From Thiosulfativibrio zosterae (GTDB lineage: Bacteria; Pseudomonadota; Gammaproteobacteria; Thiomicrospirales; Thiomicrospiraceae): a DNA stretch of 64,000 bases. Where the stretch lies: positions 1,719,501-1,783,500 of the forward strand of contig NZ_AP021888.1 of the NCBI RefSeq assembly GCF_011398155.1, in the 5' to 3' direction. Position numbers and translations under genes: made by a program. A model generated the notes under the pieces. The model did no database searches. It was not told where the DNA came from and was given only the letters and a program-made list of their open reading frames with translations. Of this stretch, positions 1 through 64,000 are shown one piece after another (positions within the stretch are counted from its first letter, which is position 1; each line of letters begins with the position of its first letter).

Positions 1-812
1 GCTGTTTTTTCGGCGTTTTTAAGCTCTGTGCCATTGGTCAGCGAAACCAAGTGTGCAATTGGCTTACCTTCAAAATCTGATAATGGCTGACTTACGACAT
101 GATAAACATTATTTTGAAAATCTAAATCTGTCAGTAAAAACTCAGATACATCCAATCCTAAACCGTTTAACGGAGCGGTCAACTCGTCTTTAGAGCCAGT
201 GATGAGCGATTTTTGAGTATCAAACAGAAACAATTCATTGCCAGACACGCGGGCTTCGTTGCCAATAATGGCATCTAAACTGAGTGCTAAATCGATCACT
301 GCAATCAACTGCCCTTTGGGCGCAATCGGAAATACAAAATGAATCTCAGGAATGGCATTACCCACTTTTTCGATGCCATTCTTAAGCATCATCTGATTTC
401 TAGCCTGTTCAGCCAGCTTTAAAGGATATACGCCTGACTCAGATTCTTGACGAGTGAACAAGATTTGGTTGTTACCATCTAAAATTCTGAGATTGGAAAT
501 CACCCCCGTGGCCTCTAGTAAATTAGCTACGGTGTTAGCTTTGGCCGCAATACCTTTTAAATCGCCAGCCTTAATGGCTGACAGTAATTTTTCGTCGCGC
601 GTAAATGAAAAAATACTTCTTTCCATTTCGGCAACTGCCTCACCCACCATCAGTTGTGTGACCACTTTTTGCTTTTCACTGAGTGACGTTTTAAGTTGTT
701 GTTGCGCTTGATATTGGTTGACCATAAAAACAGCCCCAAAAATCCCTACCGTCATCAAAACCACCAGTACAGTAAAAACTTCTAAGCGTCTTTTTAAAGA
801 TGTTTGTTTCAT
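1..812 (-). CDS. Membrane sensor protein, N-terminal part (runs off the window)
   Basis: The reading frame is open from an ATG at 812 to the window edge, giving about 270 residues with no stop. Residues about 11-31 form one hydrophobic membrane segment (EVFTVLVVLMTVGIFGAVF). The remainder looks extracytoplasmic, with alternating strands and helices like a Cache-type ligand-binding domain; near the end it reads YHVVSQPLSDFEGKPIAHLV. Single-pass receptors with this layout are usually chemoreceptors, diguanylate cyclases or histidine kinases. The output domain lies outside the window, so the class cannot be decided. A rhodanese gene starts upstream in the same direction and ends 18 bp before this ATG, suggesting co-transcription. 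The existence of the gene is clear; the Cache assignment is inference. Confidence 0.7.
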   Translation of the reverse strand, partial: MKQTSLKRRLEVFTVLVVLMTVGIFGAVFMVNQYQAQQQLKTSLSEKQKVVTQLMVGEAVAEMERSIFSFTRDEKLLSAIKAGDLKGIAAKANTVANLLEATGVISNLRILDGNNQILFTRQESESGVYPLKLAEQARNQMMLKNGIEKVGNAIPEIHFVFPIAPKGQLIAVIDLALSLDAIIGNEARVSGNELFLFDTQKSLITGSKDELTAPLNGLGLDVSEFLLTDLDFQNNVYHVVSQPLSDFEGKPIAHLVSLTNGTELKNAEKT

Positions 813-830
813 ATAAGACTCCGGCTTAGA

Positions 831-1256
831 TTATTCGTAGGGAAATTGAGCGTTTTTCCATGATGGAAACCCTAATCGAAAATAATAGACTTGGGTGTAA
901 CCAAACTTAACCAGTAACTCGGCGCCCTTTTGCGCTCTATGGCAAAGCTCTGCATTGCAGTAGCTCACCACTGGTTGATCTTTAGCGACATATTGACCAA
1001 TATAATTTGGATTAAATTCTGGATTTTTAACATTGATGTGCAGTGCACCAGGAATACGACCCGTTTCCCAGTCTGAAGAGCTGCGCGTATCAATAAAAGC
1101 TGCCCCCTTTAACCAGAGCGCTTTTGCTTCTTGAGCATCAATTGTTTTAGCACCCTCTACTGTTTCTGCAGAGGGCCCTGCCGCTAATACGCTCAGGCTT
1201 ACTAGCCAACTCAAAGCCAAAGTCATCCCTTGGCTTAAAATCAAATGTCTTTTCAT
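831..1256 (-). CDS. Periplasmic rhodanese-domain protein
   Basis: A single-domain rhodanese of 141 residues with an N-terminal signal peptide (hydrophobic core LALSWLVSLSVLAAG). The domain has the FIDTR start and a putative active-site loop YCNAELCHRA, in which the first Cys would carry persulfide sulfur; a second Cys lies four residues later. Rhodaneses move sulfane sulfur or act in redox handling; the substrate is unknown. The ATG at 1256 is chosen over an in-frame GTG at 1265 because AGGG sits eight bases upstream of the ATG. The gene lies 18 bp upstream of the membrane sensor. An export signal plus sulfur chemistry would fit a sulfur oxidizer, but that link is inference. Confidence 0.8.
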   Translation of the reverse strand: MKRHLILSQGMTLALSWLVSLSVLAAGPSAETVEGAKTIDAQEAKALWLKGAAFIDTRSSSDWETGRIPGALHINVKNPEFNPNYIGQYVAKDQPVVSYCNAELCHRAQKGAELLVKFGYTQVYYFRLGFPSWKNAQFPYE

Positions 1257-1292
1257 ATCTAACACCCTGTTACCTGTGGCATTTTATGCCAA

Positions 1293-1308
1293 ATTTTAGT
1301 ACTAAAAT
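1293..1308. promoter_or_regulatory. 16-bp perfect palindrome upstream of the periplasmic rhodanese gene
   Basis: ATTTTAGTACTAAAAT is a perfect inverted repeat centred about 45 bp upstream of the rhodanese ATG, next to a TAAAAT hexamer on the minus strand that could be a -10 box. The position is that of an operator. No regulator can be named. Confidence 0.35.
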
Positions 1309-1349
1309 AAATGCCTAATCATCATTCTTTAAATACTTTTATCGTTAAA

Positions 1350-3167
1350 CTAGCGGTACAAGCGGTGATAAGTACCACCCTTCTCCAAGAGTTCGTCATG
1401 ACTGCCTGTTTCTATAATATGACCATCTTCAAACACTAAAATTCTATCGGCTTGCTTAATAGAGCTGAGTCTATGCGCCACAATCAAAGTGGTTCTTCCG
1501 GCAAAAAACGGCGCCAAATCTTCATAGAGTTTACGCTCAGTTTCCATATCTAATGCAGAAGTGGCTTCATCCATAATCACCACTCTGGGGTTCTGCAAAA
1601 TCATTCTGGCTATAGCCAATCGTTGGCGCTGTCCGCCAGATAATTTAATACCATTGCGCCCAACGACAGAATCCAGTCCTTCTTCTAATTCCTCAACGAC
1701 TGACTTCATTTGAGCCATATCCAACGCAGCCCACAATTCATCATCCGCAATTTTACCCCCTAAAGTTAAGTTAAAGCGAATACTTTGATGAAAAAGCATC
1801 GGGGTTTGCAACACGATGGCGACATTTTGGCGTACCACATCTTGGCCAATTTGTTCCAAAGGAACATCGTTATAACAAATTTGACCGTCCGAATGATCGT
1901 ATAGTCCAAGCAACAGCTGTACCAGCGTAGTTTTACCGCCGCCACTTGCGCCCACCAAAGCCAGTTTTTCGCCTGGATGAATATCAAAAGATAAATTATT
2001 TAAAACAGATTCTGTTTTGCCAGGATATTGAAAACTCAAGCCTTTTACCGAAACCGCAATCGGTTGCGTGCTTTCTTTAAAAGGGTTTCTTTCAGCAGGA
2101 TAAGGCGTTTCTTGTTTTAAATCTAAGACATTATTGATGCGTTGCAGAGCGCCACTGGCGGCACTAAATCCATATTGAATGGCTAAAATTTCCTGTACCG
2201 GTCCCATCATAAACCACAGATAACCAAATACTGCCATCATCTGGCCAATTGATAGGTCAGACAGCACCACCATCATCATGCCAACGCCTCTAAAAATATC
2301 AAAGCCGACTAAAAAAATTAAAAATGATAAACGAGATGCCGCATCTGAACGCCAAGTAAAGGCTTCAGAATGAGTTTTGATGTCGTGCGCTTTGCCGCGA
2401 ATTCGATCAAAAAATGAACTGTCTTGATTTGAAACTCTCACTTGCTGTAATGCATCTAGGGTTTCGGTTAAAGACTGCTGAAAAATTTCTATGGCAGAGT
2501 TTTCATTTTTTTTGAGAGTTTTAACTTGGCGTCCCATTACCATCGTGAAATAAACCACCAAAGGATTCATCAGAATAATAAATAACGCTAACTGCCAGTT
2601 AAGCCAAATCAATACCACAGAAACACCTATCAAGGAAAATACTGCAATGACAAGCTTACCAACCGTTGTGCCTAAAAAGTTATCAATGCTATTAACATCA
2701 CTGACCATCGTGGAAGAAACGCTGCCACTGCCTAAGGTTTCATATTGCACCATAGCAACTTTTTGCACCCGCCCTAGCAAATCGTTACGAATTTGATAGG
2801 TCACCTCTTTACTAATCAGTGTAAATTGCTGCATTTGCCAAACACCTAACACCACGCCAATTAAGCGCAATAATATGGTAATCACGGTAATGATTAATAT
2901 ATAGCCCAGTGCCGTTTGCCAATTTTGCGGGATAAATTCATTTAAAGAATTGACGATAAATCCCGGTTGATTTAGTAGGACTTCATCAACTAATAAAGGG
3001 AGTAGCATGGGGAGCGCCACAGTAGATAACATGGCAAACAAGGCGATAAAGTGTGCTTTAATCAAGCGCGATTTATGACGAATCACCAAATCATAAATGC
3101 GTTCCCAAGAATATTGTCCGGTAACAGGACCGATTTTTTTAGGTAAATCTTGTGCCATTGATCTCAT
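1350..3167 (-). CDS. ABC exporter half-transporter (fused permease and ATPase)
   Basis: A 605-residue protein of the usual exporter half-transporter length. The N-terminal half, about residues 30-330, has six hydrophobic segments. The C-terminal nucleotide-binding domain shows Walker A GASGGGKTT, the signature LSGGQRQR, Walker B VVIMDEATSAL and the H-loop AHRL. These proteins work as dimers that pump lipids, peptides or drugs outward; MsbA-like and multidrug-like members cannot be told apart here. It is the last gene of the minus-strand block, with its start 8 bp past the tatD stop, so it is probably translationally coupled. A second ATG three codons in (3158) is an equally possible start. 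Confidence 0.88.
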   Translation of the reverse strand: MRSMAQDLPKKIGPVTGQYSWERIYDLVIRHKSRLIKAHFIALFAMLSTVALPMLLPLLVDEVLLNQPGFIVNSLNEFIPQNWQTALGYILIITVITILLRLIGVVLGVWQMQQFTLISKEVTYQIRNDLLGRVQKVAMVQYETLGSGSVSSTMVSDVNSIDNFLGTTVGKLVIAVFSLIGVSVVLIWLNWQLALFIILMNPLVVYFTMVMGRQVKTLKKNENSAIEIFQQSLTETLDALQQVRVSNQDSSFFDRIRGKAHDIKTHSEAFTWRSDAASRLSFLIFLVGFDIFRGVGMMMVVLSDLSIGQMMAVFGYLWFMMGPVQEILAIQYGFSAASGALQRINNVLDLKQETPYPAERNPFKESTQPIAVSVKGLSFQYPGKTESVLNNLSFDIHPGEKLALVGASGGGKTTLVQLLLGLYDHSDGQICYNDVPLEQIGQDVVRQNVAIVLQTPMLFHQSIRFNLTLGGKIADDELWAALDMAQMKSVVEELEEGLDSVVGRNGIKLSGGQRQRLAIARMILQNPRVVIMDEATSALDMETERKLYEDLAPFFAGRTTLIVAHRLSSIKQADRILVFEDGHIIETGSHDELLEKGGTYHRLYR

Positions 3168-3175
3168 GATTAGAC

Positions 3176-3958
3176 TCAGTTTTGTAAATGAAACAAACGA
3201 TTAAAATTATCCGTGGTCGCTAAAGCAACCTCTTCAACTGCCAGACCTTTTAACTTGGCAATTTCCTCAACCACATAACGCGTGTAGCCGGGTTGATTGG
3301 TTTTGCCTCGATAAGGCATGGGGGCTAAATAGGGAGAGTCCGTTTCTACCAATATTTTGTCTAAAGGTAAAACGCGCGCGACCTCCTTTAACTCTTTGGC
3401 GTTTTTAAAGGTAACTATGCCGGAAAAGGAAATATAAAAATTAAGCGCAATAGCCTTTTGGGCAGTGTCTAAATCCTCAACAAAGCAATGCATAATACCG
3501 CCAACGGTTTGGGCATTTTCTTCTGCCAAAATCGCCAAGCAATCGGGGGTAGAATTTCTGGTGTGAATAATCAGCGGTTTATTTAGCTGTTTCGCGATAC
3601 GAATATGCTGGCGAAAACGGTTTTTTTGCCACTCCATATCTTGAGTATCCGCCTCAAAATGGAAGTAATCCAAACCCACTTCACCGATAGCAATCACTTT
3701 GGGATGCGAGGCCGCGGCTATGAGTGCTTCATCTGTAACCTGAACACTTTCATCCTCGCAAGGATGAATACCCACTGAGGCAAAAACTGGCGCATATTGT
3801 TCTGCTAAAGCCAAATTTTCTGCCCACTTATCAGGACTAATCGCCACCGTCAGCATTCGGGTAACCCCCAATTCTTGTGCTTTGGCGATGACTGCCTCAA
3901 TCGACCCAACCTGTTCGGATGGTAAGATATTTAAGTGGCAATGAGAATCCACAATCAT
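3176..3958 (-). CDS. TatD-family metal-dependent hydrolase (YcfH-like)
   Basis: A 260-residue TIM-barrel hydrolase. Metal ligands typical of the TatD family are visible: H6 and H8 in DSHCHLN, E93 in GEVGLDYF, H132 in IIHTRNS, H157 in MHCF and D207 in ETDSPYL. Members are DNases or metal-dependent hydrolases whose cellular substrate is debated. The ATG abuts the holB stop directly (TAA then ATG). The position after tmk and holB matches ycfH in Escherichia coli. No PilZ-domain gene separates it from holB as in some relatives. Confidence 0.9.
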   Translation of the reverse strand: MIVDSHCHLNILPSEQVGSIEAVIAKAQELGVTRMLTVAISPDKWAENLALAEQYAPVFASVGIHPCEDESVQVTDEALIAAASHPKVIAIGEVGLDYFHFEADTQDMEWQKNRFRQHIRIAKQLNKPLIIHTRNSTPDCLAILAEENAQTVGGIMHCFVEDLDTAQKAIALNFYISFSGIVTFKNAKELKEVARVLPLDKILVETDSPYLAPMPYRGKTNQPGYTRYVVEEIAKLKGLAVEEVALATTDNFNRLFHLQN

Positions 3959-4969
3959 TTACAACATTCCTCTTAACAATAATCCTTGCATGGGATTCGC
4001 TTCTGGCGAAATATCTGGCAGGTGACCTTGTTGATTTAACGCCACCCAATCCATGCAAAGATTTTCTAAAATTAATTCTTTATTGCCGTTGCCGTCCCAA
4101 GCCTGTTGAGCGACCAGCACTTGTTGCTGAAAACGCAACCAATCGTGATTGAGCGGGAACTTTTGTTGGTAGCTCGCCGCTCGAATTCTTTGAACAGTCC
4201 ATAGATAAAAATAATCAAACACGACTTCGGGCTTTGACCATTTTTTCCATTTATCGACTGCCTGTGAAACACCCAATTGTCCTTGCATCAATTGCACCAA
4301 ACTGTCTTGCCAGGCTTGCTCAGTTTCAAACTGCTTATCATTAATCCAGTCTAAGGCTTGCAGTGGCGCGCCCCAATTAATGCGTAAACTCTTTTTAATC
4401 AGCGCGTCATCTGCTTCTGGCAGCGCTAATTTTAACCAGGCCTGGGCAGTTTCAAGGCTTGGTTTGGCAAAACGCAGCAGTGCACAACGGCTTTTAATCG
4501 TTGCGGGTAAACGACTGGGTTGATAGGCCGTTAAAATTATGACCGTTTTGGCTGGCGGCTCTTCAATGGTTTTTAACAAAGCATTGAAGGCACTGGTGTT
4601 TAAGTGTTCCGCTTGCTTAATCAAAGCCACTTGATATCCGCCTTGATGCGCCGTTTGAAACAACTTGGCATTCAAGGCGCGAACTTGATCAATGCCCACT
4701 TCTTTTTTATCTTCTAACACTTCTAGTGAATAAAAATCCGGATGACTCATTTGTTCAAATAAATGGCATTGCGAACACTCACCACAAGCACCTTGGCTGT
4801 GATTTGGATGGTGACACAATAAAGTTTGCGCCATATCCAATGCAAATTGCGTTAAACCAATACCATCAGAACCGGTTAATAAATAAGCGTGCGCTAAACG
4901 GTCATTTTGGCTTAACCAAGACTGCCAAAGTTCAGTTTGCCAAGGATATTTTGGAGCTTGAAATGCCAT
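3959..4969 (-). CDS. holB: DNA polymerase III delta' subunit
   Basis: A 336-residue clamp-loader subunit. It has the zinc-module cysteines C52, C62, C65 and C68, a degenerate P-loop (GSDGIGLT at about 33-40) as expected for the non-ATP-binding delta' subunit, and an SRC motif in IKSRCALL. It works in the cytoplasm with delta, gamma/tau and the beta clamp. It starts 7 bp after the tmk stop, and tatD follows with no gap. A copy of the dispersed AGGCCT palindrome lies inside the gene and encodes QAWL. Confidence 0.92.
   Translation of the reverse strand: MAFQAPKYPWQTELWQSWLSQNDRLAHAYLLTGSDGIGLTQFALDMAQTLLCHHPNHSQGACGECSQCHLFEQMSHPDFYSLEVLEDKKEVGIDQVRALNAKLFQTAHQGGYQVALIKQAEHLNTSAFNALLKTIEEPPAKTVIILTAYQPSRLPATIKSRCALLRFAKPSLETAQAWLKLALPEADDALIKKSLRINWGAPLQALDWINDKQFETEQAWQDSLVQLMQGQLGVSQAVDKWKKWSKPEVVFDYFYLWTVQRIRAASYQQKFPLNHDWLRFQQQVLVAQQAWDGNGNKELILENLCMDWVALNQQGHLPDISPEANPMQGLLLRGML
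4434..4447. repeat. Dispersed AACCAGGCCTGGTT palindrome, copy 1 (in holB)
   Basis: AACCAGGCCTGGGC, one arm degraded at its end. Read on the holB strand it supplies CAG GCC TGG (Gln-Ala-Trp). Confidence 0.75.
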
Positions 4970-4976
4970 CTTTTAT

Positions 4977-5615
4977 TCAGCCTTGATGCTGCAACAATGT
5001 GAGCAGGTGAGTGTCTATTTCCGCTTGAACTTCTTCAAGGGTTTTAGCCGCATTTAAAACCGCATAGCGTTGTGGCGCTAAAGCGGCTCTTTGTAAGTAG
5101 GCATCGCGAACTTTTTCAAAGAAGTCGGCTTTTTCTTGTTCAAACCGATCGGTTTGGCCACCGCGGGCTTTAACGCGCTGCATGCCCACTTCAATGGGTA
5201 AATCAAATACAAAGGTTAAATCAGGTTGAAAGCCTTGCTGAACCCAATGTTCCAGTGACGCAATGCGATCAAACTCCAAACCTCGAGCTGCGCCTTGATA
5301 GGCATAGGACGCATCGGTAAATCTATCCGAAACCACCCATTTTCCGGCTTGTAATGCGGGTAATATTTTCTCTTCTATGTGTTGATTGCGTGCGGCAAAC
5401 ATTAATAACAACTCAGTATTAGCGGTCATTTCTGTAAATTCGGTATTTAATAAAATACCGCGAACCGCTTCACTGATGGGCGTACCCCCTGGTTCACGCG
5501 TCACCACCAATTCAATGCCCTTTTGAGCCAACCAGGCTTCAATATACTTTAAATTGGTGGATTTACCGGCACCTTCTGTGCCTTCAAGGGTAATAAATTT
5601 GCCGTGTAAACTCAT
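4977..5615 (-). CDS. tmk: Thymidylate kinase
   Basis: A 212-residue dTMP kinase that makes dTDP from dTMP and ATP for DNA synthesis. It shows the P-loop EGTEGAGKST at 11-20, the DRF motif at 97-99 within VVSDRFTDASYAYQG, and a lid region with basic residues (KARGGQTDRFEQE), as in the enterobacterial type. Length and motif spacing are normal. It is followed by holB after 7 bp and preceded by mltG with a 62-bp gap, the standard gammaproteobacterial order. Confidence 0.94.
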   Translation of the reverse strand: MSLHGKFITLEGTEGAGKSTNLKYIEAWLAQKGIELVVTREPGGTPISEAVRGILLNTEFTEMTANTELLLMFAARNQHIEEKILPALQAGKWVVSDRFTDASYAYQGAARGLEFDRIASLEHWVQQGFQPDLTFVFDLPIEVGMQRVKARGGQTDRFEQEKADFFEKVRDAYLQRAALAPQRYAVLNAAKTLEEVQAEIDTHLLTLLQHQG

Positions 5616-5677
5616 ACAAAAACCTTAGTCATAAAACACTGAGTGAGATAATTCAGTTAAAAAATTCAGCTAAAAAC

Positions 5678-6685
5678 TTAATTTGATAGCTGATAGGTTC
5701 TGACCGCTTGATTATGTTCAATCAAAGTTTCAGAAAAATGATGCTGCCCTTGCCCTTTCGCCACAAAGTATAAGGCATGCGTTTCCGCAGGATGGCACAC
5801 AGCCTCTAGCGCATTGCGACTGGCCAAAGCAATCGGCGTTGGCGGCAACCCATTGATGCGGTAGGTATTATAGGGCGTCAGTGCCAGTATATCTTTTTTG
5901 CGAATATTGCCATTAAAGGCATCGCCCATGCCATAAATAATGGTGGGGTCAGATTGCAAACGCATCCCCTTGCGTAGTCGGTTTAAAAACACAGCGGCAA
6001 TCATTGGGCGCTCGGCAGCATCTCCAGATTCTTTTTCAACGATGGATGCCAAAATCAGTAATTGCTGCGGCGTTTTAATCGGCAGTCCTTCTTGGCAATT
6101 ATCCCAAGTCTGCTCTAAGGTTTTTTGAAGCGCTTGATGCGCTCTAACCCAAAGGGATACTGCAGAATCTTCTCTAGAATAATGATAGGTTTCGGGTAAA
6201 AACTGTCCTTCAAGATGTGTCAAATTAAGCTGCTTTTTTAACACACTCTCCAATGATTCATTCGATTCTTTCAGTTGAGGATTTAAACTTTTTAACAATG
6301 CCATATTTTGGGCAACCGTTTTGCCTGCAATCAAGGTTGCCGGATATTGCACCGTTTTACCAGCAACCAACGCATCAATTAATTCATGAACCGTCCACTG
6401 AGGGTTAATTTCAAACTCGCCTGCTTTTAGAGATGCACTTTTACCTTCGTACTTTAAAACCCAAACAAACCAAGTCGGATGATGCAGCAATTTTTGTTGA
6501 TACAACAGGTTTGCAACTTGTTTTGCCGAACGCCCCTCTGGAATGGTTAAAACCGGCTTAGTTTCCAGCTCGGTAAAACTGATGGGCTGAGTGACAAAGC
6601 GATAAAAACTCCATCCCTCTACCGACAACATAATCACTAAGAAACTGCTCAACAGCGTCCATAATAAGAGTTTAAGTTTTTTCAT
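5678..6685 (-). CDS. mltG: Endolytic murein transglycosylase
   Basis: A 335-residue YceG/MltG protein with an N-terminal membrane anchor (about residues 4-24), a LysM-like region rich in short strands (about 45-110) and a catalytic C-terminal domain. The catalytic Glu is E217 in ASIVEKES. The conserved block around YGMGDAFNGNI and NGLPPTPIALASR is intact. It cuts nascent glycan strands in the inner membrane and so limits strand length. Its ATG overlaps the pabC stop by four bases (ATGA), implying coupled translation. Confidence 0.92.
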   Translation of the reverse strand: MKKLKLLLWTLLSSFLVIMLSVEGWSFYRFVTQPISFTELETKPVLTIPEGRSAKQVANLLYQQKLLHHPTWFVWVLKYEGKSASLKAGEFEINPQWTVHELIDALVAGKTVQYPATLIAGKTVAQNMALLKSLNPQLKESNESLESVLKKQLNLTHLEGQFLPETYHYSREDSAVSLWVRAHQALQKTLEQTWDNCQEGLPIKTPQQLLILASIVEKESGDAAERPMIAAVFLNRLRKGMRLQSDPTIIYGMGDAFNGNIRKKDILALTPYNTYRINGLPPTPIALASRNALEAVCHPAETHALYFVAKGQGQHHFSETLIEHNQAVRTYQLSN

Positions 6686-7572
6686 TGAGCCTTCTCTTCA
6701 AAGGTTGGGTTGGTTAAATAGGTCATTATTTGCTGGTGTAGCGCTTGACCTTGTTTGATAGACCAAGGCTGGCCTTCTAAACTTTCCATGGACATAATGC
6801 CACGCACGGCATTACAAAAAAAGACTTCATCAACCTGGTTTAAAAATGCCAAATCAAAATCGACTTCTTGCCAATCATACCCCATCGTCGGTGCCCAGTT
6901 TTTTAAGCTGGCCAAAAAAGTACCCTGAATGCCACATGAATCTAAATTAGGCGTTAATAAAGTTTTACCTTTTAGCAATACAATATTGGATTGAGTTCCC
7001 GAAATCACTCGACCAGCAGCATCCAACATAATGCCTTCAGACATGCCCTCTGCCAACTCATTACGCGCTAAAACATTATCAAGCCGATTGAGGTGTTTTA
7101 GCCCTGCCAACTGTTTGTTTTGGCTCCAAAGGGTCTGACAAATTTGTGCTTTTACGCAAAAAAACGACCAGGCCTGGTCATTTTTAACGGTTTTAGAAGC
7201 GATTTTAACGGCCGTTTTATCAGTTGCGGGATAAGGCAAGGTTTGCACTAAAATACGCGGGGTAGCCTCTGAGCTGGGTAAAGGTTGATAGCCTTTACCG
7301 CCGCATCCGCGAGTCACTATGATTTTGATCACCGCTGGTTCGCTCTGCGATATTGACGCCAATGCGCTCTGACACATTTGCTGTAAACTTTTCCAGTTTA
7401 ATACCGGAAACTTTAAGCGTTCTGACGCTTCTTTTAAACGCTGTTCATGTCTTAGCCAGTTTACCAACTGGCCATTGATGACGAGCATGGTGGTAAAAAA
7501 ACCATCGCCATAGGCCAAACCTCTATCGCAAGCTGGCATAACCTCTTGTTGCTGACCATCCACCCATATCAT
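6682..7572 (-). CDS. pabC: Aminodeoxychorismate lyase
   Basis: A 296-residue PLP enzyme of fold type IV that converts 4-amino-4-deoxychorismate to 4-aminobenzoate for folate. K159 in GLKHLNRLDN is the expected PLP lysine, and the family start VDG and DRGLAYGDG are present. It overlaps both neighbours by four bases (pabB stop at its start, mltG start at its stop). The insert NDQAWS at about 131-136 is encoded by a copy of the dispersed palindrome in a poorly conserved region, which suggests the element was tolerated there. Confidence 0.92.
   Translation of the reverse strand: MIWVDGQQQEVMPACDRGLAYGDGFFTTMLVINGQLVNWLRHEQRLKEASERLKFPVLNWKSLQQMCQSALASISQSEPAVIKIIVTRGCGGKGYQPLPSSEATPRILVQTLPYPATDKTAVKIASKTVKNDQAWSFFCVKAQICQTLWSQNKQLAGLKHLNRLDNVLARNELAEGMSEGIMLDAAGRVISGTQSNIVLLKGKTLLTPNLDSCGIQGTFLASLKNWAPTMGYDWQEVDFDLAFLNQVDEVFFCNAVRGIMSMESLEGQPWSIKQGQALHQQIMTYLTNPTFEEKAQ
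7166..7179. repeat. Dispersed palindrome, copy 2 (in pabC)
   Basis: GACCAGGCCTGGTC, a perfect 14-bp palindrome with A-rich and T-rich flanks (AAAAC before, ATTTTT after), the same flank pattern as the intergenic copies. On the pabC strand it encodes Asp-Gln-Ala-Trp-Ser. Confidence 0.85.
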
Positions 7573-8957
7573 TTAGACGATAATCCAAACTTCACATGAT
7601 TGAGCGCGTTAATAAGACCTTTGGCTTTATGGCGGGTTTCTTCCAATTCTTTATCCGCTATCGAATCGGCGACTATGCCCGCTCCTGCCCGAAAAGTCAC
7701 TTGATTGCCTTGCATGAGCATGGTTCGAATGAGAATATTAAAATCTAAAGAGCCATCATGGTTGATATAACCCAGCGAACCTGTGTAAGCCTTTCTTGGC
7801 ATTTGCTCAAGTTCAGCGATGATTTCCATACAACGCACCTTAGGGCAACCCGTAATGGTTCCCCCAGGGAAAACGGCATGAATAATGTCTAAAGGCAACA
7901 TTCCTGCTTGCAGTTTGCCGCGAATATTGGAAACAATGTGATGTACATGCTCATAGGTTTCAACCACCATCAACTCATTGACTTCAACCGTTCCGGGCTG
8001 ACAAATTCGTCCCAAATCATTGCGTTCCAAGTCAATCAGCATAATATGTTCAGCACGCTCTTTGGGATGTGAAATCAACTCGTCTATCAAGGCTTGATCC
8101 GCCAAGGCATCGGTGCTGCGTTTGCGAGTACCAGCAATGGGCCGTGTTTCTACCCAAGGATGCTGATACTTCACCAAGCGCTCGGGCGATGAGCTGAGCA
8201 ATTGCCAATCGCCAAAATGAACACAAGCCGCAAAAGGCGCAGGATTATGCTTCCGTAATGCCCGATAAACATCTGCATAATTGTCACCGTCTAAAGCAAC
8301 TGACCATTCACGGGATAAATTTACTTGGAAATTATCACCCGATAAAATGTAATCCTTAATCGCTTCCACACCAGACAAATACTTGGTTTCTGGCTCTTCC
8401 GAGGCACTCAAAATCACTGATGAATTGACAGTTTTAGTTGCTTGGGGGGCATGATTAACAGCTAGAACGCTGGCAATATCTGCTTCTATTTGAGGCAAAA
8501 GTGTTTGAAACTCAAACTCCGCCAATAAAAATAACGACTCAGTGGCGTGTTGCTTAATCAAAGCCGCAGGCATTCTGGTGAGCGTTGCCAAAGGCAAATC
8601 AGACATGGGTAAATTTAAAGAGGGCTCAACGACATTGGCATAGTCATAGCTAAAATAGCCAAACCATCCGCCACGAAATGGCAAATGTTCATCTAAATCA
8701 TCGGCTAAAGATGAAGGCAAGGATGTTTGCAAAAACGCTTGATTAAATTTTTCAATAAAACCAGCGGCATCCTCTAAATTTTGGCAAGTGATGGTGTGCT
8801 GTGGATAAGCAAACAAAATATCAAACGCGCCCAAACTGCCATGAGCGACACTTTCCAGCAAGAAAGGATAACGCTCAGGAAACGCTTGATGTAAGTCTAA
8901 AAAATCCAGGTCTGCATAATGCGGACTCTGGATTTGAATCAAATTTGACGAGGCCAA
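7569..8957 (-). CDS. pabB: Aminodeoxychorismate synthase component I
   Basis: A 462-residue chorismate-binding enzyme that makes aminodeoxychorismate with a PabA glutaminase. The C-terminal catalytic domain is intact: LIDLERNDLGR, FPGGTITGCPK and YTGSLGYI. At the position where many PabB proteins have PIKGT, this one has PIAGT (273-277), the TrpE-like residue. The direct overlap with pabC and the folate context favour PabB over anthranilate synthase. It sits between fabF (17 bp away) and pabC, where Escherichia coli has no gene. Confidence 0.85.
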   Translation of the reverse strand: MASSNLIQIQSPHYADLDFLDLHQAFPERYPFLLESVAHGSLGAFDILFAYPQHTITCQNLEDAAGFIEKFNQAFLQTSLPSSLADDLDEHLPFRGGWFGYFSYDYANVVEPSLNLPMSDLPLATLTRMPAALIKQHATESLFLLAEFEFQTLLPQIEADIASVLAVNHAPQATKTVNSSVILSASEEPETKYLSGVEAIKDYILSGDNFQVNLSREWSVALDGDNYADVYRALRKHNPAPFAACVHFGDWQLLSSSPERLVKYQHPWVETRPIAGTRKRSTDALADQALIDELISHPKERAEHIMLIDLERNDLGRICQPGTVEVNELMVVETYEHVHHIVSNIRGKLQAGMLPLDIIHAVFPGGTITGCPKVRCMEIIAELEQMPRKAYTGSLGYINHDGSLDFNILIRTMLMQGNQVTFRAGAGIVADSIADKELEETRHKAKGLINALNHVKFGLSSK

Positions 8958-8974
8958 CTAAACTAGGCTCCGCA

Positions 8975-10213
8975 TCAGAGCTTGCCTAAAATAATCGACG
9001 CATTGGTGCCACCAAAACCAAGAGAGTTTGATAGGGCGTAATCAATCTTAGCTTGACGCGCTTCACCTTGCACAAAATCCAAATCACAGCCTTCTTCTGG
9101 GTCTTCAAGGTTCATGGTGGGGGGCATCACTTGCTCATAAATCGCTAAAGCGGTAAATACAGCTTCCATCCCTCCAGCAGCACCGAGGGCGTGGCCTGTC
9201 ATGGATTTGGTAGAACTAACGGTTAGGTTATAAGCATGTTGTCCAAACACTGATTTTACCGCCGCCGCTTCACACACATCACCCGCTGGGGTTGAAGTAC
9301 CATGCGCATTGATGTACTGAATTTGATCAGGATTTAAGCCTGCATTCAGCAATGTTTGTTTGACACAGCGAGCACCACCTTCTCCTCCGTCTGCTGGCTT
9401 AGTCATGTGATAAGCATCACCCGACATTCCAAAGCCCATAAACTCAGCATAAATTCGAGCCCCGCGAGCTTTGGCGTGTTCATACTCTTCCAAAACCACA
9501 ACACCCGCACCATCACTGAGTACAAATCCATCACGACCTTTATCCCAAGGACGACTGGCGCTTAGAGGATCATCGTTTCGAGTAGACAAGGCTTTAGCGG
9601 CTGCAAAGCCTGCCACACCTAAAGGCGTTGTGGCATATTCTGCGCCACCAGCGACCATGACATCGACATCCCCAAATTGGATTAAGCGTGCTGCATCGCC
9701 AATGGAGTGAGTTCCCGTGGCACAGGCGGTACTGATGGCTAAATTAGGACCTTTTAAACCATGCATAATAGAAAGGTTGCCTGAAATCATGTTAATGATT
9801 GAGCTGGGTACAAAAAATGGCGATACGCGTCTTGGTCCAGAATTGACTAAAGTAGCGTGTTGCTTCTCAATAGATGAAATCCCACCGATCCCTGAACCTA
9901 TGGAGACGCCAATTCTAAAAGCATTTTCTTCCGTGACTTCTAAACCGGAGTCTAACAAAGCTTGAGTACCGGCCGCCATGCCATAGTGAATAAAGGGGTC
10001 CATCTTTTTGGCTTCTTTGGCAGAGATATAATCTTCTATATTAAATCCCTTAATTTCACCGCCAAAAGTAACGGCAAAACCTGTGGTATCAAAGCCTGTT
10101 AAAGGGGCAATACCACTTTTACCAGCCAAAATCGCATCCCAGGTATCCTTAACATTATTTCCCAAAGGTGTTACACAACCCAATCCAGTAATCACAACGC
10201 GGCGCTTGCTCAA
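8975..10213 (-). CDS. fabF: 3-oxoacyl-ACP synthase II
   Basis: A 412-residue condensing enzyme for fatty acid elongation. The active-site Cys is C164 in [11 protein letters not shown], with the two histidines in [11 protein letters not shown] (near 304) and [10 protein letters not shown] (near 341). Length and motifs match FabF and not the shorter FabB. It is separated from acpP by an intrinsic terminator, so read-through or its own promoter must supply expression. It is followed closely by pabB. Confidence 0.95.
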
Positions 10214-10297
10214 AATTTAATCCTCAAAAATTTCAATAAAATTTAATTTTTTAAACCCTAACCTTAGAGACTAGAAAATTAACTCTCCGTTAAAAAC

Positions 10298-10325
10298 AAA
10301 AAAAGCCGTCAAGACGGCTTTTTTG
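10298..10325 (-). terminator. Intrinsic terminator after acpP
   Basis: The hairpin GCCGTCAAGACGGC (10305-10318) is flanked by A and T runs, so it can act in both directions. For minus-strand transcription it lies just after acpP and before fabF, probably letting acpP be made in excess. Confidence 0.85.
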
Positions 10326-10342
10326 TTCTACTGACCTAAGAA

Positions 10343-10582
10343 TTAAGCTTCTAGGTGGGCATTCACATAAGCAGTTGCTTGTGCAAGTGTAGAGATTTTT
10401 TCAGCTTCTTCATCAGGAATTTCGCAATCAAATTCTTCTTCTAAAGCCATAACTAGTTCAACTGTATCAAGAGAATCTGCACCTAAATCGTCAATGAATG
10501 ATGCATCTGGTGTTACTTGAGATTCTTCAACACCTAGTTGCTCAACAACGATTTTCTTAACTCTTTCTTCAATACTGCTCAT
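10343..10582 (-). CDS. acpP: Acyl carrier protein
   Basis: A 79-residue acidic protein. S37 in [16 protein letters not shown] is the phosphopantetheine attachment site. It carries growing acyl chains for the neighbouring Fab enzymes and for lipid A and phospholipid synthesis. GGAG lies seven bases before the ATG. It has its own likely promoter upstream and a strong terminator downstream, consistent with higher expression than the flanking genes. Confidence 0.97.
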
Positions 10583-10636
10583 GGAATACTCCGGTTTTTT
10601 GTTTAAAAATTTTTATCAACATAATGTTTGTGGTGT

Positions 10637-10665
10637 ATTTTCGCTCCAAGTGGATTTTTTATCAA
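10637..10665 (-). promoter_or_regulatory. Likely sigma-70 promoter of acpP
   Basis: On the minus strand TTGATA and GAAAAT are separated by 17 bp, about 55-80 bp before the acpP ATG. The 120-bp gap between fabG and acpP is otherwise empty. Confidence 0.5.
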
Positions 10666-10702
10666 GCTTTTTTAACAGCCTAGAAAAACCACCCTAAACA
10701 AA

Positions 10703-11440
10703 TCAAGACGACATATACATGCCACCATTCACATTAATGGTTTGGCCTGTAATATAAGTGCCGCCTTGCGACGCCAAAAAGGTCACGGTTCTGGCAATAT
10801 CTTCTGGCTCACCCAAGCGTTTCAGAGGGATTTGTTGTGCCAAAGCATCTCTTTGCTCTTGAGGTAAAGCACGCGTCATATCGGTATCTATAAAACCAGG
10901 TGCAACGGTATTAACCGTGACATTCTTTGAACCCACTTCGCGTGCCAAAGATTTGGTAAAGCCCATAATACCGGCCTTAGCTGCTGCATAATTGGTTTGA
11001 CCTGCATTACCCATAACACCCACAACAGATGCGATATTGATAATACAACCACCTTTAGCTTTCATCATGCCGCGCAAACAAGCCTTAGACATACGGAATA
11101 CTGAGGTTAAATTGGTTTGAATAATATCATCCCATTCCTCGTCTTTCATACGCATCAAAAGGTTATCGCGAGTAATCCCTGCGTTATTCACCAAAATAGT
11201 GGGAACACCAAACTGCTCTGTAATTTCAGCCAATACATCGGTAATCATTTGACCATCTGTGACATTTAAACATTTGCCAACGCCACCAAACTCTGCCAAA
11301 TATTCGGTAATATTTGCAGCACCTGAATCAGAAGTCGCTGTCCCGATGACCGTTGCGCCATTCTTAGCCAAATCCAAGGCTATCGCCTTACCAATTCCAC
11401 GGCTAGCGCCGGTTACAAATGCAATTTTTCCAGATAACAT
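10703..11440 (-). CDS. fabG: 3-oxoacyl-ACP reductase
   Basis: A 245-residue short-chain dehydrogenase that reduces 3-oxoacyl-ACP with NADPH. It shows the cofactor motif TGASRGIGK at 10-18, NNAG at 85-88 and the catalytic S138, Y151 and K155 in the expected places. It lies 14 bp after fabD and before acpP. Confidence 0.95.
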   Translation of the reverse strand: MLSGKIAFVTGASRGIGKAIALDLAKNGATVIGTATSDSGAANITEYLAEFGGVGKCLNVTDGQMITDVLAEITEQFGVPTILVNNAGITRDNLLMRMKDEEWDDIIQTNLTSVFRMSKACLRGMMKAKGGCIINIASVVGVMGNAGQTNYAAAKAGIMGFTKSLAREVGSKNVTVNTVAPGFIDTDMTRALPQEQRDALAQQIPLKRLGEPEDIARTVTFLASQGGTYITGQTINVNGGMYMSS

Positions 11441-11454
11441 TTTAAATTCCTTAT

Positions 11455-12378
11455 TTATAGCGTTTCAAGCGCTGCATTCAGCGAAGCAACATCTAAAACA
11501 GGCTTCATACCCATTTTGCGATCAATTCGACGGTTAAGCCCCATCAATACTTTGCCTGGCCCCAACTCATATAAATCTGTCACACCCTGCGCCTGCATCG
11601 TCTGAACGGTTTTTACCCATTGCACAGGTTGATACAATTGGGCCACCAGCGCTTGTTTAATTTGCGCGACATCTTGATAAGATTCTACCGCCACATTATG
11701 TAACACCGGCACTGTCGGCAAATTAAAGTCCATGGTAGACAACTTAATGGCTAAAGCATCTGCCGCCGGTTTCATGAGTGAACAATGAGACGGTACACTC
11801 ACGGCTAAAGGCACAACACGACTTGCGCCAGCGGCTTCCATTTTGGGGATCGCTTCGTCAACGGCATCTTTTGTGCCTGCAATAACCACCTGCCCAGGAG
11901 AGTTAAAATTAACCGCTTCAACAACACCATCAACCTCGGCACACACAGTAACAACCTGAGCATCTTCTAAACCTAAAACAGCTGCCATAGCACCGGTACC
12001 CGCTGGTACAGCAGATTGCATTAAGCGCCCACGCTCGGCAACCAATTCAACGCCCTGTTCCAGCGTTAAGGCACCTGAAGCAACCAATGCCGTATATTCA
12101 CCCAAAGAATGCCCCGCCATAAATGCTGGAGCTACAGCTTTTTGCGATAACAAAACTTGATAAACGGCATAGCCAGCAGTCAACATGGCGGGTTGAGTGA
12201 CATCGGTTTTATTCAGCGTTTCTTCTGGTCCATTTTGAACCACATCCCACAAATCGTAACCCAAAACCGCAGAAGCTCTGGCAAAAATGTCTGTAACCAA
12301 GGGGTATTCTGCGGCCAATTCAGCCAACATACCAACCGATTGTGAGCCTTGACCCGGGAATACAAATGCATATGACAT
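11455..12378 (-). CDS. fabD: Malonyl-CoA:ACP transacylase
   Basis: About 307 residues. It has GQGSQ near the N-terminus and the catalytic Ser in GHSLGEY (about S91), plus the conserved His in VSVPSHCSLM. It moves malonyl groups from CoA to ACP. The ATG at 12378 is used, because the in-frame TTG at 12396 would overlap the fabH stop and lacks a ribosome site. The gap to fabH is 14 bp. Confidence 0.94.
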   Translation of the reverse strand: MSYAFVFPGQGSQSVGMLAELAAEYPLVTDIFARASAVLGYDLWDVVQNGPEETLNKTDVTQPAMLTAGYAVYQVLLSQKAVAPAFMAGHSLGEYTALVASGALTLEQGVELVAERGRLMQSAVPAGTGAMAAVLGLEDAQVVTVCAEVDGVVEAVNFNSPGQVVIAGTKDAVDEAIPKMEAAGASRVVPLAVSVPSHCSLMKPAADALAIKLSTMDFNLPTVPVLHNVAVESYQDVAQIKQALVAQLYQPVQWVKTVQTMQAQGVTDLYELGPGKVLMGLNRRIDRKMGMKPVLDVASLNAALETL

Positions 12379-12392
12379 AAACAATTTCTCTA

Positions 12393-13370
12393 TCAATATT
12401 TAATTAAAGCTGAACCCCAGGTGAATCCACCACCAAAGGCTTCTAATAATAAGGTTTGTCCGCGCTGAATTCGGCCATCACGAATGGCTTCATTTAAGGC
12501 CATAGGCACAGATGCGCTTGAAGTATTCGCGTGTTTATTAACGGTAATAACTGTTTGGTCATCACGCAATTTTAATTTTTTTGCCGTCGCCATAATAATC
12601 CGCATATTGGCTTGATGAGGCACTAGCCAGTCTAAATCTTCTTTGACCATGCCATTAGCTTCTAGGGTTTCACTGGCGATGGAACTGAGCGTATTCACAG
12701 CCACTTTAAATACTTCATTGCCTTTCATGCTCATGGTGCGTTCTGCAATATCGTCAGTTAGTGGACGCTTTGAAACACCCGAAGGTACATGTAACAATTC
12801 TTCGTATTGACCATCTGCGTGTATATGTGTTGAAAGAATGCCAGGCTTAGTCGATGCCTCTAAAATAACCGCACCCGCGCCATCGCCAAACAACACGCAA
12901 GTATTGCGATCTTCCCAGTTGGTGATACGAGACAGCGTTTCCGCACCAACCACCAACACTTTCTTTGCCATACCGGTTTGGATAAACTGATCTGCCACAC
13001 TCAAGGCATAAACAAAGCCCGTGCAAACCGCCTGAATATCAAAAGCTGGCGCGCAACGATTACCCAAGCGCGTTTGTAGCAAACAAGCCGTACTCGGAAA
13101 AGTTTTATCAGGCGTCGTGGTTGCCACAATAATTAAATCTAATTCTTGTGAGTTTATCGCCGCCATTTTAAGGGCTTCAATGGATGCTTTTTCAGCCAAA
13201 TCACAGGTTGTTTGGTCATCGGCGGCTATGCGTCTTTCTTCGATACCCGTGCGCTCACGAATCCATGCATCACTGGTTTCAACAATCTTTTCTAAGTCAA
13301 AATTAGTGACGACTTTTTCAGGTAAATACCCACCTGTTCCAATAATACGACTGTAGATTCTTTGATTCAT
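12393..13370 (-). CDS. fabH: 3-oxoacyl-ACP synthase III
   Basis: A 325-residue initiating condensing enzyme that joins acetyl-CoA and malonyl-ACP. The catalytic C116 lies in AVCTGFVYAL, His in PHQANMRI and Asn in NKHANTSSASVP; the C-terminal GGGFTWGSAL is intact. It sits between plsX and fabD as in most gammaproteobacteria. Confidence 0.95.
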   Translation of the reverse strand: MNQRIYSRIIGTGGYLPEKVVTNFDLEKIVETSDAWIRERTGIEERRIAADDQTTCDLAEKASIEALKMAAINSQELDLIIVATTTPDKTFPSTACLLQTRLGNRCAPAFDIQAVCTGFVYALSVADQFIQTGMAKKVLVVGAETLSRITNWEDRNTCVLFGDGAGAVILEASTKPGILSTHIHADGQYEELLHVPSGVSKRPLTDDIAERTMSMKGNEVFKVAVNTLSSIASETLEANGMVKEDLDWLVPHQANMRIIMATAKKLKLRDDQTVITVNKHANTSSASVPMALNEAIRDGRIQRGQTLLLEAFGGGFTWGSALIKY

Positions 13371-13386
13371 GACAACATTCTTTTTA

Positions 13387-14424
13387 TTATATTTCGTTAT
13401 GAGTAGCTTCGATGACTTGGGGCGTTAATAAAGTAGCAACTTCTTGCGCTATTAATGCGGGTACATTTTTTTGCACTTCTAGACGCGCCTCAGCGATGGC
13501 GTGAAAGAAAGAAAATGCATCTGCGCCACCATGACTTTTAATCACAATTTTACGCAAGCCTAAAAATGAAGCACCATTATAGCGTCTTGGGTCGACTTTT
13601 TCTTTAAAAGCTTTCAAAACGGGATAAGACAACAAACCTATAAATTTAGTGAAAAGGTTACGATTAAAGGCTGCTTTTAAGTAAAAACCAATCATCTTGG
13701 CGACACCTTCGCTGGCTTTCAACGCAATATTGCCATCAAAACCATCACAAGACACCACATCCACATTGCCTTTGTAAATGTCATCGCCTTCCACATAACC
13801 AATATAGTTAATATCGATCAGCTTCAAAAGACTATTGGCATCTTTAATGCGTTGATGCCCCTTAATTTCTTCTTCGCCAATATTGAGCAAACCAATACGC
13901 GGCTTAGGATTTCCATCAATGGCTTTTGCCAAAACAGACCCCATCACGGCAAACTGCGCTAAGCTTTCGCCCTCTGAACCCACATTCGCGCCTAAATCCA
14001 AGACATGAACATGACCTTTCATGGTAGGCATACTGGTGCATATCGCTGGGCGATCAATACCCGGAATGGTTTTTAAAACAAACTTTGAAATGGCCATCAA
14101 AGCGCCGGTATTTCCCGCACTGACACACGCCTGAGCCACATCATCTTTCACCAAGTTAACAGCCAAGCGCATCGAAGATTGACGCTTGTTGCGTAACGCT
14201 TTAGAAGGCAGCTCATCCATATCAACCACTTGCTCTGCATGGGTAATGCTCAAGCGATTTTTATCAAATGATTTAGAAGCCAACTCGGCTTCAATCAATG
14301 CCTGATTTCCAACAAGATTAATATGAATATCTGAAAAATCTTTTAAAGCATGCAATGCTGCTGGCACAGTTACGGAAACTCCGTGGTCGCCGCCCATTGC
14401 GTCTATGGCAATATGAATTGTCAA
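13387..14424 (-). CDS. plsX: Phosphate acyltransferase PlsX
   Basis: It makes acyl-phosphate from acyl-ACP for phospholipid synthesis. It begins MTIHIAIDAMGGDHG and contains SAGNTGALM and LLNIGEEEIKG, as in the family. Two starts are possible: a GTG at 14442 and a TTG at 14424. The TTG is preferred because AGGGA lies eight bases upstream and the resulting N-terminus aligns with MTRLTLALDVMGGD of Escherichia coli PlsX. Peripheral membrane enzyme. rpmF lies upstream behind a terminator. Confidence 0.9.
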   Translation of the reverse strand: MTIHIAIDAMGGDHGVSVTVPAALHALKDFSDIHINLVGNQALIEAELASKSFDKNRLSITHAEQVVDMDELPSKALRNKRQSSMRLAVNLVKDDVAQACVSAGNTGALMAISKFVLKTIPGIDRPAICTSMPTMKGHVHVLDLGANVGSEGESLAQFAVMGSVLAKAIDGNPKPRIGLLNIGEEEIKGHQRIKDANSLLKLIDINYIGYVEGDDIYKGNVDVVSCDGFDGNIALKASEGVAKMIGFYLKAAFNRNLFTKFIGLLSYPVLKAFKEKVDPRRYNGASFLGLRKIVIKSHGGADAFSFFHAIAEARLEVQKNVPALIAQEVATLLTPQVIEATHNEI

Positions 14425-14483
14425 AATGTCATCCCTAGTCACTCAGCTCAACGAAGGCGTTAAGTTTTGCGAAAAAAACCAAT

Positions 14484-14540
14484 AAAAAAGGCGACTTCTT
14501 AAACCCAACCCAGGTTTGGGTCAGATTTAAGGCAGTCGCC
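14484..14540 (-). terminator. Intrinsic terminator between rpmF and plsX
   Basis: GGCGACT (14490-14496) pairs with AGTCGCC (14534-14540). A second inner stem (AAACCC with GGGTTT type pairing) fills the loop, and the T run follows on the minus strand. It would uncouple ribosomal protein output from the lipid genes. Confidence 0.75.
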
Positions 14541-14572
14541 TCAATCAAAATAAATTAGAGCAATTGCTAAAT

Positions 14573-14743
14573 TTATTTCTCAATAACTTTTTTACCTTTG
14601 TAAAAACCGTCAGCAGTTACATGATGACGACGGTGCACTTCACCCGTTGTTTGATCAACAGTGATTGCAGCAGCGTTTAATGAATCATGCGAACGACGCA
14701 TTCCGCGTCTTGATGGGGTTTTACGACTCTTTTGAACAGCCAT
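14573..14743 (-). CDS. rpmF: Ribosomal protein L32
   Basis: A 56-residue basic protein beginning [20 protein letters not shown] and ending GKKVIEK, typical of bacterial L32. A strong AGGAG lies seven bases before the ATG. It is placed between yceD and plsX as in Escherichia coli. The protein is part of the large ribosomal subunit. No zinc-type Cys pairs are seen, so it is the Cys-free form. Confidence 0.95.
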
Positions 14744-14760
14744 GATTTTCTCCTAAGTTG

Positions 14761-15288
14761 TTACTTTTTTCCTAAGCCCTGCAAAACTGCAAAAGGATTC
14801 GGTTTCGATTCTAATTCTATTTCTGCTTCCGCCGTTTCTGGCAAAGTTCCCACCGAGATTAACAACATCTCTGACGACTCATCTATCGGTGCGAGCGGTA
14901 TATTTAGCAACAACTCATCTTCAACTATTTCCATTAATGAGATAGTTTCAGAAGGTAATTCGTAAACTTCCACTTCTTCAGGCACATCGTCGGCTAGGGC
15001 TAACGATTCTACAAACACGCCTTTTACTTTAGCTTGAAATGGATAATCAAACGCTTTTAATGAGCGCTGACACTCTAATACTAAAGTGGTATTGAGTTGC
15101 ATTTCGAAAGCTGGAAACTTTAGCCCTCGGTCGTAATAAAATGAAATTGATATTTCAACATCATTGTCATGCGACACAGTGGCTTCGACCAAACGCGGAA
15201 ATAAACCCTGATTGACTCTGGCATCAAATCGCTTATGATGTTGCACAGCGTGAATCGGATCAATTAAATTTGGTAGCTTATTTAACAT
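14761..15288 (-). CDS. yceD: YceD/DUF177 23S rRNA accumulation protein
   Basis: A 175-residue acidic protein ending NPFAVLQGLGKK, the conserved tail of YceD. Family members are needed for normal 23S rRNA levels and are almost always encoded next to rpmF, as here (17 bp away). The central region has a conserved Cys (LECQRSL). The ATG has no ribosome site, and its promoter sits immediately upstream, so the message may be leaderless. Confidence 0.88.
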   Translation of the reverse strand: MLNKLPNLIDPIHAVQHHKRFDARVNQGLFPRLVEATVSHDNDVEISISFYYDRGLKFPAFEMQLNTTLVLECQRSLKAFDYPFQAKVKGVFVESLALADDVPEEVEVYELPSETISLMEIVEDELLLNIPLAPIDESSEMLLISVGTLPETAEAEIELESKPNPFAVLQGLGKK

Positions 15289-15295
15289 GGCGCGG

Positions 15296-15324
15296 ATTTT
15301 ACATTTTCCTTATAGTAAAGTCAA
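15296..15324 (-). promoter_or_regulatory. Strong promoter of the yceD-rpmF operon, adjacent to the ATG
   Basis: On the minus strand TTGACT and TAAAAT are exactly 17 bp apart. Only seven bases (CCGCGCC) separate the -10 box from the yceD ATG, so transcription should start at or next to the start codon. Confidence 0.65.
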
Positions 15325-15392
15325 AAAAAATTAACAATTAATCCACAGAATCAAAACCCTTTAAACACAATAAAAACAACAGCCTATTTATC

Positions 15393-16013
15393 ATGTCAAA
15401 AATTACAGACTTTCCGCAAATCATCCTAGCCTCTAGCTCGGTCTTTAGACGCCAACTCTTGGAAAAACTTCACATTCCTTTTCAATATGTTAGCCCAGAT
15501 ATTGATGAAACACGCTTAAGTCATGAAAGCCTAACAGACATGATTGACCGTCTGTCTATAGCAAAGGCTAAAGCCGTTGCCGACAGCCATAAAAACTGCA
15601 TTATTATTGCGTCTGATCAAAGTGCCTTTTTGAATAACGAGGTACTTAACAAACCTGGTAACTATGAAACGGCATTTGAGCAACTTAAAAACGCCAGCGG
15701 GCAGATCATAGAATTTCACACCGGACTGGTCGTTTTAGACACTCGGAAAACGCCTATTAATATTCAATGTCATCATGACATCACGCGCGTTCACTTTAGA
15801 AACCTTAGCAAAGAGCAAATTCACAGCTACCTAACGCTTGAAGAACCCTTTCAATGTGCTGGCAGTTTTAAATCTGAAGGCTTGGGCATTACCCTCTTTA
15901 GCAAAATTGAGTCTACCGACCCGAATGCACTGATCGGCCTCCCTTTAATCGCCTTAACCGATTGCTTAAATACTCTAGGTATTGAATTGCCATACTTGGT
16001 TAAAAACGCTTAA
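15393..16013 (+). CDS. yceF: 7-methyl-GTP pyrophosphatase (Maf family, YceF type)
   Basis: A 206-residue Maf-family nucleotide pyrophosphatase. It has ILASSSVFRRQLLEKL, the catalytic Asp in IIASDQS, and the YceF-type block CAGSFKSEGLGITLF followed by DPNALIGLPLIAL. YceF prefers m7GTP and may clear modified nucleotides. It is divergent from yceD, the usual neighbour in Escherichia coli as well. It converges on a HAD gene with a palindrome-bearing terminator between them. Confidence 0.9.
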   Translation: MSKITDFPQIILASSSVFRRQLLEKLHIPFQYVSPDIDETRLSHESLTDMIDRLSIAKAKAVADSHKNCIIIASDQSAFLNNEVLNKPGNYETAFEQLKNASGQIIEFHTGLVVLDTRKTPINIQCHHDITRVHFRNLSKEQIHSYLTLEEPFQCAGSFKSEGLGITLFSKIESTDPNALIGLPLIALTDCLNTLGIELPYLVKNA

Positions 16014-16018
16014 AAAGT

Positions 16019-16052
16019 GCCTAAAACTAACCAGGCCTGGTTGCTTTTAGGC
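16019..16052. terminator. Bidirectional terminator carrying the dispersed palindrome
   Basis: GCCTAAAA (16019-16026) pairs with TTTTAGGC (16045-16052), enclosing the palindrome. It lies between convergent yceF and the HAD gene, and its right arm overlaps the last bases of the HAD gene. Confidence 0.6.
16029..16042. repeat. Dispersed palindrome, copy 3 (yceF / HAD junction)
   Basis: AACCAGGCCTGGTT, the perfect consensus form. Confidence 0.9.
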
Positions 16053-16724
16053 TTGATAAGCCTGGCAATTCTCTAACAACCACGCCTGCAACCCTGCTAA
16101 ATCATCAAACAATTTGAGTGGTGCAAACTTTTGCAAGCGATCCGCTTCATGCACGCCATGCGTTAAACCCACTCTATCCATGCCAATACGATGCGCCATT
16201 TCCATATCAAATTCCGTATCACCGACCATCACGGCTTGGTGAGGTTGCAACTTAAAGGCTTCTAGGATTTGACTGAGCATCAGCGGATTAGGCTTAGAAG
16301 CAGATTCATGAGGGGTTCGTGTCATGTCAAACAGATGCCCCATACTATATTCGCGCAAAACCTGATCTAAACCGCGACGACTTTTACCCGTGGCAATGGC
16401 CACCTTGACACCTTGCTCTCTCAACGCAGCCAACAACTCTAGCGCACCTGAAAAGGTTTCCATCTGCTCATTAGAGTCCTGCAAAAAATGTTGCGAGTAA
16501 GCATTTGCCATACACTGCACTTGCGCTTCATCAGCTTGCGTATACAAAGCTCTAATCGCATTTTCTAGACTGAGCCCAATAATCTGCTTAGATTCAAAAG
16601 CCGATAAAACCGGGAAACCACATTTGGCTGCTGCAGCTTGAATGGAGGTCACAATTCTGGCCTCAGAATTCATCAAAGTCCCATCCCAATCAAAAATTAC
16701 GCACTGGTATTGCTTAGTTGTCAT
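16047..16724 (-). CDS. HAD-family phosphatase
   Basis: A 225-residue haloacid-dehalogenase-type hydrolase of the phosphoglycolate phosphatase group. The nucleophile D12 and D14 lie in VIFDWDGTLMNS, Ser/Thr in IATGKSRRG, Lys in ASKPNPLM and the acidic pair in MVGDTEFDMEMA. The substrate is not decided; Gph-like sugar phosphate or pyrophosphatase activity is possible. It lies 8 bp after rluC, as the HAD gene next to rluC does in Pseudomonas-like genomes. Confidence 0.87.
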   Translation of the reverse strand: MTTKQYQCVIFDWDGTLMNSEARIVTSIQAAAAKCGFPVLSAFESKQIIGLSLENAIRALYTQADEAQVQCMANAYSQHFLQDSNEQMETFSGALELLAALREQGVKVAIATGKSRRGLDQVLREYSMGHLFDMTRTPHESASKPNPLMLSQILEAFKLQPHQAVMVGDTEFDMEMAHRIGMDRVGLTHGVHEADRLQKFAPLKLFDDLAGLQAWLLENCQAYQA

Positions 16725-16732
16725 ATGTTTAA

Positions 16733-17662
16733 CTAACCCTTTCTTAAAACCTGTAAAGCCTGTTTAAAATCTTCAAACAAGGGGGCTTCTAAACGAATCC
16801 ATTGTTCGGTCACCGGATGCTTAAACCCTAAAAACTGCGCATGCAATGCCAAACGCTTTAAGCCGGTTGATTTAAATGCTTTATTAAAATCTTTATCACC
16901 ATATTTATCATCGCCCACCAAAGGACAGCCTTGTGATAAGGCATGGACCCGAATCTGATGCGTACGGCCTGTTTTGAGTTTGACCGCCACTAAATCACAG
17001 TCTGCAAAGGTTTCTTGCACGGTAAAGTAACTGATTGAAGGTTTGCCATCTTTGGATACCTGCACCATGCGTTCACCGGATTGCAGGGTATTTTTTAACA
17101 AAGGCACATCAACCTTACACTTACCTTCTGGCCAATGCCCCTTCACCAAACACAAATATTCTTTCGACATTTCATCTTCACGAATTTGCTCATGAAGCAA
17201 TTTCAAAACCTGTGCTTTTTTGGCCAACAAGATACAACCCGAGGTATCTCTATCTAAACGATGCACCAACTCCATGCGTTTTGCCAAAGGGCGTAAGGCA
17301 CGCGCTGCTTCAATCAATCCCATTTGAATACCACTGCCACCATGCACCGCTAATCCAGAAGGTTTATTAAACGCAATAATATCGTTATCTTCGAACAAAA
17401 TACTGGCTTCTAAAACCTCTAGCAATGAATCTGAAGGCGTTACCTCAAGCTTCTCAGGCACTGTCACCGGCGGAATGCGCACAATATCGCCGGCTTTAAT
17501 TCGCGTATCTGGCTTAACTCGCCCTTTATTAATACGCACTTCGCCCTTACGAATAATTCTATAAATTAAGGATTTAGGCGCTTTTCTTAGATGGCGCATT
17601 AAAAAATTATCCAGCCTTTGACCTTCATCTTCGCTAGACGCTTCTACATATTGAACCGACAT
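16733..17662 (-). CDS. rluC: 23S rRNA pseudouridine synthase RluC
   Basis: A 309-residue RluA-family enzyme with an N-terminal S4 RNA-binding domain (about 15-75). The catalytic Asp is D137 in VHRLDRDTSGC, and the late motif LKTGRTHQIRVH is present. RluC modifies three uridines in 23S rRNA. Its position divergent from rne matches Escherichia coli, where rluC and rne are also back to back; that makes RluC more likely than RluD. Confidence 0.9.
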   Translation of the reverse strand: MSVQYVEASSEDEGQRLDNFLMRHLRKAPKSLIYRIIRKGEVRINKGRVKPDTRIKAGDIVRIPPVTVPEKLEVTPSDSLLEVLEASILFEDNDIIAFNKPSGLAVHGGSGIQMGLIEAARALRPLAKRMELVHRLDRDTSGCILLAKKAQVLKLLHEQIREDEMSKEYLCLVKGHWPEGKCKVDVPLLKNTLQSGERMVQVSKDGKPSISYFTVQETFADCDLVAVKLKTGRTHQIRVHALSQGCPLVGDDKYGDKDFNKAFKSTGLKRLALHAQFLGFKHPVTEQWIRLEAPLFEDFKQALQVLRKG

Positions 17663-17730
17663 TCAGACACCGCACCTTGTTTGTGTTTTAAAATTTTGGG
17701 CTAGTTTACCGTTAAACCCGTCAAATGTCA

Positions 17731-17759
17731 TTGCATGCACCGGCAAGGGGTGCTATATT
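17731..17759 (+). promoter_or_regulatory. Promoter of rne with extended -10
   Basis: TTGCAT and TATATT are 17 bp apart, and TG precedes the -10 box by one base (TGCTATATT). The predicted start near 17766 leaves a leader of about 500 nt before rne. Confidence 0.6.
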
Positions 17760-17765
17760 TACGCA

Positions 17766-18270
17766 ACTATTTTTTGTAGATGAAATAGTCGGTTATTTAT
17801 GTTATTGGAAAAGAACATAAAACCACTTCGCAGAATAAAAATAATAATTGAAGGCGATCACAAGCCCTCATTAGACAACCTTCGAAGAACCGTCGCAAAA
17901 GAATAGAATTTTTTAAAACATTCACAATCGCAGCCGCCCAAAAGGTAAGGAACATAAGACGATTGATGAGTGATACGGAAAAACGAGTTGTAAACCCGGT
18001 TATGCCCGAACCCGATGCGAAACTATTGAAAGCCCATCATCCGACCATAACCTTGGCTAAGAGCTTAGACGGCACCAAAGTCTAAGCTCGAAAAAAACAA
18101 TGCATATTTGAAACGAATTTAAGCAACCTGACACAGATGACCTTACAGGTTGCATCGCTATGGAAACGCCATAACGAGGCTGCATTAAGACGCCCCACCT
18201 CTGCCTATCCGTCCTTTAAAATCTCTATTCTCAGTGTCGAACTCTTCCCCAAACTTAAAAAGAGAATCGC
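17766..18270 (+). promoter_or_regulatory. Long structured 5' leader of rne
   Basis: The 608 bp between rluC and rne hold no conventional gene. Two perfect hairpins are visible: GAGCTTAGAC with GTCTAAGCTC (18061-18089) and GCAACCTG with CAGGTTGC (18123-18153). Neither has a T run, so they are not terminators. In enterobacteria the rne leader is a cleavage target by which RNase E limits its own synthesis; the same role here is inference from position and structure. Confidence 0.55.
17966..18085 (+). CDS. Possible 39-codon upstream ORF in the rne leader
   Basis: An ATG at 17966 opens a frame of 39 codons beginning MSDTEKRVVNPVMPEPDAK that ends in TAA inside the 3' arm of the first leader hairpin. 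The nearest AAGGA is 16 bases upstream, so the ribosome site is poor. It could be a regulatory uORF or chance; I recognise no family. Confidence 0.25.
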   Translation: MSDTEKRVVNPVMPEPDAKLLKAHHPTITLAKSLDGTKV

Positions 18271-20931
18271 ATGAAAAGAATGCTGATTAACGCTACTCAA
18301 GCCGAAGAAACCCGCATCGCGCTGGTTGACGGCCAGCAGCTCTACGACCTAGATGTCGAAACCCCCCACCACCAAAAGAAAAAAGCCAACATTTACAAAG
18401 GTAAAGTCACGCGCATCGAGCAACACTTAGAAGCCGCTTTTGTAGACTATGGCTCAGATCGACACGGTTTTTTACCCTTCAAAGAACTTGCCGACGAATA
18501 CTATCCTAATGGTCGCATCGACCACAAACTGACCATCAATGAAGTGCTTAAAGAAGGCCAAGAAATCATTGTTCAGGTACAAAAAGAAGAACGCGGAAAC
18601 AAAGGCGCAGCCTTAACCACGCAAATCACTTTGGCCGGTCCTTATGTGGTTATGATGCCAAACAACCCCAAAGCGGGCGGTATTTCTCGTCGTATTGAAG
18701 GCGAAGACCGCAGTGAAACGCGTGATGTTCTGTCAGACCTAGATGTGCCAGAAGGCATGGGCATGATTATCCGTACCGCAGGTGTGGGTAAATCGACTGA
18801 AGAATTGCAATGGGGCGTTAACTACCTTGTGCAACTTTGGGAAGCCATTAAATCAACCGCAGCCGATAAAGCCGCACCGATGTTGATTCACCAAGAATCA
18901 GACATCGTCATTTTGGCGATTCGCGATTACCTGCGCCAAGACATTGGTGAAATCATTATCGACAATATGGAAGTGTTCCATAAAGCGCGTGAATTCATTC
19001 AACATGTTATGCCGCACCAAGTTTATAAAGTGAAACCTTACCAAGACAAGGTGCCTTTATTTACGCGCTTCCAAATTGAATCACAAATTGAAACCGCCTA
19101 TCAGCGCGAAGTCACCTTGCCTTCTGGCGGCGTGATCGTGATTGATATCACCGAAGCCCTAACGGCGATCGACATCAACTCCAGCCGTTCGACCAAAGGT
19201 GGCGACATTGAAGAAACCGCTTTCCACACCAACATGGAAGCGGCTTGCGAAATTGCCCGTCAATTACGCCTGCGTGACTTAGGTGGTTTAGTGGTCATCG
19301 ACTTTATCGATATGCACTCCAACAAACACCAACGAGATGTTGAAAACAAAATGCGTGATGCCGTAAAGTCGGACCGCGCTCGCGTGCAAATCGGCAAAAT
19401 CTCTCGTTTTGGATTGCTAGAAATGTCGCGTCAAAGACTGCGTCCTTCGATTGAAGAATCGACTCAAGTGGTGTGCCCTCGCTGTAAAGGCGTTGGCGTG
19501 ATTCGCGGCGTGGAATCTTTAGGATTGTCTATTCTTCGTTTATTAGAAGAAGAGTCTATGAAAGAGAACACCCGCCGCGTGACTGTACAGTTACCAGTTG
19601 ATGTGGCGACTTTCTTACTCAATGAAAAGCGTAGCCAAATTACGCACATTGAAGATAGACACAAAATGCACATTTTAATCGTACCGAATGAGCATCTTTC
19701 AACGCCACAATATTTGATTGAACGCACACGCATCAATGACGATATTCCTGAAGGCGCAAGCTATGCCATGAAAGAAGTCATTGCCAAAGAAGAATATGCG
19801 TTCTCTGAACCTAAATCTCAACAAAAACAAGAAGAGCCTGCATTGAAAGGCATAGAGCAAATGAGCGCCCCAGCCCCAGTGGCTGTTGCGCAAGTTGCAA
19901 CGCCTAAAAAACCTGGTTTGCTAACTCGCCTCTGGAATGCTTTATTCAGCGCCGCTGAAGAAAAAGAAGCCCAGGTTGAAGAACAGCAAAAAGAAGTGCG
20001 TCGCAACTCTCGCAATAACAACAATCGTAATCGTAACGACCGTAATGATCGCAATCGTCGTCGCAATAACAACCGCAATTCTCAAGAAGGTGACGCCAAC
20101 ACGGATACTGAAGAGAAGGTTGAACGCACCGACCGTAACCGCAATCGTAACGAGCGCCCTGAACGCAATGACGCGCCTCGCAACGATGCTGCAGAAGGCA
20201 ATAGCAATCCTCGTCGTAGTCGTCGTAATCGTAAGCCTCAAACACCTGAAGCCTTAGAAGCTCTGGAACAAGACTTGGAAAACAACAACTCACCTTTAGT
20301 GACAGATGACTCGTCTGAAAAACGCCCTGCTAATGAACGCAATACGCGTTACAACAAGGCAAATGAAGAGAAAGTTGAAGTTGAAGATTCAACAGATGAC
20401 AATCAAGAAGACACCGATGGTGAAGAGGGTGACAAACGCCGTCCAAGACGCCGCAGCCGTTATAACACCCGCAGTTACAATGGTCGTCGTCGCGCACCTG
20501 CTGGCGCTGCAGACTTGTCAATTCACTCAACTATGGAAGAAACAACTGAAACAGTTCCCACTGAAAGTGTTGAATCTACAAATGCAGAGTCGATGACACC
20601 GCCTACCGATGTGATTGCTGAAAAGCCAGAAACGGTGACTCAGGTTGAAACAGCCGAAACCACTGAAACAGTCGAAGCGCCTAAAGAAGCTGAAACTGTG
20701 ACTGAAACGGTTGTTGAAGCGCCTGTTCAAGCAACAGAACCGCAGGTTGTTGAAGTTGCTGTTGCAGAGCCCGTTGCTAAAATGCTTGTTGAATCAACCT
20801 CAGAAGTTTCTGCACCTGCTGAAACCGAGGCTGTTGTTGCAACTGAAGTCACCACGCCAGAGGCACCAATATCAGAAGCGACGCAAACCGTTGCAGAAAC
20901 GTCTGATACAGAAGAAAAGCCAAAAGTTTAA
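18271..20931 (+). CDS. rne: Ribonuclease E
   Basis: An 886-residue endoribonuclease that initiates mRNA decay and processes rRNA and tRNA. The catalytic half has an S1 domain (about 37-120), magnesium ligands D301 in [10 protein letters not shown] and D344 in VVIDFIDM, and the zinc-link C402/C405 in CPRCKGVG. The C-terminal half is disordered: two Arg/Asn-rich patches (about 575-620 and 715-755) likely bind RNA, then an acidic Thr/Glu/Val tail of near-repeats (TETVE and similar) from about 755. The Arg-rich patches bracket low-complexity DNA. Length exceeds RNase G, so RNase E is secure; partner sites for a degradosome cannot be named. Confidence 0.95.
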
Positions 20932-20945
20932 GCGATTCGTGCGCA

Positions 20946-20974
20946 AACCGCTTTCCTAAAGTTAGCGGTTTTTC
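20946..20974 (+). terminator. Intrinsic terminator of rne
   Basis: AACCGCT (20946-20952) and AGCGGTT (20964-20970) form a stem followed by a short T run. Confidence 0.75.
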
Positions 20975-21004
20975 GAATAAAACCTTAAATTTTGCACAAA
21001 AAAT

Positions 21005-21023
21005 AACCAGGCCTGGCCTGGTT
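21005..21023. repeat. Dispersed palindrome, copy 4, variant with an extra CCTGG
   Basis: AACCAGGCCTGGCCTGGTT: the consensus with a 5-bp duplication of CCTGG in the centre, still an inverted repeat with AACCAGG and CCTGGTT arms. A-rich sequence precedes it and seven T follow, so it can act as a terminator between convergent rne and cysS. Confidence 0.7.
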
Positions 21024-21081
21024 TTTTTGTATCTGGCGTTTGCAAAAGCCTTTTTAGAAACGGCTTTTACAATTGATTCAA

Positions 21082-22452
21082 CTAAGAACGACGCCAGCTT
21101 GTACCCGCAGCCGAATCTAATAATTCAATGCCTTGCGCCAACAACTCATCGCGAATCTCATCTGAGCGTTTAAAGTTTTTGGCTTTTCTAGCCTCCGCTC
21201 TTTCGACAATCAGCGCTTCAATATCCGCATCACTCAAATCCGAATCTGAAGGTTGAGATTTAAAGAAAGCTTGTGGCTCCTGCTGTAATAACCCCACCTG
21301 ATTGGCTAATTGTTTTAGCAAAGCACCTAAAGCGCCATCCTTTTGCTTATTAACCTCTTTAGCCAACTCGAACAACACCGCAAAGGCTTGTGGCGTATTA
21401 AAGTCATCATTCATAGCAGCCATAAAGGTGGCTTCAAATTCTGTGTTTTGCGTTGCTTGCTCAACCAAAACCACACCATCTAAGGCTGAATATAAACGCT
21501 CGACACTTGCCTTGGCGATTTGTAAATTGTCTTGCGAGTAATTCACCGCACTGCGATAGTGGCTTGACAATAAGAAATAACGAATCACTTCGGGATGGTA
21601 GGCTTTTAGCACTTCGCGAATGGTGAAAAAGTTATTGAGTGACTTGGACATTTTTTCATCATCTATGCGAACAAAACCACAGTGCATCCAAGTGTTCACA
21701 TAATGTTCACCCGTGGCACACTCAGATTGCGCGATTTCGTTTTCATGGTGCGGAAATTGCAAATCCATACCGCCACCGTGAATATCAAAATGATTCCCTA
21801 AACATTTAGTCGACATAGCCGAACACTCAATATGCCAACCTGGACGCCCCTGTCCCCAAGGTGATTCCCAAGCCGGTTCGTTTTCTTTTGAGGCTTTCCA
21901 CAATACAAAATCATTGGCATTTTGTTTGGCGGCATTAACCTCAACCCTTGCCCCAGCGGTTAAATCTTCTTGCTGTTTACCCGACAAGCGACCGTAAGAC
22001 GCAAATGAATCCACTTTAAAATACACATCGCCATTGTCAGCCGCATAAGCGTGCCCTTTATCCACCAAGGCTTGAATCATGCTGGAAATTTCGCCAATAT
22101 ATTCGGTCGCTTTAGGTTCTTCATCGGGGCGCAATACATTCAATGCCGTTTCATCAGCGTGCATGGCTTCGATAAAACGACCGGTTAAACTTTGAATGGT
22201 TTCTTGATTTTCAATGGCGCGATTGATGATTTTGTCATCAATATCGGTGATGTTACGCACATATTTAACGTTATAACCCAAGGCTCGCAAATGACGCACC
22301 ACGGTATCAAATACCACCATGACACGGGCATGACCCACATGGCAATAGTCATACACCGTTACCCCGCACACATACAAACCCACTTGATTTTCATGGATGG
22401 GTTTGAAGATTTCTTTTTGACGAGATTCAGTGTTATAAATTTGTAAGGCCAT
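21082..22452 (-). CDS. cysS: Cysteinyl-tRNA synthetase
   Basis: A 456-residue class I synthetase. It shows the zinc ligand Cys in YVCGVTVYD (C29), the HIGH-type [14 protein letters not shown] and the KMSKS loop in [12 protein letters not shown]. It charges tRNA-Cys in the cytoplasm. Length is normal. It converges on rne and is divergent from the periplasmic cyclophilin gene with a 71-bp gap. Confidence 0.96.
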
Positions 22453-22523
22453 TGCGCTACCTGCGATGAATGTTAAAATAGCGCCTATTGTATCAAAACC
22501 AGACCTAAAAATCGGAGCACAAG

Positions 22524-23123
22524 ATGTTAAAAAACCTATTGATCATGTTTCAAACCACCTTACTTTGTCTTGGACTGACTAGCCAAGCCATCGCACAGTC
22601 CGACGAACCGGCAACCGGAAATAATCCGATGGTGCTAATGGAAACCTCAATGGGCAATATTATGATTGAGTTGTATCCAGACAAAGCGCCAGAATCGGTT
22701 AAAAACTTTTTACGCTATGTGAACGAAGGGTTTTATGACGGCACCATCTTTCACCGCGTGATTCCCAACTTTATGGTGCAAGGCGGCGGCTTTAACAAAG
22801 ACATGCAAAAGAAAATGACGCACGCGCCCATCACTAACGAAGCCGATAACGGTTTGCGTAACGAAATTGGCACACTTGCCATGGCTCGCACCAATGACCC
22901 ACAATCAGCCACGGCGCAATTTTTTATTAATGTCGCTCAAAACTCGTTTTTAGACTTTAGAGAAAAAACGCCACGCGCCTGGGGCTATGCAGTTTTTGGT
23001 CGCGTCACCCAAGGCATGAAAGTGGTTAACTCAATTCGAAATGTCAAAACTGGCTTTAAAAATGGCATGGGCGATGTGCCAGTTGACACGGTTGAAATCA
23101 TTAAAGCACGCCAAATTAAATAA
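22524..23123 (+). CDS. Periplasmic peptidyl-prolyl cis-trans isomerase (cyclophilin, PpiA type)
   Basis: A 199-residue cyclophilin with an N-terminal signal peptide (about 1-24, ending SQAIAQ). The fold motifs are [13 protein letters not shown] and the active-site block [17 protein letters not shown]. It speeds proline isomerization of exported proteins. It is immediately followed by a second cyclophilin without a signal; the two share the core and look like a compartment-specialised pair. Confidence 0.9.
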
Positions 23124-23155
23124 AAGTAATCTAAAAATCAGCAAAAGGAAAAAAC

Positions 23156-23659
23156 ATGACACAAGTTGTATTTACCACCTCCATGGGTGACATCACCATC
23201 GAAGTTGACCACGAAAACGCGCCGATTGGTGCAGAAAACTTCGTACATTACGCCATGGAAGGCTTCTACAACGGCACCATTTTTCACCGTATCATCCAAG
23301 GATTTATGGTGCAAGGCGGCGGTATGCTACCTGGTCTAGAAGACAAAGAGTCTGGCGACCCCATTGAAAATGAAGGCGACAATGGTCTAAAAAATGTGCG
23401 TGGTTCATTGTCTTATGCGCGCACCATGGATCCGCATTCTGCCACCACGCAATTTTTTATGAACTTGGTTGATAATGATTTCCTAGACCACCGCTCCAAA
23501 ACCACTCAAGGTTGGGGCTATGCCGTATTCGGTAAAATTGTTGAGGGTTTAGAAGTGATTGATGAAATGGCAAAAGTCAAAACCACTTCGCGCCGTGGCC
23601 ATCAAGATGTGCCAGTAGATGATATTTTAATCATCAGTACCAAAGTGATTGAAGCCTAA
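23156..23659 (+). CDS. ppiB: Cytoplasmic peptidyl-prolyl cis-trans isomerase B
   Basis: A 167-residue cyclophilin with no signal peptide. It has FHRIIQGFMVQGGG, the catalytic-Arg region SYARTMDPHSATTQFFMN and the conserved Trp in QGWGYAVFG. AAGGAAA lies just before the ATG. It lies 32 bp after the periplasmic paralogue. Adjacent cysS on the other strand recalls the ppiB-cysS neighbourhood of Escherichia coli. Confidence 0.93.
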   Translation: MTQVVFTTSMGDITIEVDHENAPIGAENFVHYAMEGFYNGTIFHRIIQGFMVQGGGMLPGLEDKESGDPIENEGDNGLKNVRGSLSYARTMDPHSATTQFFMNLVDNDFLDHRSKTTQGWGYAVFGKIVEGLEVIDEMAKVKTTSRRGHQDVPVDDILIISTKVIEA

Positions 23660-23699
23660 AACGCAATCCAGTTTGCCTGGCTAAACAAGCATTTTCAAC

Positions 23700-23749
23700 A
23701 AAAAAGCCCCTAAAAATGACCAGGCCTGGTCAGATTTAGGGGCTTTTTT
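23700..23749 (+). terminator. Terminator of ppiB built around the dispersed palindrome
   Basis: GCCCC (23706-23710) and flanking TAAA pair with TTTA plus GGGGC (23739-23743), followed by six T. The palindrome forms the top of the same stem. Confidence 0.85.
23717..23732. repeat. Dispersed palindrome, copy 5 (in the ppiB terminator)
   Basis: TGACCAGGCCTGGTCA, a perfect 16-bp palindrome. Confidence 0.9.
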
Positions 23750-23772
23750 CATTTCAGAACATGGAGAAATCA

Positions 23773-24129
23773 ATGCAAAAAAACCTAACTGAAAGCATTT
23801 TAAAACACCATTTTGAGGCGTTTGACCGTCAAGATTTACCTGATTTACTCAGTGACTATGCAGAAAACGCCCTACTCTTGGTTCACGAAAAGTGCTATCA
23901 AGGGCATACTGAAATTAGCGTTTTTTTTAAAGACTTTATGCAAAATCAATTGGTTGCAGAATCAGACTTTGAATTACAGGTCATGCAAGTGGTCGATAAT
24001 TTAGGCTATATTGTTTGGCGCGCAACCACCCCAACCCAAACATTTGAAATGGCAACAGATACTTTTGTCATTCAAGACGGCAAAATCCAACAACAAACCT
24101 TTGCTCGCTTATTAACCTCCAAAGCATAG
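23773..24129 (+). CDS. NTF2/SnoaL-like small protein
   Basis: A 118-residue protein with the cone-shaped NTF2-like pattern: an N-terminal helix (HHFEAFDRQDLPDLLSDYAE), then strands ending in DTFVIQDGKIQQQTFAR. Such proteins are enzymes of several kinds or small-ligand binders, so no function is assigned. The ATG at 23773 is chosen because GGAG lies six bases upstream; an ATG at 23761 is in frame but lacks a site. It is followed by an inverted-repeat region and converges on glnS. Confidence 0.65.
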   Translation: MQKNLTESILKHHFEAFDRQDLPDLLSDYAENALLLVHEKCYQGHTEISVFFKDFMQNQLVAESDFELQVMQVVDNLGYIVWRATTPTQTFEMATDTFVIQDGKIQQQTFARLLTSKA

Positions 24130-24179
24130 ACTTATCTGGATCTAAAATATCAAAATCTTGATTAACATAAACATCAAGT

Positions 24180-24236
24180 AGGCTAAAGCTTACGCCCCTA
24201 TGGCAAAGAATGTAACGGGGCGAAGGCTTTAGTCCT
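24180..24236. repeat. Imperfect inverted repeat between convergent genes, REP-like
   Basis: AGGCTAAAGCTTACGCCCC (24180-24198) and GGGGCGAAGGCTTTAGTCCT (24217-24236) are nearly complementary and are preceded by GTAG. A smaller hairpin, AGCTG with CAGCT, follows at 24251-24270. There is no T run, so it is not a simple terminator. I see one copy only, so a REP family is a guess. Confidence 0.45.
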
Positions 24237-24276
24237 CTCTTGCAAATATAAGCTGGTGTAGGTTACAGCTAAGAGC

Positions 24277-25941
24277 TTATTGACTCCAAGTATCTCTTAA
24301 ACCAACCGTTTTGTTAAAAACCAAGCCGCTTTCGACATTATCGCGACAGAAATAGCCTTCTCTTTCAAATTGATAGGCCAGTTCTGGTTGTGCATTTGCG
24401 AGGGTTGGTTCTACAAAGCCCTGTTTGATAATGAGTGAATCAGGGTTTAACACGCTTTCAAAGTCTTCTGCTTTACCTGGATTTTCAACGGTGAATAAAC
24501 GATCATACAGTCTAAATTCAGCAGCCACAGCCGTACTGGCTTCCACAAAGTGAATTACACCTTTTACTTTGCGACCATCCGCCGGATTTTTACCGTGGGT
24601 GTCTGGGTCATAGGTGCAGAACACGGTGGTTACCTTGCCATTGGCATCAGTTTCGAAGCGTTCGGCTTTGATGATATAGGCGTTACGCAGACGCACCTCT
24701 TTATCAATGGCCAAACGCTGAAACTTGCCATTGGGCGCAACCGGTTCAAAATCCGCAGCATCAATATACAACTCGCGCCCAAAATGAATTGGGCGTTTGC
24801 CCATGGCTTCGTTTTGCGGATGTACAGGTGCTTCAAGCGTTTCTAGGGTTCCTGGGTGGTTTTCGATAATCAGTTTAATCGGATCAATCACGCCCATGGT
24901 ACGCGGTGCGACCACATTCAAATCATCACGAATGGCGGCTTCTAAAATGCTCATTTCGGTCATACTATCGACTTTTGAAATCCCTATACGCTCGGCAAAA
25001 TCACGCAGCGCCGCTGGCGTATAGCCACGACGACGCATCCCCGAAATAGTAGGCATACGCGGGTCGTTCCAACCAGTCACCAATTTATCGGCAACTAACT
25101 GATGCAATTTGCGTTTTGACATCACGGTATAAGCCAAGTTTAAACGCGAAAATTCGTATTGGTGTGGTCGGTCAGGTTTATTAAAGTCGTTTAGATTGTC
25201 TAATACCCAGTCGTATAAACGGCGATTGTCTTGGAATTCTAAGGTGCACAAAGAATGGGTAATCCCTTCAATGGCATCAGAAATACAATGCGCAAAATCG
25301 TACATGGGATAGATACACCATGCATCGCCTGTTTGGTGATGGTGTTCAAAACGAATACGGTATAGGGCTGGGTCGCGCATACACATAAAGCTTGAGCTCA
25401 TGTCGATTTTGGCGCGCAACACACATTCGCCCTCTTTAAAGCCACCGGCTTTCATTTTGGCAAACAAGGCCAAGTTTTCTTCAACTGAGGTATCACGATA
25501 AGGACTGTCTTTACCGGCTTCGGTCAAAGAACCGCGATAGGCGCGTGTTTCTTCGGCGTTTAAAAAACACACATAGGCTAAGCCTTTTTGAATGAGTTCA
25601 ACCGCATAATCGTGGAACTGTTGAAAGTAGCCAGATGAATAGCGTGGTTCGCCTTGCCATTGAAAGCCTAACCATTTGACATCTTCCATAATGGAATTGA
25701 CAAATTCCATATCCTCTTTGGCAGGATTGGTATCATCAAAACGCAAATTACATTGCCCTTGGTAATCTAAGGCAAGACCAAAGTTTAAACAAATCGACTT
25801 AGCATGACCTATGTGCAAATAGCCATTCGGCTCAGGCGGAAAGCGGGTTTGGATGGCTGTATGCTTGTGTTCTGCCAAATCGGCATCGATGATATTGCGA
25901 ATAAAATTAGTGGGTTTGGTTTCTGACACTGGGTTAGACAT
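24277..25941 (-). CDS. glnS: Glutaminyl-tRNA synthetase
   Basis: A 554-residue class I synthetase. It shows [15 protein letters not shown], the KMSKS-equivalent [11 protein letters not shown] and the C-terminal anticodon-binding beta-barrels of GlnRS. It charges tRNA-Gln directly, so no Gln-tRNA amidation is needed. Length and motifs match Escherichia coli GlnS and not glutamyl-tRNA synthetase. It is divergent from lpxH. Confidence 0.96.
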
Positions 25942-26010
25942 ACCGAAGGGCTCTCAAAAGTCATTAAAAAATTGGCATGAATTATATCATCAATTGGTAC
26001 AATCTTGTTT

Positions 26011-26772
26011 ATGAAACCCAACCCAAACCCCACAAACCGCCCTACCTTTTTGATTGCTGACATCCATTTACAGCCAGATGATGCACACCCCATCAATCAA
26101 GCCTTTCATCAATTTTTGACGACCCATGCCCAACAGGCAGCAGCCTTGTATATTTTGGGGGATTGTTTTGAAATGTGGGTGGGCGATGATGTGGGTTGCA
26201 AGGTTTATGGCAAAACCTTAAGTCTGTTTAAAGAATTAACGGCTAAGGGTTTGCCGATTTATATGATGTTTGGTAATCGCGATTTTTTAATGCGCCAACG
26301 CTTTTGGCAAATTACCGGAATTAGCCATATCAAAGAACCAGGCCTGGTTAAAATTGGCGACTTTTCTGCCCTGATTTGTCATGGCGATGGGTTATGTACT
26401 GATGATATTGAGTTTCAAAAAATGCGCAAAATTTTGCGCCACCCGATTATCACTTGGTTATTTCTGCGGTTGCCGCAAAAAAAACGCATTTCAATAGGTG
26501 AAGGGATGCGCGCTAAATCGCAAAAATATAATTTGAACAAGGCCGAGAACATTATGGATGTCAATCAACAGGCCGTTGAAGCTTTGTTTGATGCGCATCC
26601 TGGCGTTACCCACTTAATTCATGGTCACACCCATCGAGCAGCACATCATACTTATGAACTCAACAGCCAAACTTTTCACCGCTGGGTTTTAGGCGACTGG
26701 CGTCCTGAAATGCAATATCTCAAAATCCAAAATGGTGAAGCCAGTTTGCATAGCTGGTCACCTTTTGGTTAA
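26011..26772 (+). CDS. lpxH: UDP-2,3-diacylglucosamine diphosphatase
   Basis: About 253 residues, a calcineurin-like phosphoesterase of the lipid A pathway that yields lipid X. Metal motifs: ADIHL, GDCFEMWVGDD, GNRDF and HGHTHRAAHH. The ATG at 26011 is preferred to a TTG two codons earlier. A consensus copy of the dispersed palindrome lies inside and encodes Pro-Gly-Leu-Val at a variable surface position. The gene is single, between glnS and a small uncharacterised gene. Confidence 0.92.
   Translation: MKPNPNPTNRPTFLIADIHLQPDDAHPINQAFHQFLTTHAQQAAALYILGDCFEMWVGDDVGCKVYGKTLSLFKELTAKGLPIYMMFGNRDFLMRQRFWQITGISHIKEPGLVKIGDFSALICHGDGLCTDDIEFQKMRKILRHPIITWLFLRLPQKKRISIGEGMRAKSQKYNLNKAENIMDVNQQAVEALFDAHPGVTHLIHGHTHRAAHHTYELNSQTFHRWVLGDWRPEMQYLKIQNGEASLHSWSPFG
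26336..26349. repeat. Dispersed palindrome, copy 6 (in lpxH)
   Basis: AACCAGGCCTGGTT, perfect. In lpxH it is read as CCA GGC CTG GTT (Pro-Gly-Leu-Val), a different frame from holB and pabC. Confidence 0.9.
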
Positions 26773-26776
26773 TATT

Positions 26777-27121
26777 TTAAGCGTCGAGCGTTAAAAACTT
26801 AAAGGTGACAACACCTTCTTCATCCAAGGTAAAACGCACTTTTTCAGACACGCGCCCCGACTCCTGAGTGCCAGAGCAAGTCCAAGCAATATCCCAATCG
26901 TAAGAATAATCGCATCGGTATAGATTGTCTTTGAGATGGGTCACCGCATCAATCTGCAAGCCACCATTGTATTTAGCGGCATCACTGATATGACGCAAAT
27001 CCTGAATCAAGGAGTCTTCTAAAGTGGCTAAATGCTGCGTGAAAACTTTTGCCAAAATCTCTGACATTTCGGGACCTTGTTGAACGGGTGCTTCCACCAA
27101 ACTTTCAAAAATAAATTTCAT
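26777..27121 (-). CDS. Hypothetical protein, unrecognised
   Basis: A 114-residue acidic protein without a signal or membrane segment, beginning MKFIFESLVEAPVQQG. The middle is helical (about 20-50) and the C-terminal half is strand-rich (YRCDYSYDWDIAWTC, VRFTLDEEGVVTFKF). Two Cys lie near 71 and 81. The start at 27121 avoids overlap with the transporter, which ends 7 bp upstream. It probably shares that transcript. I do not recognise the family. Confidence 0.65.
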   Translation of the reverse strand: MKFIFESLVEAPVQQGPEMSEILAKVFTQHLATLEDSLIQDLRHISDAAKYNGGLQIDAVTHLKDNLYRCDYSYDWDIAWTCSGTQESGRVSEKVRFTLDEEGVVTFKFLTLDA

Positions 27122-27128
27122 AGCTTTC

Positions 27129-28391
27129 CTAAAAATGTTTTGAAACCAATACCGATGTTTCACCTTCGGATTTTGCAATAATAATCGCACCCACCGAATC
27201 GCTAAAAACATTCACCGTGGTTCGCATCATATCCAAAAATCGATCAACCACCAACAACAGTCCTATGGCTTCGGCAGGCAAGCCCACGGCGACCAAAATA
27301 ATGCTAATCGCAACCAAACTGGCCGATGGAATCCCTGCAACGCCAATAGAAGTCGTTAAGGCAATGAACACTATGAGCAATTGCGTTGCAAAATCCAACT
27401 GCACGCCAAATAACTGCGCAATAAAAATGGCCGCGACACATTCATAGAGCGCCGTACCATCCATATTCACCGTCGCGCCCAAGGGCAATACAAAACTGGA
27501 TACTCGGTTAGAAACCCCGGCGCGTTCTTCTAAACTGCGAATGGTAATCGGCAAAGTTGACGACGAAGAACTGGTTGAAAATGCCGTCAACAAGGCGGGC
27601 GCCATGGCTTGGTAATGCAACCACGGGTTTTGCACCTTGCCGACATATTTGAGTAATAAGGGCATCACGATTAAAAAATGCACACCCAAGGCTAGGGTGA
27701 CTGTTAAGAAAAACAGCGCTAAATTGCCAAACTGATCAAACCCGGTTTTAGCCACCGAAGCAGCCACCAAACCAAATACCCCTAAAGGCGCAAATTTCAT
27801 CACCCATTCGGTCATCAACATCATCACATCAAAAATACCCTGCCATAAATTGGCTAGGCTTTCTTTGTAAGGAGTGTTGATTTTGGTCATAAAATAACCA
27901 AACAGCAAACTGAAGAAAATAATCCCAAGCATTTGACCTTCGGCAGCGGCATCCACAATATTGGTCGGAATCATGCGCAAAAACACTTCAACCACATCAC
28001 CAGTCGATTTACCGGCCACCGCTGCTGCAACCTGACTGTTTTGTTCTAATACCGGCGCACCCTGATCGCTCACACCCGGTTCAATCCAGTTCACCAATAC
28101 CAAGCCAATCATTATGGCAATAAAGCTGGTGGCAACATAATAGCTCAGCGTTTTTAACCCCATGCGTCCAAAACCACCTTGCGACCCTAGAGTGCCGATA
28201 CCGGTAATAATGGCTGCCATGACTAAAGGCACGACGATCATTTTGAGCGCGTTTAAAAACAAAGTGCCAATAAAAGTATAAATGGCTAACCAGGTGACAG
28301 AGCCAATACTGCCCTCGGTTCCACTGAGTGATCCCATTACAACAGCTAAAGCCAGTGCTATGAGAATTTGCCAATGTAGTGCTAATTTCAT
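27129..28391 (-). CDS. Dicarboxylate/amino acid:cation symporter (DAACS family)
   Basis: A 420-residue membrane transporter of the GltP/DctA family. It has the Ser-rich re-entrant loop FSTSSSSSTLPITI and the NMDGTALY motif, with about eight membrane helices. It imports glutamate, aspartate or C4-dicarboxylates with protons or sodium; the substrate is not resolved. The ATG at 28391 is selected because AAGGAAA lies just upstream. A terminator separates it from the upstream rhodanese gene. Confidence 0.9.
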   Translation of the reverse strand: MKLALHWQILIALALAVVMGSLSGTEGSIGSVTWLAIYTFIGTLFLNALKMIVVPLVMAAIITGIGTLGSQGGFGRMGLKTLSYYVATSFIAIMIGLVLVNWIEPGVSDQGAPVLEQNSQVAAAVAGKSTGDVVEVFLRMIPTNIVDAAAEGQMLGIIFFSLLFGYFMTKINTPYKESLANLWQGIFDVMMLMTEWVMKFAPLGVFGLVAASVAKTGFDQFGNLALFFLTVTLALGVHFLIVMPLLLKYVGKVQNPWLHYQAMAPALLTAFSTSSSSSTLPITIRSLEERAGVSNRVSSFVLPLGATVNMDGTALYECVAAIFIAQLFGVQLDFATQLLIVFIALTTSIGVAGIPSASLVAISIILVAVGLPAEAIGLLLVVDRFLDMMRTTVNVFSDSVGAIIIAKSEGETSVLVSKHF

Positions 28392-28425
28392 GGGGTTTCC
28401 TTTTGATGTTTCGTCAAAATAAACT

Positions 28426-28455
28426 AAAAAAAAAGCACCGAGGGCGGTGCTTCTT
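28426..28455 (-). terminator. Intrinsic terminator after the cytoplasmic rhodanese gene
   Basis: AGCACCG and CGGTGCT (28434-28451) with a four-base loop are followed by a T run on the minus strand. Confidence 0.8.
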
Positions 28456-28472
28456 TGCATAGGGCTAATCTA

Positions 28473-28769
28473 TCAGGCGTCGGGACATTGAAACCAAACT
28501 TGGTAAGGCCCCATGTTATAAACTTCGTCAAATCCTAAAGACATTAAAATTTGCATTGCCATGTGTGAGCGCTGTCCAGAACGGCAGAAAACAATCACAG
28601 GCACATCTTTATTTAACATACTATCACCAACACGGTCGATGTCTTGAAGTGGAATATTCACGGCACCGGGTAACTTGCTCATTGAAAACTCTTCTGGGGT
28701 ACGCACATCAATCAATTGTGCACGCTTTTCTTTAATCAATCTCTTCGTATCTTCACAAGATATAAACAT
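28473..28769 (-). CDS. Cytoplasmic rhodanese-domain protein
   Basis: A 98-residue single rhodanese domain without a signal. It starts FISCEDTKRLI, has LIDVRTPEEF, and the active-site loop is CRSGQRS with C62 as the sulfur carrier. It resembles GlpE/PspE-type sulfurtransferases. It is followed by a terminator and preceded by pgpA with a 42-bp gap. It differs from the exported rhodanese at 831-1256 in lacking export and in having the classical loop. Confidence 0.88.
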   Translation of the reverse strand: MFISCEDTKRLIKEKRAQLIDVRTPEEFSMSKLPGAVNIPLQDIDRVGDSMLNKDVPVIVFCRSGQRSHMAMQILMSLGFDEVYNMGPYQVWFQCPDA

Positions 28770-28811
28770 CTAACCTACTCCACTTAACTCTTTTAACCGT
28801 AACTTGGTGTT

Positions 28812-29348
28812 TTACTGAATATTTTCCGGCAAATATACACCATCCACCATAAAAAATCCATATTGCACAGCCCAAATTATGATTATGGCATAACAAGCTG
28901 CAATAATATCATCCAGCATTATGCCTGCTCCGCCACTGACTTTTTGGTCTGCCCAATTGATTGGCCAAGGTTTAAAAATATCAAATACTCTAAAGGCAAT
29001 AAATGCTGCCACCCAATACCACAGAGATTGTTCGGGTAGAAAAACCATCACCAACCAAATGCCCGCAAACTCATCCCAAACGATACCGCCATGGTCATGC
29101 ACTTGCATCATATCGGCTGAACGACCACAGATAAAATTGCCAAACAGCACACTTAAAACCACCAGACCCCAAGCCGCCCACTCGTTCCACAAAATTAACG
29201 GAATCATGAGCAACAATCCTAAGAGCGTGCCCCAAGTGCCCGGACCAGGTTTTATCAACCCAGACCCTAAACCAAACCCCAACATTAAAACGGGCTGTTG
29301 CAATAGCTCTTTAAAACTGGGAAACCGCACCTGCATTTTATGAGACAT
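28812..29348 (-). CDS. pgpA: Phosphatidylglycerophosphatase A
   Basis: A 178-residue inner-membrane enzyme that makes phosphatidylglycerol from its phosphate. It has GLIKPGPGTWGTLLG and the acidic WDEFAGIW motif, plus about four hydrophobic helices and the late LDDIIAA. Together with psd nearby it supplies phospholipid head groups. A terminator lies between it and argG. Confidence 0.93.
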   Translation of the reverse strand: MSHKMQVRFPSFKELLQQPVLMLGFGLGSGLIKPGPGTWGTLLGLLLMIPLILWNEWAAWGLVVLSVLFGNFICGRSADMMQVHDHGGIVWDEFAGIWLVMVFLPEQSLWYWVAAFIAFRVFDIFKPWPINWADQKVSGGAGIMLDDIIAACYAIIIIWAVQYGFFMVDGVYLPENIQ

Positions 29349-29374
29349 ATTACCTCCTTATGCACATCCCTAAA

Positions 29375-29402
29375 CAAAAAAGCACGCTGAGTGCGTGCTT
29401 TC
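29375..29402 (-). terminator. Intrinsic terminator after argG
   Basis: AGCACGC and GCGTGCT (29381-29399) form the stem, with a T run on the minus strand. Confidence 0.8.
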
Positions 29403-29419
29403 TAGAACTTTAAAACGCT

Positions 29420-30631
29420 TTATTTTAAGCGTTTTTTAGCGGCGGTTCTTAAACGCAAAGCATTCAACTTGATGAATCCTTCAGCATCTTTATGGTTGTA
29501 AGCACCACCATCTTCTTCAAAGGTGGCAATGGCTTCGTCAAACAAGCTGTATTCAGAAGTACGACCTACTATGACCACATTACCTTTGTACAATTTAACG
29601 CGCACATTACCGGTTACATAGGTTTGTGACTGGTCAATCAACGCTTGAAGCATTTCACGCTCTGGTGCAAACCAAAAACCGTTATAAATCATCTCAGCGT
29701 ATTTAGGCATTAACTCATCTTTTAAATGCGCCGCATTACGGTCAAGCGTTAAAGACTCCATCGCGCGGTGCGTTTTTAGCATAATGGTTCCCGCTGGGGT
29801 TTCATAACAGCCGCGTGCTTTCATACCCACAAAGCGGTTTTCAACAATATCATCACGACCGATACCATTCGCACCGCCCACTTTGTTTAAGTATTCCATG
29901 ACGGTTGCCGGCGACATAGCTTCACCATTGATCGATACGATGTCCCCTTTTTCAAAACCAATATCAAGGTAAGTGGGTTCATTAGGCGCGTTTTCTGGGG
30001 AAACACTCCATAACCACATATCTTCTTCGGGTTCGTTAGCAGGATCTTCAATCACGCCACCTTCATAAGAAATGTGCAGTAGGTTGGCATCCATCGAATA
30101 AGGCGACTTTTTGCCTTTTTTCTTTTCAATCGGAATATTGTGCTCTTCTGCATAGGCCATTAATTTTTCGCGAGATAATAAATCCCATTCACGCCAAGGG
30201 GCAATGACTTTAACATTGGGCATTAACGCATAAGCATTCAGCTCAAAACGCACTTGGTCGTTGCCTTTACCCGTTGCACCATGCGCAATCGCATCAGCAC
30301 CCACCGCTTTGGCAATTTCAACCAAACGCTTAGAAATGAGCGGACGCGCAATTGAAGTCCCCAAACGGTATTCGCCTTCATACATGGCATTAGCACGCAT
30401 CATGGGGTAAACGAAGTCGCGCGCAAATTCTTCACGCAAATCTTCGATGTAAATTTCTTTAATACCCATGGCTTTGGCTTTGGCGCGCGCTGGCTCTACT
30501 TCTTCGCCCTGACCGATGTCGGCAGTAAAAGTAACCACTTCACATTGGTACTCATCTTGTAACCATTTTGCGATGATAGAAGTATCCAAACCACCTGAAT
30601 ACGCCAATACAACCTTTTTTATGTCTGACAC
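29420..30631 (-). CDS. argG: Argininosuccinate synthase
   Basis: A 403-residue enzyme of the arginine pathway that joins citrulline and aspartate. It has the ATP loop AYSGGLDTS at 10-18, [13 protein letters not shown] and [17 protein letters not shown]. Length is normal for the short bacterial form. It is divergent from psd and followed by a terminator. Its product pool links to carbamoyl phosphate from carAB at the other end of the window. Confidence 0.95.
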
Positions 30632-30717
30632 AGAAAGATTCCTCTCATTAATAACTGTTAATCCGCAAAATTATACATTAAAATCAGAGTAATTTTTACT
30701 TTCCAATAGGATGACCC

Positions 30718-31985
<1,268 letters not shown>

Positions 31986-32010
31986 GATTGCGTCAATTCG
32001 CTTAAAAGCA

Positions 32011-32044
32011 CTCTAAAAACAACTAGGCCTGGTTATTTTTAGAG
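32011..32044 (+). terminator. Terminator-like stem with the dispersed palindrome after glnB
   Basis: CTCTAAAAA (32011-32019) pairs with TTTTTAGAG (32036-32044); the palindrome fills the middle. Confidence 0.6.
32021..32034. repeat. Dispersed palindrome, copy 7 (after glnB)
   Basis: AACTAGGCCTGGTT, one base off consensus. Confidence 0.85.
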
Positions 32045-32064
32045 TATTGAATATTAAAAAGCCA

Positions 32065-32095
32065 ATAAAAAAGCCCGAAATTTCGGGCTTTTTTA
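32065..32095. terminator. Bidirectional terminator between convergent glnB and purA
   Basis: GCCCGAAATTTCGGGC (32073-32088) is a perfect palindrome with A and T runs on its two sides. Confidence 0.9.
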
Positions 32096-32115
32096 TTGCT
32101 CAATTTTACTAGATA

Positions 32116-33456
<1,341 letters not shown>

Positions 33457-34635
33457 CTAAGCGTTAACCAAAACCCAAGCTGAGTTCTGTTTTTCTAATT
33501 TTAAACTGCCTTCTGGCAGGTCTGAATTGGGGAGCTGTCGAATCACACGATAGCCTTCTGCCTTTAATTTTTTCACCGCATCCACCAACGACAAATCATT
33601 ACTGGTTGGAATAAACACCTTAGTCTTAACTGGCACAGGCTCTTTATCGAGCATATCCAGTGCACTGCGTAAATCCATACTAAAACCGGTCGCAGGATGC
33701 GATAACCCAAAGGTTTCACCGATACCGTCATAACGCCCGCCTTTGGCGATGGGATAAAGTTTTTGTCCAACACTGTAACAGGCAAAAATAATACCCGTAT
33801 GGTAACGATATCCGCGTAAATCTGATAAATCTAGGTGCACTTTTACCTGAGGGTAATGCATAGAAACCGAGGTAACAATTTGATTTAAACGGTTTAAGTG
33901 CGGTTCAAACCCAAAATCTTTTTGGTTAAGGACAAACTGCGCTTTTTCAAGTACATCAGGGGCATCGCCCACCAAAGTCATCAAACCCAAAAACTGCTTG
34001 GTACTAACGCCATCTATGCCTAAAGAAGCAATAAAATCGGTAAACTCAGGAATTGCCTTACGCTGCAAAATATCAACCAAGGCTTCTCTTTGAGATGTCG
34101 ACAACTTAGCATTATTCATCAAAGTTTCAACGATGCCCACATGACCCAAACTCAAGTTTAGGTTTTTTAATCCTAAACTTTGCATAGAATCGAGCATTAA
34201 ATGGATTACTTCAATATCACTCTCTACACCAGAATCGCCGAACAATTCTGCCCCAATTTGGATAGGACTGCGAGAACCTTTGGCTTTATTGTTGAGCGTT
34301 TTAAGAACTTCACCCACATAGCACAGGCGAATAATCCCTTTTCTGTCCTTAAAACGATTCGACACAATTCTAGCAACCTGCGGCGTCATGTCTGCACGAA
34401 CACCCATCATTTTGCCGCTCTCTTGATCGGTAAAACGACAGGTTTCGGTTGCCATCTGGCTGCCCGTTCCGGTTAATAAGGAATCGGTAAATTCAGCAAC
34501 CGGTGGCAAAACAAGGTCATAACCGGACGCATCGAAACTATCCAGTAATTGACGGCGATAAAACTCCAGCGGTTTTGCTTGTTGGGGTAAAAGGTCTTCA
34601 ATACCTTCAGGGGTAAACCAAGATTTCTGATTCAT
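33457..34635 (-). CDS. hisZ: ATP phosphoribosyltransferase regulatory subunit
   Basis: A 392-residue paralogue of histidyl-tRNA synthetase that lacks the anticodon domain. It has PEGIEDLLP, MRADMTPQVARI and YRYHTGIIFACY. It partners with short HisG, so the organism should have the short form of that enzyme. It is placed between yjeT and purA, as in Pseudomonas. The catalytic KMSKS-like tRNA features are absent, which supports HisZ over HisS. Confidence 0.92.
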   Translation of the reverse strand: MNQKSWFTPEGIEDLLPQQAKPLEFYRRQLLDSFDASGYDLVLPPVAEFTDSLLTGTGSQMATETCRFTDQESGKMMGVRADMTPQVARIVSNRFKDRKGIIRLCYVGEVLKTLNNKAKGSRSPIQIGAELFGDSGVESDIEVIHLMLDSMQSLGLKNLNLSLGHVGIVETLMNNAKLSTSQREALVDILQRKAIPEFTDFIASLGIDGVSTKQFLGLMTLVGDAPDVLEKAQFVLNQKDFGFEPHLNRLNQIVTSVSMHYPQVKVHLDLSDLRGYRYHTGIIFACYSVGQKLYPIAKGGRYDGIGETFGLSHPATGFSMDLRSALDMLDKEPVPVKTKVFIPTSNDLSLVDAVKKLKAEGYRVIRQLPNSDLPEGSLKLEKQNSAWVLVNA

Positions 34636-34725
34636 TCATCATCACTTTTTTCAGGAAATTTAATGACAGTGCGCCAATAAATTTAATAAAACAACCAGCT
34701 CAATCGACTGAACTGAATGCGTAAA

Positions 34726-34911
34726 TTATGTCAATAAAAATAAAACACCCAAACCAATACAGACGCTTATAAAGCCCATGGTTCGCAACTGTTTTTCACT
34801 TAACAGTATGGCTTGCGACATCGTCTTACGCCAAAAGTTAGGAAAGACAAAAGGCAATAGTCCCTCAAAAATAAAGACTAAAGCAATTGCCGAAATGAGT
34901 ATTGTATCCAA
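34726..34911 (-). CDS. yjeT: DUF2065 small membrane protein (YjeT)
   Basis: A 61-residue protein with two hydrophobic helices (about 4-24 and 43-61) around a short basic loop. It is the usual neighbour of hflC in gammaproteobacteria. Function is unknown. It follows an intrinsic terminator after hflC, so its expression needs read-through or its own promoter. Confidence 0.85.
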   Translation of the reverse strand: MDTILISAIALVFIFEGLLPFVFPNFWRKTMSQAILLSEKQLRTMGFISVCIGLGVLFLLT

Positions 34912-34926
34912 ATTTTAGCCACTTCC

Positions 34927-34957
34927 ATAAAAAAGGTGGGAATTTCCCACCTTTTTT
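34927..34957 (-). terminator. Intrinsic terminator after hflC
   Basis: GGTGGGA and TCCCACC (34935-34951) with a three-base loop are flanked by A and T runs. Confidence 0.85.
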
Positions 34958-34973
34958 AGTTTTTGATTAGGTT

Positions 34974-35831
34974 TTACTTCTGTGCATTGAAGTACTTAAA
35001 GAAATCAGACTTTGGATCAACTAAGACCACATCAGACTTGTCTTTAAAGGCTTCTTGATAAGCATTCAAACTTTGATAAAAGGCATAAAACTCTTTATCT
35101 TTGTTATATGCTTTGGCATAAATTTCAGCGGCTGAGGCATCCCCTTGACCACGAATAGTTTCAGCTTTTCTGAAAGCATCCGATAAGGTAACTACTTTTT
35201 GACGATCCGCGTCTGCACGAATTCTTTCAGCAGCTTCTGCCCCTTCTGAACGCAACTCTTTAGCAACACGCGTACGCTCTGCTTCCATACGACGGTAAAC
35301 AGATTCAGAAACATCTTGTGGTAAGTCTACACGCTTAACACGCACATCTGCCAATTCAATACCGAATGACGCCACATCTTTTTGAGTGCTCACCGTAATG
35401 TCTTTGACAATGGTAGAACGATCACGAGAGATGGCTTCTTGAACAGTTCTATTACCAAACTCAGCACGCAAACTGTCTTTGATGATTTGCGCTAAACGCA
35501 TATTGGCAATACGAATGTCGCCGTTAGTTGAGGTATAGAACTTTTTGGCGTCCACAATGCGCCACTTCACAAAAGAATCGATTATTAAGTTTTTCTTTTC
35601 TTTGGTTAGATAACGCTCTGGTTCTGCATCAAGGGTTTGTAAACGCGAATCAAAAGTTTTAACACTGTTAATAAAAGGCGTTTTAAAGTGCAACCCTGGC
35701 TCAACATCTGTTTGAACGATTTCCCCTAAGCGAAATACGATGGCAGTTTCACCCTGCTGTACCGTAAACAAAGCACTGCTACCGATAAACAAGGCTGCCG
35801 CTACAAATATGGATAATAAGGATTTCATCAA
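34974..35831 (-). CDS. hflC: FtsH-regulating SPFH protein HflC
   Basis: A 285-residue membrane protein with an N-terminal signal anchor (about 4-22) and a periplasmic SPFH/Band-7 domain, then a long helical stretch rich in RADADR and AEAAER repeats. It pairs with HflK in a complex that restrains FtsH proteolysis. Its ATG overlaps the hflK stop by four bases. Confidence 0.93.
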   Translation of the reverse strand: MMKSLLSIFVAAALFIGSSALFTVQQGETAIVFRLGEIVQTDVEPGLHFKTPFINSVKTFDSRLQTLDAEPERYLTKEKKNLIIDSFVKWRIVDAKKFYTSTNGDIRIANMRLAQIIKDSLRAEFGNRTVQEAISRDRSTIVKDITVSTQKDVASFGIELADVRVKRVDLPQDVSESVYRRMEAERTRVAKELRSEGAEAAERIRADADRQKVVTLSDAFRKAETIRGQGDASAAEIYAKAYNKDKEFYAFYQSLNAYQEAFKDKSDVVLVDPKSDFFKYFNAQK

Positions 35832-37072
35832 CGAATCTCCCGCGTTCTTAAGTAATCACGAATGTTAGTTCTCTGGCCATTACTACCAGGCGTGTTTTCA
35901 GACGCAGCTTTTGCAGCAGCTTGCACATCTAACTCAGCGGGTTTAAAAGGCACTGTTGCTGGCGTACTGCTCATCATTTTATCAAGCGGAAGATACAATA
36001 AGTTAGTCCCAGAATCTGTGCCGACAAATACTTTAGAGGTTTTGCCTAAGACATCACCAATGGCATCCATGTATAGACGCTGGCGTGTGACGACTGGCGC
36101 TTTTTGATACTCAGCAACAATACTTTCAAAACGACTGGCTTTACCGGTTGCTACCGCGATGACTTGGTCGTGATAAGCGCTGGCTTCTTCCATTTGACGC
36201 GCGGCTTGACCACGTGCTTTAGGTAGAATATCGTTTGAATAAGCTTGTGCTTCGTTGATTAAACGCTCTTTATCTTCACGCGCTTTAACCACATCTGCAA
36301 ACGCCGATTGCACTTGTTCTGGTGGCTGAGCGTCTTGCAAGTTAACCGAAGTAATGATTAAACCTGTGCGGTAAGTGTCCAAGTTGGCCTGAGCTAGCTC
36401 CCGAACCTTAGTGACCACCTCGTTACGGCCTTCAGTCAATACAAAATCCATTTTGTTTTGACCTACGACTTCACGCAACGCACTTTCTGTGACTGCGCGT
36501 AAAGAAACGTCTGGGTCTGAAACATCAAATAGATATTGACTGGCATTTTGAATTTTGTATTGAACCGCAATACGAATATCCACAATGTTTTCGTCTTGCG
36601 ACAACATTAAAGATTCTGATGCAACACTACCCGTTTTATTACGAGCATCTGAGCGATAACCGATCTCTGCAGTACGAATTCTGTCCACATTCACTTTGGT
36701 GACGCTTTCAATTGGGTAAGGCAGATGCCAATGCGGACCTGCCGTCGTTTCTTCAACGTAGGCTCCGAAACGTGTTACCACGCCTCTCTCTGGTGAGTCG
36801 ACGATATAAATACCGCTGAGTAGCCACAAGACTAAAACGACTAAAAATACGACTGAAGCACCCATGCCACCGATAAATCCATTATCGTTCATAGAGTTTT
36901 TTGCACCACCAAACAATTGCTGGGCTTTTTTGAGCATCTCGTCCAAGTCAGGATCATTTTTCGAGTTACGCGGTTTATTTGGCTTTTTAGGCTCTTCAGG
37001 TTGCTTCGATCCATTAGGATTCGAATTACCCCAAGGGTCTTGTCCAGGTTTACCAGGTTCATTCCAGGCCAT
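35828..37072 (-). CDS. hflK: FtsH-regulating SPFH protein HflK
   Basis: A 414-residue partner of HflC. The N-terminus is Gly/Asn/Pro-rich (GKPGQDPWGNSNPNGS), followed by one membrane helix (about 72-95) and the SPFH domain with YPIESVTKVNVDRIR. A coiled helix follows (about 265-310). The complex sits in the inner membrane, facing the periplasm. It overlaps hflC and lies 87 bp after hflX. Confidence 0.93.
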   Translation of the reverse strand: MAWNEPGKPGQDPWGNSNPNGSKQPEEPKKPNKPRNSKNDPDLDEMLKKAQQLFGGAKNSMNDNGFIGGMGASVVFLVVLVLWLLSGIYIVDSPERGVVTRFGAYVEETTAGPHWHLPYPIESVTKVNVDRIRTAEIGYRSDARNKTGSVASESLMLSQDENIVDIRIAVQYKIQNASQYLFDVSDPDVSLRAVTESALREVVGQNKMDFVLTEGRNEVVTKVRELAQANLDTYRTGLIITSVNLQDAQPPEQVQSAFADVVKAREDKERLINEAQAYSNDILPKARGQAARQMEEASAYHDQVIAVATGKASRFESIVAEYQKAPVVTRQRLYMDAIGDVLGKTSKVFVGTDSGTNLLYLPLDKMMSSTPATVPFKPAELDVQAAAKAASENTPGSNGQRTNIRDYLRTREIR

Positions 37073-37140
37073 GGTTTACTCCAATAAAAAAATTTAATGG
37101 TTATTCTAATTGCTTGAGGGGTAAAAGTCACGCCTAAAGA

Positions 37141-37157
37141 CTTGAGGAACTCTCAAG
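37141..37157 (-). terminator. Weak hairpin after hflX
   Basis: CTTGAG and CTCAAG with a five-base loop lie directly after the hflX stop; only TCTTT follows, so it may be an attenuating or processing hairpin. Confidence 0.35.
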
Positions 37158-37159
37158 CA

Positions 37160-38458
37160 CTAAGCGCTTTGCTTTTGAAAAACCAAAAGTTCTGGCCACT
37201 TCTTTATTAAATCAGCTTCCAGTTGAGTCAGGCACATTTTAAAAGTACTGTTGCCAGCCTCATCAAATCCTTCTTCTAGAATCGTACCTAATTCATAAAG
37301 TTCCGAGCGTCTTTTGCCTGCCGCAGATGAAAGAACTAAATCTACATTCACAAACTCACCTCTAAAATAAGCCGCAACGGCATCCATCATTAGGTCTATA
37401 CCTTGATTCTTTTGCGCCGAAATCCAAACGCGCTCCGGCAAGCCCTGCTCGTTAAAGTCTACTTTGGGTAATACTTCAGGCTCCAAAGCATCAATTTTAT
37501 TGTAGACGATTAGCTGCGGGACTTCTTCCGCCCCAACTTCTTTAATAACAACCGCCACATCTCGCATTTTTTCTTCGCGGTGTGGATCGCTGGCATCCAC
37601 TAAATGAATCAGTAGATTCGCTTCACTGGTTTCTTCAAGGGTCGAGCGAAAAGCCGCGACCAAATCATGCGGAATATGCCGAATAAAACCAACCGTATCT
37701 GCAAAGATAACCGAACCTGCGCCGGGTAATCGTACCTTGCGTAAAGTGGCATCAAGGGTTGCAAAGAGTCGATCTTCGGCATAAACCCCCGCTTGAGTCA
37801 TTTGATTAAATAAGGTGGATTTACCCGCATTGGTATAACCGATAATAGCCACAGTTGGCATCTCTGATTTTTTACGAGAGCGACGCGCCAAAACTCGCTG
37901 TTGACGAACTCGTTCAATTTTTGATTCTAATTGTTTGATTTTACCTTGAATCAGTCGTCTATCACTTTCAAGCTGAGTTTCTCCAGGACCTCTTGCACCT
38001 ATACCGCCTTGACGGTCAAGGTGAGTCCACCCTTTAACCAATCTTGTTGACATGCGCTTAAGCTGCGCCAACTCAACCTGAAGTTTACCTTCATGAGAGC
38101 GCGCGCGTTGTGCGAAGATATCTAGGATTAACCCCACTCGGTCAATGACATCGCATTCTAACATTCTAGAAAGATTGCGCTCTTGCGCTGGGGTGAGGGC
38201 ATGGTTAACGATGACGATGTCTGCTTCATGCGCCCGAACTGCCTCTAGCACCTCTTCGGCTTTACCTTTGCCGATAAAGGTTTTGGAGTCTGGTGCAGAG
38301 CGTTTAGTCGTTAGGAGTTCACAAACTTCAGCGCCTGCTGAATCGACCAATTCATAAAACTCATCGAGTTCTTCGCGGTCGGTTTCGTGATAAAAGTCAA
38401 CGTGAACCAAAATGGCTTTTTCGAGTTCTCGTTGTTTGATTTTGCCGAATAGTTCCAT
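37160..38458 (-). CDS. hflX: Ribosome-associated GTPase HflX
   Basis: A 432-residue GTPase that splits stalled ribosomes. The N-terminal domain has AQERNLSRML and GARGPGETQLE; the G domain shows G1 IGYTNAGKSTLF, G3 ADTVGFI and G4 NKID. It lies between hfq and hflK as in Escherichia coli. Confidence 0.94.
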   Translation of the reverse strand: MELFGKIKQRELEKAILVHVDFYHETDREELDEFYELVDSAGAEVCELLTTKRSAPDSKTFIGKGKAEEVLEAVRAHEADIVIVNHALTPAQERNLSRMLECDVIDRVGLILDIFAQRARSHEGKLQVELAQLKRMSTRLVKGWTHLDRQGGIGARGPGETQLESDRRLIQGKIKQLESKIERVRQQRVLARRSRKKSEMPTVAIIGYTNAGKSTLFNQMTQAGVYAEDRLFATLDATLRKVRLPGAGSVIFADTVGFIRHIPHDLVAAFRSTLEETSEANLLIHLVDASDPHREEKMRDVAVVIKEVGAEEVPQLIVYNKIDALEPEVLPKVDFNEQGLPERVWISAQKNQGIDLMMDAVAAYFRGEFVNVDLVLSSAAGKRRSELYELGTILEEGFDEAGNSTFKMCLTQLEADLIKKWPELLVFQKQSA

Positions 38459-38482
38459 GTCGGATTAAACCTCCGCCCATAG

Positions 38483-38505
38483 AAAATTGCCCTGCGAACA
38501 GGGGC
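38483..38505 (-). terminator. UUCG-loop hairpin between hfq and hflX
   Basis: On the minus strand a CCCTG/CAGGG stem is capped by TTCG, a very stable tetraloop, and is followed by CAATTTTC. It may partly terminate or protect the hfq mRNA. Confidence 0.45.
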
Positions 38506-38533
38506 TTAACAAAAATATGATTTGCAAGATGGT

Positions 38534-38779
38534 TTATTCGTCTTTTTCGATAGGTGTTTCGTGCTCATACTCTTTAGGGTCACGAGCCGGCACGATGGTA
38601 GAAATTGCATGTTTATAGACCATTTGAGTTACATTGCTACGCAACAAAACTACAAATTGATCAAAAGAATCCACGCGTCCTTGTAACTTAACCCCATTTA
38701 CCAAATAAATCGCTACACTGATTTTTTCTTTGCGTAATGCATTTAGGTAAGGGTCTTGAATTGGTAAAGCTTTTGCCAC
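38534..38779 (-). CDS. hfq: RNA chaperone Hfq
   Basis: An 81-residue Sm-like protein that pairs small RNAs with mRNAs as a hexamer. It shows [11 protein letters not shown], the Sm1 region with [14 protein letters not shown], and Sm2 [10 protein letters not shown]. The C-terminal tail is short and acidic. The start is GTG (38779) with CTGGAG seven bases before it, since no suitable ATG exists. Confidence 0.95.
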
Positions 38780-38859
38780 TGTTATTCTCCAGGATTTTTT
38801 ATTATATTTTTATTTTCTATTTTTCTGCGCCATCAACAAAGATGCTAGCCCATAGAGTT

Positions 38860-38890
38860 TCACAAGAGCATACCATAATTTTAATGCATT
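38860..38890 (-). promoter_or_regulatory. Possible extended -10 promoter of hfq
   Basis: On the minus strand TGGTATGCT (TGn plus TATGCT) lies about 90 bp before the hfq GTG; the -35 hexamer is poor. Coordinates are approximate. Confidence 0.3.
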
Positions 38891-38998
38891 GGAATCTCTG
38901 TTACGGACAAAAATTGATTACCCATCGATTAGGTAATTTTATATAAAGCAAAACTTGCGCCTGTATGCCTTCAAAACCCTTTAATAATGCCCAAATTT

Positions 38999-39012
38999 AA
39001 CCAGGCCTGGTC
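38999..39012. repeat. Dispersed palindrome, copy 8 (after miaA)
   Basis: AACCAGGCCTGGTC with AAATTT before and ATTTTTAG after. It lies just downstream of miaA and may end part of its transcripts. Confidence 0.85.
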
Positions 39013-39016
39013 ATTT

Positions 39017-40006
39017 TTAGACACTTTTTGGGTTTTCAAGAAGCGATTGCGTGAAGTAATTTAATGTTTGGCTCAACAGTGCTTCTTTGGATAATTCAAA
39101 CGAATCTAAACTTAATGCAGTCTGTTCTTTACGCAACCAAGTAATCTGACGCTTAGCCAGTTGACGAGTGGCTGAAATGCCTTGCTCTATAAAGGTTTCT
39201 TCATTCATTTCGCCCATCAAATATGACCAGGCCTGGCGGTAACCCACGCTGCGAATCGATGGTAAATCTGGGTGTAATTCGGGATTGGTCATCAGGGTTT
39301 CCACTTCACTTAACAAACCATGATCCAACATTTGCATAAATCTGAGTTTGATTTGATGATGCAACTCGGCTCTACTTTCTGGCAATAAAACCACCTTAAC
39401 CAAATCAAATGCGCTTAGACCTTGGCCTTGCCCTTCTTGCTGGAGCACTGATAGCGGTTTGCCTGTGATTTCATAAACCTCAAGTGCGCGCATAATCCGC
39501 TGTTGATCATTGGCATGAATTCGCTGACAAATTTGGGGATCCACCGCCTGCAACTGGGCATAGACGGCCGCGGCATCTTCAAACCACTCAACCATTAAGC
39601 GCGATCGAATGGCCTCATTGGCTTCGGGCAGTTGCGCCATACCTTGTTGGAGCGCGTGAAAATACATCATAGTGCCGCCCACCAACACAGGCAGACGACC
39701 CCGCGCAAAAATTTCGGCCACTAATCGATGCGTATCAGCCACAAACTCTGAGGCTGAATAGGTTTGTGAAGGTGACAAAATATCAATCAAATGATGTGGC
39801 ACCTTATCTAATTCTGCCGCAGTTGGCTTGGCGGTGCCAATATCCATATCACGATAAATCAGCGCCGAATCAACACTGATAATTTCAATCGGCAAAACCT
39901 CTGCCAAAGCCATCGACAAACGGCTTTTACCGCTGGCAGTTGGCCCCATGATGGCCAGTACTTTTTTTTGTTCTATCAGCTGCGCCAAAATTTGTGGCTC
40001 TAGCAT
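39017..40006 (-). CDS. miaA: tRNA dimethylallyltransferase
   Basis: A 329-residue enzyme that adds dimethylallyl to A37 of tRNAs reading UNN codons. The P-loop is IMGPTASGKSRL, with DSALIYRDMDIGTAKP and SVGYRQAWSYL. The ATG at 40006 is chosen: AGAGGG lies nine bases upstream and it starts 2 bp after the mutL stop. An internal copy of the dispersed palindrome encodes the family's own QAW within GYRQAW. Confidence 0.94.
   Translation of the reverse strand: MLEPQILAQLIEQKKVLAIMGPTASGKSRLSMALAEVLPIEIISVDSALIYRDMDIGTAKPTAAELDKVPHHLIDILSPSQTYSASEFVADTHRLVAEIFARGRLPVLVGGTMMYFHALQQGMAQLPEANEAIRSRLMVEWFEDAAAVYAQLQAVDPQICQRIHANDQQRIMRALEVYEITGKPLSVLQQEGQGQGLSAFDLVKVVLLPESRAELHHQIKLRFMQMLDHGLLSEVETLMTNPELHPDLPSIRSVGYRQAWSYLMGEMNEETFIEQGISATRQLAKRQITWLRKEQTALSLDSFELSKEALLSQTLNYFTQSLLENPKSV
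39225..39238. repeat. Dispersed palindrome, copy 9 (in miaA)
   Basis: GACCAGGCCTGGCG; encodes Gln-Ala-Trp of GYRQAW, a conserved MiaA motif. This copy may therefore be partly coincidental. Confidence 0.6.
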
Positions 40007-40008
40007 GT

Positions 40009-41847
40009 CTATTGCCCTCTCATAAATAAGCTGTCGAGTTGCTCTAACGACAATTGCACCCAAGTGGGTCTTCCATGGTTACATTGATTGGAACTGGGGG
40101 TCATTTCCATATCTCGCAACAAGGCATTCATCTCTGGAATCGTTAATTGGCGATTGGCTCTCACCGAGCCAAAACAAGCCATGGTGCCTAAAATACGATT
40201 GATCTTTTCATTTGCCAATTCGGTTCGCCCCATCTCAGCCAGGTCTGACAACATGTCATTCATTAGGCGCACCAAATCCCCTTTGGCTAACAGCCCGGGC
40301 ACCGTGGTAATTTTGAGTTGTTCTGGTCCATAAGCCTCAATTTCGAATCCAAGCTGTTCAAACACGCTTTGAAACTCTTCCCAGACCTGAACCTGCGAAC
40401 TTTCCAAGGCAACCACCATAGGCACCAACAAGGGTTGTGAAATTAAGCGTTGGGTTTGCCATTGATTTTTGAGTCTTTCATACACGATGCGTTCATGCGC
40501 CGCATGCATGTCAACCAGCACCAACCCCTTGTCATTTTCGGCCAAAATAAAAATGCCATGAATTTGCGCTTTGGCGTATCCCAAAGGTGGTGAAGAGGAT
40601 TGCGAATCTTGCCTTAAAACCTCAGCTGACGCGTCATAATGACTTTGGGATTCTGCTATGTGTGACAAGTTTAATGGCTGTGCCGATGATGGATTATATG
40701 CCTGATTAAATGATTGATTTAAGGGCTGTTGAAATTGCATACTGGCTTGGATTGCTCGTTCACTGGGCGATGGCGTTTGATAATGAGCAAAAACCGCAGG
40801 ATTTGCGGCAACAGTTCCCCCTGAGGATAGCGGTTGTTGCCCTAAAGGTTGGGTCACTGCCTCACGCACCGAGCGTCTTAAAAAATCATACACCCAACTG
40901 CCATTGGCAAAACGCACCTCGTATTTTGCTGGATGCACATTCACATCCAATAACTCAGGCGGTATGTCTAAAAACAAGCAATAAGCAGGATGACGACCAT
41001 GATACAAAACATCCGCATAGGCCTGCTTGACGGCAAAAGTCAGTAATTTATCGCGAACAATTCGGCCATTCACAAACAGATATTGCATATCTGCCTGGCT
41101 ACGATTAAAGGTCGGTAACCCCGCCCAACCGCTTAAAGCTATGTCTTGCGCCTCATAACTCAACTGCAAGCTCTCTGCCATAAAAGGCGCGCCCATCAAA
41201 CTTTGCATACGCTTGTGCAACTGGGCGTCATTACTGCTCACCGAAACCTGTCTAACTGGCTTTTGATTATGCATCAGCTTAATGGACACTTCTGGACGAC
41301 TGAGCATGACCCGCTTAACCAACAAGTCTATTTGGGCAAATTCAGCGCGCGGCGTTTTTAAAAATTTTTTTCTGGCTGGGGTATTAAAAAATAAATCTGC
41401 AACCGTGACCCGCGTCCCCACGGGATGAGCCACTGGCTCAGGCGCTTGCCAGCGACCTTCGCCTTCACCTCTTAACAACCAAGCATGGTTGGAGCTGGCT
41501 TGTCGACTGGTGAGTTGAAACCGCGAAACAGAACTGATACTGGCTAAAGCCTCTCCTCTGAACCCCAAGGTGGTAATGGCGCTTAAATCTTCAACGCAGG
41601 CAATTTTGCTGGTGGCATGGCGACTCACCGCCAAAATCAGCTCTTCTTTAGCGATGCCTGCGCCATTATCAATCACTTCAATTAAAGATTCGCCCCCTTC
41701 TTCAATCCAAATTTCAATTTGGGTGGCGCCAGAATCTAAAGCATTCTCTAGCAGTTCTTTAACCACCGAGGCAGGTCTTTCAACCACTTCTCCGGCTGCG
41801 ATTTGATCCGCCAAATGAGATGGGAGTAATTGAATTGAGGATGGCAT
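40009..41847 (-). CDS. mutL: DNA mismatch repair protein MutL
   Basis: A 612-residue mismatch repair ATPase. The N-terminal GHKL domain shows LLENALDSGATQIEI, DNGAGI and GFRGEALASI. The linker (about 345-420) is Gln/Ser-rich. In the C-terminal domain VDMHAAHERIVYE fits the metal-binding DQHA(X)2E(X)4E motif with Met for Gln, as in Pseudomonas MutL, so this MutL is probably an endonuclease. The ATG at 41847 is preferred to an upstream in-frame start. It overlaps nothing and leads into miaA. Confidence 0.93.
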   Translation of the reverse strand: MPSSIQLLPSHLADQIAAGEVVERPASVVKELLENALDSGATQIEIWIEEGGESLIEVIDNGAGIAKEELILAVSRHATSKIACVEDLSAITTLGFRGEALASISSVSRFQLTSRQASSNHAWLLRGEGEGRWQAPEPVAHPVGTRVTVADLFFNTPARKKFLKTPRAEFAQIDLLVKRVMLSRPEVSIKLMHNQKPVRQVSVSSNDAQLHKRMQSLMGAPFMAESLQLSYEAQDIALSGWAGLPTFNRSQADMQYLFVNGRIVRDKLLTFAVKQAYADVLYHGRHPAYCLFLDIPPELLDVNVHPAKYEVRFANGSWVYDFLRRSVREAVTQPLGQQPLSSGGTVAANPAVFAHYQTPSPSERAIQASMQFQQPLNQSFNQAYNPSSAQPLNLSHIAESQSHYDASAEVLRQDSQSSSPPLGYAKAQIHGIFILAENDKGLVLVDMHAAHERIVYERLKNQWQTQRLISQPLLVPMVVALESSQVQVWEEFQSVFEQLGFEIEAYGPEQLKITTVPGLLAKGDLVRLMNDMLSDLAEMGRTELANEKINRILGTMACFGSVRANRQLTIPEMNALLRDMEMTPSSNQCNHGRPTWVQLSLEQLDSLFMRGQ

Positions 41848-41923
41848 TAACAAAAACTTGACCTTAACACGAAAATTAAAAAAGTCATTATAGCCAACTT
41901 TGCTCAAAATCAGGCGTTTGAAA

Positions 41924-41955
41924 ACAAAAAAACCGAGAGGCTAACGCTGTCTCGG
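41924..41955 (-). terminator. Intrinsic terminator between amiC and mutL
   Basis: CCGAGA and TCTCGG (41933-41955) are followed by a long T run on the minus strand. Confidence 0.75.
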
Positions 41956-41999
41956 CAAGGATTAAACATGACCAGATGTTTAAATGAGGTTGGGCGAGC

Positions 42000-43559
42000 C
42001 TACAAAGAGGCCACCACAGATTCGGTCAGTGGAATCTTGAGTCTAAGACCGATATACAATTGATTGGAGTTTTTAATATTATTGAGTTTTTTCAGTTCAA
42101 GGGTTGAAATGTCGTAGTTTGCCGCAATTTGAGAAAGCGTATCACCCGCTTTAACTCGGTACTGCACATAAAGGACTTCTCCCCAGCGAGGCTCTCTGGC
42201 ATTTTTACTGACAAAGGATGCAACTCCCTTGGCAATCGACTGAGCCATTTTGCTTTGATACGCATCATTGGTGAGTTTTTTCTCTTCCACTGGGTTAGAA
42301 ATAAACGCGGTTTCTATCAATAATGAAGGCATATCAATCGATTTTAAAACGGCAAACTCTGCAGATTGAACGGTTTCTTTGTGTAACTCAATTTGATCAC
42401 CCATCTCTCCTAATACGGCTTTGGCTAATTTACGGCTGGCGCGAATATTGGCTTCGCGGCTTAAATCGCTCAATACAAATGCCACATCACTTTCTTTACC
42501 CTTTAGCTTAATGTCATGTAAAGAGGCATTTTCACTTTTAGCCAATAATCTCGCCATCACACTCGATGCGCCATTGGTTGACAAAACATATACCGAGCCA
42601 CCTCTTGCCTCAGCCGTTGGAAAAGAGTCGGCATGCAACGAGATAAAAATGTCAGCATCTTTTTGATGAGCAATTCTGACTCGCTGATTGAGTGGAATAA
42701 ATTCATCTTCAGTACGCGTCAGTACCGCTTTAAGGCCGGGTTGTCTATCAATATATTTTTTTAGTTTCAAAGCCATTTCTAAAGTAATATCTTTTTCAAA
42801 TACCTTGCCCGAGTGACCTATGGCGCCAACATCTTTACCGCCATGGCCTGCATCTATTGCGATGACCACTTCATCTTTGACGATTAAAGGCGTGCCTGCA
42901 TTCAAAAGCTCATTGGTCGCTTTGGTTTCTTTTAAAGAAGACTTAGGCAATATGCTGACAACCGGTGCTGGCTGAGTCACTTTAGGCGCAGCGGCAATAA
43001 CTGGATCTGAAGATTTTGCTTTAACAGGTTGCTCTTCTTTAACTGCTGCACTTGCCACAACTTTTGGCGCTGGCTTTGGTGTTGGCTTCTGTTCAACCTT
43101 GGGTTTGTTTGCTAATACCGTCGGGGCAGGTTGAGCAACTGGTTTTACCAAACTCGACTTGACATCAATCACTAATCGCTCAGCGCCCTGCTTTGTTTTA
43201 GCCAAGGTAAAATAGCGATAGTCAAAATCGTTGCGTAAATCCAAAACCACGCGTGTTCTGCGAGAATCATCATTCACTCTGATGGCTTTGACGCGCTTAT
43301 CAAAGAGTTTTTTATAATCAAAAGCGATTTTGTTCTTGGCTTTAACAAAATCCACCACCAGTCTGCTGGGGTTGTTAAGCTGCTGAACTTCAAACGAATG
43401 ATTATCTTTGATTTCGAAAACGACACGCGTATAGGCAGGATCTTGTCCAACACGAATTTTTTCTAATGAGGTTGCGTAGGCTTGCGAGGATGCAAATGCC
43501 GATGCCAAGACCGCCAATAAAATCAATAGTTTTTTAATTTGAGAAGACTGTTTAGCCAT
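42000..43559 (-). CDS. amiC: N-acetylmuramoyl-L-alanine amidase with AMIN and LysM domains
   Basis: A 519-residue periplasmic cell-wall amidase. Signal peptide about 1-29; AMIN domain about 30-130 (septal targeting); a Pro/Lys/Ala-rich linker about 135-220; Amidase_3 domain about 230-455 with zinc ligands in AIDAGHGGKDVG, LHADSF and the Glu in IETAFISN; LysM at about 465-512 (YRVKAGDTLSQIAANY). It splits daughter cells. The AMIN domain plus LysM makes it AmiB/AmiC-like. It sits between tsaE and mutL as amiB does in Escherichia coli. Confidence 0.9.
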   Translation of the reverse strand: MAKQSSQIKKLLILLAVLASAFASSQAYATSLEKIRVGQDPAYTRVVFEIKDNHSFEVQQLNNPSRLVVDFVKAKNKIAFDYKKLFDKRVKAIRVNDDSRRTRVVLDLRNDFDYRYFTLAKTKQGAERLVIDVKSSLVKPVAQPAPTVLANKPKVEQKPTPKPAPKVVASAAVKEEQPVKAKSSDPVIAAAPKVTQPAPVVSILPKSSLKETKATNELLNAGTPLIVKDEVVIAIDAGHGGKDVGAIGHSGKVFEKDITLEMALKLKKYIDRQPGLKAVLTRTEDEFIPLNQRVRIAHQKDADIFISLHADSFPTAEARGGSVYVLSTNGASSVMARLLAKSENASLHDIKLKGKESDVAFVLSDLSREANIRASRKLAKAVLGEMGDQIELHKETVQSAEFAVLKSIDMPSLLIETAFISNPVEEKKLTNDAYQSKMAQSIAKGVASFVSKNAREPRWGEVLYVQYRVKAGDTLSQIAANYDISTLELKKLNNIKNSNQLYIGLRLKIPLTESVVASL

Positions 43560-43625
43560 GTTTCTCTCCCATTTATTAGAATCATTAGAATCCTTTATTT
43601 AAAAAGACCTCTAGGGATACATGGG

Positions 43626-44150
43626 CTAGTAAACAATTAGCGTGCCAAGTGTTTGTGCCAAATAATTAACGACAGCTAAACCGGCTTGACTTTGAGGGGT
43701 TAAGGTCAGTTTTCTGCCAGGGGTTTGTGATGTGTTTTCTAAGTGAGTCAGCTCAACAACCATATCTGCCTCAGGTAGCTGGCCAGCGCCTTTTGAAGGC
43801 CATTCTATGAGTGCAATATAGGCGCCCGATAACAAATCCCTAAGCGCCAAAAACTCTAACTCTTCAGGGTCACATAAGCGGTATAAATCAAAATGCACAA
43901 TCGTGCCTAAGGGAGTTAAATAACTTTCAACCAGCGTATATGTCGGACTTTTGACCTTTTGATTGGGTAAATAAGATTGAATAAAGGCTCTAGATAGATA
44001 AGACTTGCCGGCCCCTAAATCGCCTTCTAAAAAAATAACCAACCCTGCATCAAAGCCATTTAAAACTTTGCAACCTTGAGCAAACGCTTGTCCGAATCGT
44101 GTTGTGGCAGATTCATCTGCTAAATAAAAACTGACTTTGTTAAAATGCAT
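43626..44150 (-). CDS. tsaE: tRNA t6A biosynthesis ATPase TsaE
   Basis: A 174-residue ATPase of the threonylcarbamoyladenosine pathway. Walker A is GDLGAGKSYLSRAF, with SPTYTLVESY, HFDLYRL and IALIEWPSKG. It partners TsaB and TsaD. It precedes amiC by 66 bp and is divergent from queG; the nnr gene usually between queG and tsaE is absent here. Confidence 0.93.
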   Translation of the reverse strand: MHFNKVSFYLADESATTRFGQAFAQGCKVLNGFDAGLVIFLEGDLGAGKSYLSRAFIQSYLPNQKVKSPTYTLVESYLTPLGTIVHFDLYRLCDPEELEFLALRDLLSGAYIALIEWPSKGAGQLPEADMVVELTHLENTSQTPGRKLTLTPQSQAGLAVVNYLAQTLGTLIVY

Positions 44151-44186
44151 TAATCAACACCAAGGTTAAATTCTAAAAAGGTAAAG

Positions 44187-45392
44187 ATGTTACCAACCCA
44201 AGTTCTTGAACCTGCCGAACAACAAATGCTTAGCCAACAGATTAAAGACTGGGGCAAGGCTTTAGGCTTTGCAGATATCGGCATTACCGACACTGACCTG
44301 TCTTATTACGAAAACGCCTATTTTAAATGGATAGCGCAAAATTTTCAGGGTGAAATGGACTATTTAGCAAAACACGGCACGAAACGCACCCGACCCGCTG
44401 AATTAGAACCCGGCACTTTATCGATTATCAGTTGCCGAATGAATTATTTTGATGGCGATGCCAATAACGCGATTACCCAGCTCCAATCATCCAATCATGC
44501 CTATATTTCACGCTACGCACTGCACAAAGATTACCATAAACTGATGCGTAAGCGTTTAAACAGCTTGGCTGAAAAAATTCGTCAATCTGTACAACTTAAC
44601 CACCCAAACTTGCAATTTCGGGTTTTTAGCGACTCTGCCCCGGTGATGGAAACCGCTTTGGCAGAAAAGGCTGGGCTGGGATTTAAGGGAAAACATTCAT
44701 TGGTGATTCACCCCAAAGCCGGTTCTTGGTTTTTTTTGGGTGAAATATACCTGAGCATTGCTTTGCCGCCCGACCCACCTTTTCCAAAATCTGGCTGTGG
44801 GCCTTGTACAGCCTGTATTCAAGAATGTCCCACTCAGGCGATTATTGGCGATGGTCTGGTGGATGCGCGACGCTGCATTTCTTATTTAACCATTGAACAC
44901 AAAGGCTCTATCGACGAGGCCTTGCGGCCCTTAATGGGTAATCGCATTTATGGGTGTGATGATTGTCAGCTGGTTTGCCCTTGGAATAAATTTGCCGAAC
45001 CCACCACTGAGAACGCCTTTAAAGCCAGCCAACACGCACTTGACCAAGCCAGTTTGCTTGAGTTATTAGCTTGGGATGAGCCACAATTTCAAAAAAATTT
45101 TGAAGGCTCCCCCATTCGCCGCATTGGTTTTGAACAATGGCAACGCAACTTATGCATCTCACTGGGCAATGCCGAACCCAATCAACAAACGCTGCAAGCG
45201 TTAGAAGCTTTAATTACCGAGTCTGCACTGGTTAATGAACATCGACTTTGGGCACTTCAACAACTAAAAAACAGCCTAAAAACAACCAGGCCTGGTCATT
45301 TTTTAGTCAAAAATACACCTGCCAAAGCCAAAAAGTATTACTTACCTGCACAAGTCTTGATACGTCCAAATGACTCTAAATCTAAACAATAA
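44187..45392 (+). CDS. queG: Epoxyqueuosine reductase
   Basis: A 401-residue cobalamin-dependent iron-sulfur enzyme that finishes queuosine in tRNA. Two 4Fe-4S clusters are marked by CGPCTACIQECP and CDDCQLVCPWN. A C-terminal HEAT-like tail follows. Near the 3' end a palindrome copy encodes TRPGH within a Lys-rich extension, so the last 35 residues are probably a variable tail. It is divergent from tsaE. Confidence 0.93.
   Translation: MLPTQVLEPAEQQMLSQQIKDWGKALGFADIGITDTDLSYYENAYFKWIAQNFQGEMDYLAKHGTKRTRPAELEPGTLSIISCRMNYFDGDANNAITQLQSSNHAYISRYALHKDYHKLMRKRLNSLAEKIRQSVQLNHPNLQFRVFSDSAPVMETALAEKAGLGFKGKHSLVIHPKAGSWFFLGEIYLSIALPPDPPFPKSGCGPCTACIQECPTQAIIGDGLVDARRCISYLTIEHKGSIDEALRPLMGNRIYGCDDCQLVCPWNKFAEPTTENAFKASQHALDQASLLELLAWDEPQFQKNFEGSPIRRIGFEQWQRNLCISLGNAEPNQQTLQALEALITESALVNEHRLWALQQLKNSLKTTRPGHFLVKNTPAKAKKYYLPAQVLIRPNDSKSKQ
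45284..45297. repeat. Dispersed palindrome, copy 10 (queG 3' end)
   Basis: AACCAGGCCTGGTC, flanked by CCTAAAAAC before and ATTTTTTAG after, the same flanks as terminator copies. Read as ACC AGG CCT GGT (Thr-Arg-Pro-Gly), the third reading frame seen. Confidence 0.85.
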
Positions 45393-45462
45393 AAACAATT
45401 GAATGGGTTATCAGGTATAGTCAAAGACTCTAAAAATGTAAGATTTATTAAGGGTATTCAAT

Positions 45463-46251
45463 ATGTGGCTAAAAACCCATTGTAATTTTGAGTTTACCAT
45501 TACTGGTCCAACGCCTTTAGTGCTTATGTTGCGTCCCAGAAGTGGGGAAAACCAATGGATTACGCAAGAAGAATACCTGATAGAACCCTTTACGCCAGTG
45601 GTGGAATACACCGACATCTATGGCAACCTTTGCCAAAGACTGGTTGCCCAACCTGGCAAACTATCCATTCATACCTCGGCAAAGGTTAGAGTACCCAAAG
45701 TCCTTAAGTCGGCTCCTGGTGCACCCTTTGTTGAGGTTCAAAATTTACCCGACTCGGTATTGCAATATTTACTACCCAGTCGTTACTGTGAGTCAGATCG
45801 TTTTGGCAATATGGCCGCAGAGATTACCCAAGACTATTTATTGGGCTACGATCAAGTGGCCGCCATCGAAAAATGGATTAAAAGCAACTTTCGCTATGAA
45901 CCTGGCTCTAGCATCACGCCTTTGTCTGCGATGGAGGTCAATGCCAATGATTATGCCGTTTGTCGGGATATGGCGCATTTAGGGATTGCGCTGTGTCGTG
46001 GCCTGAGTATTCCAGCCAGAATTGTGGTTGGTTTTTTACACGAACTGAAGCCTATGGATCTGCACGCCTGGTTTGAAGCCTATGTGGGTGATCAATGGTA
46101 TACCTTTGATGCTACCCAAGGCGACGCCAAAGGTGGCTATGTTGCCGTGGGATATGGCAGAGATGCTGCAGATGTGGCCATTTACAATCAATTTGGCCCA
46201 CAGACCTATCACGACGCTCAGTACATTCATGTAGAACAATTAGAGAATTAA
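45463..46251 (+). CDS. Transglutaminase-like cysteine protein
   Basis: A 262-residue protein with a papain-like transglutaminase core: Cys in DYAVCRDMAHLG, His in DLHAWFEAYV and Asp in TFDATQ, a complete triad. The N-terminal domain (about 1-140) is strand-rich and of the type found before such cores. No signal peptide, so probably cytoplasmic. Related bacterial proteins act as proteases or amide hydrolases; the substrate is unknown. It stands alone with its own short upstream region. Confidence 0.8.
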   Translation: MWLKTHCNFEFTITGPTPLVLMLRPRSGENQWITQEEYLIEPFTPVVEYTDIYGNLCQRLVAQPGKLSIHTSAKVRVPKVLKSAPGAPFVEVQNLPDSVLQYLLPSRYCESDRFGNMAAEITQDYLLGYDQVAAIEKWIKSNFRYEPGSSITPLSAMEVNANDYAVCRDMAHLGIALCRGLSIPARIVVGFLHELKPMDLHAWFEAYVGDQWYTFDATQGDAKGGYVAVGYGRDAADVAIYNQFGPQTYHDAQYIHVEQLEN

Positions 46252-46304
46252 GTCATAAATTCTTAAAAACTAAGCACATTTATCTTGTCATAGGCGTAAA
46301 CTAA

Positions 46305-46322
46305 AAGTGATACCCATCACTT
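46305..46322. promoter_or_regulatory. Inverted repeat upstream of the discoidin-like gene
   Basis: AAGTGAT-ACCC-ATCACTT, perfect 7-bp arms, ends 12 bp before the ATG, next to AAGGAA. It could be an operator or an RNA hairpin touching the ribosome site. Confidence 0.4.
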
Positions 46323-46334
46323 AAGGAAAACGCC

Positions 46335-46808
46335 ATGCGAAAAACCATTATTGCCCCATCCGCTCCAACTCATGACCAACCAGATGTTCAATGGTTAAAT
46401 GTGCCAGACATCGCACACATTGCGATTACCTCAGAAGCACCTGATTATCCCATCGAAAATGTGTTTGCTTTAACAGCAACGTCGGGTTGGCGAGCGGCCA
46501 CCTCAGGACCCCAAATATTAAACCTGACTTTTGACCAGCCACAAGATCTCAAGTGCATTTGGCTTAAATTCATAGAAACAGAGCATCAAAGAACGCAAGA
46601 GTTTCTTTTAAGTTACTCCAAAGACCAAGGGCAAATTTTTCATGAGTTAGTCAGACAACAATGGAATTTTAATCCCCAAAATGCAACTCAAGAAATTGAA
46701 AACATCCAAGTTGACTTAACTGCTGTCACGACACTTCAACTCGTCATTACCCCTGATATGAGCAACTCCCCGCTCACGGCCAGCCTTTGCGAATGGAGAA
46801 TGGCTTAA
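46335..46808 (+). CDS. Discoidin-like (F5/8 type C) small protein
   Basis: A 157-residue protein without a signal. About residues 30-155 resemble a jelly-roll discoidin domain: YPIENVFALTATSGWRA, IWLKFIETE, QEFLLSYSKDQGQ and LQLVITPDM. Such domains bind carbohydrate or other partners, but a cytoplasmic one has no clear role. AAGGAA precedes the ATG. It lies 12 bp before the first of three ATGTAA-N5-TTACAT sites. Confidence 0.6.
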   Translation: MRKTIIAPSAPTHDQPDVQWLNVPDIAHIAITSEAPDYPIENVFALTATSGWRAATSGPQILNLTFDQPQDLKCIWLKFIETEHQRTQEFLLSYSKDQGQIFHELVRQQWNFNPQNATQEIENIQVDLTAVTTLQLVITPDMSNSPLTASLCEWRMA

Positions 46809-46818
46809 CAAGCCAAAT

Positions 46819-46839
46819 AAATGTAAATTTTTTACATTT
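46819..46839. promoter_or_regulatory. Operator O1: 21-bp palindrome upstream of the cluster promoter
   Basis: A perfect 21-bp inverted repeat with AAATGTAAA and TTTACATTT arms (core ATGTAA-N5-TTACAT at 46821-46837). It ends 3 bp before a -35 box. Confidence 0.7.
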
Positions 46840-46842
46840 ATA

Positions 46843-46871
46843 TTGACATCACCACCCACAAAGCTTAATAT
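46843..46871 (+). promoter_or_regulatory. Promoter of the DUF2202 lipoprotein gene
   Basis: TTGACA, a perfect -35, lies 17 bp before TAATAT. The predicted start is near 46878, with operators on both sides. Confidence 0.65.
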
Positions 46872-46882
46872 GCACTTAACAA

Positions 46883-46899
46883 ATGTAAAAACTTTACAT
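46883..46899. promoter_or_regulatory. Operator O2 at the predicted transcription start
   Basis: ATGTAA-AAACT-TTACAT, the same core as O1 and O3. It begins 11 bp after the -10 box, a typical repressor position. Confidence 0.7.
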
Positions 46900-46925
46900 A
46901 TTTTAAGCCGATGGGAGAAATCATC

Positions 46926-48299
46926 ATGTTAAGCCAAACTTTCAAATTCAAAAAAATCACCCTAGCCATAGCACTGACCCTTCCGCTTTTAAATGGCTGT
47001 AGCGGAACCAGCGGCGCATCTTCAGCAGATACCAGCAACTTAACCACTACGGATATCACCGTAGAGCGTGGCCCAGTGCTGAATGCGGTGGTTAAAGATA
47101 AAAATGGCAAAATGGCGGTTGCGCAAGGCAACGGCGTTTATCGTTTCACAGGGGATTTCGAGTATCCGCTTGAAACCACGGGCGGAGTGATTGACTTAAA
47201 TCACAACGGTCTAGTTGATGATGGCGATCTTAAAACCGATGGTTTAAAACTTCGCGCCAATGAAGGTAAAGTTTTAACCTTAGCGAGCACCCTTGCTATA
47301 AATACAGAGTTACAACAAAAACTGATTGATAATATTGATTTAACGGCAGATGCCATTCAAACGCATACCCCAACCAATGACAAAGCCATTGCCGCCTTAA
47401 GTGACGAAATTTATAAATACTGTATTGAAAACGGCATTACCGATGCATCTACCTTAACCACAGAACAATGGGAAGCCATTGAATTAAATATTCAAAACCG
47501 CATTGCCAACTATCTTGCATCCGAAAAAACTGCAGCTGAACTTGAACAAGAAATGGTTGATGGATTAGTTGACCCATTAAATCCACCCCCATTACTTTCT
47601 CAAGCAGAAATTGATGCCATTAACAACAATGAGGGCACTCATTCTTTAGAAGCAACCCTAGCCACTTTGCCAGTCTACGACCTAACCGATGAACAAAAAG
47701 CCACGCTGGCTTTTATGTGGAATGAAGAAAAAATGGCCAAAGATCTCTATTTTTCATTAAACGATCTTTACCCAAGCCAAACGCTTTATAACATTGCCAC
47801 CAATGCAGAAACTGAGCATCAAAACTCAGTTGCAGCCTTACTGCAAAGATATAACTTGGACTTAGAATATTACACTGACCCAAGCTATTCGTTCTCTCAA
47901 GAACAGCTCGACAGTTACCCAACAGGCAGCTTTTCAAACAGTGATGTTCAAGCACTTTATAACGCACTTTACAGTGAAGGAGCGGCTTCCGCACAAGCCT
48001 CTTTAGAAGTGGGCTGTAAAGTAGAAGTAACTGACATTAATGATTTAAACACTTATATTGAAGTGGCTGGAGAAGCGCAAGATATTAAAATGGTATTCGA
48101 AAACCTTCGTAAAGGCAGCTATAGCCATTACTGGGGATTTGACACTGCCTTAAAAGCACAAGGCGTCACAGATGGTTGTTGTTCTTTGGGTGCGGACTTC
48201 TGCCATCCAGAATATCCTGCTAATGATATGCAACAACAAGGACAAGGGTCTGCTGATGGCACGGGTGAGGGCATGAGACTTCAAAAAGGCAAACATTAA
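46926..48299 (+). CDS. DUF2202 ferritin-like lipoprotein
   Basis: About 457 residues. A lipobox LNGC places the lipid-bearing Cys near residue 25. An N-terminal region has an EF-hand-like loop, DLNHNGLVDDGD. From about 240 a DUF2202 domain follows: LTDEQKATLAFMWNEEKMAKD, ATNAETEHQNSV and LRKGSYSHYWGFDTAL, whose E...ExxH and late His look like metal ligands of a four-helix bundle. The Cys-rich end has GCCSLGADFC. The ATG at 46926 has GGGAGAAA upstream. A metal-related envelope role is inferred only. Confidence 0.75.
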   Translation: MLSQTFKFKKITLAIALTLPLLNGCSGTSGASSADTSNLTTTDITVERGPVLNAVVKDKNGKMAVAQGNGVYRFTGDFEYPLETTGGVIDLNHNGLVDDGDLKTDGLKLRANEGKVLTLASTLAINTELQQKLIDNIDLTADAIQTHTPTNDKAIAALSDEIYKYCIENGITDASTLTTEQWEAIELNIQNRIANYLASEKTAAELEQEMVDGLVDPLNPPPLLSQAEIDAINNNEGTHSLEATLATLPVYDLTDEQKATLAFMWNEEKMAKDLYFSLNDLYPSQTLYNIATNAETEHQNSVAALLQRYNLDLEYYTDPSYSFSQEQLDSYPTGSFSNSDVQALYNALYSEGAASAQASLEVGCKVEVTDINDLNTYIEVAGEAQDIKMVFENLRKGSYSHYWGFDTALKAQGVTDGCCSLGADFCHPEYPANDMQQQGQGSADGTGEGMRLQKGKH

Positions 48300-48358
48300 G
48301 TCTCACATTTAGGCAAACTGAAGTCCAACTAAAAAGTGACTGATTAGCATGGTATAAA

Positions 48359-48402
48359 ACGGGTTAATTCTAACTAGGCCTGGTTAAAATTGGCCCGATT
48401 TT
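48359..48402 (+). terminator. Terminator-like stem after the DUF2202 gene with the dispersed palindrome
   Basis: CGGG pairs with CCCG around the palindrome and TTAATT/AAATT flanks, followed by ATTTTA. Confidence 0.45.
48372..48385. repeat. Dispersed palindrome, copy 11
   Basis: AACTAGGCCTGGTT, the same one-base variant as copy 7, again after a gene end. Confidence 0.85.
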
Positions 48403-48453
48403 ATGCTAAATTTCAAGTATTTAATAGACTCAAAATATATATTTTTTACCCCA

Positions 48454-48482
48454 TTGACTTGCCCAAATAGCTAATCAATACT
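48454..48482 (+). promoter_or_regulatory. Second cluster promoter
   Basis: TTGACT and AATACT are 17 bp apart, with a predicted start near 48489. Operator O3 follows directly. Confidence 0.55.
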
Positions 48483-48492
48483 ATTGGCGAAT

Positions 48493-48509
48493 ATGTAAAT
48501 TTCTTACAT
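48493..48509. promoter_or_regulatory. Operator O3 at the second promoter
   Basis: ATGTAA-ATTTC-TTACAT begins 10 bp after the -10 box, matching the placement of O2. Confidence 0.7.
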
Positions 48510-48539
48510 AGCACCCTATCCAGAAGGAAAAAATGTAAA

Positions 48540-48752
48540 ATGAGTCACACGCTTAAAGCACTTTTTGTAACCGGCTTAATTTTAACTGCAAGCACCAGCT
48601 TTGCGGCAGACGAAGAAGATACCCAAGCCAAGTTGGCCAAATTTCAACCAACTGCAGCTCAATTGCAAGCTGGTTTAGATATGGAAGAACCCGAAAAGGA
48701 TGAGTCAGCAAAAGCAGAACCTAGCAAGACTGAAACCCCCGCTGCAAAATAA
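48540..48752 (+). CDS. Small secreted acidic protein, unrecognised
   Basis: A 70-residue protein with a clear signal peptide (LKALFVTGLILTASTSFA, cut near residue 22). The mature part of about 48 residues is charged and Glu/Lys/Pro-rich without Cys. The only AAGGA is 11 bases from this ATG and closer to an overlapping ATG-TAA at 48533, which could slow initiation. It is the first gene after promoter 2 and is probably transcribed with the barrel gene. Function unknown. Confidence 0.7.
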   Translation: MSHTLKALFVTGLILTASTSFAADEEDTQAKLAKFQPTAAQLQAGLDMEEPEKDESAKAEPSKTETPAAK

Positions 48753-48793
48753 GGGGATTAAGGTCTTTAGGTTCTTCTCCTAAAGGCCTTAAA

Positions 48794-49528
48794 ATGACAA
48801 AACACAACACATCATTTTGGATTTTTTTAGTAGCAGGTGTTTACGCATCTGCCACTTTTTCAGACGACACGGCGATTTCAACGCAAATCACCAGCGGTTT
48901 TTTTATTAGCCAAGGCCAAAGTCAAACCTTAGGCAGCCCGAATTCAACAACCTATTCAATCCCTTTAATGATTTCCAGCCGCTCAGGTCGATTTCAAGGG
49001 GCGCTTATTACCAATTATTTGCAAGTCAACAATGATTACCCCACCGTCAACCTAACCAATCAGCAACAAGGCATGGGCGATACCATTTTATCTGTGGGTT
49101 ATGATCTTCTTGAACAACCTTGGATAACGCTTAAACTCAAACATAAATTTGCCACAGGTGATAAAAATAAAGGCCTAAGCACCGGAAAAGACGATACTGC
49201 TTTGCAGTTAGACTGGTTAAACCAATTTCAACCCAATACCGCAGGCTATGCAACCCTGGGGTACAAGTGGGTTGGTCAAGTGAATGAATATGCCATGCAA
49301 AATAGTGGCTATGCCACAGCAGGTTTACTCCAGCGTTTAACCCCTCATAATCATTTAGGGGTTTCCTTGGACTACACTCAAACCAGCTATACCGAACTTA
49401 AAGATGCCCTAGGGGCAAGTTTATTTTTAAGTCATCAACTGAATACATCGATGACTTTAACCAGCCTTTCCAGTTATGACTCAACCTCTAGCAGCAATTT
49501 TGGTTTAACAATTACAAAACAATTTTAA
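48794..49528 (+). CDS. Outer-membrane beta-barrel-like protein
   Basis: A 244-residue exported protein. After a signal (about 1-23) the sequence shows alternating hydrophobic strands and turns, such as TLKLKHKFATGD and NSGYATAGLLQRL, and ends GLTITKQF, the C-terminal Phe being the outer-membrane insertion signature. About eight to ten strands are expected. It could be a small transporter or structural porin-like protein. It is the second gene after promoter 2 and lies 10 bp before the DUF6502 gene. Confidence 0.68.
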   Translation: MTKHNTSFWIFLVAGVYASATFSDDTAISTQITSGFFISQGQSQTLGSPNSTTYSIPLMISSRSGRFQGALITNYLQVNNDYPTVNLTNQQQGMGDTILSVGYDLLEQPWITLKLKHKFATGDKNKGLSTGKDDTALQLDWLNQFQPNTAGYATLGYKWVGQVNEYAMQNSGYATAGLLQRLTPHNHLGVSLDYTQTSYTELKDALGASLFLSHQLNTSMTLTSLSSYDSTSSSNFGLTITKQF

Positions 49529-49537
49529 GAGCCACCT

Positions 49538-50404
49538 ATGCCCATTGAAGAAGAATTAAGCTTAAAAGACAAAGCCCTAACCAAAGCATTAAAAACCATG
49601 CTTAAGCCCTTAGTGCGCTTGCTGATTCAGCAAAATATCACTTTTATTGGCCTACAAAATTTGCTCAAACGCACCTTTGTTGAAGTGGCAGATGAATCTT
49701 TTTGTTTAGAAAATAAAAAACAAACTGACAGCCGTGTCAGTTTATTAACGGGTATTCACCGTGCAGATGTTAAACGCATTCGCAACGAAGACCCAACCCA
49801 ACTCTCCGAAAAGGAAATCAAAGCCAGTTTAAGCGCACAAATTATTTCAGTATGGACGGGTAATACCCAATATCTCGACGAACAAAATCGCCCAAAACCC
49901 TTGTTAAGAACCAGCCAAGCCAATGCCAATCAGAAAAGTTTTGAAGAGTTAGTGCTGTCCATTTCCAAGGATAAACACCCCCGCTCTATTGTGGATGACT
50001 GGCTTAATCAGGGGATTATAGAACTTAAAACCGAAGGCGAAACCGAATGGGTTCTGCTCACCGAAAAAGGTTATGTACCAGAAGCTGACTTTGAAGAAAA
50101 GTTGTTTTTTGCTGGCAAAAATATTGGCGAACATTTGCATGTGGTGGCCAGCAATTTAGAAGGTCAAGCGGCACCCCTATTTGACCGAGCTGTTTATTAT
50201 GAAGGGCTGTCAGCAGAAGCCATTTTAGAATTGGAAACACTCGCCAAACAAAAAATTTTACAAGTCATGGTCGAAGTAAACCAGCGCGCCAACCTTTTAC
50301 AATCACAGCAAAAAGGCATGCCTGAGCCTTGTCAAAGTTTTCATTTTGGCGCTTATTTCAGCAAAACCACGCCCATCAGCCAAACGCAAACAGAGGAAAA
50401 ATCA
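49538..50404 (+). CDS. DUF6502 family protein
   Basis: A 289-residue soluble protein (stop TGA ends at 50407). It begins with a helical segment (LTKALKTMLKPLVRLLIQQN) resembling a small helix-turn-helix-like or regulatory module, followed by a Lys/Arg-rich region that includes VSLLTGIHRADVKRIRNED. I recall this family as uncharacterised and found next to DUF5666 genes; that is memory, not a search. It might be the DNA-binding regulator of the nearby ATGTAA sites. Its TGA overlaps the ATG of the next gene. Confidence 0.6.
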
Positions 50405-51441
50405 TGATGAGCTTTTCTCTGTTCAACAAGCGCTCCTACCTTTTTATCCTAAGTATTTTAAGTTTGTTTGCACTGCTTTCGGCTTGCCAAATACAACCTA
50501 CTCAAACCGCTAACACCTCTGGGTTTGGTGGCACCGGTTCGCCCATGATTGCCTTGCAAGATTCCATGAGCGGATTTGGCGGCACAGGTAAAACCTCGTC
50601 TGGGTTTGGTGGTACGGGTATCGTGGGCACCATTCAAGCATTTGGCAGTATTTGGGTGAATGGGATTGAAATTGGTTACGGCGAAAAAACCCAAATTGAG
50701 TCTAACTTAATGCGCCATGACACCTTAAAACTGGGACAACAAGTTCACTTAGAAACCTTGCCACTAGAAGACAAAACCCTCACCGGGCAAATTCATGTTT
50801 TTTACCCGATTGCAGGAGAGATTACCCAAATTGACGAACAAAACCTAACGATTAATCATCAGTTTATCGTGACCCGTGATGATGCCACCTATTACGATGA
50901 CAATCTAACCCTTCAGGTTGGAGAATTTGTGGCCATCAATGGTTATCAAAATGCCGAGCAAACTTGGATGGCAACCCGCATTAATGCTAACCCAGACCAT
51001 AAAACTTTTTACCAACCAGAACCTACGCTCAACTTTTCAAGTTCGGTGAAACAAATGGTGATTGAACAGCGCTTAATCAACTTTAAACCCTGGGAATCCT
51101 TGCAAAGACTTCAAGCCGTTCCGCTCAAACAAAATCATTTTGACAGCAAAATTTTGAGCAATGAACCCTTAGAAAATAAAGCGCATCCTGAACAGCCCAT
51201 GCAAATCATGCAGCCTTTAAATCCACCAAAAACGGAAACTATGGCAAAACCAGAAATGCCACTGCAGCTTTTACAACAACAGAAAAGTTTAATGGATGTT
51301 CCTCGCGAACAGCGAGATTTAATGCAGTTGCAAAGAGATTTGCAAACCCAGCAACAAGGGCTTCGTGAGCAACAGCAAGGATTACAAAACTTAAAACCCT
51401 TGATGCAACTCAATAACCTCAGACCGCAAAGCCATCCCTAA
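50404..51441 (+). CDS. DUF5666 lipoprotein with SGFGGTG repeats
   Basis: About 345 residues. Signal with lipobox LLSAC (Cys near residue 28), then three copies of SGFGGTG (about 37-66), then two DUF5666-like small beta domains: FGSIWVNGIEIGYGEK region and GEITQIDEQNLTINHQF region, together about 75-190. The C-terminal third is Gln-rich and helical (QQQKSLMDVPREQRDLMQLQ), ending in near repeats. The ATG overlaps the previous stop (ATGA). Probably an outer-membrane or periplasmic lipoprotein; no function known. Confidence 0.7.
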   Translation: MMSFSLFNKRSYLFILSILSLFALLSACQIQPTQTANTSGFGGTGSPMIALQDSMSGFGGTGKTSSGFGGTGIVGTIQAFGSIWVNGIEIGYGEKTQIESNLMRHDTLKLGQQVHLETLPLEDKTLTGQIHVFYPIAGEITQIDEQNLTINHQFIVTRDDATYYDDNLTLQVGEFVAINGYQNAEQTWMATRINANPDHKTFYQPEPTLNFSSSVKQMVIEQRLINFKPWESLQRLQAVPLKQNHFDSKILSNEPLENKAHPEQPMQIMQPLNPPKTETMAKPEMPLQLLQQQKSLMDVPREQRDLMQLQRDLQTQQQGLREQQQGLQNLKPLMQLNNLRPQSHP

Positions 51442-51493
51442 AAGTGCCTATCTAGGCAAAAGAAATAGGCAATATAAAATATCACTTTTTAAT
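51438..51493. terminator. Convergent terminator region after the cluster
   Basis: AAAGTG (51441-51446) pairs with CACTTT (51483-51488), and TGCCTAT pairs with ATAGGCA inside. T runs exist on both strands. Confidence 0.5.
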
Positions 51494-51824
51494 CTTCAGA
51501 AAAACACATACTGTAGGGACGAGCCATGTCTTGTGCCACTTTTTGCAGACTAAAGGTGCGCACTTCTTCAAAAAACTTTTGGCCTGTAAAATAGACCTGC
51601 AAAGTTGGTAAACTCAACACGCCGTTTTGAGCACAAATATCCGTAGTGACATGGCAATCGACATAAGCCAAGGTCATTTTAGGGTAATGTTCCGCCATTA
51701 AATCAATCAACTTGGGTTTAATGACATGACATACATTACACTCTTTACCCCCAAACAACACCACCAAGCCGTCTTCAGTGGCTTTTAGGCTGTCTAATTC
51801 AGCAAAACTTTCTAAGGTTTTCAT
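51489..51824 (-). CDS. Thioredoxin-like protein with CNVC motif
   Basis: A 111-residue thioredoxin-fold protein without a signal. The active site is KECNVCHVI (CxxC), with the cis-Pro in VLSLPTLQVY. It may reduce disulfides or deliver electrons in the cytoplasm. The start at 51824 has GGAG six bases upstream. It is the last of four co-directional genes after mak. Confidence 0.82.
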   Translation of the reverse strand: MKTLESFAELDSLKATEDGLVVLFGGKECNVCHVIKPKLIDLMAEHYPKMTLAYVDCHVTTDICAQNGVLSLPTLQVYFTGQKFFEEVRTFSLQKVAQDMARPYSMCFSED

Positions 51825-51848
51825 TGATTCTCCATTCACTCACATTGA

Positions 51849-52736
51849 TTACAACCAAGCCGCTCCACGTACGCCACTGGAATCGCCCCATTTAGGCGGT
51901 TTTAAAACCGTTTCTACCACATCACTAAAAACCCACGCCTGCCAAAGCTCCGGCACGCGTTGATACAAATAATCAATATTCGACATTCCACCGCCTAATA
52001 CGATGATATCTGGATCCACAATATTAATCACCGACGCTAAGCCTTTGGCTAACCAAACACAATAATTTTCTAAATGCTGTTGCGCAGTCGCATCGCCCTT
52101 TTGCGCCAATGCCACAATTTGCTGGGCACTCAAGGCTTGATGGGTTTTGTGGTGATAATGCGCCTGAAACCCCGAACCAGACAAAAAGGTTTCGGTGCAG
52201 CCTTGCAAACCACAGTAACAAGGCATCGCCACATCTTGCTGCGTTTGCCAGGGCAAAGGGTTATGTCCCCATTCGCCGCCTATGGCGTTAATGCCATTCA
52301 AAATTTTGCCGTTGACCACCAAACCGCCACCGCAACCCGTGCCAATAATCACACCAAAAACCACCTCTGCCCCTGCCGCAGCACCATCGCTGGCTTCAGA
52401 CAAAGCAAAACAATTTGCATCATTGGCGAGTTTGACTGGCGAACTTAACTGACTTTGTATATCACCTTGTAAATCTTGACCTATCAACCAGGTAGAATTG
52501 GCATTCTTAATCAAACCTGTTTTTTTAGAAACAGCACCTGGAATACCGATGCCAATTGAGCGCGCGGTTTGTTGAGTCGCCTGCTCTGCTTGTTTGACCA
52601 AATCAATCAGGGCTGCAAGCGTTTTTGCATAATCCCCTTTAGGGGTATCCATACGCTGCTTAAAAATAACCGCACCCTTTTCATCCAGCGCCACTGCTTC
52701 AATTTTAGTGCCGCCTAAATCTATGCCGATACGCAT
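51849..52736 (-). CDS. mak: ROK-family fructokinase (Mak type)
   Basis: A 295-residue sugar kinase. N-terminal phosphate loop IDLGGTKIEAVAL, KNANSTWLIGQ, EWGHNPLPW, the zinc motif CYCGLQGCTE and the end GDSSGVRGAAWL follow Escherichia coli Mak closely. It phosphorylates fructose or other hexoses. It lies 16 bp after a methyltransferase gene. NagK is the main alternative. Confidence 0.85.
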   Translation of the reverse strand: MRIGIDLGGTKIEAVALDEKGAVIFKQRMDTPKGDYAKTLAALIDLVKQAEQATQQTARSIGIGIPGAVSKKTGLIKNANSTWLIGQDLQGDIQSQLSSPVKLANDANCFALSEASDGAAAGAEVVFGVIIGTGCGGGLVVNGKILNGINAIGGEWGHNPLPWQTQQDVAMPCYCGLQGCTETFLSGSGFQAHYHHKTHQALSAQQIVALAQKGDATAQQHLENYCVWLAKGLASVINIVDPDIIVLGGGMSNIDYLYQRVPELWQAWVFSDVVETVLKPPKWGDSSGVRGAAWL

Positions 52737-52752
52737 GTCGTCCTCAATCCTT

Positions 52753-53388
52753 CTAAAGATCTTTTAGTAAAACCATTGTGAAGTCATTGGGTAAATAATC
52801 TTCAATACAAATCACTTCATTTGCCAAGCTGTCACAAAATACTGTCATGTCATGGGGATAAAAACTTTGCAAATCGGGGCGAGACGCTATCCAAGCTTCG
52901 TTACGGTTTAACAAATTAAAAACCACGCCCTGTTTGGCGAAACGCAACATCTGTTTTATCACCGAGTGTGCATATTTCCCAGAATCATCCACTACTTCAT
53001 TTAACGCACCGGATAATATCACCCAATCAAAACTGTTATCTGGCCAGTTAAAATCAAAGATTTCTCCATTAAAAGTCACCAGGCCTGGGTATTTTAGCTG
53101 GCTGGCAGCGACCATATCAGGCGATACATCTATGCCAACATACTCAAACTCGCAAGCATTTTTAAGTGCATAGGCGTTAAAATCACCAAAACCACAACCC
53201 ACATCTAATAGCTTTAAAGATTGCGTGACATCTGAAAATTCTGCTATCGCATTTAAAATGACCTGAAAGCGCAATTCTTGAATTTCTTTACTGCTCCAAA
53301 ACAAAGCACTGGGCTCGTAACCATAACGCTCTATCGAATACTTGTGGCGCGCTTGAATACGCAAGCGTTGCTTTTCAGTTAAGGCCAT
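52753..53388 (-). CDS. SAM-dependent methyltransferase
   Basis: A 211-residue class I methyltransferase. The SAM-binding motif is LLDVGCGFGDF, then YVGIDVSPDM and DWVILSGAL. The substrate is unknown. It overlaps the DUF455 gene by one base (TAATG), so the two are translated together. A palindrome copy inside it encodes Pro-Gly-Leu-Val. Confidence 0.82.
   Translation of the reverse strand: MALTEKQRLRIQARHKYSIERYGYEPSALFWSSKEIQELRFQVILNAIAEFSDVTQSLKLLDVGCGFGDFNAYALKNACEFEYVGIDVSPDMVAASQLKYPGLVTFNGEIFDFNWPDNSFDWVILSGALNEVVDDSGKYAHSVIKQMLRFAKQGVVFNLLNRNEAWIASRPDLQSFYPHDMTVFCDSLANEVICIEDYLPNDFTMVLLKDL
53077..53090. repeat. Dispersed palindrome, copy 12 (in the methyltransferase gene)
   Basis: CACCAGGCCTGGGT, two end bases off consensus; it encodes Tyr-Pro-Gly-Leu-Val on the minus strand. 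Confidence 0.7.
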
Positions 53389-54233
53389 TAGGCATTGGCC
53401 TTATTGGCAGCAACCGCTTTAGCACTCTGCGACTCGATAGAAGTCAACCAGGCAATTTCATCTTCACAAAATCCCGCGGCGATACGCGCTTCAATATTAA
53501 AGGGGCCTCGTAAATCACCGTGGTAATAATTTTCGAGAATTTCCTTAAAAGTATTAAATGGATTCAAACCTCGCTCGGCGCATAAGTAGCGGAACCATCG
53601 AGTACCGACTTCCACATGACCAATTTCATCACGCAATAAAATCTTTAAGATTTCTACCCCCCGCTTATCGCCAATCGCACGCAATTTTTGTAACATGGGT
53701 GGGGTCACATCCAAACCACGAGCTTCTAGAGTACGCGGCACCAAAGCCATACGCACTAAGGGATCATGGTCGGTTTCGTAGGTGGTTAACCACAAACCAT
53801 TATGGGCGGTTAAATCCCCATACTCGGCACCTAGATGGTACAAATGCTCACGCACCATTTGAAAATGATAAGACTCCTCACCCGCAACGCCTAGCCAATC
53901 TTGATAATAAGCACGTGGCATTGTCTGAAATCGGTAAATGGCATCTAAGGCTAAGTTAACCGCATTAAACTCAATATGCGCAATCGAATGCATTAACGCA
54001 ACTTGCCCTTCTTTTGATCCTAAACGGCGTTTAGGTAAATCCTTAGGGCTGACCAAAATCGGCAATTCAGGCCGACCTGCATCTGGAACACGATGAATTT
54101 CTGCGGTGGGCGTAAACTCAAAAGCATCTTCCGACCATAGTTCTTGCAAGGCTTGAAGTTTTTGGACTTTAGCATCCAGTTCTTGAGTCATTAAACACTC
54201 ATAAACCGTCGTAAAAATATTGAGTTTAGCCAT
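53388..54233 (-). CDS. DUF455 ferritin-like protein
   Basis: A 281-residue protein (from the ATG at 54233, which has AAGGT just upstream). Two helical motifs carry likely metal ligands: AHIEFNAVNLALD and AGEESYHFQMV, and LRDEIGHVEVG, with the ExxH pattern of ferritin-like diiron proteins. MiaE is a distant relative, so tRNA hydroxylase-like or other oxygenase activity is possible. The upstream GTG at 54296 is within a terminator. Strong family assignment, unknown function. Confidence 0.82.
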   Translation of the reverse strand: MAKLNIFTTVYECLMTQELDAKVQKLQALQELWSEDAFEFTPTAEIHRVPDAGRPELPILVSPKDLPKRRLGSKEGQVALMHSIAHIEFNAVNLALDAIYRFQTMPRAYYQDWLGVAGEESYHFQMVREHLYHLGAEYGDLTAHNGLWLTTYETDHDPLVRMALVPRTLEARGLDVTPPMLQKLRAIGDKRGVEILKILLRDEIGHVEVGTRWFRYLCAERGLNPFNTFKEILENYYHGDLRGPFNIEARIAAGFCEDEIAWLTSIESQSAKAVAANKANA

Positions 54234-54263
54234 GGGGACCTTATTGAGCTGGAAGTTTCTAAA

Positions 54264-54290
54264 CAAAAAAACCGGCACATGGCCGGCTTT
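54264..54290 (-). terminator. Terminator of the small secreted protein gene
   Basis: CCGGC and GCCGG (54272-54286) with a five-base loop are flanked by A and T runs. Confidence 0.8.
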
Positions 54291-54312
54291 TAACACATCG
54301 TTAACTCAAAAA

Positions 54313-54669
54313 TTAACGGTAGTAAGATGCTTGTAGGAAAGGAACACCTTTAAATTGTTTAGCATCGATAGAATCAAACAATTTAGCCCACTTAGCACGA
54401 TCTTCTGGAGTCATAACTGCTGAAGGGTTAACACCTTTAGTTGCGTCACCGTATTTAGCTTCAATCGCATTTAATTCTTCGTAGCATTGAGCAAGGGTGG
54501 TTTTTTGTTCAAGTGCCTTAGCTTCTTTGATGCCTTTAGCTTTTGCAGTAGAAATTAAGTTTTCTGCATCAGACACACACAAATTGTAAGTTGAATCTGC
54601 TGCTTGAGCATTCAATGAAAGAACTGCAAACGCAGAAATGAATAATGCTTTGATTGATAATGATTTCAT
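54313..54669 (-). CDS. Small secreted protein with two Cys, unrecognised
   Basis: A 118-residue protein with a signal peptide (KALFISAFAVLSLNAQA, cut near residue 23). The mature part is helical with two Cys (NLCVSD and LAQCYEE) that may form a disulfide. I recognise no family. The start at 54669 has GGAG ten bases upstream. It has its own terminator and stands alone between greA and the DUF455 gene. Confidence 0.7.
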   Translation of the reverse strand: MKSLSIKALFISAFAVLSLNAQAADSTYNLCVSDAENLISTAKAKGIKEAKALEQKTTLAQCYEELNAIEAKYGDATKGVNPSAVMTPEDRAKWAKLFDSIDAKQFKGVPFLQASYYR

Positions 54670-54852
54670 TCTTGAGTAACTCCGAATAGGTTGTATTTGT
54701 TTTAACGGACACATTTTGACGGGTTTAGGGTAAAAATGCAACTTGAAAATATTAGAAAATAATGAATCCCTTATAAGGGTTTTTTATAATCCCCATATCT
54801 TAAGGCTTGCAGCCATTCTTATGATGGCTCGCCTCAAGTATCTAGTCATTTT

Positions 54853-55329
54853 TTAAATATATTGAACTTGAATAATCTCGTAGTCAATATTACCTTTAGG
54901 CGCCTCTACCACGATTTCGTCACCTTCAGATTTTCCAATCATGGCACGCGCAATCGGTGAATTGACAGAGATTTTATTGTGTTTTAGATCGGCTTCTTCG
55001 TTACCCACAATTTTGTAAGTTAACTCTTCGTCAGTATCAATATTTAAAACCGTCACTGTTGCCCCAAAAACGACCTTGCCATTCGGGTTTAATTTGGTCA
55101 CATCAATGATTTGGATATTGCTTAAAATTGCTTCAATCTGCTTAATACGTGCTTCAATCATGCCCTGTTGTTCGCGTGCTGCATGATATTCAGCATTTTC
55201 CTTTAGATCACCATGTTCACGCGCAGTAGCGATGGCTTCGGTAATCGCAGGTCTATCTTCTTTTTTAAGCTTATTTAATTCTACTTGCAGCGCATCAGCG
55301 CCTTCTTTTGTCATAGGATGTCTTTGCAT
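54853..55329 (-). CDS. greA: Transcription elongation factor GreA
   Basis: A 158-residue factor that reactivates backtracked RNA polymerase. It starts [15 protein letters not shown], has the N-terminal coiled coil with the acidic tip ([14 protein letters not shown]), and the C-terminal domain ends [13 protein letters not shown]. It follows carAB beyond a terminator, a very common order. Confidence 0.96.
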
Positions 55330-55403
55330 AACCCATCAACCTTATAATTTTATAATTTGAGCCCCACTCGTGCAAAGGTCTCAATTTGAATCTTTTGTAT
55401 TAT

Positions 55404-55436
55404 AAATAAAAACGCCAAGATCAAAGACCTCGGCGC
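55404..55436 (-). terminator. Terminator of the carAB operon
   Basis: CGCCAAG and CTCGGCG (55412-55435, one G-T pair) form a stem followed by TTTTTATTT on the minus strand. Confidence 0.7.
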
Positions 55437-55454
55437 TTTAAGTTCAAACCAGTT

Positions 55455-58400
55455 TTAGTGAATGTCTTGTAAACGAGTAACGGTTTGGTTGTCCAAAAAC
55501 TCCATCGCCGCAACCATTGCCAAAGCTCCCGCCATGGTCGTGGTGTAACAAGTTTTATGCATCAAGGCTTCACGACGAATGCTCGATGAATCTTTAATAC
55601 TGACCGAACCATCAGATGTATTCACAATCAAAGCCACTTCTTCATTCACAATTGAGTCCACAATATTTGGACGCCCTTCAGTAACTTTATTCACGATTTG
55701 ACATTCAATATTGGCTTCTTGCAAGGCTTTCGCCGTGCCACGTGTTGCCAAAATGGTAAACCCTTTGGCAATCAATTGGCGAGCTAATTCAACCACTTTA
55801 ATACGGTCTGCTTGGCGCACACTTAAGAATGCTTTGCCTGAAGTCGGCAGAATAGTTCCGCCCGCCAACAAGGCTTTTTGATAAGCCTCGGCAAAAGTTT
55901 GGCCGATCCCCATGACTTCACCCGTTGATTTCATTTCTGGCCCAAGAATTGGGTCAACACCCAAGAACTTGATGAATGGGAAAACCGCTTCTTTAACCGA
56001 ATAAAAATCAGGGCGAATTTCTTTGGTAAACCCTTGATCAACCAATTTTTGCCCCACCATACAACGTGCGGCAATTTTAGCCAAAGGCTTGCCCATGGCT
56101 TTTGATACAAACGGTACCGTTCTTGAAGCACGAGGGTTAACTTCTAGAACATAAATGTCTTCGCCTTTAACCGCAAATTGTGTGTTCATAAGACCAACCA
56201 CATTCAGACCTTTGGCCATTTTCTCGACTTGAGAACGAATTTCATCTTGAATATGCATTGGAATGCTGTAAGGCGGTAATGAACACGCTGAGTCACCTGA
56301 GTGAATACCCGCTTGCTCAATGTGTTCCATCACGCCACCAATGACAACGAGTTCGCCATCACATACCGCATCAACATCCAACTCAATCGCATCATCTAAG
56401 AAACGGTCTAATAACACTGGAGAATCATTAGAAACCGAAACCGCTTCAACCATATAACGCGATAAATCAGCATCGTTATAAACGATTTCCATGGCACGAC
56501 CACCCAATACATAAGAAGGACGCACCACTAATGGATAACCAATTTCGTTAGCCAACACCAAGGCCTGGCTTTCACTGCGGGCAGTGCGGTTAGGCGGTTG
56601 TCTAAGTTCCAAAGTATTTAATAGCTGCTGGAAACGCTCACGGTCTTCTGCCAAGTCTATCGACTCTGGCGATGTACCTATAATCGGCACGCCGGCTGCT
56701 TCTAAATCTTCAGCCAATTTAAGCGGCGTTTGTCCACCGTACTGCACGATAACGCCTTTAGGCTTTTCAACATCAACAATTTCTAATACATCTTCAAGCG
56801 TTAAAGGCTCAAAGTACAAGCGGTCAGATGTGTCGTAATCGGTAGAAACGGTTTCTGGATTACAGTTCACCATAATGGTTTCATAACCATCTTCACGCAT
56901 CGCCATGGCCGCATGAACACAGCAATAATCAAATTCAATGCCTTGACCAATTCGGTTTGGACCGCCGCCCAACACCATGATTTTGTCACGAGTGGTTGGA
57001 TTCGCTTCACACTCATCTTCGTAAGTAGAATACATATAGGCCGTTGAGGTTTCAAATTCCGCCGCACAGGTGTCCACACGCTTATAAACCGGACGAACCC
57101 CAAGGGTATGACGGAATTTGCGAATAAAAGCCGCATCGGTTTTTAAAAGCGCCGCTAAACGGTTATCCGAAAAACCTTTACGCTTTAAACGACGCAAGTA
57201 GTCTTTATCCAACGCATCTAAACCGCGTTGTTTCAACTCGTCTTCCATGTCCACCAATTCTTTGATTTGCGCTAAGAACCAGTGATCAATTTGGCAGGTA
57301 TCATAAACGGTTTCAATGTCCCAACCGGCACGGAAAGCATCTGCTACGTACCACAATCTATCTGGGCCAGGCATACGCAATTCGTGACGCAATACATCTT
57401 TAATATCTTTCTCATCCATGGTCGCCAAAGACATGACTTCATCCAGACCATTTTTACCCGTTTCTAAACCACGCAATGCTTTTTGTAAAGATTCTTGGAA
57501 GTTACGACCCATCGCCATGACTTCACCCACAGATTTCATCTGGGTGGTTAAACGCTTATTGGCTTGAGGGAATTTTTCAAAGGTAAAACGCGGAACTTTG
57601 GTGACCACATAGTCGATTGAAGGTTCGAAAGAGGCTGGGGTTGCACCATCGGTAATGTCGTTTTGAAGTTCATCCAGCGTATAACCAACCGCCAATTTCG
57701 CGGCCACTTTGGCAATCGGGAAACCAGTTGCTTTTGAAGCCAAGGCTGATGAACGCGATACACGCGGGTTCATCTCTATGATAATCATACGACCAGATTC
57801 AGGGTTAATCGAAAACTGGACGTTTGACCCCCCTGTTTCAACCCCAATTTCACGCAGAACAGCCAAAGAGGCATTACGCATGATTTGGTATTCTTTATCC
57901 GTAAGCGTTTGGGCAGGTGCAACAGTTATCGAGTCACCGGTATGCACCCCCATAGGATCCAAGTTTTCGATAGAACAAACAATAATGGCGTTGTCGTTTT
58001 TGTCACGCACCACTTCCATTTCGTATTCTTTCCAACCAATAATCGATTCTTCGATTAACAACTCATTGGTCGGTGACAAATCTAAACCAAACTTACAAAT
58101 TTGTTCAAACTCATCTTTATTGTAAGCAATACCGCCCCCAGACCCCCCAAGCGTGAAGGATGGACGCACCACCGTTGGGAAACCGACTTGCGCTTGAATT
58201 GCCCAAGCTTCTTTCATGGTGTGAGCGACCGCAGAAGTGGGCATATCCAAGCCAATTTTTTGCATGGCGGTGCGGAAACGATCACGGTTTTCTGCTTTGT
58301 CGATGGCATCAGCATTCGCGCCGATCAACTCAACATTAAATTCTTTTAAAACACCGTGACGATCTAAATCCAAAGCACAGTTCAAGGCAGTTTGACCACC

Positions 58401-58670
58401 CATGGTTGGCAAAATCGCATCAGGGCGTTCTTTGGCAATGATGTTACGAACGGTTTTCCACTCAATCGGCTCGATGTAAGTAGCATCGGCCATTTCAGGA
58501 TCGGTCATGATGGTCGCTGGGTTGGAGTTAACCAATACAACGCGGTAACCTTCTTCTTTCAAAGCCTTACAGGCTTGAACACCGGAATAGTCGAACTCGC
58601 AGGCCTGTCCTATGATGATAGGACCGGCACCAATGATCATAATACTTTTTAAATCACTTCTTTTGGGCAT
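55455..58670 (-). CDS. carB: Carbamoyl phosphate synthase large subunit
   Basis: A 1071-residue duplicated ATP-grasp enzyme. The halves begin [20 protein letters not shown] and [20 protein letters not shown]; the last 130 residues form the regulatory domain. It makes carbamoyl phosphate for arginine (with argG) and pyrimidines. It starts 18 bp after carA. Length is normal. Confidence 0.97.
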
Positions 58671-58687
58671 CTCTAAATTCCTATCAA

Positions 58688-59827
58688 TTACACTTGAGTT
58701 TGTTTAAATTTTTGAATATTGGCAATGAACTGATCAAACAGCGGCGCAACATCATGAGGCCCTGGGCTGGCTTCAGGGTGACCTTGGAAGCTAAACGCAG
58801 CCTTATCTGTACGCTCAATCCCTTGCAATGAACCATCAAACAAAGACTTGTGAGTGGCTTTGACATTGGCTGGTAGCGTATCCGCATCCACCGCAAAGCC
58901 GTGGTTTTGCGCGGTAATCATCACTTTTTTGTTATCGATGTTTTGCACTGGGTGGTTACCCCCGTGGTGACCAAACTTCATCTTAACGGTCTTAGCACCT
59001 GACGCTAACGCTAACAATTGGTGACCTAAACAAATACCAAACACCGGAATATCAGTTTTTAAAATATCTTGAATCGCAGTAATTGCATAATCACAAGGCT
59101 CTGGATCACCAGGCCCGTTTGATAAAAATACTCCATCTGGATTCATGGCTAAAACTTCGGCAGCAGTTGTTTTAGCAGGCACAACAGTTAATTTACAACC
59201 ACGGTCTGCCAACATACGCAAAATATTGCGTTTCACGCCATAGTCAAACGCAACCACATGATATTGATTATTGGCTGAGCAATCGGCATGCCCTGCATTT
59301 AATGCCCATGAACCTTCAGTCCACGAGTAAGTGGTCGGTGTAGTGACTTCTTTAGCTAAGTCCATACCTTTTAAGCCTGCAAATCCTTTAGCTTTGGCAA
59401 CGGCATCTTCGGCATTGATATTATCACCGGCCACAATCACACCGGCTTGCGCACCCTTGTCACGCAAAATGCGTGTCAGTTTACGCGTATCAATATCGGC
59501 AATCGCCACGACATTTTGTTCTTTTAAATAGTCTGGCAAGGTTTTTTGCGCACGAAAGTTACTCATCACTGCTGGGCAATCTTTCACGATTAACCCTTGC
59601 GCCATAATTGCGTTTGACTCAGCATCTTCTTCGTTAACGCCAACATTACCAATGTGAGGATAAGTTAAGGTTACGATTTGTTTGAAATATGAAGGATCCG
59701 TTAGGATTTCTTGATAACCGGTCAATGAAGTATTAAACACTACTTCACCTACAGTTTCCCCTAACGCACCTAATGAGACTCCCCAAAAAAGGGTGCCGTC
59801 TTCTAATGCCAGTAAAGCCTGTGTCAT
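58688..59827 (-). CDS. carA: Carbamoyl phosphate synthase small subunit
   Basis: A 379-residue glutaminase subunit. The class I amidotransferase triad is Cys in [12 protein letters not shown], and His and Glu in HPEASPGP. It begins [12 protein letters not shown]. The ATG at 59827 is used; upstream in-frame codons would run into the leader terminator. The promoter and leader upstream suggest regulation by premature termination. Confidence 0.95.
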
Positions 59828-60039
59828 GTGTATTTCCCGCCCGAGAGTTTGCCGATGTTTGCTGCTAACTAAATATGAAGGATTAAAAGATAAAAAGCGT
59901 ATATAAAAAAACGGAGCCAATCCCCTTACAAGGATGTGCTCCGTTTATGAATGCCAAATGACTTTTGTCATCTCCGCTAAATACCCCGTTACCCGCTGCT
60001 AATGTCATTTTAAAGTCTTTTAGCCAGCTAATTTTAATT
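59828..60039 (-). promoter_or_regulatory. carAB leader RNA with attenuator-like structure
   Basis: The roughly 212-nt transcribed leader is part of the 316-bp gap between carA and the TlpA-like gene. It contains a small hairpin ATGAC-TTTT-GTCAT (59959-59972 area), a CGGAG element upstream of the terminator that could compete for CTCCG, and a possible 41-codon ORF (60008 to 59883) that reads through the terminator. No named riboswitch is recognised. Regulation by pyrimidines or arginine is inferred. Confidence 0.5.
59907..59946 (-). terminator. Intrinsic terminator inside the carA leader
   Basis: ACGGAGC and GCTCCGT form a stem around a 20-base loop, followed by seven T on the minus strand. 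It lies 80 bp before the carA ATG, so it must be bypassed for carAB expression. Confidence 0.7.
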
Positions 60040-60045
60040 ACGCGG

Positions 60046-60074
60046 ATTTTACTCGATTAGCCTTGGCATGTCTA
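60046..60074 (-). promoter_or_regulatory. Promoter of the carAB leader
   Basis: On the minus strand TAGACA and TAAAAT are exactly 17 bp apart, five of six consensus bases each. The predicted start is near 60039. Confidence 0.6.
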
Positions 60075-60143
60075 GGCGATATTCCGGAAAAAAACTGATT
60101 ATTTGCAGCTAGGTAGCGTAACGCCAAATGAGATTTTGGCGCC

Positions 60144-61370
60144 CTATTCATGGATTAATTCGTTAATAATATTAAGGGCTTGTGGATTCTGCCAATCATA
60201 ACTGCCAAACAAGGCATAGCGAATTTTACCCTGTTTATCGATTAAATAAGAACTGGGATAAGCAAACACCTGCCAATCTTGCACAGCTTGACCTTGCAAA
60301 TCCATTAAGACAGGAAAATTTAAAGGATGCTGCTGCTTAAACTGCTTAATCACCGCTCGTTCTTCCGCCAAATTGACCGCCAAGATTTCAAAAGGTTTTT
60401 GATTGAGCTGGGTTTTTAAGTTTGCCATGGAAGGCATCTCATGCACACAAGGCGGACACCAACTCGCCCAAAAATTAAGCAACACCACCTTGCCATGCAA
60501 ATCGGTCAAGCTCACCATATTACCTTCAAAGCTGGGCAAAGCGAGCGGTTTATTCGCCAGACCTTGATAAACTTGTAATCCAATCTTTCTATCTGGCACT
60601 TTAATTTCAGTTGCGATTTCAGCTTGCCCAACCGCTGAATTAAAGCGTTTTTCGGCTAAATAAGGATTTAATAACCTCATGGATTGCATCAAATCTGCTG
60701 CCAAAAACTGCGCTCTATCCTGCTCGTAGGCATTCGCATCGGCTCGAAAATAATAACGGTCGCGTAATTTTGGCAAGAGCTGTATAAAAACATCTGACCC
60801 ACGCATGTTTAACTGCTCTTGCAAGGCTTGCAAGTGCCAACGAGAAGGCGCTAATTCAGCTTGGCGAATGTAAATGGGATAATTGACTCGTGAAACCTCT
60901 GGCCAATATTCTGCCAACTTGCCAGGTTCAGGCGTACTGATATAGAGATTGGGATTTAAAAAGATAAGACCCAAATTCTGCGATTTGGGTTTTGCCGCCA
61001 AGGCTTTTAAGGCCAAAGTGGCACCTCGATTTGAGGTGATTAAATAATGAGGCAAACTCGGCTGTTGTTTTTGAAACTGTGCTATTAATTCAGTGACATC
61101 AGCCACGGGCACTTTCAGCAAACTGCTGGGGGCAATGGGCAAAAAATAAGATTCAAACAAATCTGGCATCCAAACGGATATTTGTTGCTGCTCCAACGCT
61201 TGAGCCAAGGCTTTTTCTTGAGGCAAAACGCCTCTTTCAGAGGGCAGCCATAAAACCAATGCCTTTGGATTCTCAACCTTAAATTGCGTCAACTGAATCT
61301 CATCCGCAGATGCAAAAGCCGCTGCAAAGCCCATCCAGATTAACCATAAAACCCCCCAAAACTTAAGCAT
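60144..61370 (-). CDS. TlpA-like thiol-disulfide protein fused to an N-terminal hydrolase-like domain
   Basis: A 408-residue exported protein. A signal peptide (about 1-23, GFAAAFASA) is followed by a domain of about 240 residues that resembles an alpha/beta hydrolase but with SNRG where GxSxG is expected, so it may be inactive. The C-terminal 150 residues are a TlpA/ResA thioredoxin domain with FWASWCPPCVHEMPS. ResA-type proteins reduce apocytochrome cysteines; the role of the fused part is unknown. Its ATG overlaps the arfB stop by eight bases. Confidence 0.8.
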   Translation of the reverse strand: MLKFWGVLWLIWMGFAAAFASADEIQLTQFKVENPKALVLWLPSERGVLPQEKALAQALEQQQISVWMPDLFESYFLPIAPSSLLKVPVADVTELIAQFQKQQPSLPHYLITSNRGATLALKALAAKPKSQNLGLIFLNPNLYISTPEPGKLAEYWPEVSRVNYPIYIRQAELAPSRWHLQALQEQLNMRGSDVFIQLLPKLRDRYYFRADANAYEQDRAQFLAADLMQSMRLLNPYLAEKRFNSAVGQAEIATEIKVPDRKIGLQVYQGLANKPLALPSFEGNMVSLTDLHGKVVLLNFWASWCPPCVHEMPSMANLKTQLNQKPFEILAVNLAEERAVIKQFKQQHPLNFPVLMDLQGQAVQDWQVFAYPSSYLIDKQGKIRYALFGSYDWQNPQALNIINELIHE

Positions 61371-61779
61371 CTAAAACCCTGCCTCTTAATTGTTTTATCA
61401 CACTGCGATTGGTTTTGGCTTCAAGGCGGCGGCGTTGCGAAGCTCGGGTTGGCCGAGTTGCTAAACGAGTTTTGGGCTGTATCATGGCTGTTTTTAGCAA
61501 TTCCACTAAACGCGCCAAGGCATCTTCACGGTTTAACGCTTGGGTACGAAAACGCTGCGCCTTAATGACTAAGTCACCCTCTTTGGTAATGCGTTTATCG
61601 TTTGAGCTTAACAAGTTGTCTTTGACATAATTAGGCAAAGAACTGGTTGGAATATTAAAACGCAAATGAATGGCACTGGAAACCTTATTCACATTCTGAC
61701 CACCCGCACCCTGCGCTCGCATGGCAGTAATCTCTATTTCGACTAGAGGCAGCGACAAGCGCGGTGAAAGCACTAACAT
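61363..61779 (-). CDS. arfB: Alternative ribosome-rescue factor ArfB
   Basis: A 138-residue peptidyl-tRNA hydrolase of the YaeJ/ICT1 type. The catalytic GGQ sits in MRAQGAGGQNVNK, and the C-terminal tail is basic and disordered (TRPTRASQRRRLEAK) for binding in the mRNA channel. It frees stalled ribosomes without tmRNA. No anticodon-recognition domain exists, so it is not a release factor. Confidence 0.93.
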   Translation of the reverse strand: MLVLSPRLSLPLVEIEITAMRAQGAGGQNVNKVSSAIHLRFNIPTSSLPNYVKDNLLSSNDKRITKEGDLVIKAQRFRTQALNREDALARLVELLKTAMIQPKTRLATRPTRASQRRRLEAKTNRSVIKQLRGRVLDA

Positions 61780-61815
61780 TGTGCGCTTCCAACAGGCAAT
61801 TTCAGGGCTAAATTT

Positions 61816-61829
61816 AACCAGGCCTGGTT
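61816..61829. repeat. Dispersed palindrome, copy 13 (VF530 / arfB gap)
   Basis: AACCAGGCCTGGTT, perfect, in a longer AAATTTAACC to GGTTAAAATTT palindrome; likely a weak terminator before arfB. Confidence 0.9.
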
Positions 61830-61839
61830 AAAATTTGGG

Positions 61840-62061
61840 CTATTTTTTAACAAAAGTCGCCACATACAAGGCCTCAACTTCTGCTCTTGCCCAAGGGGTG
61901 CGGCGCAAAAACTTTAAACTGGATTTCACCGAGGGGTCTTGATTAAAACAATTAATTTTTACCCGCGAACCCAAACCACCCCAACCAAAGTGTTCATATA
62001 AATCCACCACCATTTTCTCAAGCGTGATGCCGTGTAATGGATTATTTTTTTGTTCAGTCAC
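61840..62061 (-). CDS. VF530 family small protein (DUF2132)
   Basis: A 73-residue protein of the VF530 family. It has [38 protein letters not shown] and ARAEVE. It may bind DNA; the function is unknown. It overlaps the stop of the RsuA-family gene by eight bases and is followed by the palindrome and arfB. Confidence 0.88.
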
Positions 62062-62809
62062 TGAAGTTTTCCTTGTTCGTTGCTGTATTAACTTGGCTTA
62101 AAGCCTGCACTTCTGGTGGCGTTAAGCGCCGACTTTGGCCAGGCAGCAAGGAGGCATCTAACTTTACAGGCCCTATTTGCACGCGATGTAATGCCATCAC
62201 TCGATTACCTAACCGTTTAAACATGCGTTTGATTTGATGAAAGCGCCCTTCCCACAGGGTCACTTCTGCCAAATTTGGTGCCAAGATTTTTAACTTTGCA
62301 GGTCGAGTGGTGACCTGTTCGTAAGTCAAAAAAACACCTTCATTAAAGCCTTGCACCATTTGTTCCGTGAGTGGATTTTGTACCACCACCTGATATACCT
62401 TAGGCATTTTATTATGCGGCGCAATCATGGCTTGCGACCAACGCCCGTCATTGGTTAACAATAATAACCCAGAAGAGTGTAAATCTAAACGCCCCACCAA
62501 ATGCAAATCTTGGCGTTGCACTACAGAAAGCGCTCTTAGACAATCCACCGCCACAGGATGTTTGGCATCTTGCGTGGCACTTAAAACACCGACGGGTTTA
62601 TAGAGCATCCAATAATCTGGCGTTTTTTTAGCTAGAATTTGCCCCTCAACCCTCACTTCGCAAAATTCATCAACCGTTTGCTGAACGGACTGTGCGATTT
62701 GGTCATCTACCCAAATCTTGCGCTGCGCCACCAACATTCGCACTTGCGATTTACTGAGTGTCGTTTGCTGACTGATATAGCGATCAAGTCGGGTTTTGTG
62801 GCCAGACAA
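62054..62809 (-). CDS. RsuA-family pseudouridine synthase
   Basis: About 251 residues. An S4 domain (about 3-45, [14 protein letters not shown]) precedes the catalytic [17 protein letters not shown] with its Asp, and [12 protein letters not shown] follows. It modifies rRNA; RsuA (16S) or an RluB/E/F-type target cannot be separated here. The start TTG at 62809 is preferred, since GGAG lies seven bases upstream; the open frame further up runs into the dapB terminator. Confidence 0.85.
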
Positions 62810-62820
62810 TTCAAGACTCC

Positions 62821-62850
62821 AAAACAAAAAAGCATCCAAAATGGATGCTT
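62821..62850 (-). terminator. Terminator of dapB
   Basis: AGCATCC and GGATGCT (62831-62849) with a five-base loop; the A run on the plus strand gives the U run of the transcript. It closes the dnaJ-dapB transcript. Confidence 0.8.
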
Positions 62851-62875
62851 TTATTGAGGTTATTACGTTTGTGTT

Positions 62876-63685
<810 letters not shown>

Positions 63686-63689
63686 TTAA

Positions 63690-64000
63690 TCAGTTCCAAG
63701 GACCGTCTTTTTTGTCATCGTCTTTTTTATCATCTTCACCTGTGAAGAAAGATTTCACCGAATCAAAAAAACTATGTTCTTTGGGGCTGTGTTGTTTGTG
63801 GTGTTTGCCTTGCAAACTGGCTTCGAATGAACGCAAGATTTCTTTTTGTTCTTCGGTTAATTTTACCGGTGTTTCAATTGACACCTGCACAATCATATCG
63901 CCAACATGCGAGGTGCGCACTGATTTAACACCTTTGCCAGCCAATTTAAAGCGTTGTCCAGACTGAGTACCGGCAGGAATTTTTAAACTGGCTTTGCCAT
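63690..64000 (-). CDS. dnaJ: Chaperone DnaJ, C-terminal end (runs off the window)
   Basis: About 103 codons of the C-terminal domain are visible, open to the edge. The region reads [22 protein letters not shown] and then [15 protein letters not shown], typical of DnaJ. The tail is Lys/Asp-rich ([16 protein letters not shown]). Cysteine repeats and the J domain lie outside the window. DnaJ works with DnaK. Confidence 0.93.

Follow-up and report, generated by a model that had tools for sequence, protein, structure and literature searches.

The window analysed here, a stretch of 64,000 nucleotides from the marine sulfur bacterium Thiosulfativibrio zosterae, contains an accessory gene cluster with two predicted promoters, P1 and P2 (Table 1). 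The gene directly behind P1 encodes a DUF2202 protein. Behind P2 follow, in this order, the genes for a 70-aa exported peptide, an outer-membrane protein, a DUF6502 protein and a DUF5666 protein. The DUF6502 protein scored 95.1 bits against PF20112 (curated cut-off 27), and its stop codon overlaps the start codon of the DUF5666 gene (ATGATG). Given this overlap and the gene order behind P2, P2 should control DUF6502 itself. Inside the DUF6502 gene, the minus strand carries a site that scores as terminator-like (49719-49746), a stem of 12 pairs with T-rich sequence behind it.

Table 1. Predicted operators, promoters and genes of the cluster (window coordinates).
Feature	Position	Strand	Description
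Predicted operator O1	46819..46839 (core 46821-46837)	.	AAATGTAA-ATTTT-TTACATTT; exact match; -35 begins 5 bp beyond O1 end
Promoter P1	46843..46871	+	TTGACA-17-TAATAT
Predicted operator O2	46883..46899	.	ATGTAA-AAACT-TTACAT; exact match; starts 11 bp past P1 -10
DUF2202 (ferritin-like) domain, lipoprotein-like gene	46926..48299	+	Pfam PF09968, E=1.4e-25
Promoter P2	48454..48482	+	TTGACT-17-AATACT
Predicted operator O3	48493..48509	.	ATGTAA-ATTTC-TTACAT; exact match; starts 10 bp past P2 -10
70-aa predicted exported peptide	48540..48752	+	matches no family
Outer-membrane beta-barrel-like protein	48794..49528	+	weak DUF3187; relatives adjoin DUF6502 in 49/80 loci
DUF6502 protein, proposed regulator	49538..50407	+	PF20112, E=4.1e-27
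DUF5666 protein with SGFGGTG repeats	50404..51441	+	PF18914, E=4.5e-15; DUF6502 neighbour in 48/80 loci

Palindromes at the two promoters

The palindrome ATGTAA-N5-TTACAT occurs in three exact copies at the cluster (O1, O2 and O3). An earlier sequence-only reading had described three copies at these promoters, and all were located. Its measurements were reproduced, namely the sequences and coordinates of both promoters with their 17-bp spacing, a palindrome beginning 10-11 bp after each -10 box, and a third copy just upstream of the first -35. A window scan allowing no or one mismatch found no palindrome beyond O1, O2 and O3, in agreement with the claim that the window holds no further complete copy. 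Two sites with two mismatches (at 30447 and 30529) correspond to chance level. Since a scan of the region for near-consensus promoters showed no enrichment (10 versus 8.8 in shuffled sequences), the P1 and P2 calls rest on conservation in other species.

The whole genome (2,645,427 bases, one contig) contains four exact copies, compared to 0.28 expected from a first-order Markov model, and three of them lie within 1.7 kb. For such a cluster the Poisson probability is ~1e-12. The fourth copy, at 2,627,604, is located in the promoter region of a gene for a 95-aa Gly/Gln-rich exported peptide. The genome search proposed with the sequence-only reading thus returned four exact copies only, all promoter-proximal, rather than a motif common genome-wide and without promoter preference. 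Copies with one mismatch are also present in the genome, e.g. in dnaB.

Conservation and predicted regulon within the bacterial family

Among 63 genomes of the same bacterial family, the exact palindrome was present in 18 of the 37 that carry DUF6502 and in none of the 26 that do not (Fisher 8e-6), a statistic affected by shared ancestry. In total, 44 palindrome sites were found in the family versus 9 for a reversed control pattern. About half of the DUF6502-positive genomes had no exact palindrome; some of these contain variant sites. In close relatives, most cluster sites are paired, and the DUF6502 gene begins 0.4-2.3 kb downstream of them. Such a pair brackets the operon promoter in 12 species, the window organism and 11 others, where O1 ends 4-7 bp before a TTGAC-like -35, the spacer measures 16-17 bp and O2 lies 5-19 bp past the -10. 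The distance between O1 and O2 is 62 bp in the window and 55-69 bp in the other species. No clear 10.5-bp period was seen among these distances, and looping via helical phasing is not argued here.

Unlinked palindromes precede stand-alone DUF2202 genes (L094, L098, L186, L189, L193), genes for Gly/Gln-rich exported peptides (L095, L096, L184, L188, L194) and the gene for a 410-aa membrane protein (L191, L192). In four species a palindrome pair 36 bp apart was observed (L097, 5112-5166; L183; L187; L195), with one mismatch in one copy each of the L183 and L187 pairs. Where callable (L097, L187), the gene behind the pair encodes a carbon-nitrogen hydrolase (CN_hydrolase). The operon leader gene in L197-L199 encodes a Met/Gln-rich exported peptide. 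Most likely, the predicted DUF6502 regulon is small and would comprise DUF2202, Gly/Gln- or Met/Gln-rich exported peptides, the outer-membrane protein and DUF5666. The ferritin-like DUF2202 and the Met-rich exported peptides suggest an oxidant or metal response, but this is no more than a guess.

Several further observations were made in these genomes. The Gly/Gln-rich peptides (L095 4519-4890, L096 3971-4351, L184, L188 and L194) have common C-termini, such as NRSGGGGKR, GAGGGGKR or NRSGGKR, which could represent a functional motif. Downstream of the peptide gene in L095 (5141-7944), an IS3-like transposase pair appears to split an exported-protein gene (5141-5434, 6652-7944). A tolQ/exbB-like gene is preceded by a palindrome at 72-95 bp in two species (L185, L190), perhaps by chance. 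The genomes of L088 and L091-L093 carry a divergent DUF6502 paralogue in addition (24-29% identity), with no TGTAA operator close by.

Operator series along the DUF6502 tree

A scan of 84,980 genomes yielded 80 DUF6502 loci, of which some are near-duplicates and some may carry wrong MAG names. One locus labelled Klebsiella pneumoniae (MAG; L140) is probably mislabelled, since its DUF6502 is almost the same as the one in L167, an uncultured gammaproteobacterium. At DUF6502 genes of other proteobacteria a related palindrome, GTGGGA-N5-TCCCAC, was found. Outside the window clade the sites follow TGGGA-N5-TCCCA, for the most part in the form GTGGGAA-N3-TTCCCAC. They usually come in pairs and lie 30-340 bp ahead of the DUF6502 gene. 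With at most one mismatch, TGGGA-N5-TCCCA occurred 81 times in 36 kb upstream of DUF6502 versus 17 times in 601 kb elsewhere, an 80-fold difference. When six genomes were searched whole, 11 exact copies were obtained from five of them, 10 at the DUF6502 locus. Methylococcales carry GTGGTAA-N3-TTACCAC. Hybrid sites, in which a TGTAA half is joined to a TCCCAT-type half, were found at L112, L115, L119 and L127, and three of these four loci form one branch adjoining the TGTAA clade. An operator of this series is located at the promoter of the DUF6502 gene or operon in 66 of the 80 loci, and weaker variants are present in several others. The operator sequence shifts along the DUF6502 tree while its position at the DUF6502 promoter is kept.

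The AlphaFold2 model of the window DUF6502 (pLDDT 89.3) contains an HTH (64-82), a winged helix (135-174) and C-terminal helices; residues 146 and 147 are placed at the start of the second helix of the winged helix. Residue 147 tracks the base outside TGxxA, with Arg accompanying G (44 loci) and His accompanying A (17 loci), and 4 exceptions. Lys146 occurs with TGTAA in 11 of 11 loci, and Ile, Val or Met with TGGGA-type or hybrid sites. Residues 146 and 147 are thus candidate specificity residues, a lead rather than proof, because His147 is found with A in at least two separate branches. At three loci with a close, Thiomicrorhabdus-type DUF6502 in which HFR replaces HPR at 147-149 (L117, L120, L123), neither operator type was found. 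The series GTGGGA, GTGGTA, hybrid and ATGTAA, together with residues 146 and 147, makes co-evolution of repressor and site directly testable.

Proposed regulator, likely mode of action and possible kinship with HetR

O1-O3 are probably the operators of the cluster DUF6502 protein, dimers of which would repress the local operon, including their own gene, and a small regulon. What the analysis shows is that the sites are present, rare, conserved and linked to DUF6502; direct binding, the dimer state, repression and a signal are inferred. Each palindrome (17-21 bp) would be bound by one dimer, with one subunit on each half-site. A dimer on O1 would cover the DNA immediately ahead of the P1 -35, and dimers on O2 and O3 would cover the start of the transcribed regions, so that RNA polymerase would be blocked at both promoters. 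With P2 driving the DUF6502 gene, the outcome would be an autoregulated local switch that also acts on a few unlinked genes and may be released by some envelope or redox signal. The sequence-only reading had suggested that a local regulator acts as a dimer and had named DUF6502 as a candidate, and this view gained support from co-occurrence, synteny, the operator change along the tree, the locality of the sites and the DNA-binding folds in the model. Operator position makes the repression that it suggested the likelier mode.

Repression is favoured as the likelier sign because near-consensus promoters are overlapped or flanked by the predicted operators. In an unlikely alternative, DUF6502 binds the palindromes and activates, with O1 as the activator site and O2 and O3 serving autoregulation or fine-tuning. 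Activators, too, can act from about -50, where O1 is centred at its fixed spacing from the -35 in 12 species; the distant L095 site, which has the O1-type position only, 6 bp ahead of TTGACA, would also fit this alternative. However, P1 and P2 come near the consensus and have spacers of 16-17 bp, the promoters at O3 and at the fourth site of the genome have an operator only downstream of or overlapping the -10, and operators of other clades are likewise found near the -10. Equally conserved, O1 upstream of the promoter also argues against the repeats being RNA hairpins or DNA structures of 5' leaders. Such structures are hardly credible although the predicted leaders contain O2 and O3, since conservation concerns the specific half-site sequence (TGTAA or TGGGA) and not pairing alone.

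It is improbable that an unlinked regulator binds the palindrome and that DUF6502 is merely a target gene. HexR, an RpiR-family regulator of gammaproteobacteria, has the operator TGTAATTAAATTACA, and its frame TGTAA-N5-TTACA is that of the window palindrome. However, the target genes are not alike, and a search of the genome for the RpiR-type HTH (PF01418) found none (8 of 14 control genomes positive); HexR was therefore rejected as the regulator. Furthermore, the operator changes along the DUF6502 tree yet stays at the DUF6502 promoter across widely differing genomes, and no DNA-binding protein other than DUF6502 is common to all these loci. As in TetR/CI-type local autorepressors, the regulator gene proposed here lies inside the controlled cluster and the operators overlap or flank the promoter. 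The difference is that in Pfam DUF6502 scores above the cut-off for no curated regulator family. A literature search found no paper naming DUF6502 and none with literal GTGGGA palindromes. For this large and widespread family the data propose a first role, as a local gene switch. They provide a predicted cognate operator for each DUF6502 clade as well as a small predicted regulon, and offer a handle on the DUF5666, DUF2202 and peptide genes, which are predicted targets.

A sequence search for solved-structure relatives of DUF6502 gave none that was credible. By structure, HetR was the first PDB match for two independent DUF6502 models, one of the window protein and one of a distant homologue (L150; pLDDT 88.5). 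The matches are collinear from end to end, but their scores do not reach significance (Foldseek E values of 2.8e-3 and 0.068; Z 7.3 and 7.5; rmsd 11 Å). A possible distant HetR relative is thereby indicated. Membership by sequence was rejected: hhalign of DUF6502 with a profile of 2 HetR sequences (PDB chains) gave E 0.7 and a probability of 0.1%, and PF03574 (Peptidase_S48) was absent among the Pfam matches listed for 79 DUF6502 members. The HetR query sequence was confirmed by its PDB matches; a search for HetR homologues on plasmids, intended to deepen the profile, found none.

HetR is the heterocyst master regulator of cyanobacteria, where it activates heterocyst genes and is released by the PatS peptide; so far it is known from cyanobacteria only. 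Its fold has three domains (HTH, flap and hood). HetR is autoregulated and binds as a dimer to a palindrome of 17 bp, in which GGGnnnnnCCC is required (PMC4192349). The flap, its middle domain, contributes a helix that completes the HTH and helps to read DNA (PMC4649674). An autoregulated dimer on a 17-bp palindrome is likewise proposed for DUF6502, and the residues that track operator bases fall in its middle domain, comparable to the HetR flap helix. In contrast to the HetR palindrome, the DUF6502 sites are GGG-N7-CCC or have no GGG (TGTAA types), and the window organism has no heterocysts. It would be a long shot to regard DUF6502 as a proteobacterial HetR relative for which a small Gly-rich exported peptide, encoded in the regulon, plays the releasing part that PatS plays for HetR. 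A C-terminal NRSGGGGKR or similar sequence is found in several of the regulon peptides.

Follow-up and report, generated by a model that had tools for sequence, protein, structure and literature searches.

Winged-helix one-component regulators (MarR, LmrR/PadR, TubR, and HetR), the amyloid exporter FapF and the COG4313 channel, the DUF2202 protein MJ0754 (PDB 3q4n/3q4o), and the CusCBA/CzcCBA efflux operons are the closest described systems to a gene set at 46926-51441 of the window, the 64,000-nt stretch of Thiosulfativibrio zosterae (NZ_AP021888.1) that was analyzed. Similar to these regulators, the DUF6502 protein of this set has a (predicted) winged helix at residues ~91-180, palindromic operators over the promoter, and the layout of an autoregulated operon; however, it has no sequence match to them, possesses its own operator family, and contains an extra N-terminal helix-turn-helix-like segment and a C-terminal region. 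No function is given for DUF6502 or DUF5666 in Pfam. An open-paper text search found no paper naming DUF6502, PF20112, or DUF2202, and looking for papers on MJ0754 or under ferritin-like/DUF2202 terms also gave none. Four papers name DUF5666, among them PMC10714799 and PMC12894976, in which the passage concerned mentions a DUF5666 protein only by name.

Table 1. Genes, operators, and promoter-like sites of the gene set (positions in the window).
Feature	Position	Strand	Basis or remark
Operator O1, ATGTAA-N5-TTACAT, extended AAATGTAA..TTACATTT	46821..46837		About -58..-42 of the promoter-like site
Sigma70-like promoter, TTGACA-N17-TAATAT, between O1 and O2	46843..46871	+	Position kept in 10/11 loci
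Operator O2, ATGTAA-N5-TTACAT	46883..46899		About +4..+20
DUF2202 (PF09968) ferritin-like lipoprotein	46926..48299	+	Pfam, 90.4 bits (cut-off 22); MJ0754 alignment; lipobox by eye
Promoter-like site, TTGACT-N17-AATACT, upstream of the peptide gene	48454..48482	+	
Operator O3, ATGTAA-N5-TTACAT	48493..48509		About +3..+19
Secreted peptide, 70 aa	48540..48752	+	No Pfam match; Gln/Met-rich peptides at the same place in relatives
Outer-membrane barrel, 12-strand	48794..49528	+	AlphaFold2 model and fold matches
DUF6502 (PF20112), cytoplasmic, predicted winged-helix DNA-binding autoregulator	49538..50407	+	Pfam, 95.1 bits (cut-off 27); AlphaFold2 model; operator tracking
DUF5666 (PF18914) lipoprotein, SGFGGTG-repeat, Gln-rich tail	50404..51441	+	Pfam, 56.4 bits (cut-off 27), in 2 stretches

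The row of five genes on the forward strand, as read in a preliminary description of this DNA, was confirmed, including the 4-base (ATGA) overlap between the DUF6502 and DUF5666 genes. The same description had assigned at least four products to export or lipid anchoring, in agreement with the export signals found by eye in 4 of the 5: lipoboxes in the DUF2202 (LLNGC) and DUF5666 (LLSAC) proteins, and cleavable signal peptides in the 70-aa peptide and barrel. No such signal was seen by eye in the DUF6502 protein. The barrel gave a DUF3187 match below the threshold and nothing else in Pfam, a PDB sequence search with the DUF5666 protein yielded no credible match, and an Rfam search of 46000-52000 of the window returned no match. 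Since the 240-bp gap behind the DUF2202 gene contains its own operator and promoter-like site, two transcription units are suggested: DUF2202 alone, and peptide-barrel-DUF6502-DUF5666.

Four exact copies of ATGTAA-N5-TTACAT were found in the 2.65-Mb genome (none for the reversed-pattern control), and three of them lie at the cluster, bearing out the earlier proposal that shared operators tie the parts together; the fourth, away from the cluster at genome position 2627604, precedes a gene for a secreted Gly-rich protein. When three mismatches were allowed over a 21-bp pattern, 27 sites were detected against 23 for the control, and, therefore, only exact or near-exact ATGTAA sites were counted. 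The tandem operator pair brackets the promoter-like site at a constant spacing in 10 of 11 loci (0.9% with shuffled flanks), and palindromic operators were present at the promoters of DUF6502's own operon. The computations show the operators themselves, the conserved place that they take around the promoter, and the way in which they track DUF6502 (see below). A combination of chance neighbors and AT-rich chance palindromes fits the near-control count under the loose pattern, but is extremely improbable given the exact sites (4 versus 0), a gene order and operator pairs that relatives have kept, and the fixed promoter geometry.

A comparison of gene neighborhoods, suggested in the preliminary description, found these genes to be neighbors in other genomes also, with the set conserved in relatives. 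DUF6502 occurred in 99 of the 369 genomes sampled from the class (about a quarter), and DUF5666 was directly downstream of it in 55 of 80 class-wide loci. When the neighbors at 116 DUF6502 loci were clustered, only DUF5666, the barrel family (19/116 loci), Gln/Met-rich peptides, and DUF2202 recurred convincingly; a further group recurring at 8 loci was set aside because it looks like an antisense reading-frame artefact. DUF6502-DUF5666 is the recurring core, and DUF2202, the peptide, and the barrel are lineage-specific additions. The "five-gene envelope system" of the earlier reading stands as a real, conserved, and operator-linked set, but not as a five-part envelope machine: DUF6502 is the only cytoplasmic product and looks like the regulator, a point missed in that reading.

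Among 57 genomes of relatives (27 with DUF6502), ATGTAA sites were found in 12, all of which possess DUF6502 (12/12 versus 27/57 overall; Fisher p = 2.5e-5), and, of the 23 sites, 18 were located either at the cluster or at genes whose secreted products are DUF2202 or Gly/Gln-rich proteins. One of 8 regulon proteins compared with Pfam (L044) was a clear DUF2202 (198.6 bits), while the seven secreted peptides or Gly-rich proteins gave no credible family. A second palindrome, ATGGGA-N5-TCCCAT, occurred 10 times in the same 57 genomes (3 for the reversed pattern), with 8 sites just upstream of DUF6502, one of these belonging to a divergent member (genome G042). In the class sample, a third palindrome, TTGGGA-N6-TCCCAA, was present in 36 of the 99 genomes with DUF6502 and 25 of the 270 without it (p = 5e-9). 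Among the 30 matches listed, this site was beside DUF6502 or DUF5666 at 15/18 loci in DUF6502-positive genomes versus 1/12 in DUF6502-negative genomes (p = 9e-5); with remote sites added, the values were 16/33 and 1/27, respectively. It also marked scattered DUF5666 genes. A recognizable operator was found at 40 of the 116 DUF6502 loci scanned and none was recognized at the other 76 (tally over the searches). Palindromes of a common design accompany DUF6502 throughout the class.

Whether DUF6502 itself binds these palindromes was weighed against binding by a different regulator, such as a linked response regulator, in which case DUF6502 would serve the envelope proteins only as a partner or co-factor in the cytoplasm. 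Consistent with the latter, a response regulator and sensor kinase are encoded in the same operon at L011 and L013, where the operator pair heads this operon, and sites at the g5 loci lie between divergent units, where any local regulator could use them. On the other hand, no other regulator gene recurs convincingly next to DUF6502 at the 116 loci, ATGGGA sites are almost exclusively beside DUF6502 (8/10), DUF6502 is itself modeled as a winged helix, and the operator type follows the DUF6502 paralogue within one genome: two paralogues, each with its own operator type, occur in G024 (L061 and L073) and in G017 (L065 and L068/L011). We consider binding by another regulator to be decidedly unlikely.

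In the AlphaFold2 model of DUF6502, which was built from 9 sequences (mean pLDDT of 56.8 overall), residues ~91-180 were modeled as a winged helix (pLDDT averaged over blocks was 60-90, and 74-90 in most blocks), and confidence was low outside this region. Winged-helix proteins predominated among the fold matches, and many of these bind DNA (TubR, HetR, MarR, and LmrR); no match had a Foldseek E value of 0.001 or lower, and the VIA Z score was 7.6 at most, a range (under 8) that may reflect no more than a common arrangement. A profile search with 30 sequences found no credible relatives in the PDB, and no known regulator family was matched when 30 members were compared with Pfam: PF20112 was the only family matched by more than one member, and helix-turn-helix matches were single and weak. 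Alignment columns 140 and 146, both within the winged helix, were the only ones to split sequences of the ATGTAA class from those of all other classes (13 versus 27 sequences); the N6 class had been put together from loci picked for having a TTGGGA-N6 site. Because the ATGTAA class is one clade, this link between columns and operator represents a single event, confounded with descent. Predictions from the residue class, fixed beforehand, led to ATGGGA-type sites at L011 and also at L013, with a mismatch in each pair, and the one predicted at L012 was not found. Predicted ATGTAA-type sites were not found at L084, L085, and L089, although these DUF6502 proteins carry the K146 typical of the ATGTAA class, and the operator expected at L071 was also not found. 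The GTGGGA-like half-sites with 5-bp spacing at some DUF6502 loci resemble those of the MraZ box; this candidate was set aside owing to the inverted arrangement of the half-sites at DUF6502 loci. In the window's clade, the half-site is ATGTAA.

These results favor the reading in which DUF6502 acts in the cytoplasm as a winged-helix transcription regulator, binding a 17-bp palindrome to control the operon that encodes it (a probability of roughly 0.7). It is most likely an autoregulator of an envelope regulon with DUF5666 as its core partner, and probably a repressor; we infer both the binding and the repression. Since one operator immediately precedes the -35 box and the other is over the transcription start, a bound DUF6502 dimer would obstruct RNA polymerase until released by a signal. 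After release, the cell would make the envelope proteins, with the DUF5666 surface lipoprotein as the most constant partner; in this lineage, the DUF2202 lipoprotein, small secreted peptide, and 12-strand outer-membrane channel would also be made, and the Gly-rich secreted protein from the distant locus would join the set. That this output handles metal or related surface stress is probable, and is the weak step of the scheme. It also seems rather likely that DUF6502 represents a new, founding family of DNA-binding regulators of the one-component type, in which TTGGGA-N6, ATGGGA-N5, and ATGTAA-N5 operators would control DUF5666 surface lipoproteins and lineage-specific envelope modules, with the preference being switched in this clade via changes at positions 140 and 146. 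The operator, regulon, and two candidate specificity residues make two "unknown" families (DUF6502 and DUF5666) testable, and if DUF6502 is the switch, a widespread uncharacterized family gains a testable role.

The barrel was modeled by AlphaFold2 with 12 strands (mean pLDDT of 77.8), the first beginning at residue 28, right behind the signal peptide. Its best fold match was FapF (Foldseek E value of 2.1e-9; VIA Z score of 20.0 over 208 residues, rmsd of 3.2), raising the alternative that the core job of the set is to secrete low-complexity proteins, rich in Gln/Met or Gly/Gln, via the barrel to form a surface fiber or matrix, functionally like Pseudomonas Fap. Gln/Met-rich secreted peptides adjoin the barrel in relatives, and the operator is common to Gly/Gln-rich secreted proteins. 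However, other 12-strand barrels have VIA Z scores close to that of FapF (COG4313 channel, 18.9; NalP, 18.4; KdgM, 17.5), the window's own 70-aa peptide is not strikingly Gln-rich, and L006 and L077 leave no room for a peptide gene. According to PMC5557850, an N-terminal trimeric coiled coil precedes the barrel of FapF; the window's barrel model lacks this domain, no fap-like product or fapABCDE neighbor was present among the 9 window proteins scanned, and identity with FapF and the COG4313 channel is about 12%. A Fap-like secretion role is unlikely.

In contrast to a replacement for regulation by DUF6502, a metal-handling (copper/zinc type) envelope system would be compatible with it and name its output. 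The preliminary description had offered metal or redox sensing at the cell surface as an inference, which it remains, and the only two points found to support it were the ligands of DUF2202 and one group of efflux operons. The DUF2202 protein aligned with MJ0754 (E value of 8.5e-18), which shares the PF09968 match, and the ferritin-like E/ExxH/E/E..H ligand positions, as read by eye, are kept; the window's protein differs from MJ0754 in being a lipoprotein, in having ~220 N-terminal residues ahead of the domain, and in being placed under the shared operators. In L011-L013 (one group, three species), DUF6502-DUF5666 are the last genes of a CusA/CzcA-type efflux operon, headed by operators in L011 and L013; the pump of L011, the only one tested, belongs to the CusA/CzcA family (TIGR00914, 1029 bits; cut-off 701). 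DUF6502-DUF5666 do not end a CusCBA/CzcCBA operon in the window or at most loci, RND-type pumps of any kind were near 6 of the 116 DUF6502 loci, and no Cys sensor motif was seen by eye in the window's DUF6502. Copper/zinc-type handling is possible, but tentative. The secreted peptides at ten relatives' loci contain 5-13% Met, which is in line with such a role.

Gene calls and Pfam profiles agreed with the preliminary description on the five genes, on the families, and on the overlap by ATGA. Its reading as an undescribed envelope system was refined to one in which a single cytoplasmic protein, DUF6502, is the regulator, probably DNA-binding, of a small envelope regulon, with the DUF5666 lipoprotein as the most constant member. 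Searches of the own genome (one contig; 2,645,427 bases) found one gene each for DUF6502, DUF5666, and DUF2202, all in this set; named relatives of the DUF6502 protein were Thiomicrorhabdus, Piscirickettsiaceae, and Thiotrichales records. Since the intergenic gaps were, in order, 240 (after DUF2202), 41, 9, and -4 bp, two units are likely: DUF2202 by itself and peptide-barrel-DUF6502-DUF5666.

The set recurred, with variations, in the relatives (see table), and DUF6502 was present in 27 of 57 relatives and 99 of 369 genomes sampled from the class. When neighborhoods were compared across genomes, as the preliminary description had proposed, DUF5666 was directly 3' of DUF6502 in 55/80 class loci (the top of the DUF6502 match list, with contig room required), often with an exact 4-bp overlap. 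On the basis of this succession and the varying clusters of the relatives, DUF6502-DUF5666 is the core, and the other genes are lineage-specific. Three loci with DUF6502 of the K146 type (see below) and without DUF5666 (L084, L085, and L089) adjoined a conserved small gene (174-177 aa); an operator was looked for there, and none was found.

The palindrome ATGTAA-N5-TTACAT was located twice upstream of the DUF2202 gene and once upstream of the peptide gene. In its exact form, the 17-bp palindrome occurred four times in the own genome (reversed control, 0), the fourth site preceding a 95-aa secreted Gly-rich protein (L005), whose style was similar to that of the L053 and L054 proteins. Among the 57 relatives, 23 sites (control, 9) were found in 12 genomes, all DUF6502-positive (p = 2.5e-5): 18 at the cluster, secreted DUF2202 genes (L044 and L236), or Gly/Gln-rich secreted genes (L005, L053, and L054), and five elsewhere (L043, L052, L057, and two in L058/L237). 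The last two, 36 bp apart in genome G028, had no obvious target gene. In 10 of 11 tandem ATGTAA-type pairs, the best sigma70-like promoter began 22-24 nt past the first operator, a spacing matched by 0.9% of shuffled flanks; a scan of the window alone was not above chance (10 promoters found; 10.2 expected). Relative to the promoter, the two operators of a pair occupied about -60 to -41 (first) and -2 to +24 (second), a geometry that would suit a repressor covering the promoter.

Palindromes of the same design were found at loci without the ATGTAA site. When all palindromes with 6-bp arms were counted upstream of 116 DUF6502 loci (five duplicates removed), RTGNNA arms with spacer 5 occurred 11 times (0.2 in shuffles), and TTGGGA-N6-TCCCAA gave 16 sites in 15 loci; by our tally, 40 loci had a recognizable site, whereas the remaining 76, a genuine gap, did not. 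ATGGGA-N5-TCCCAT was found 10 times in the 57 genomes (control, 3), eight of them just upstream of DUF6502, and was absent from the window's genome. TTGGGA-N6-TCCCAA occurred in 36/99 DUF6502-positive and 25/270 negative genomes (p = 5e-9), and, among 30 loci retrieved, adjoined DUF6502 or DUF5666 in 15/18 from positive versus 1/12 from negative genomes (the 15 including L212, with an off-centre site). With remote sites, added later and picked away from DUF6502, these values were 16/33 and 1/27 among the sites listed (p = 1e-4). Distant sites 5' of further DUF5666 genes (L193, L203, L204, L208, L209, and L217) pointed to a regulon. In three genomes of one genus, a TTGGGA palindrome common to all preceded a small secreted glycine-zipper-like protein, a possible further member; others preceded related lipoprotein genes.

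Features at the loci compared (L, loci; G, genomes)
Feature	Locus	Position
DUF2202-barrel-DUF6502-DUF5666	L006, L077	
Gln/Met-rich secreted peptide-barrel-DUF6502-DUF5666	L008, L009, L070, L072, L083; L010 (short peptide)	
DUF2202-DUF6502-DUF5666	L079	
Barrel + peptide divergent from DUF6502-DUF5666	L086, L088	
Divergent barrel	also L071, L075, L082	
Response regulator-kinase-OMF-MFP-CusA/CzcA-DUF3240-like-DUF6502-DUF5666	L011, L013	
Tandem ATGGGA-like palindromes, operon head	L011	1292-1347
Tandem ATGGGA-like palindromes, operon head	L013	918-975
Gly-rich protein	L005	1136-1420
ATGTAA site pair	L237 (= L058)	1513-1565
Glycine-zipper-like protein	L224	1532-1885
Glycine-zipper-like protein	L225	1585-1938
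Glycine-zipper-like protein	L210	1101-1445
TTGGGA palindrome, lipoprotein gene	L229 (G350)	about 1524
TTGGGA palindrome, lipoprotein gene	L230 (G135)	about 1483
Paralogue beside one-mismatch TTGGGA site	L061 (G024)	
Paralogue beside ATGTAA-type site	L073 (G024)	
Paralogue beside TTGGGA	L065 (G017)	
Paralogue behind ATGGGA-like pair	L068/L011 (G017)	

The AF2 model of DUF6502 (9 sequences) was weak overall (pLDDT 56.8), but residues about 91-180, where local confidence was good, were modelled as a winged helix; its PDB matches were largely winged-helix proteins, none with a strong score. We compared 13 ATGTAA-type, 18 N6-type, and 9 N5-type proteins, the last group comprising ATGGGA, GTGGGA, a single GTGTGA, and the mixed L011/L013 sites. 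L179 (site within the reading frame) was excluded, and L007 was placed in the ATGTAA class because the matching half of its cluster was found on a different contig in that genome (L050). Only alignment columns 140 and 146 (K146 in the ATGTAA class), both within the predicted winged-helix domain, separated the ATGTAA type from the rest, and since this class is one clade, they represent one switch, not many. The N6 type was set apart by 17 columns scattered along the protein, which is what descent alone would give. In each of two genomes with a pair of DUF6502 paralogues, the two members had operators of different types next to them (see table).

The 12-stranded barrel best matched FapF (Z 20.0) and a COG4313 channel (18.9), with other 12-stranded barrels close, and differed from FapF in lacking its coiled coil (PMC5557850). 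A metal-related role is the best guess for the envelope proteins, because ferritin-like ligand positions were retained in DUF2202 and, in L011-L013, DUF6502-DUF5666 came last in an operon that also encodes a two-component system and a pump of the CusA/CzcA family (tested for L011). One protein of this operon in L011/L013, which we take to be DUF3240-like from the look of its sequence, had no NCBIfam match. In L011 and L013, operators were located at the head of the pump operon.
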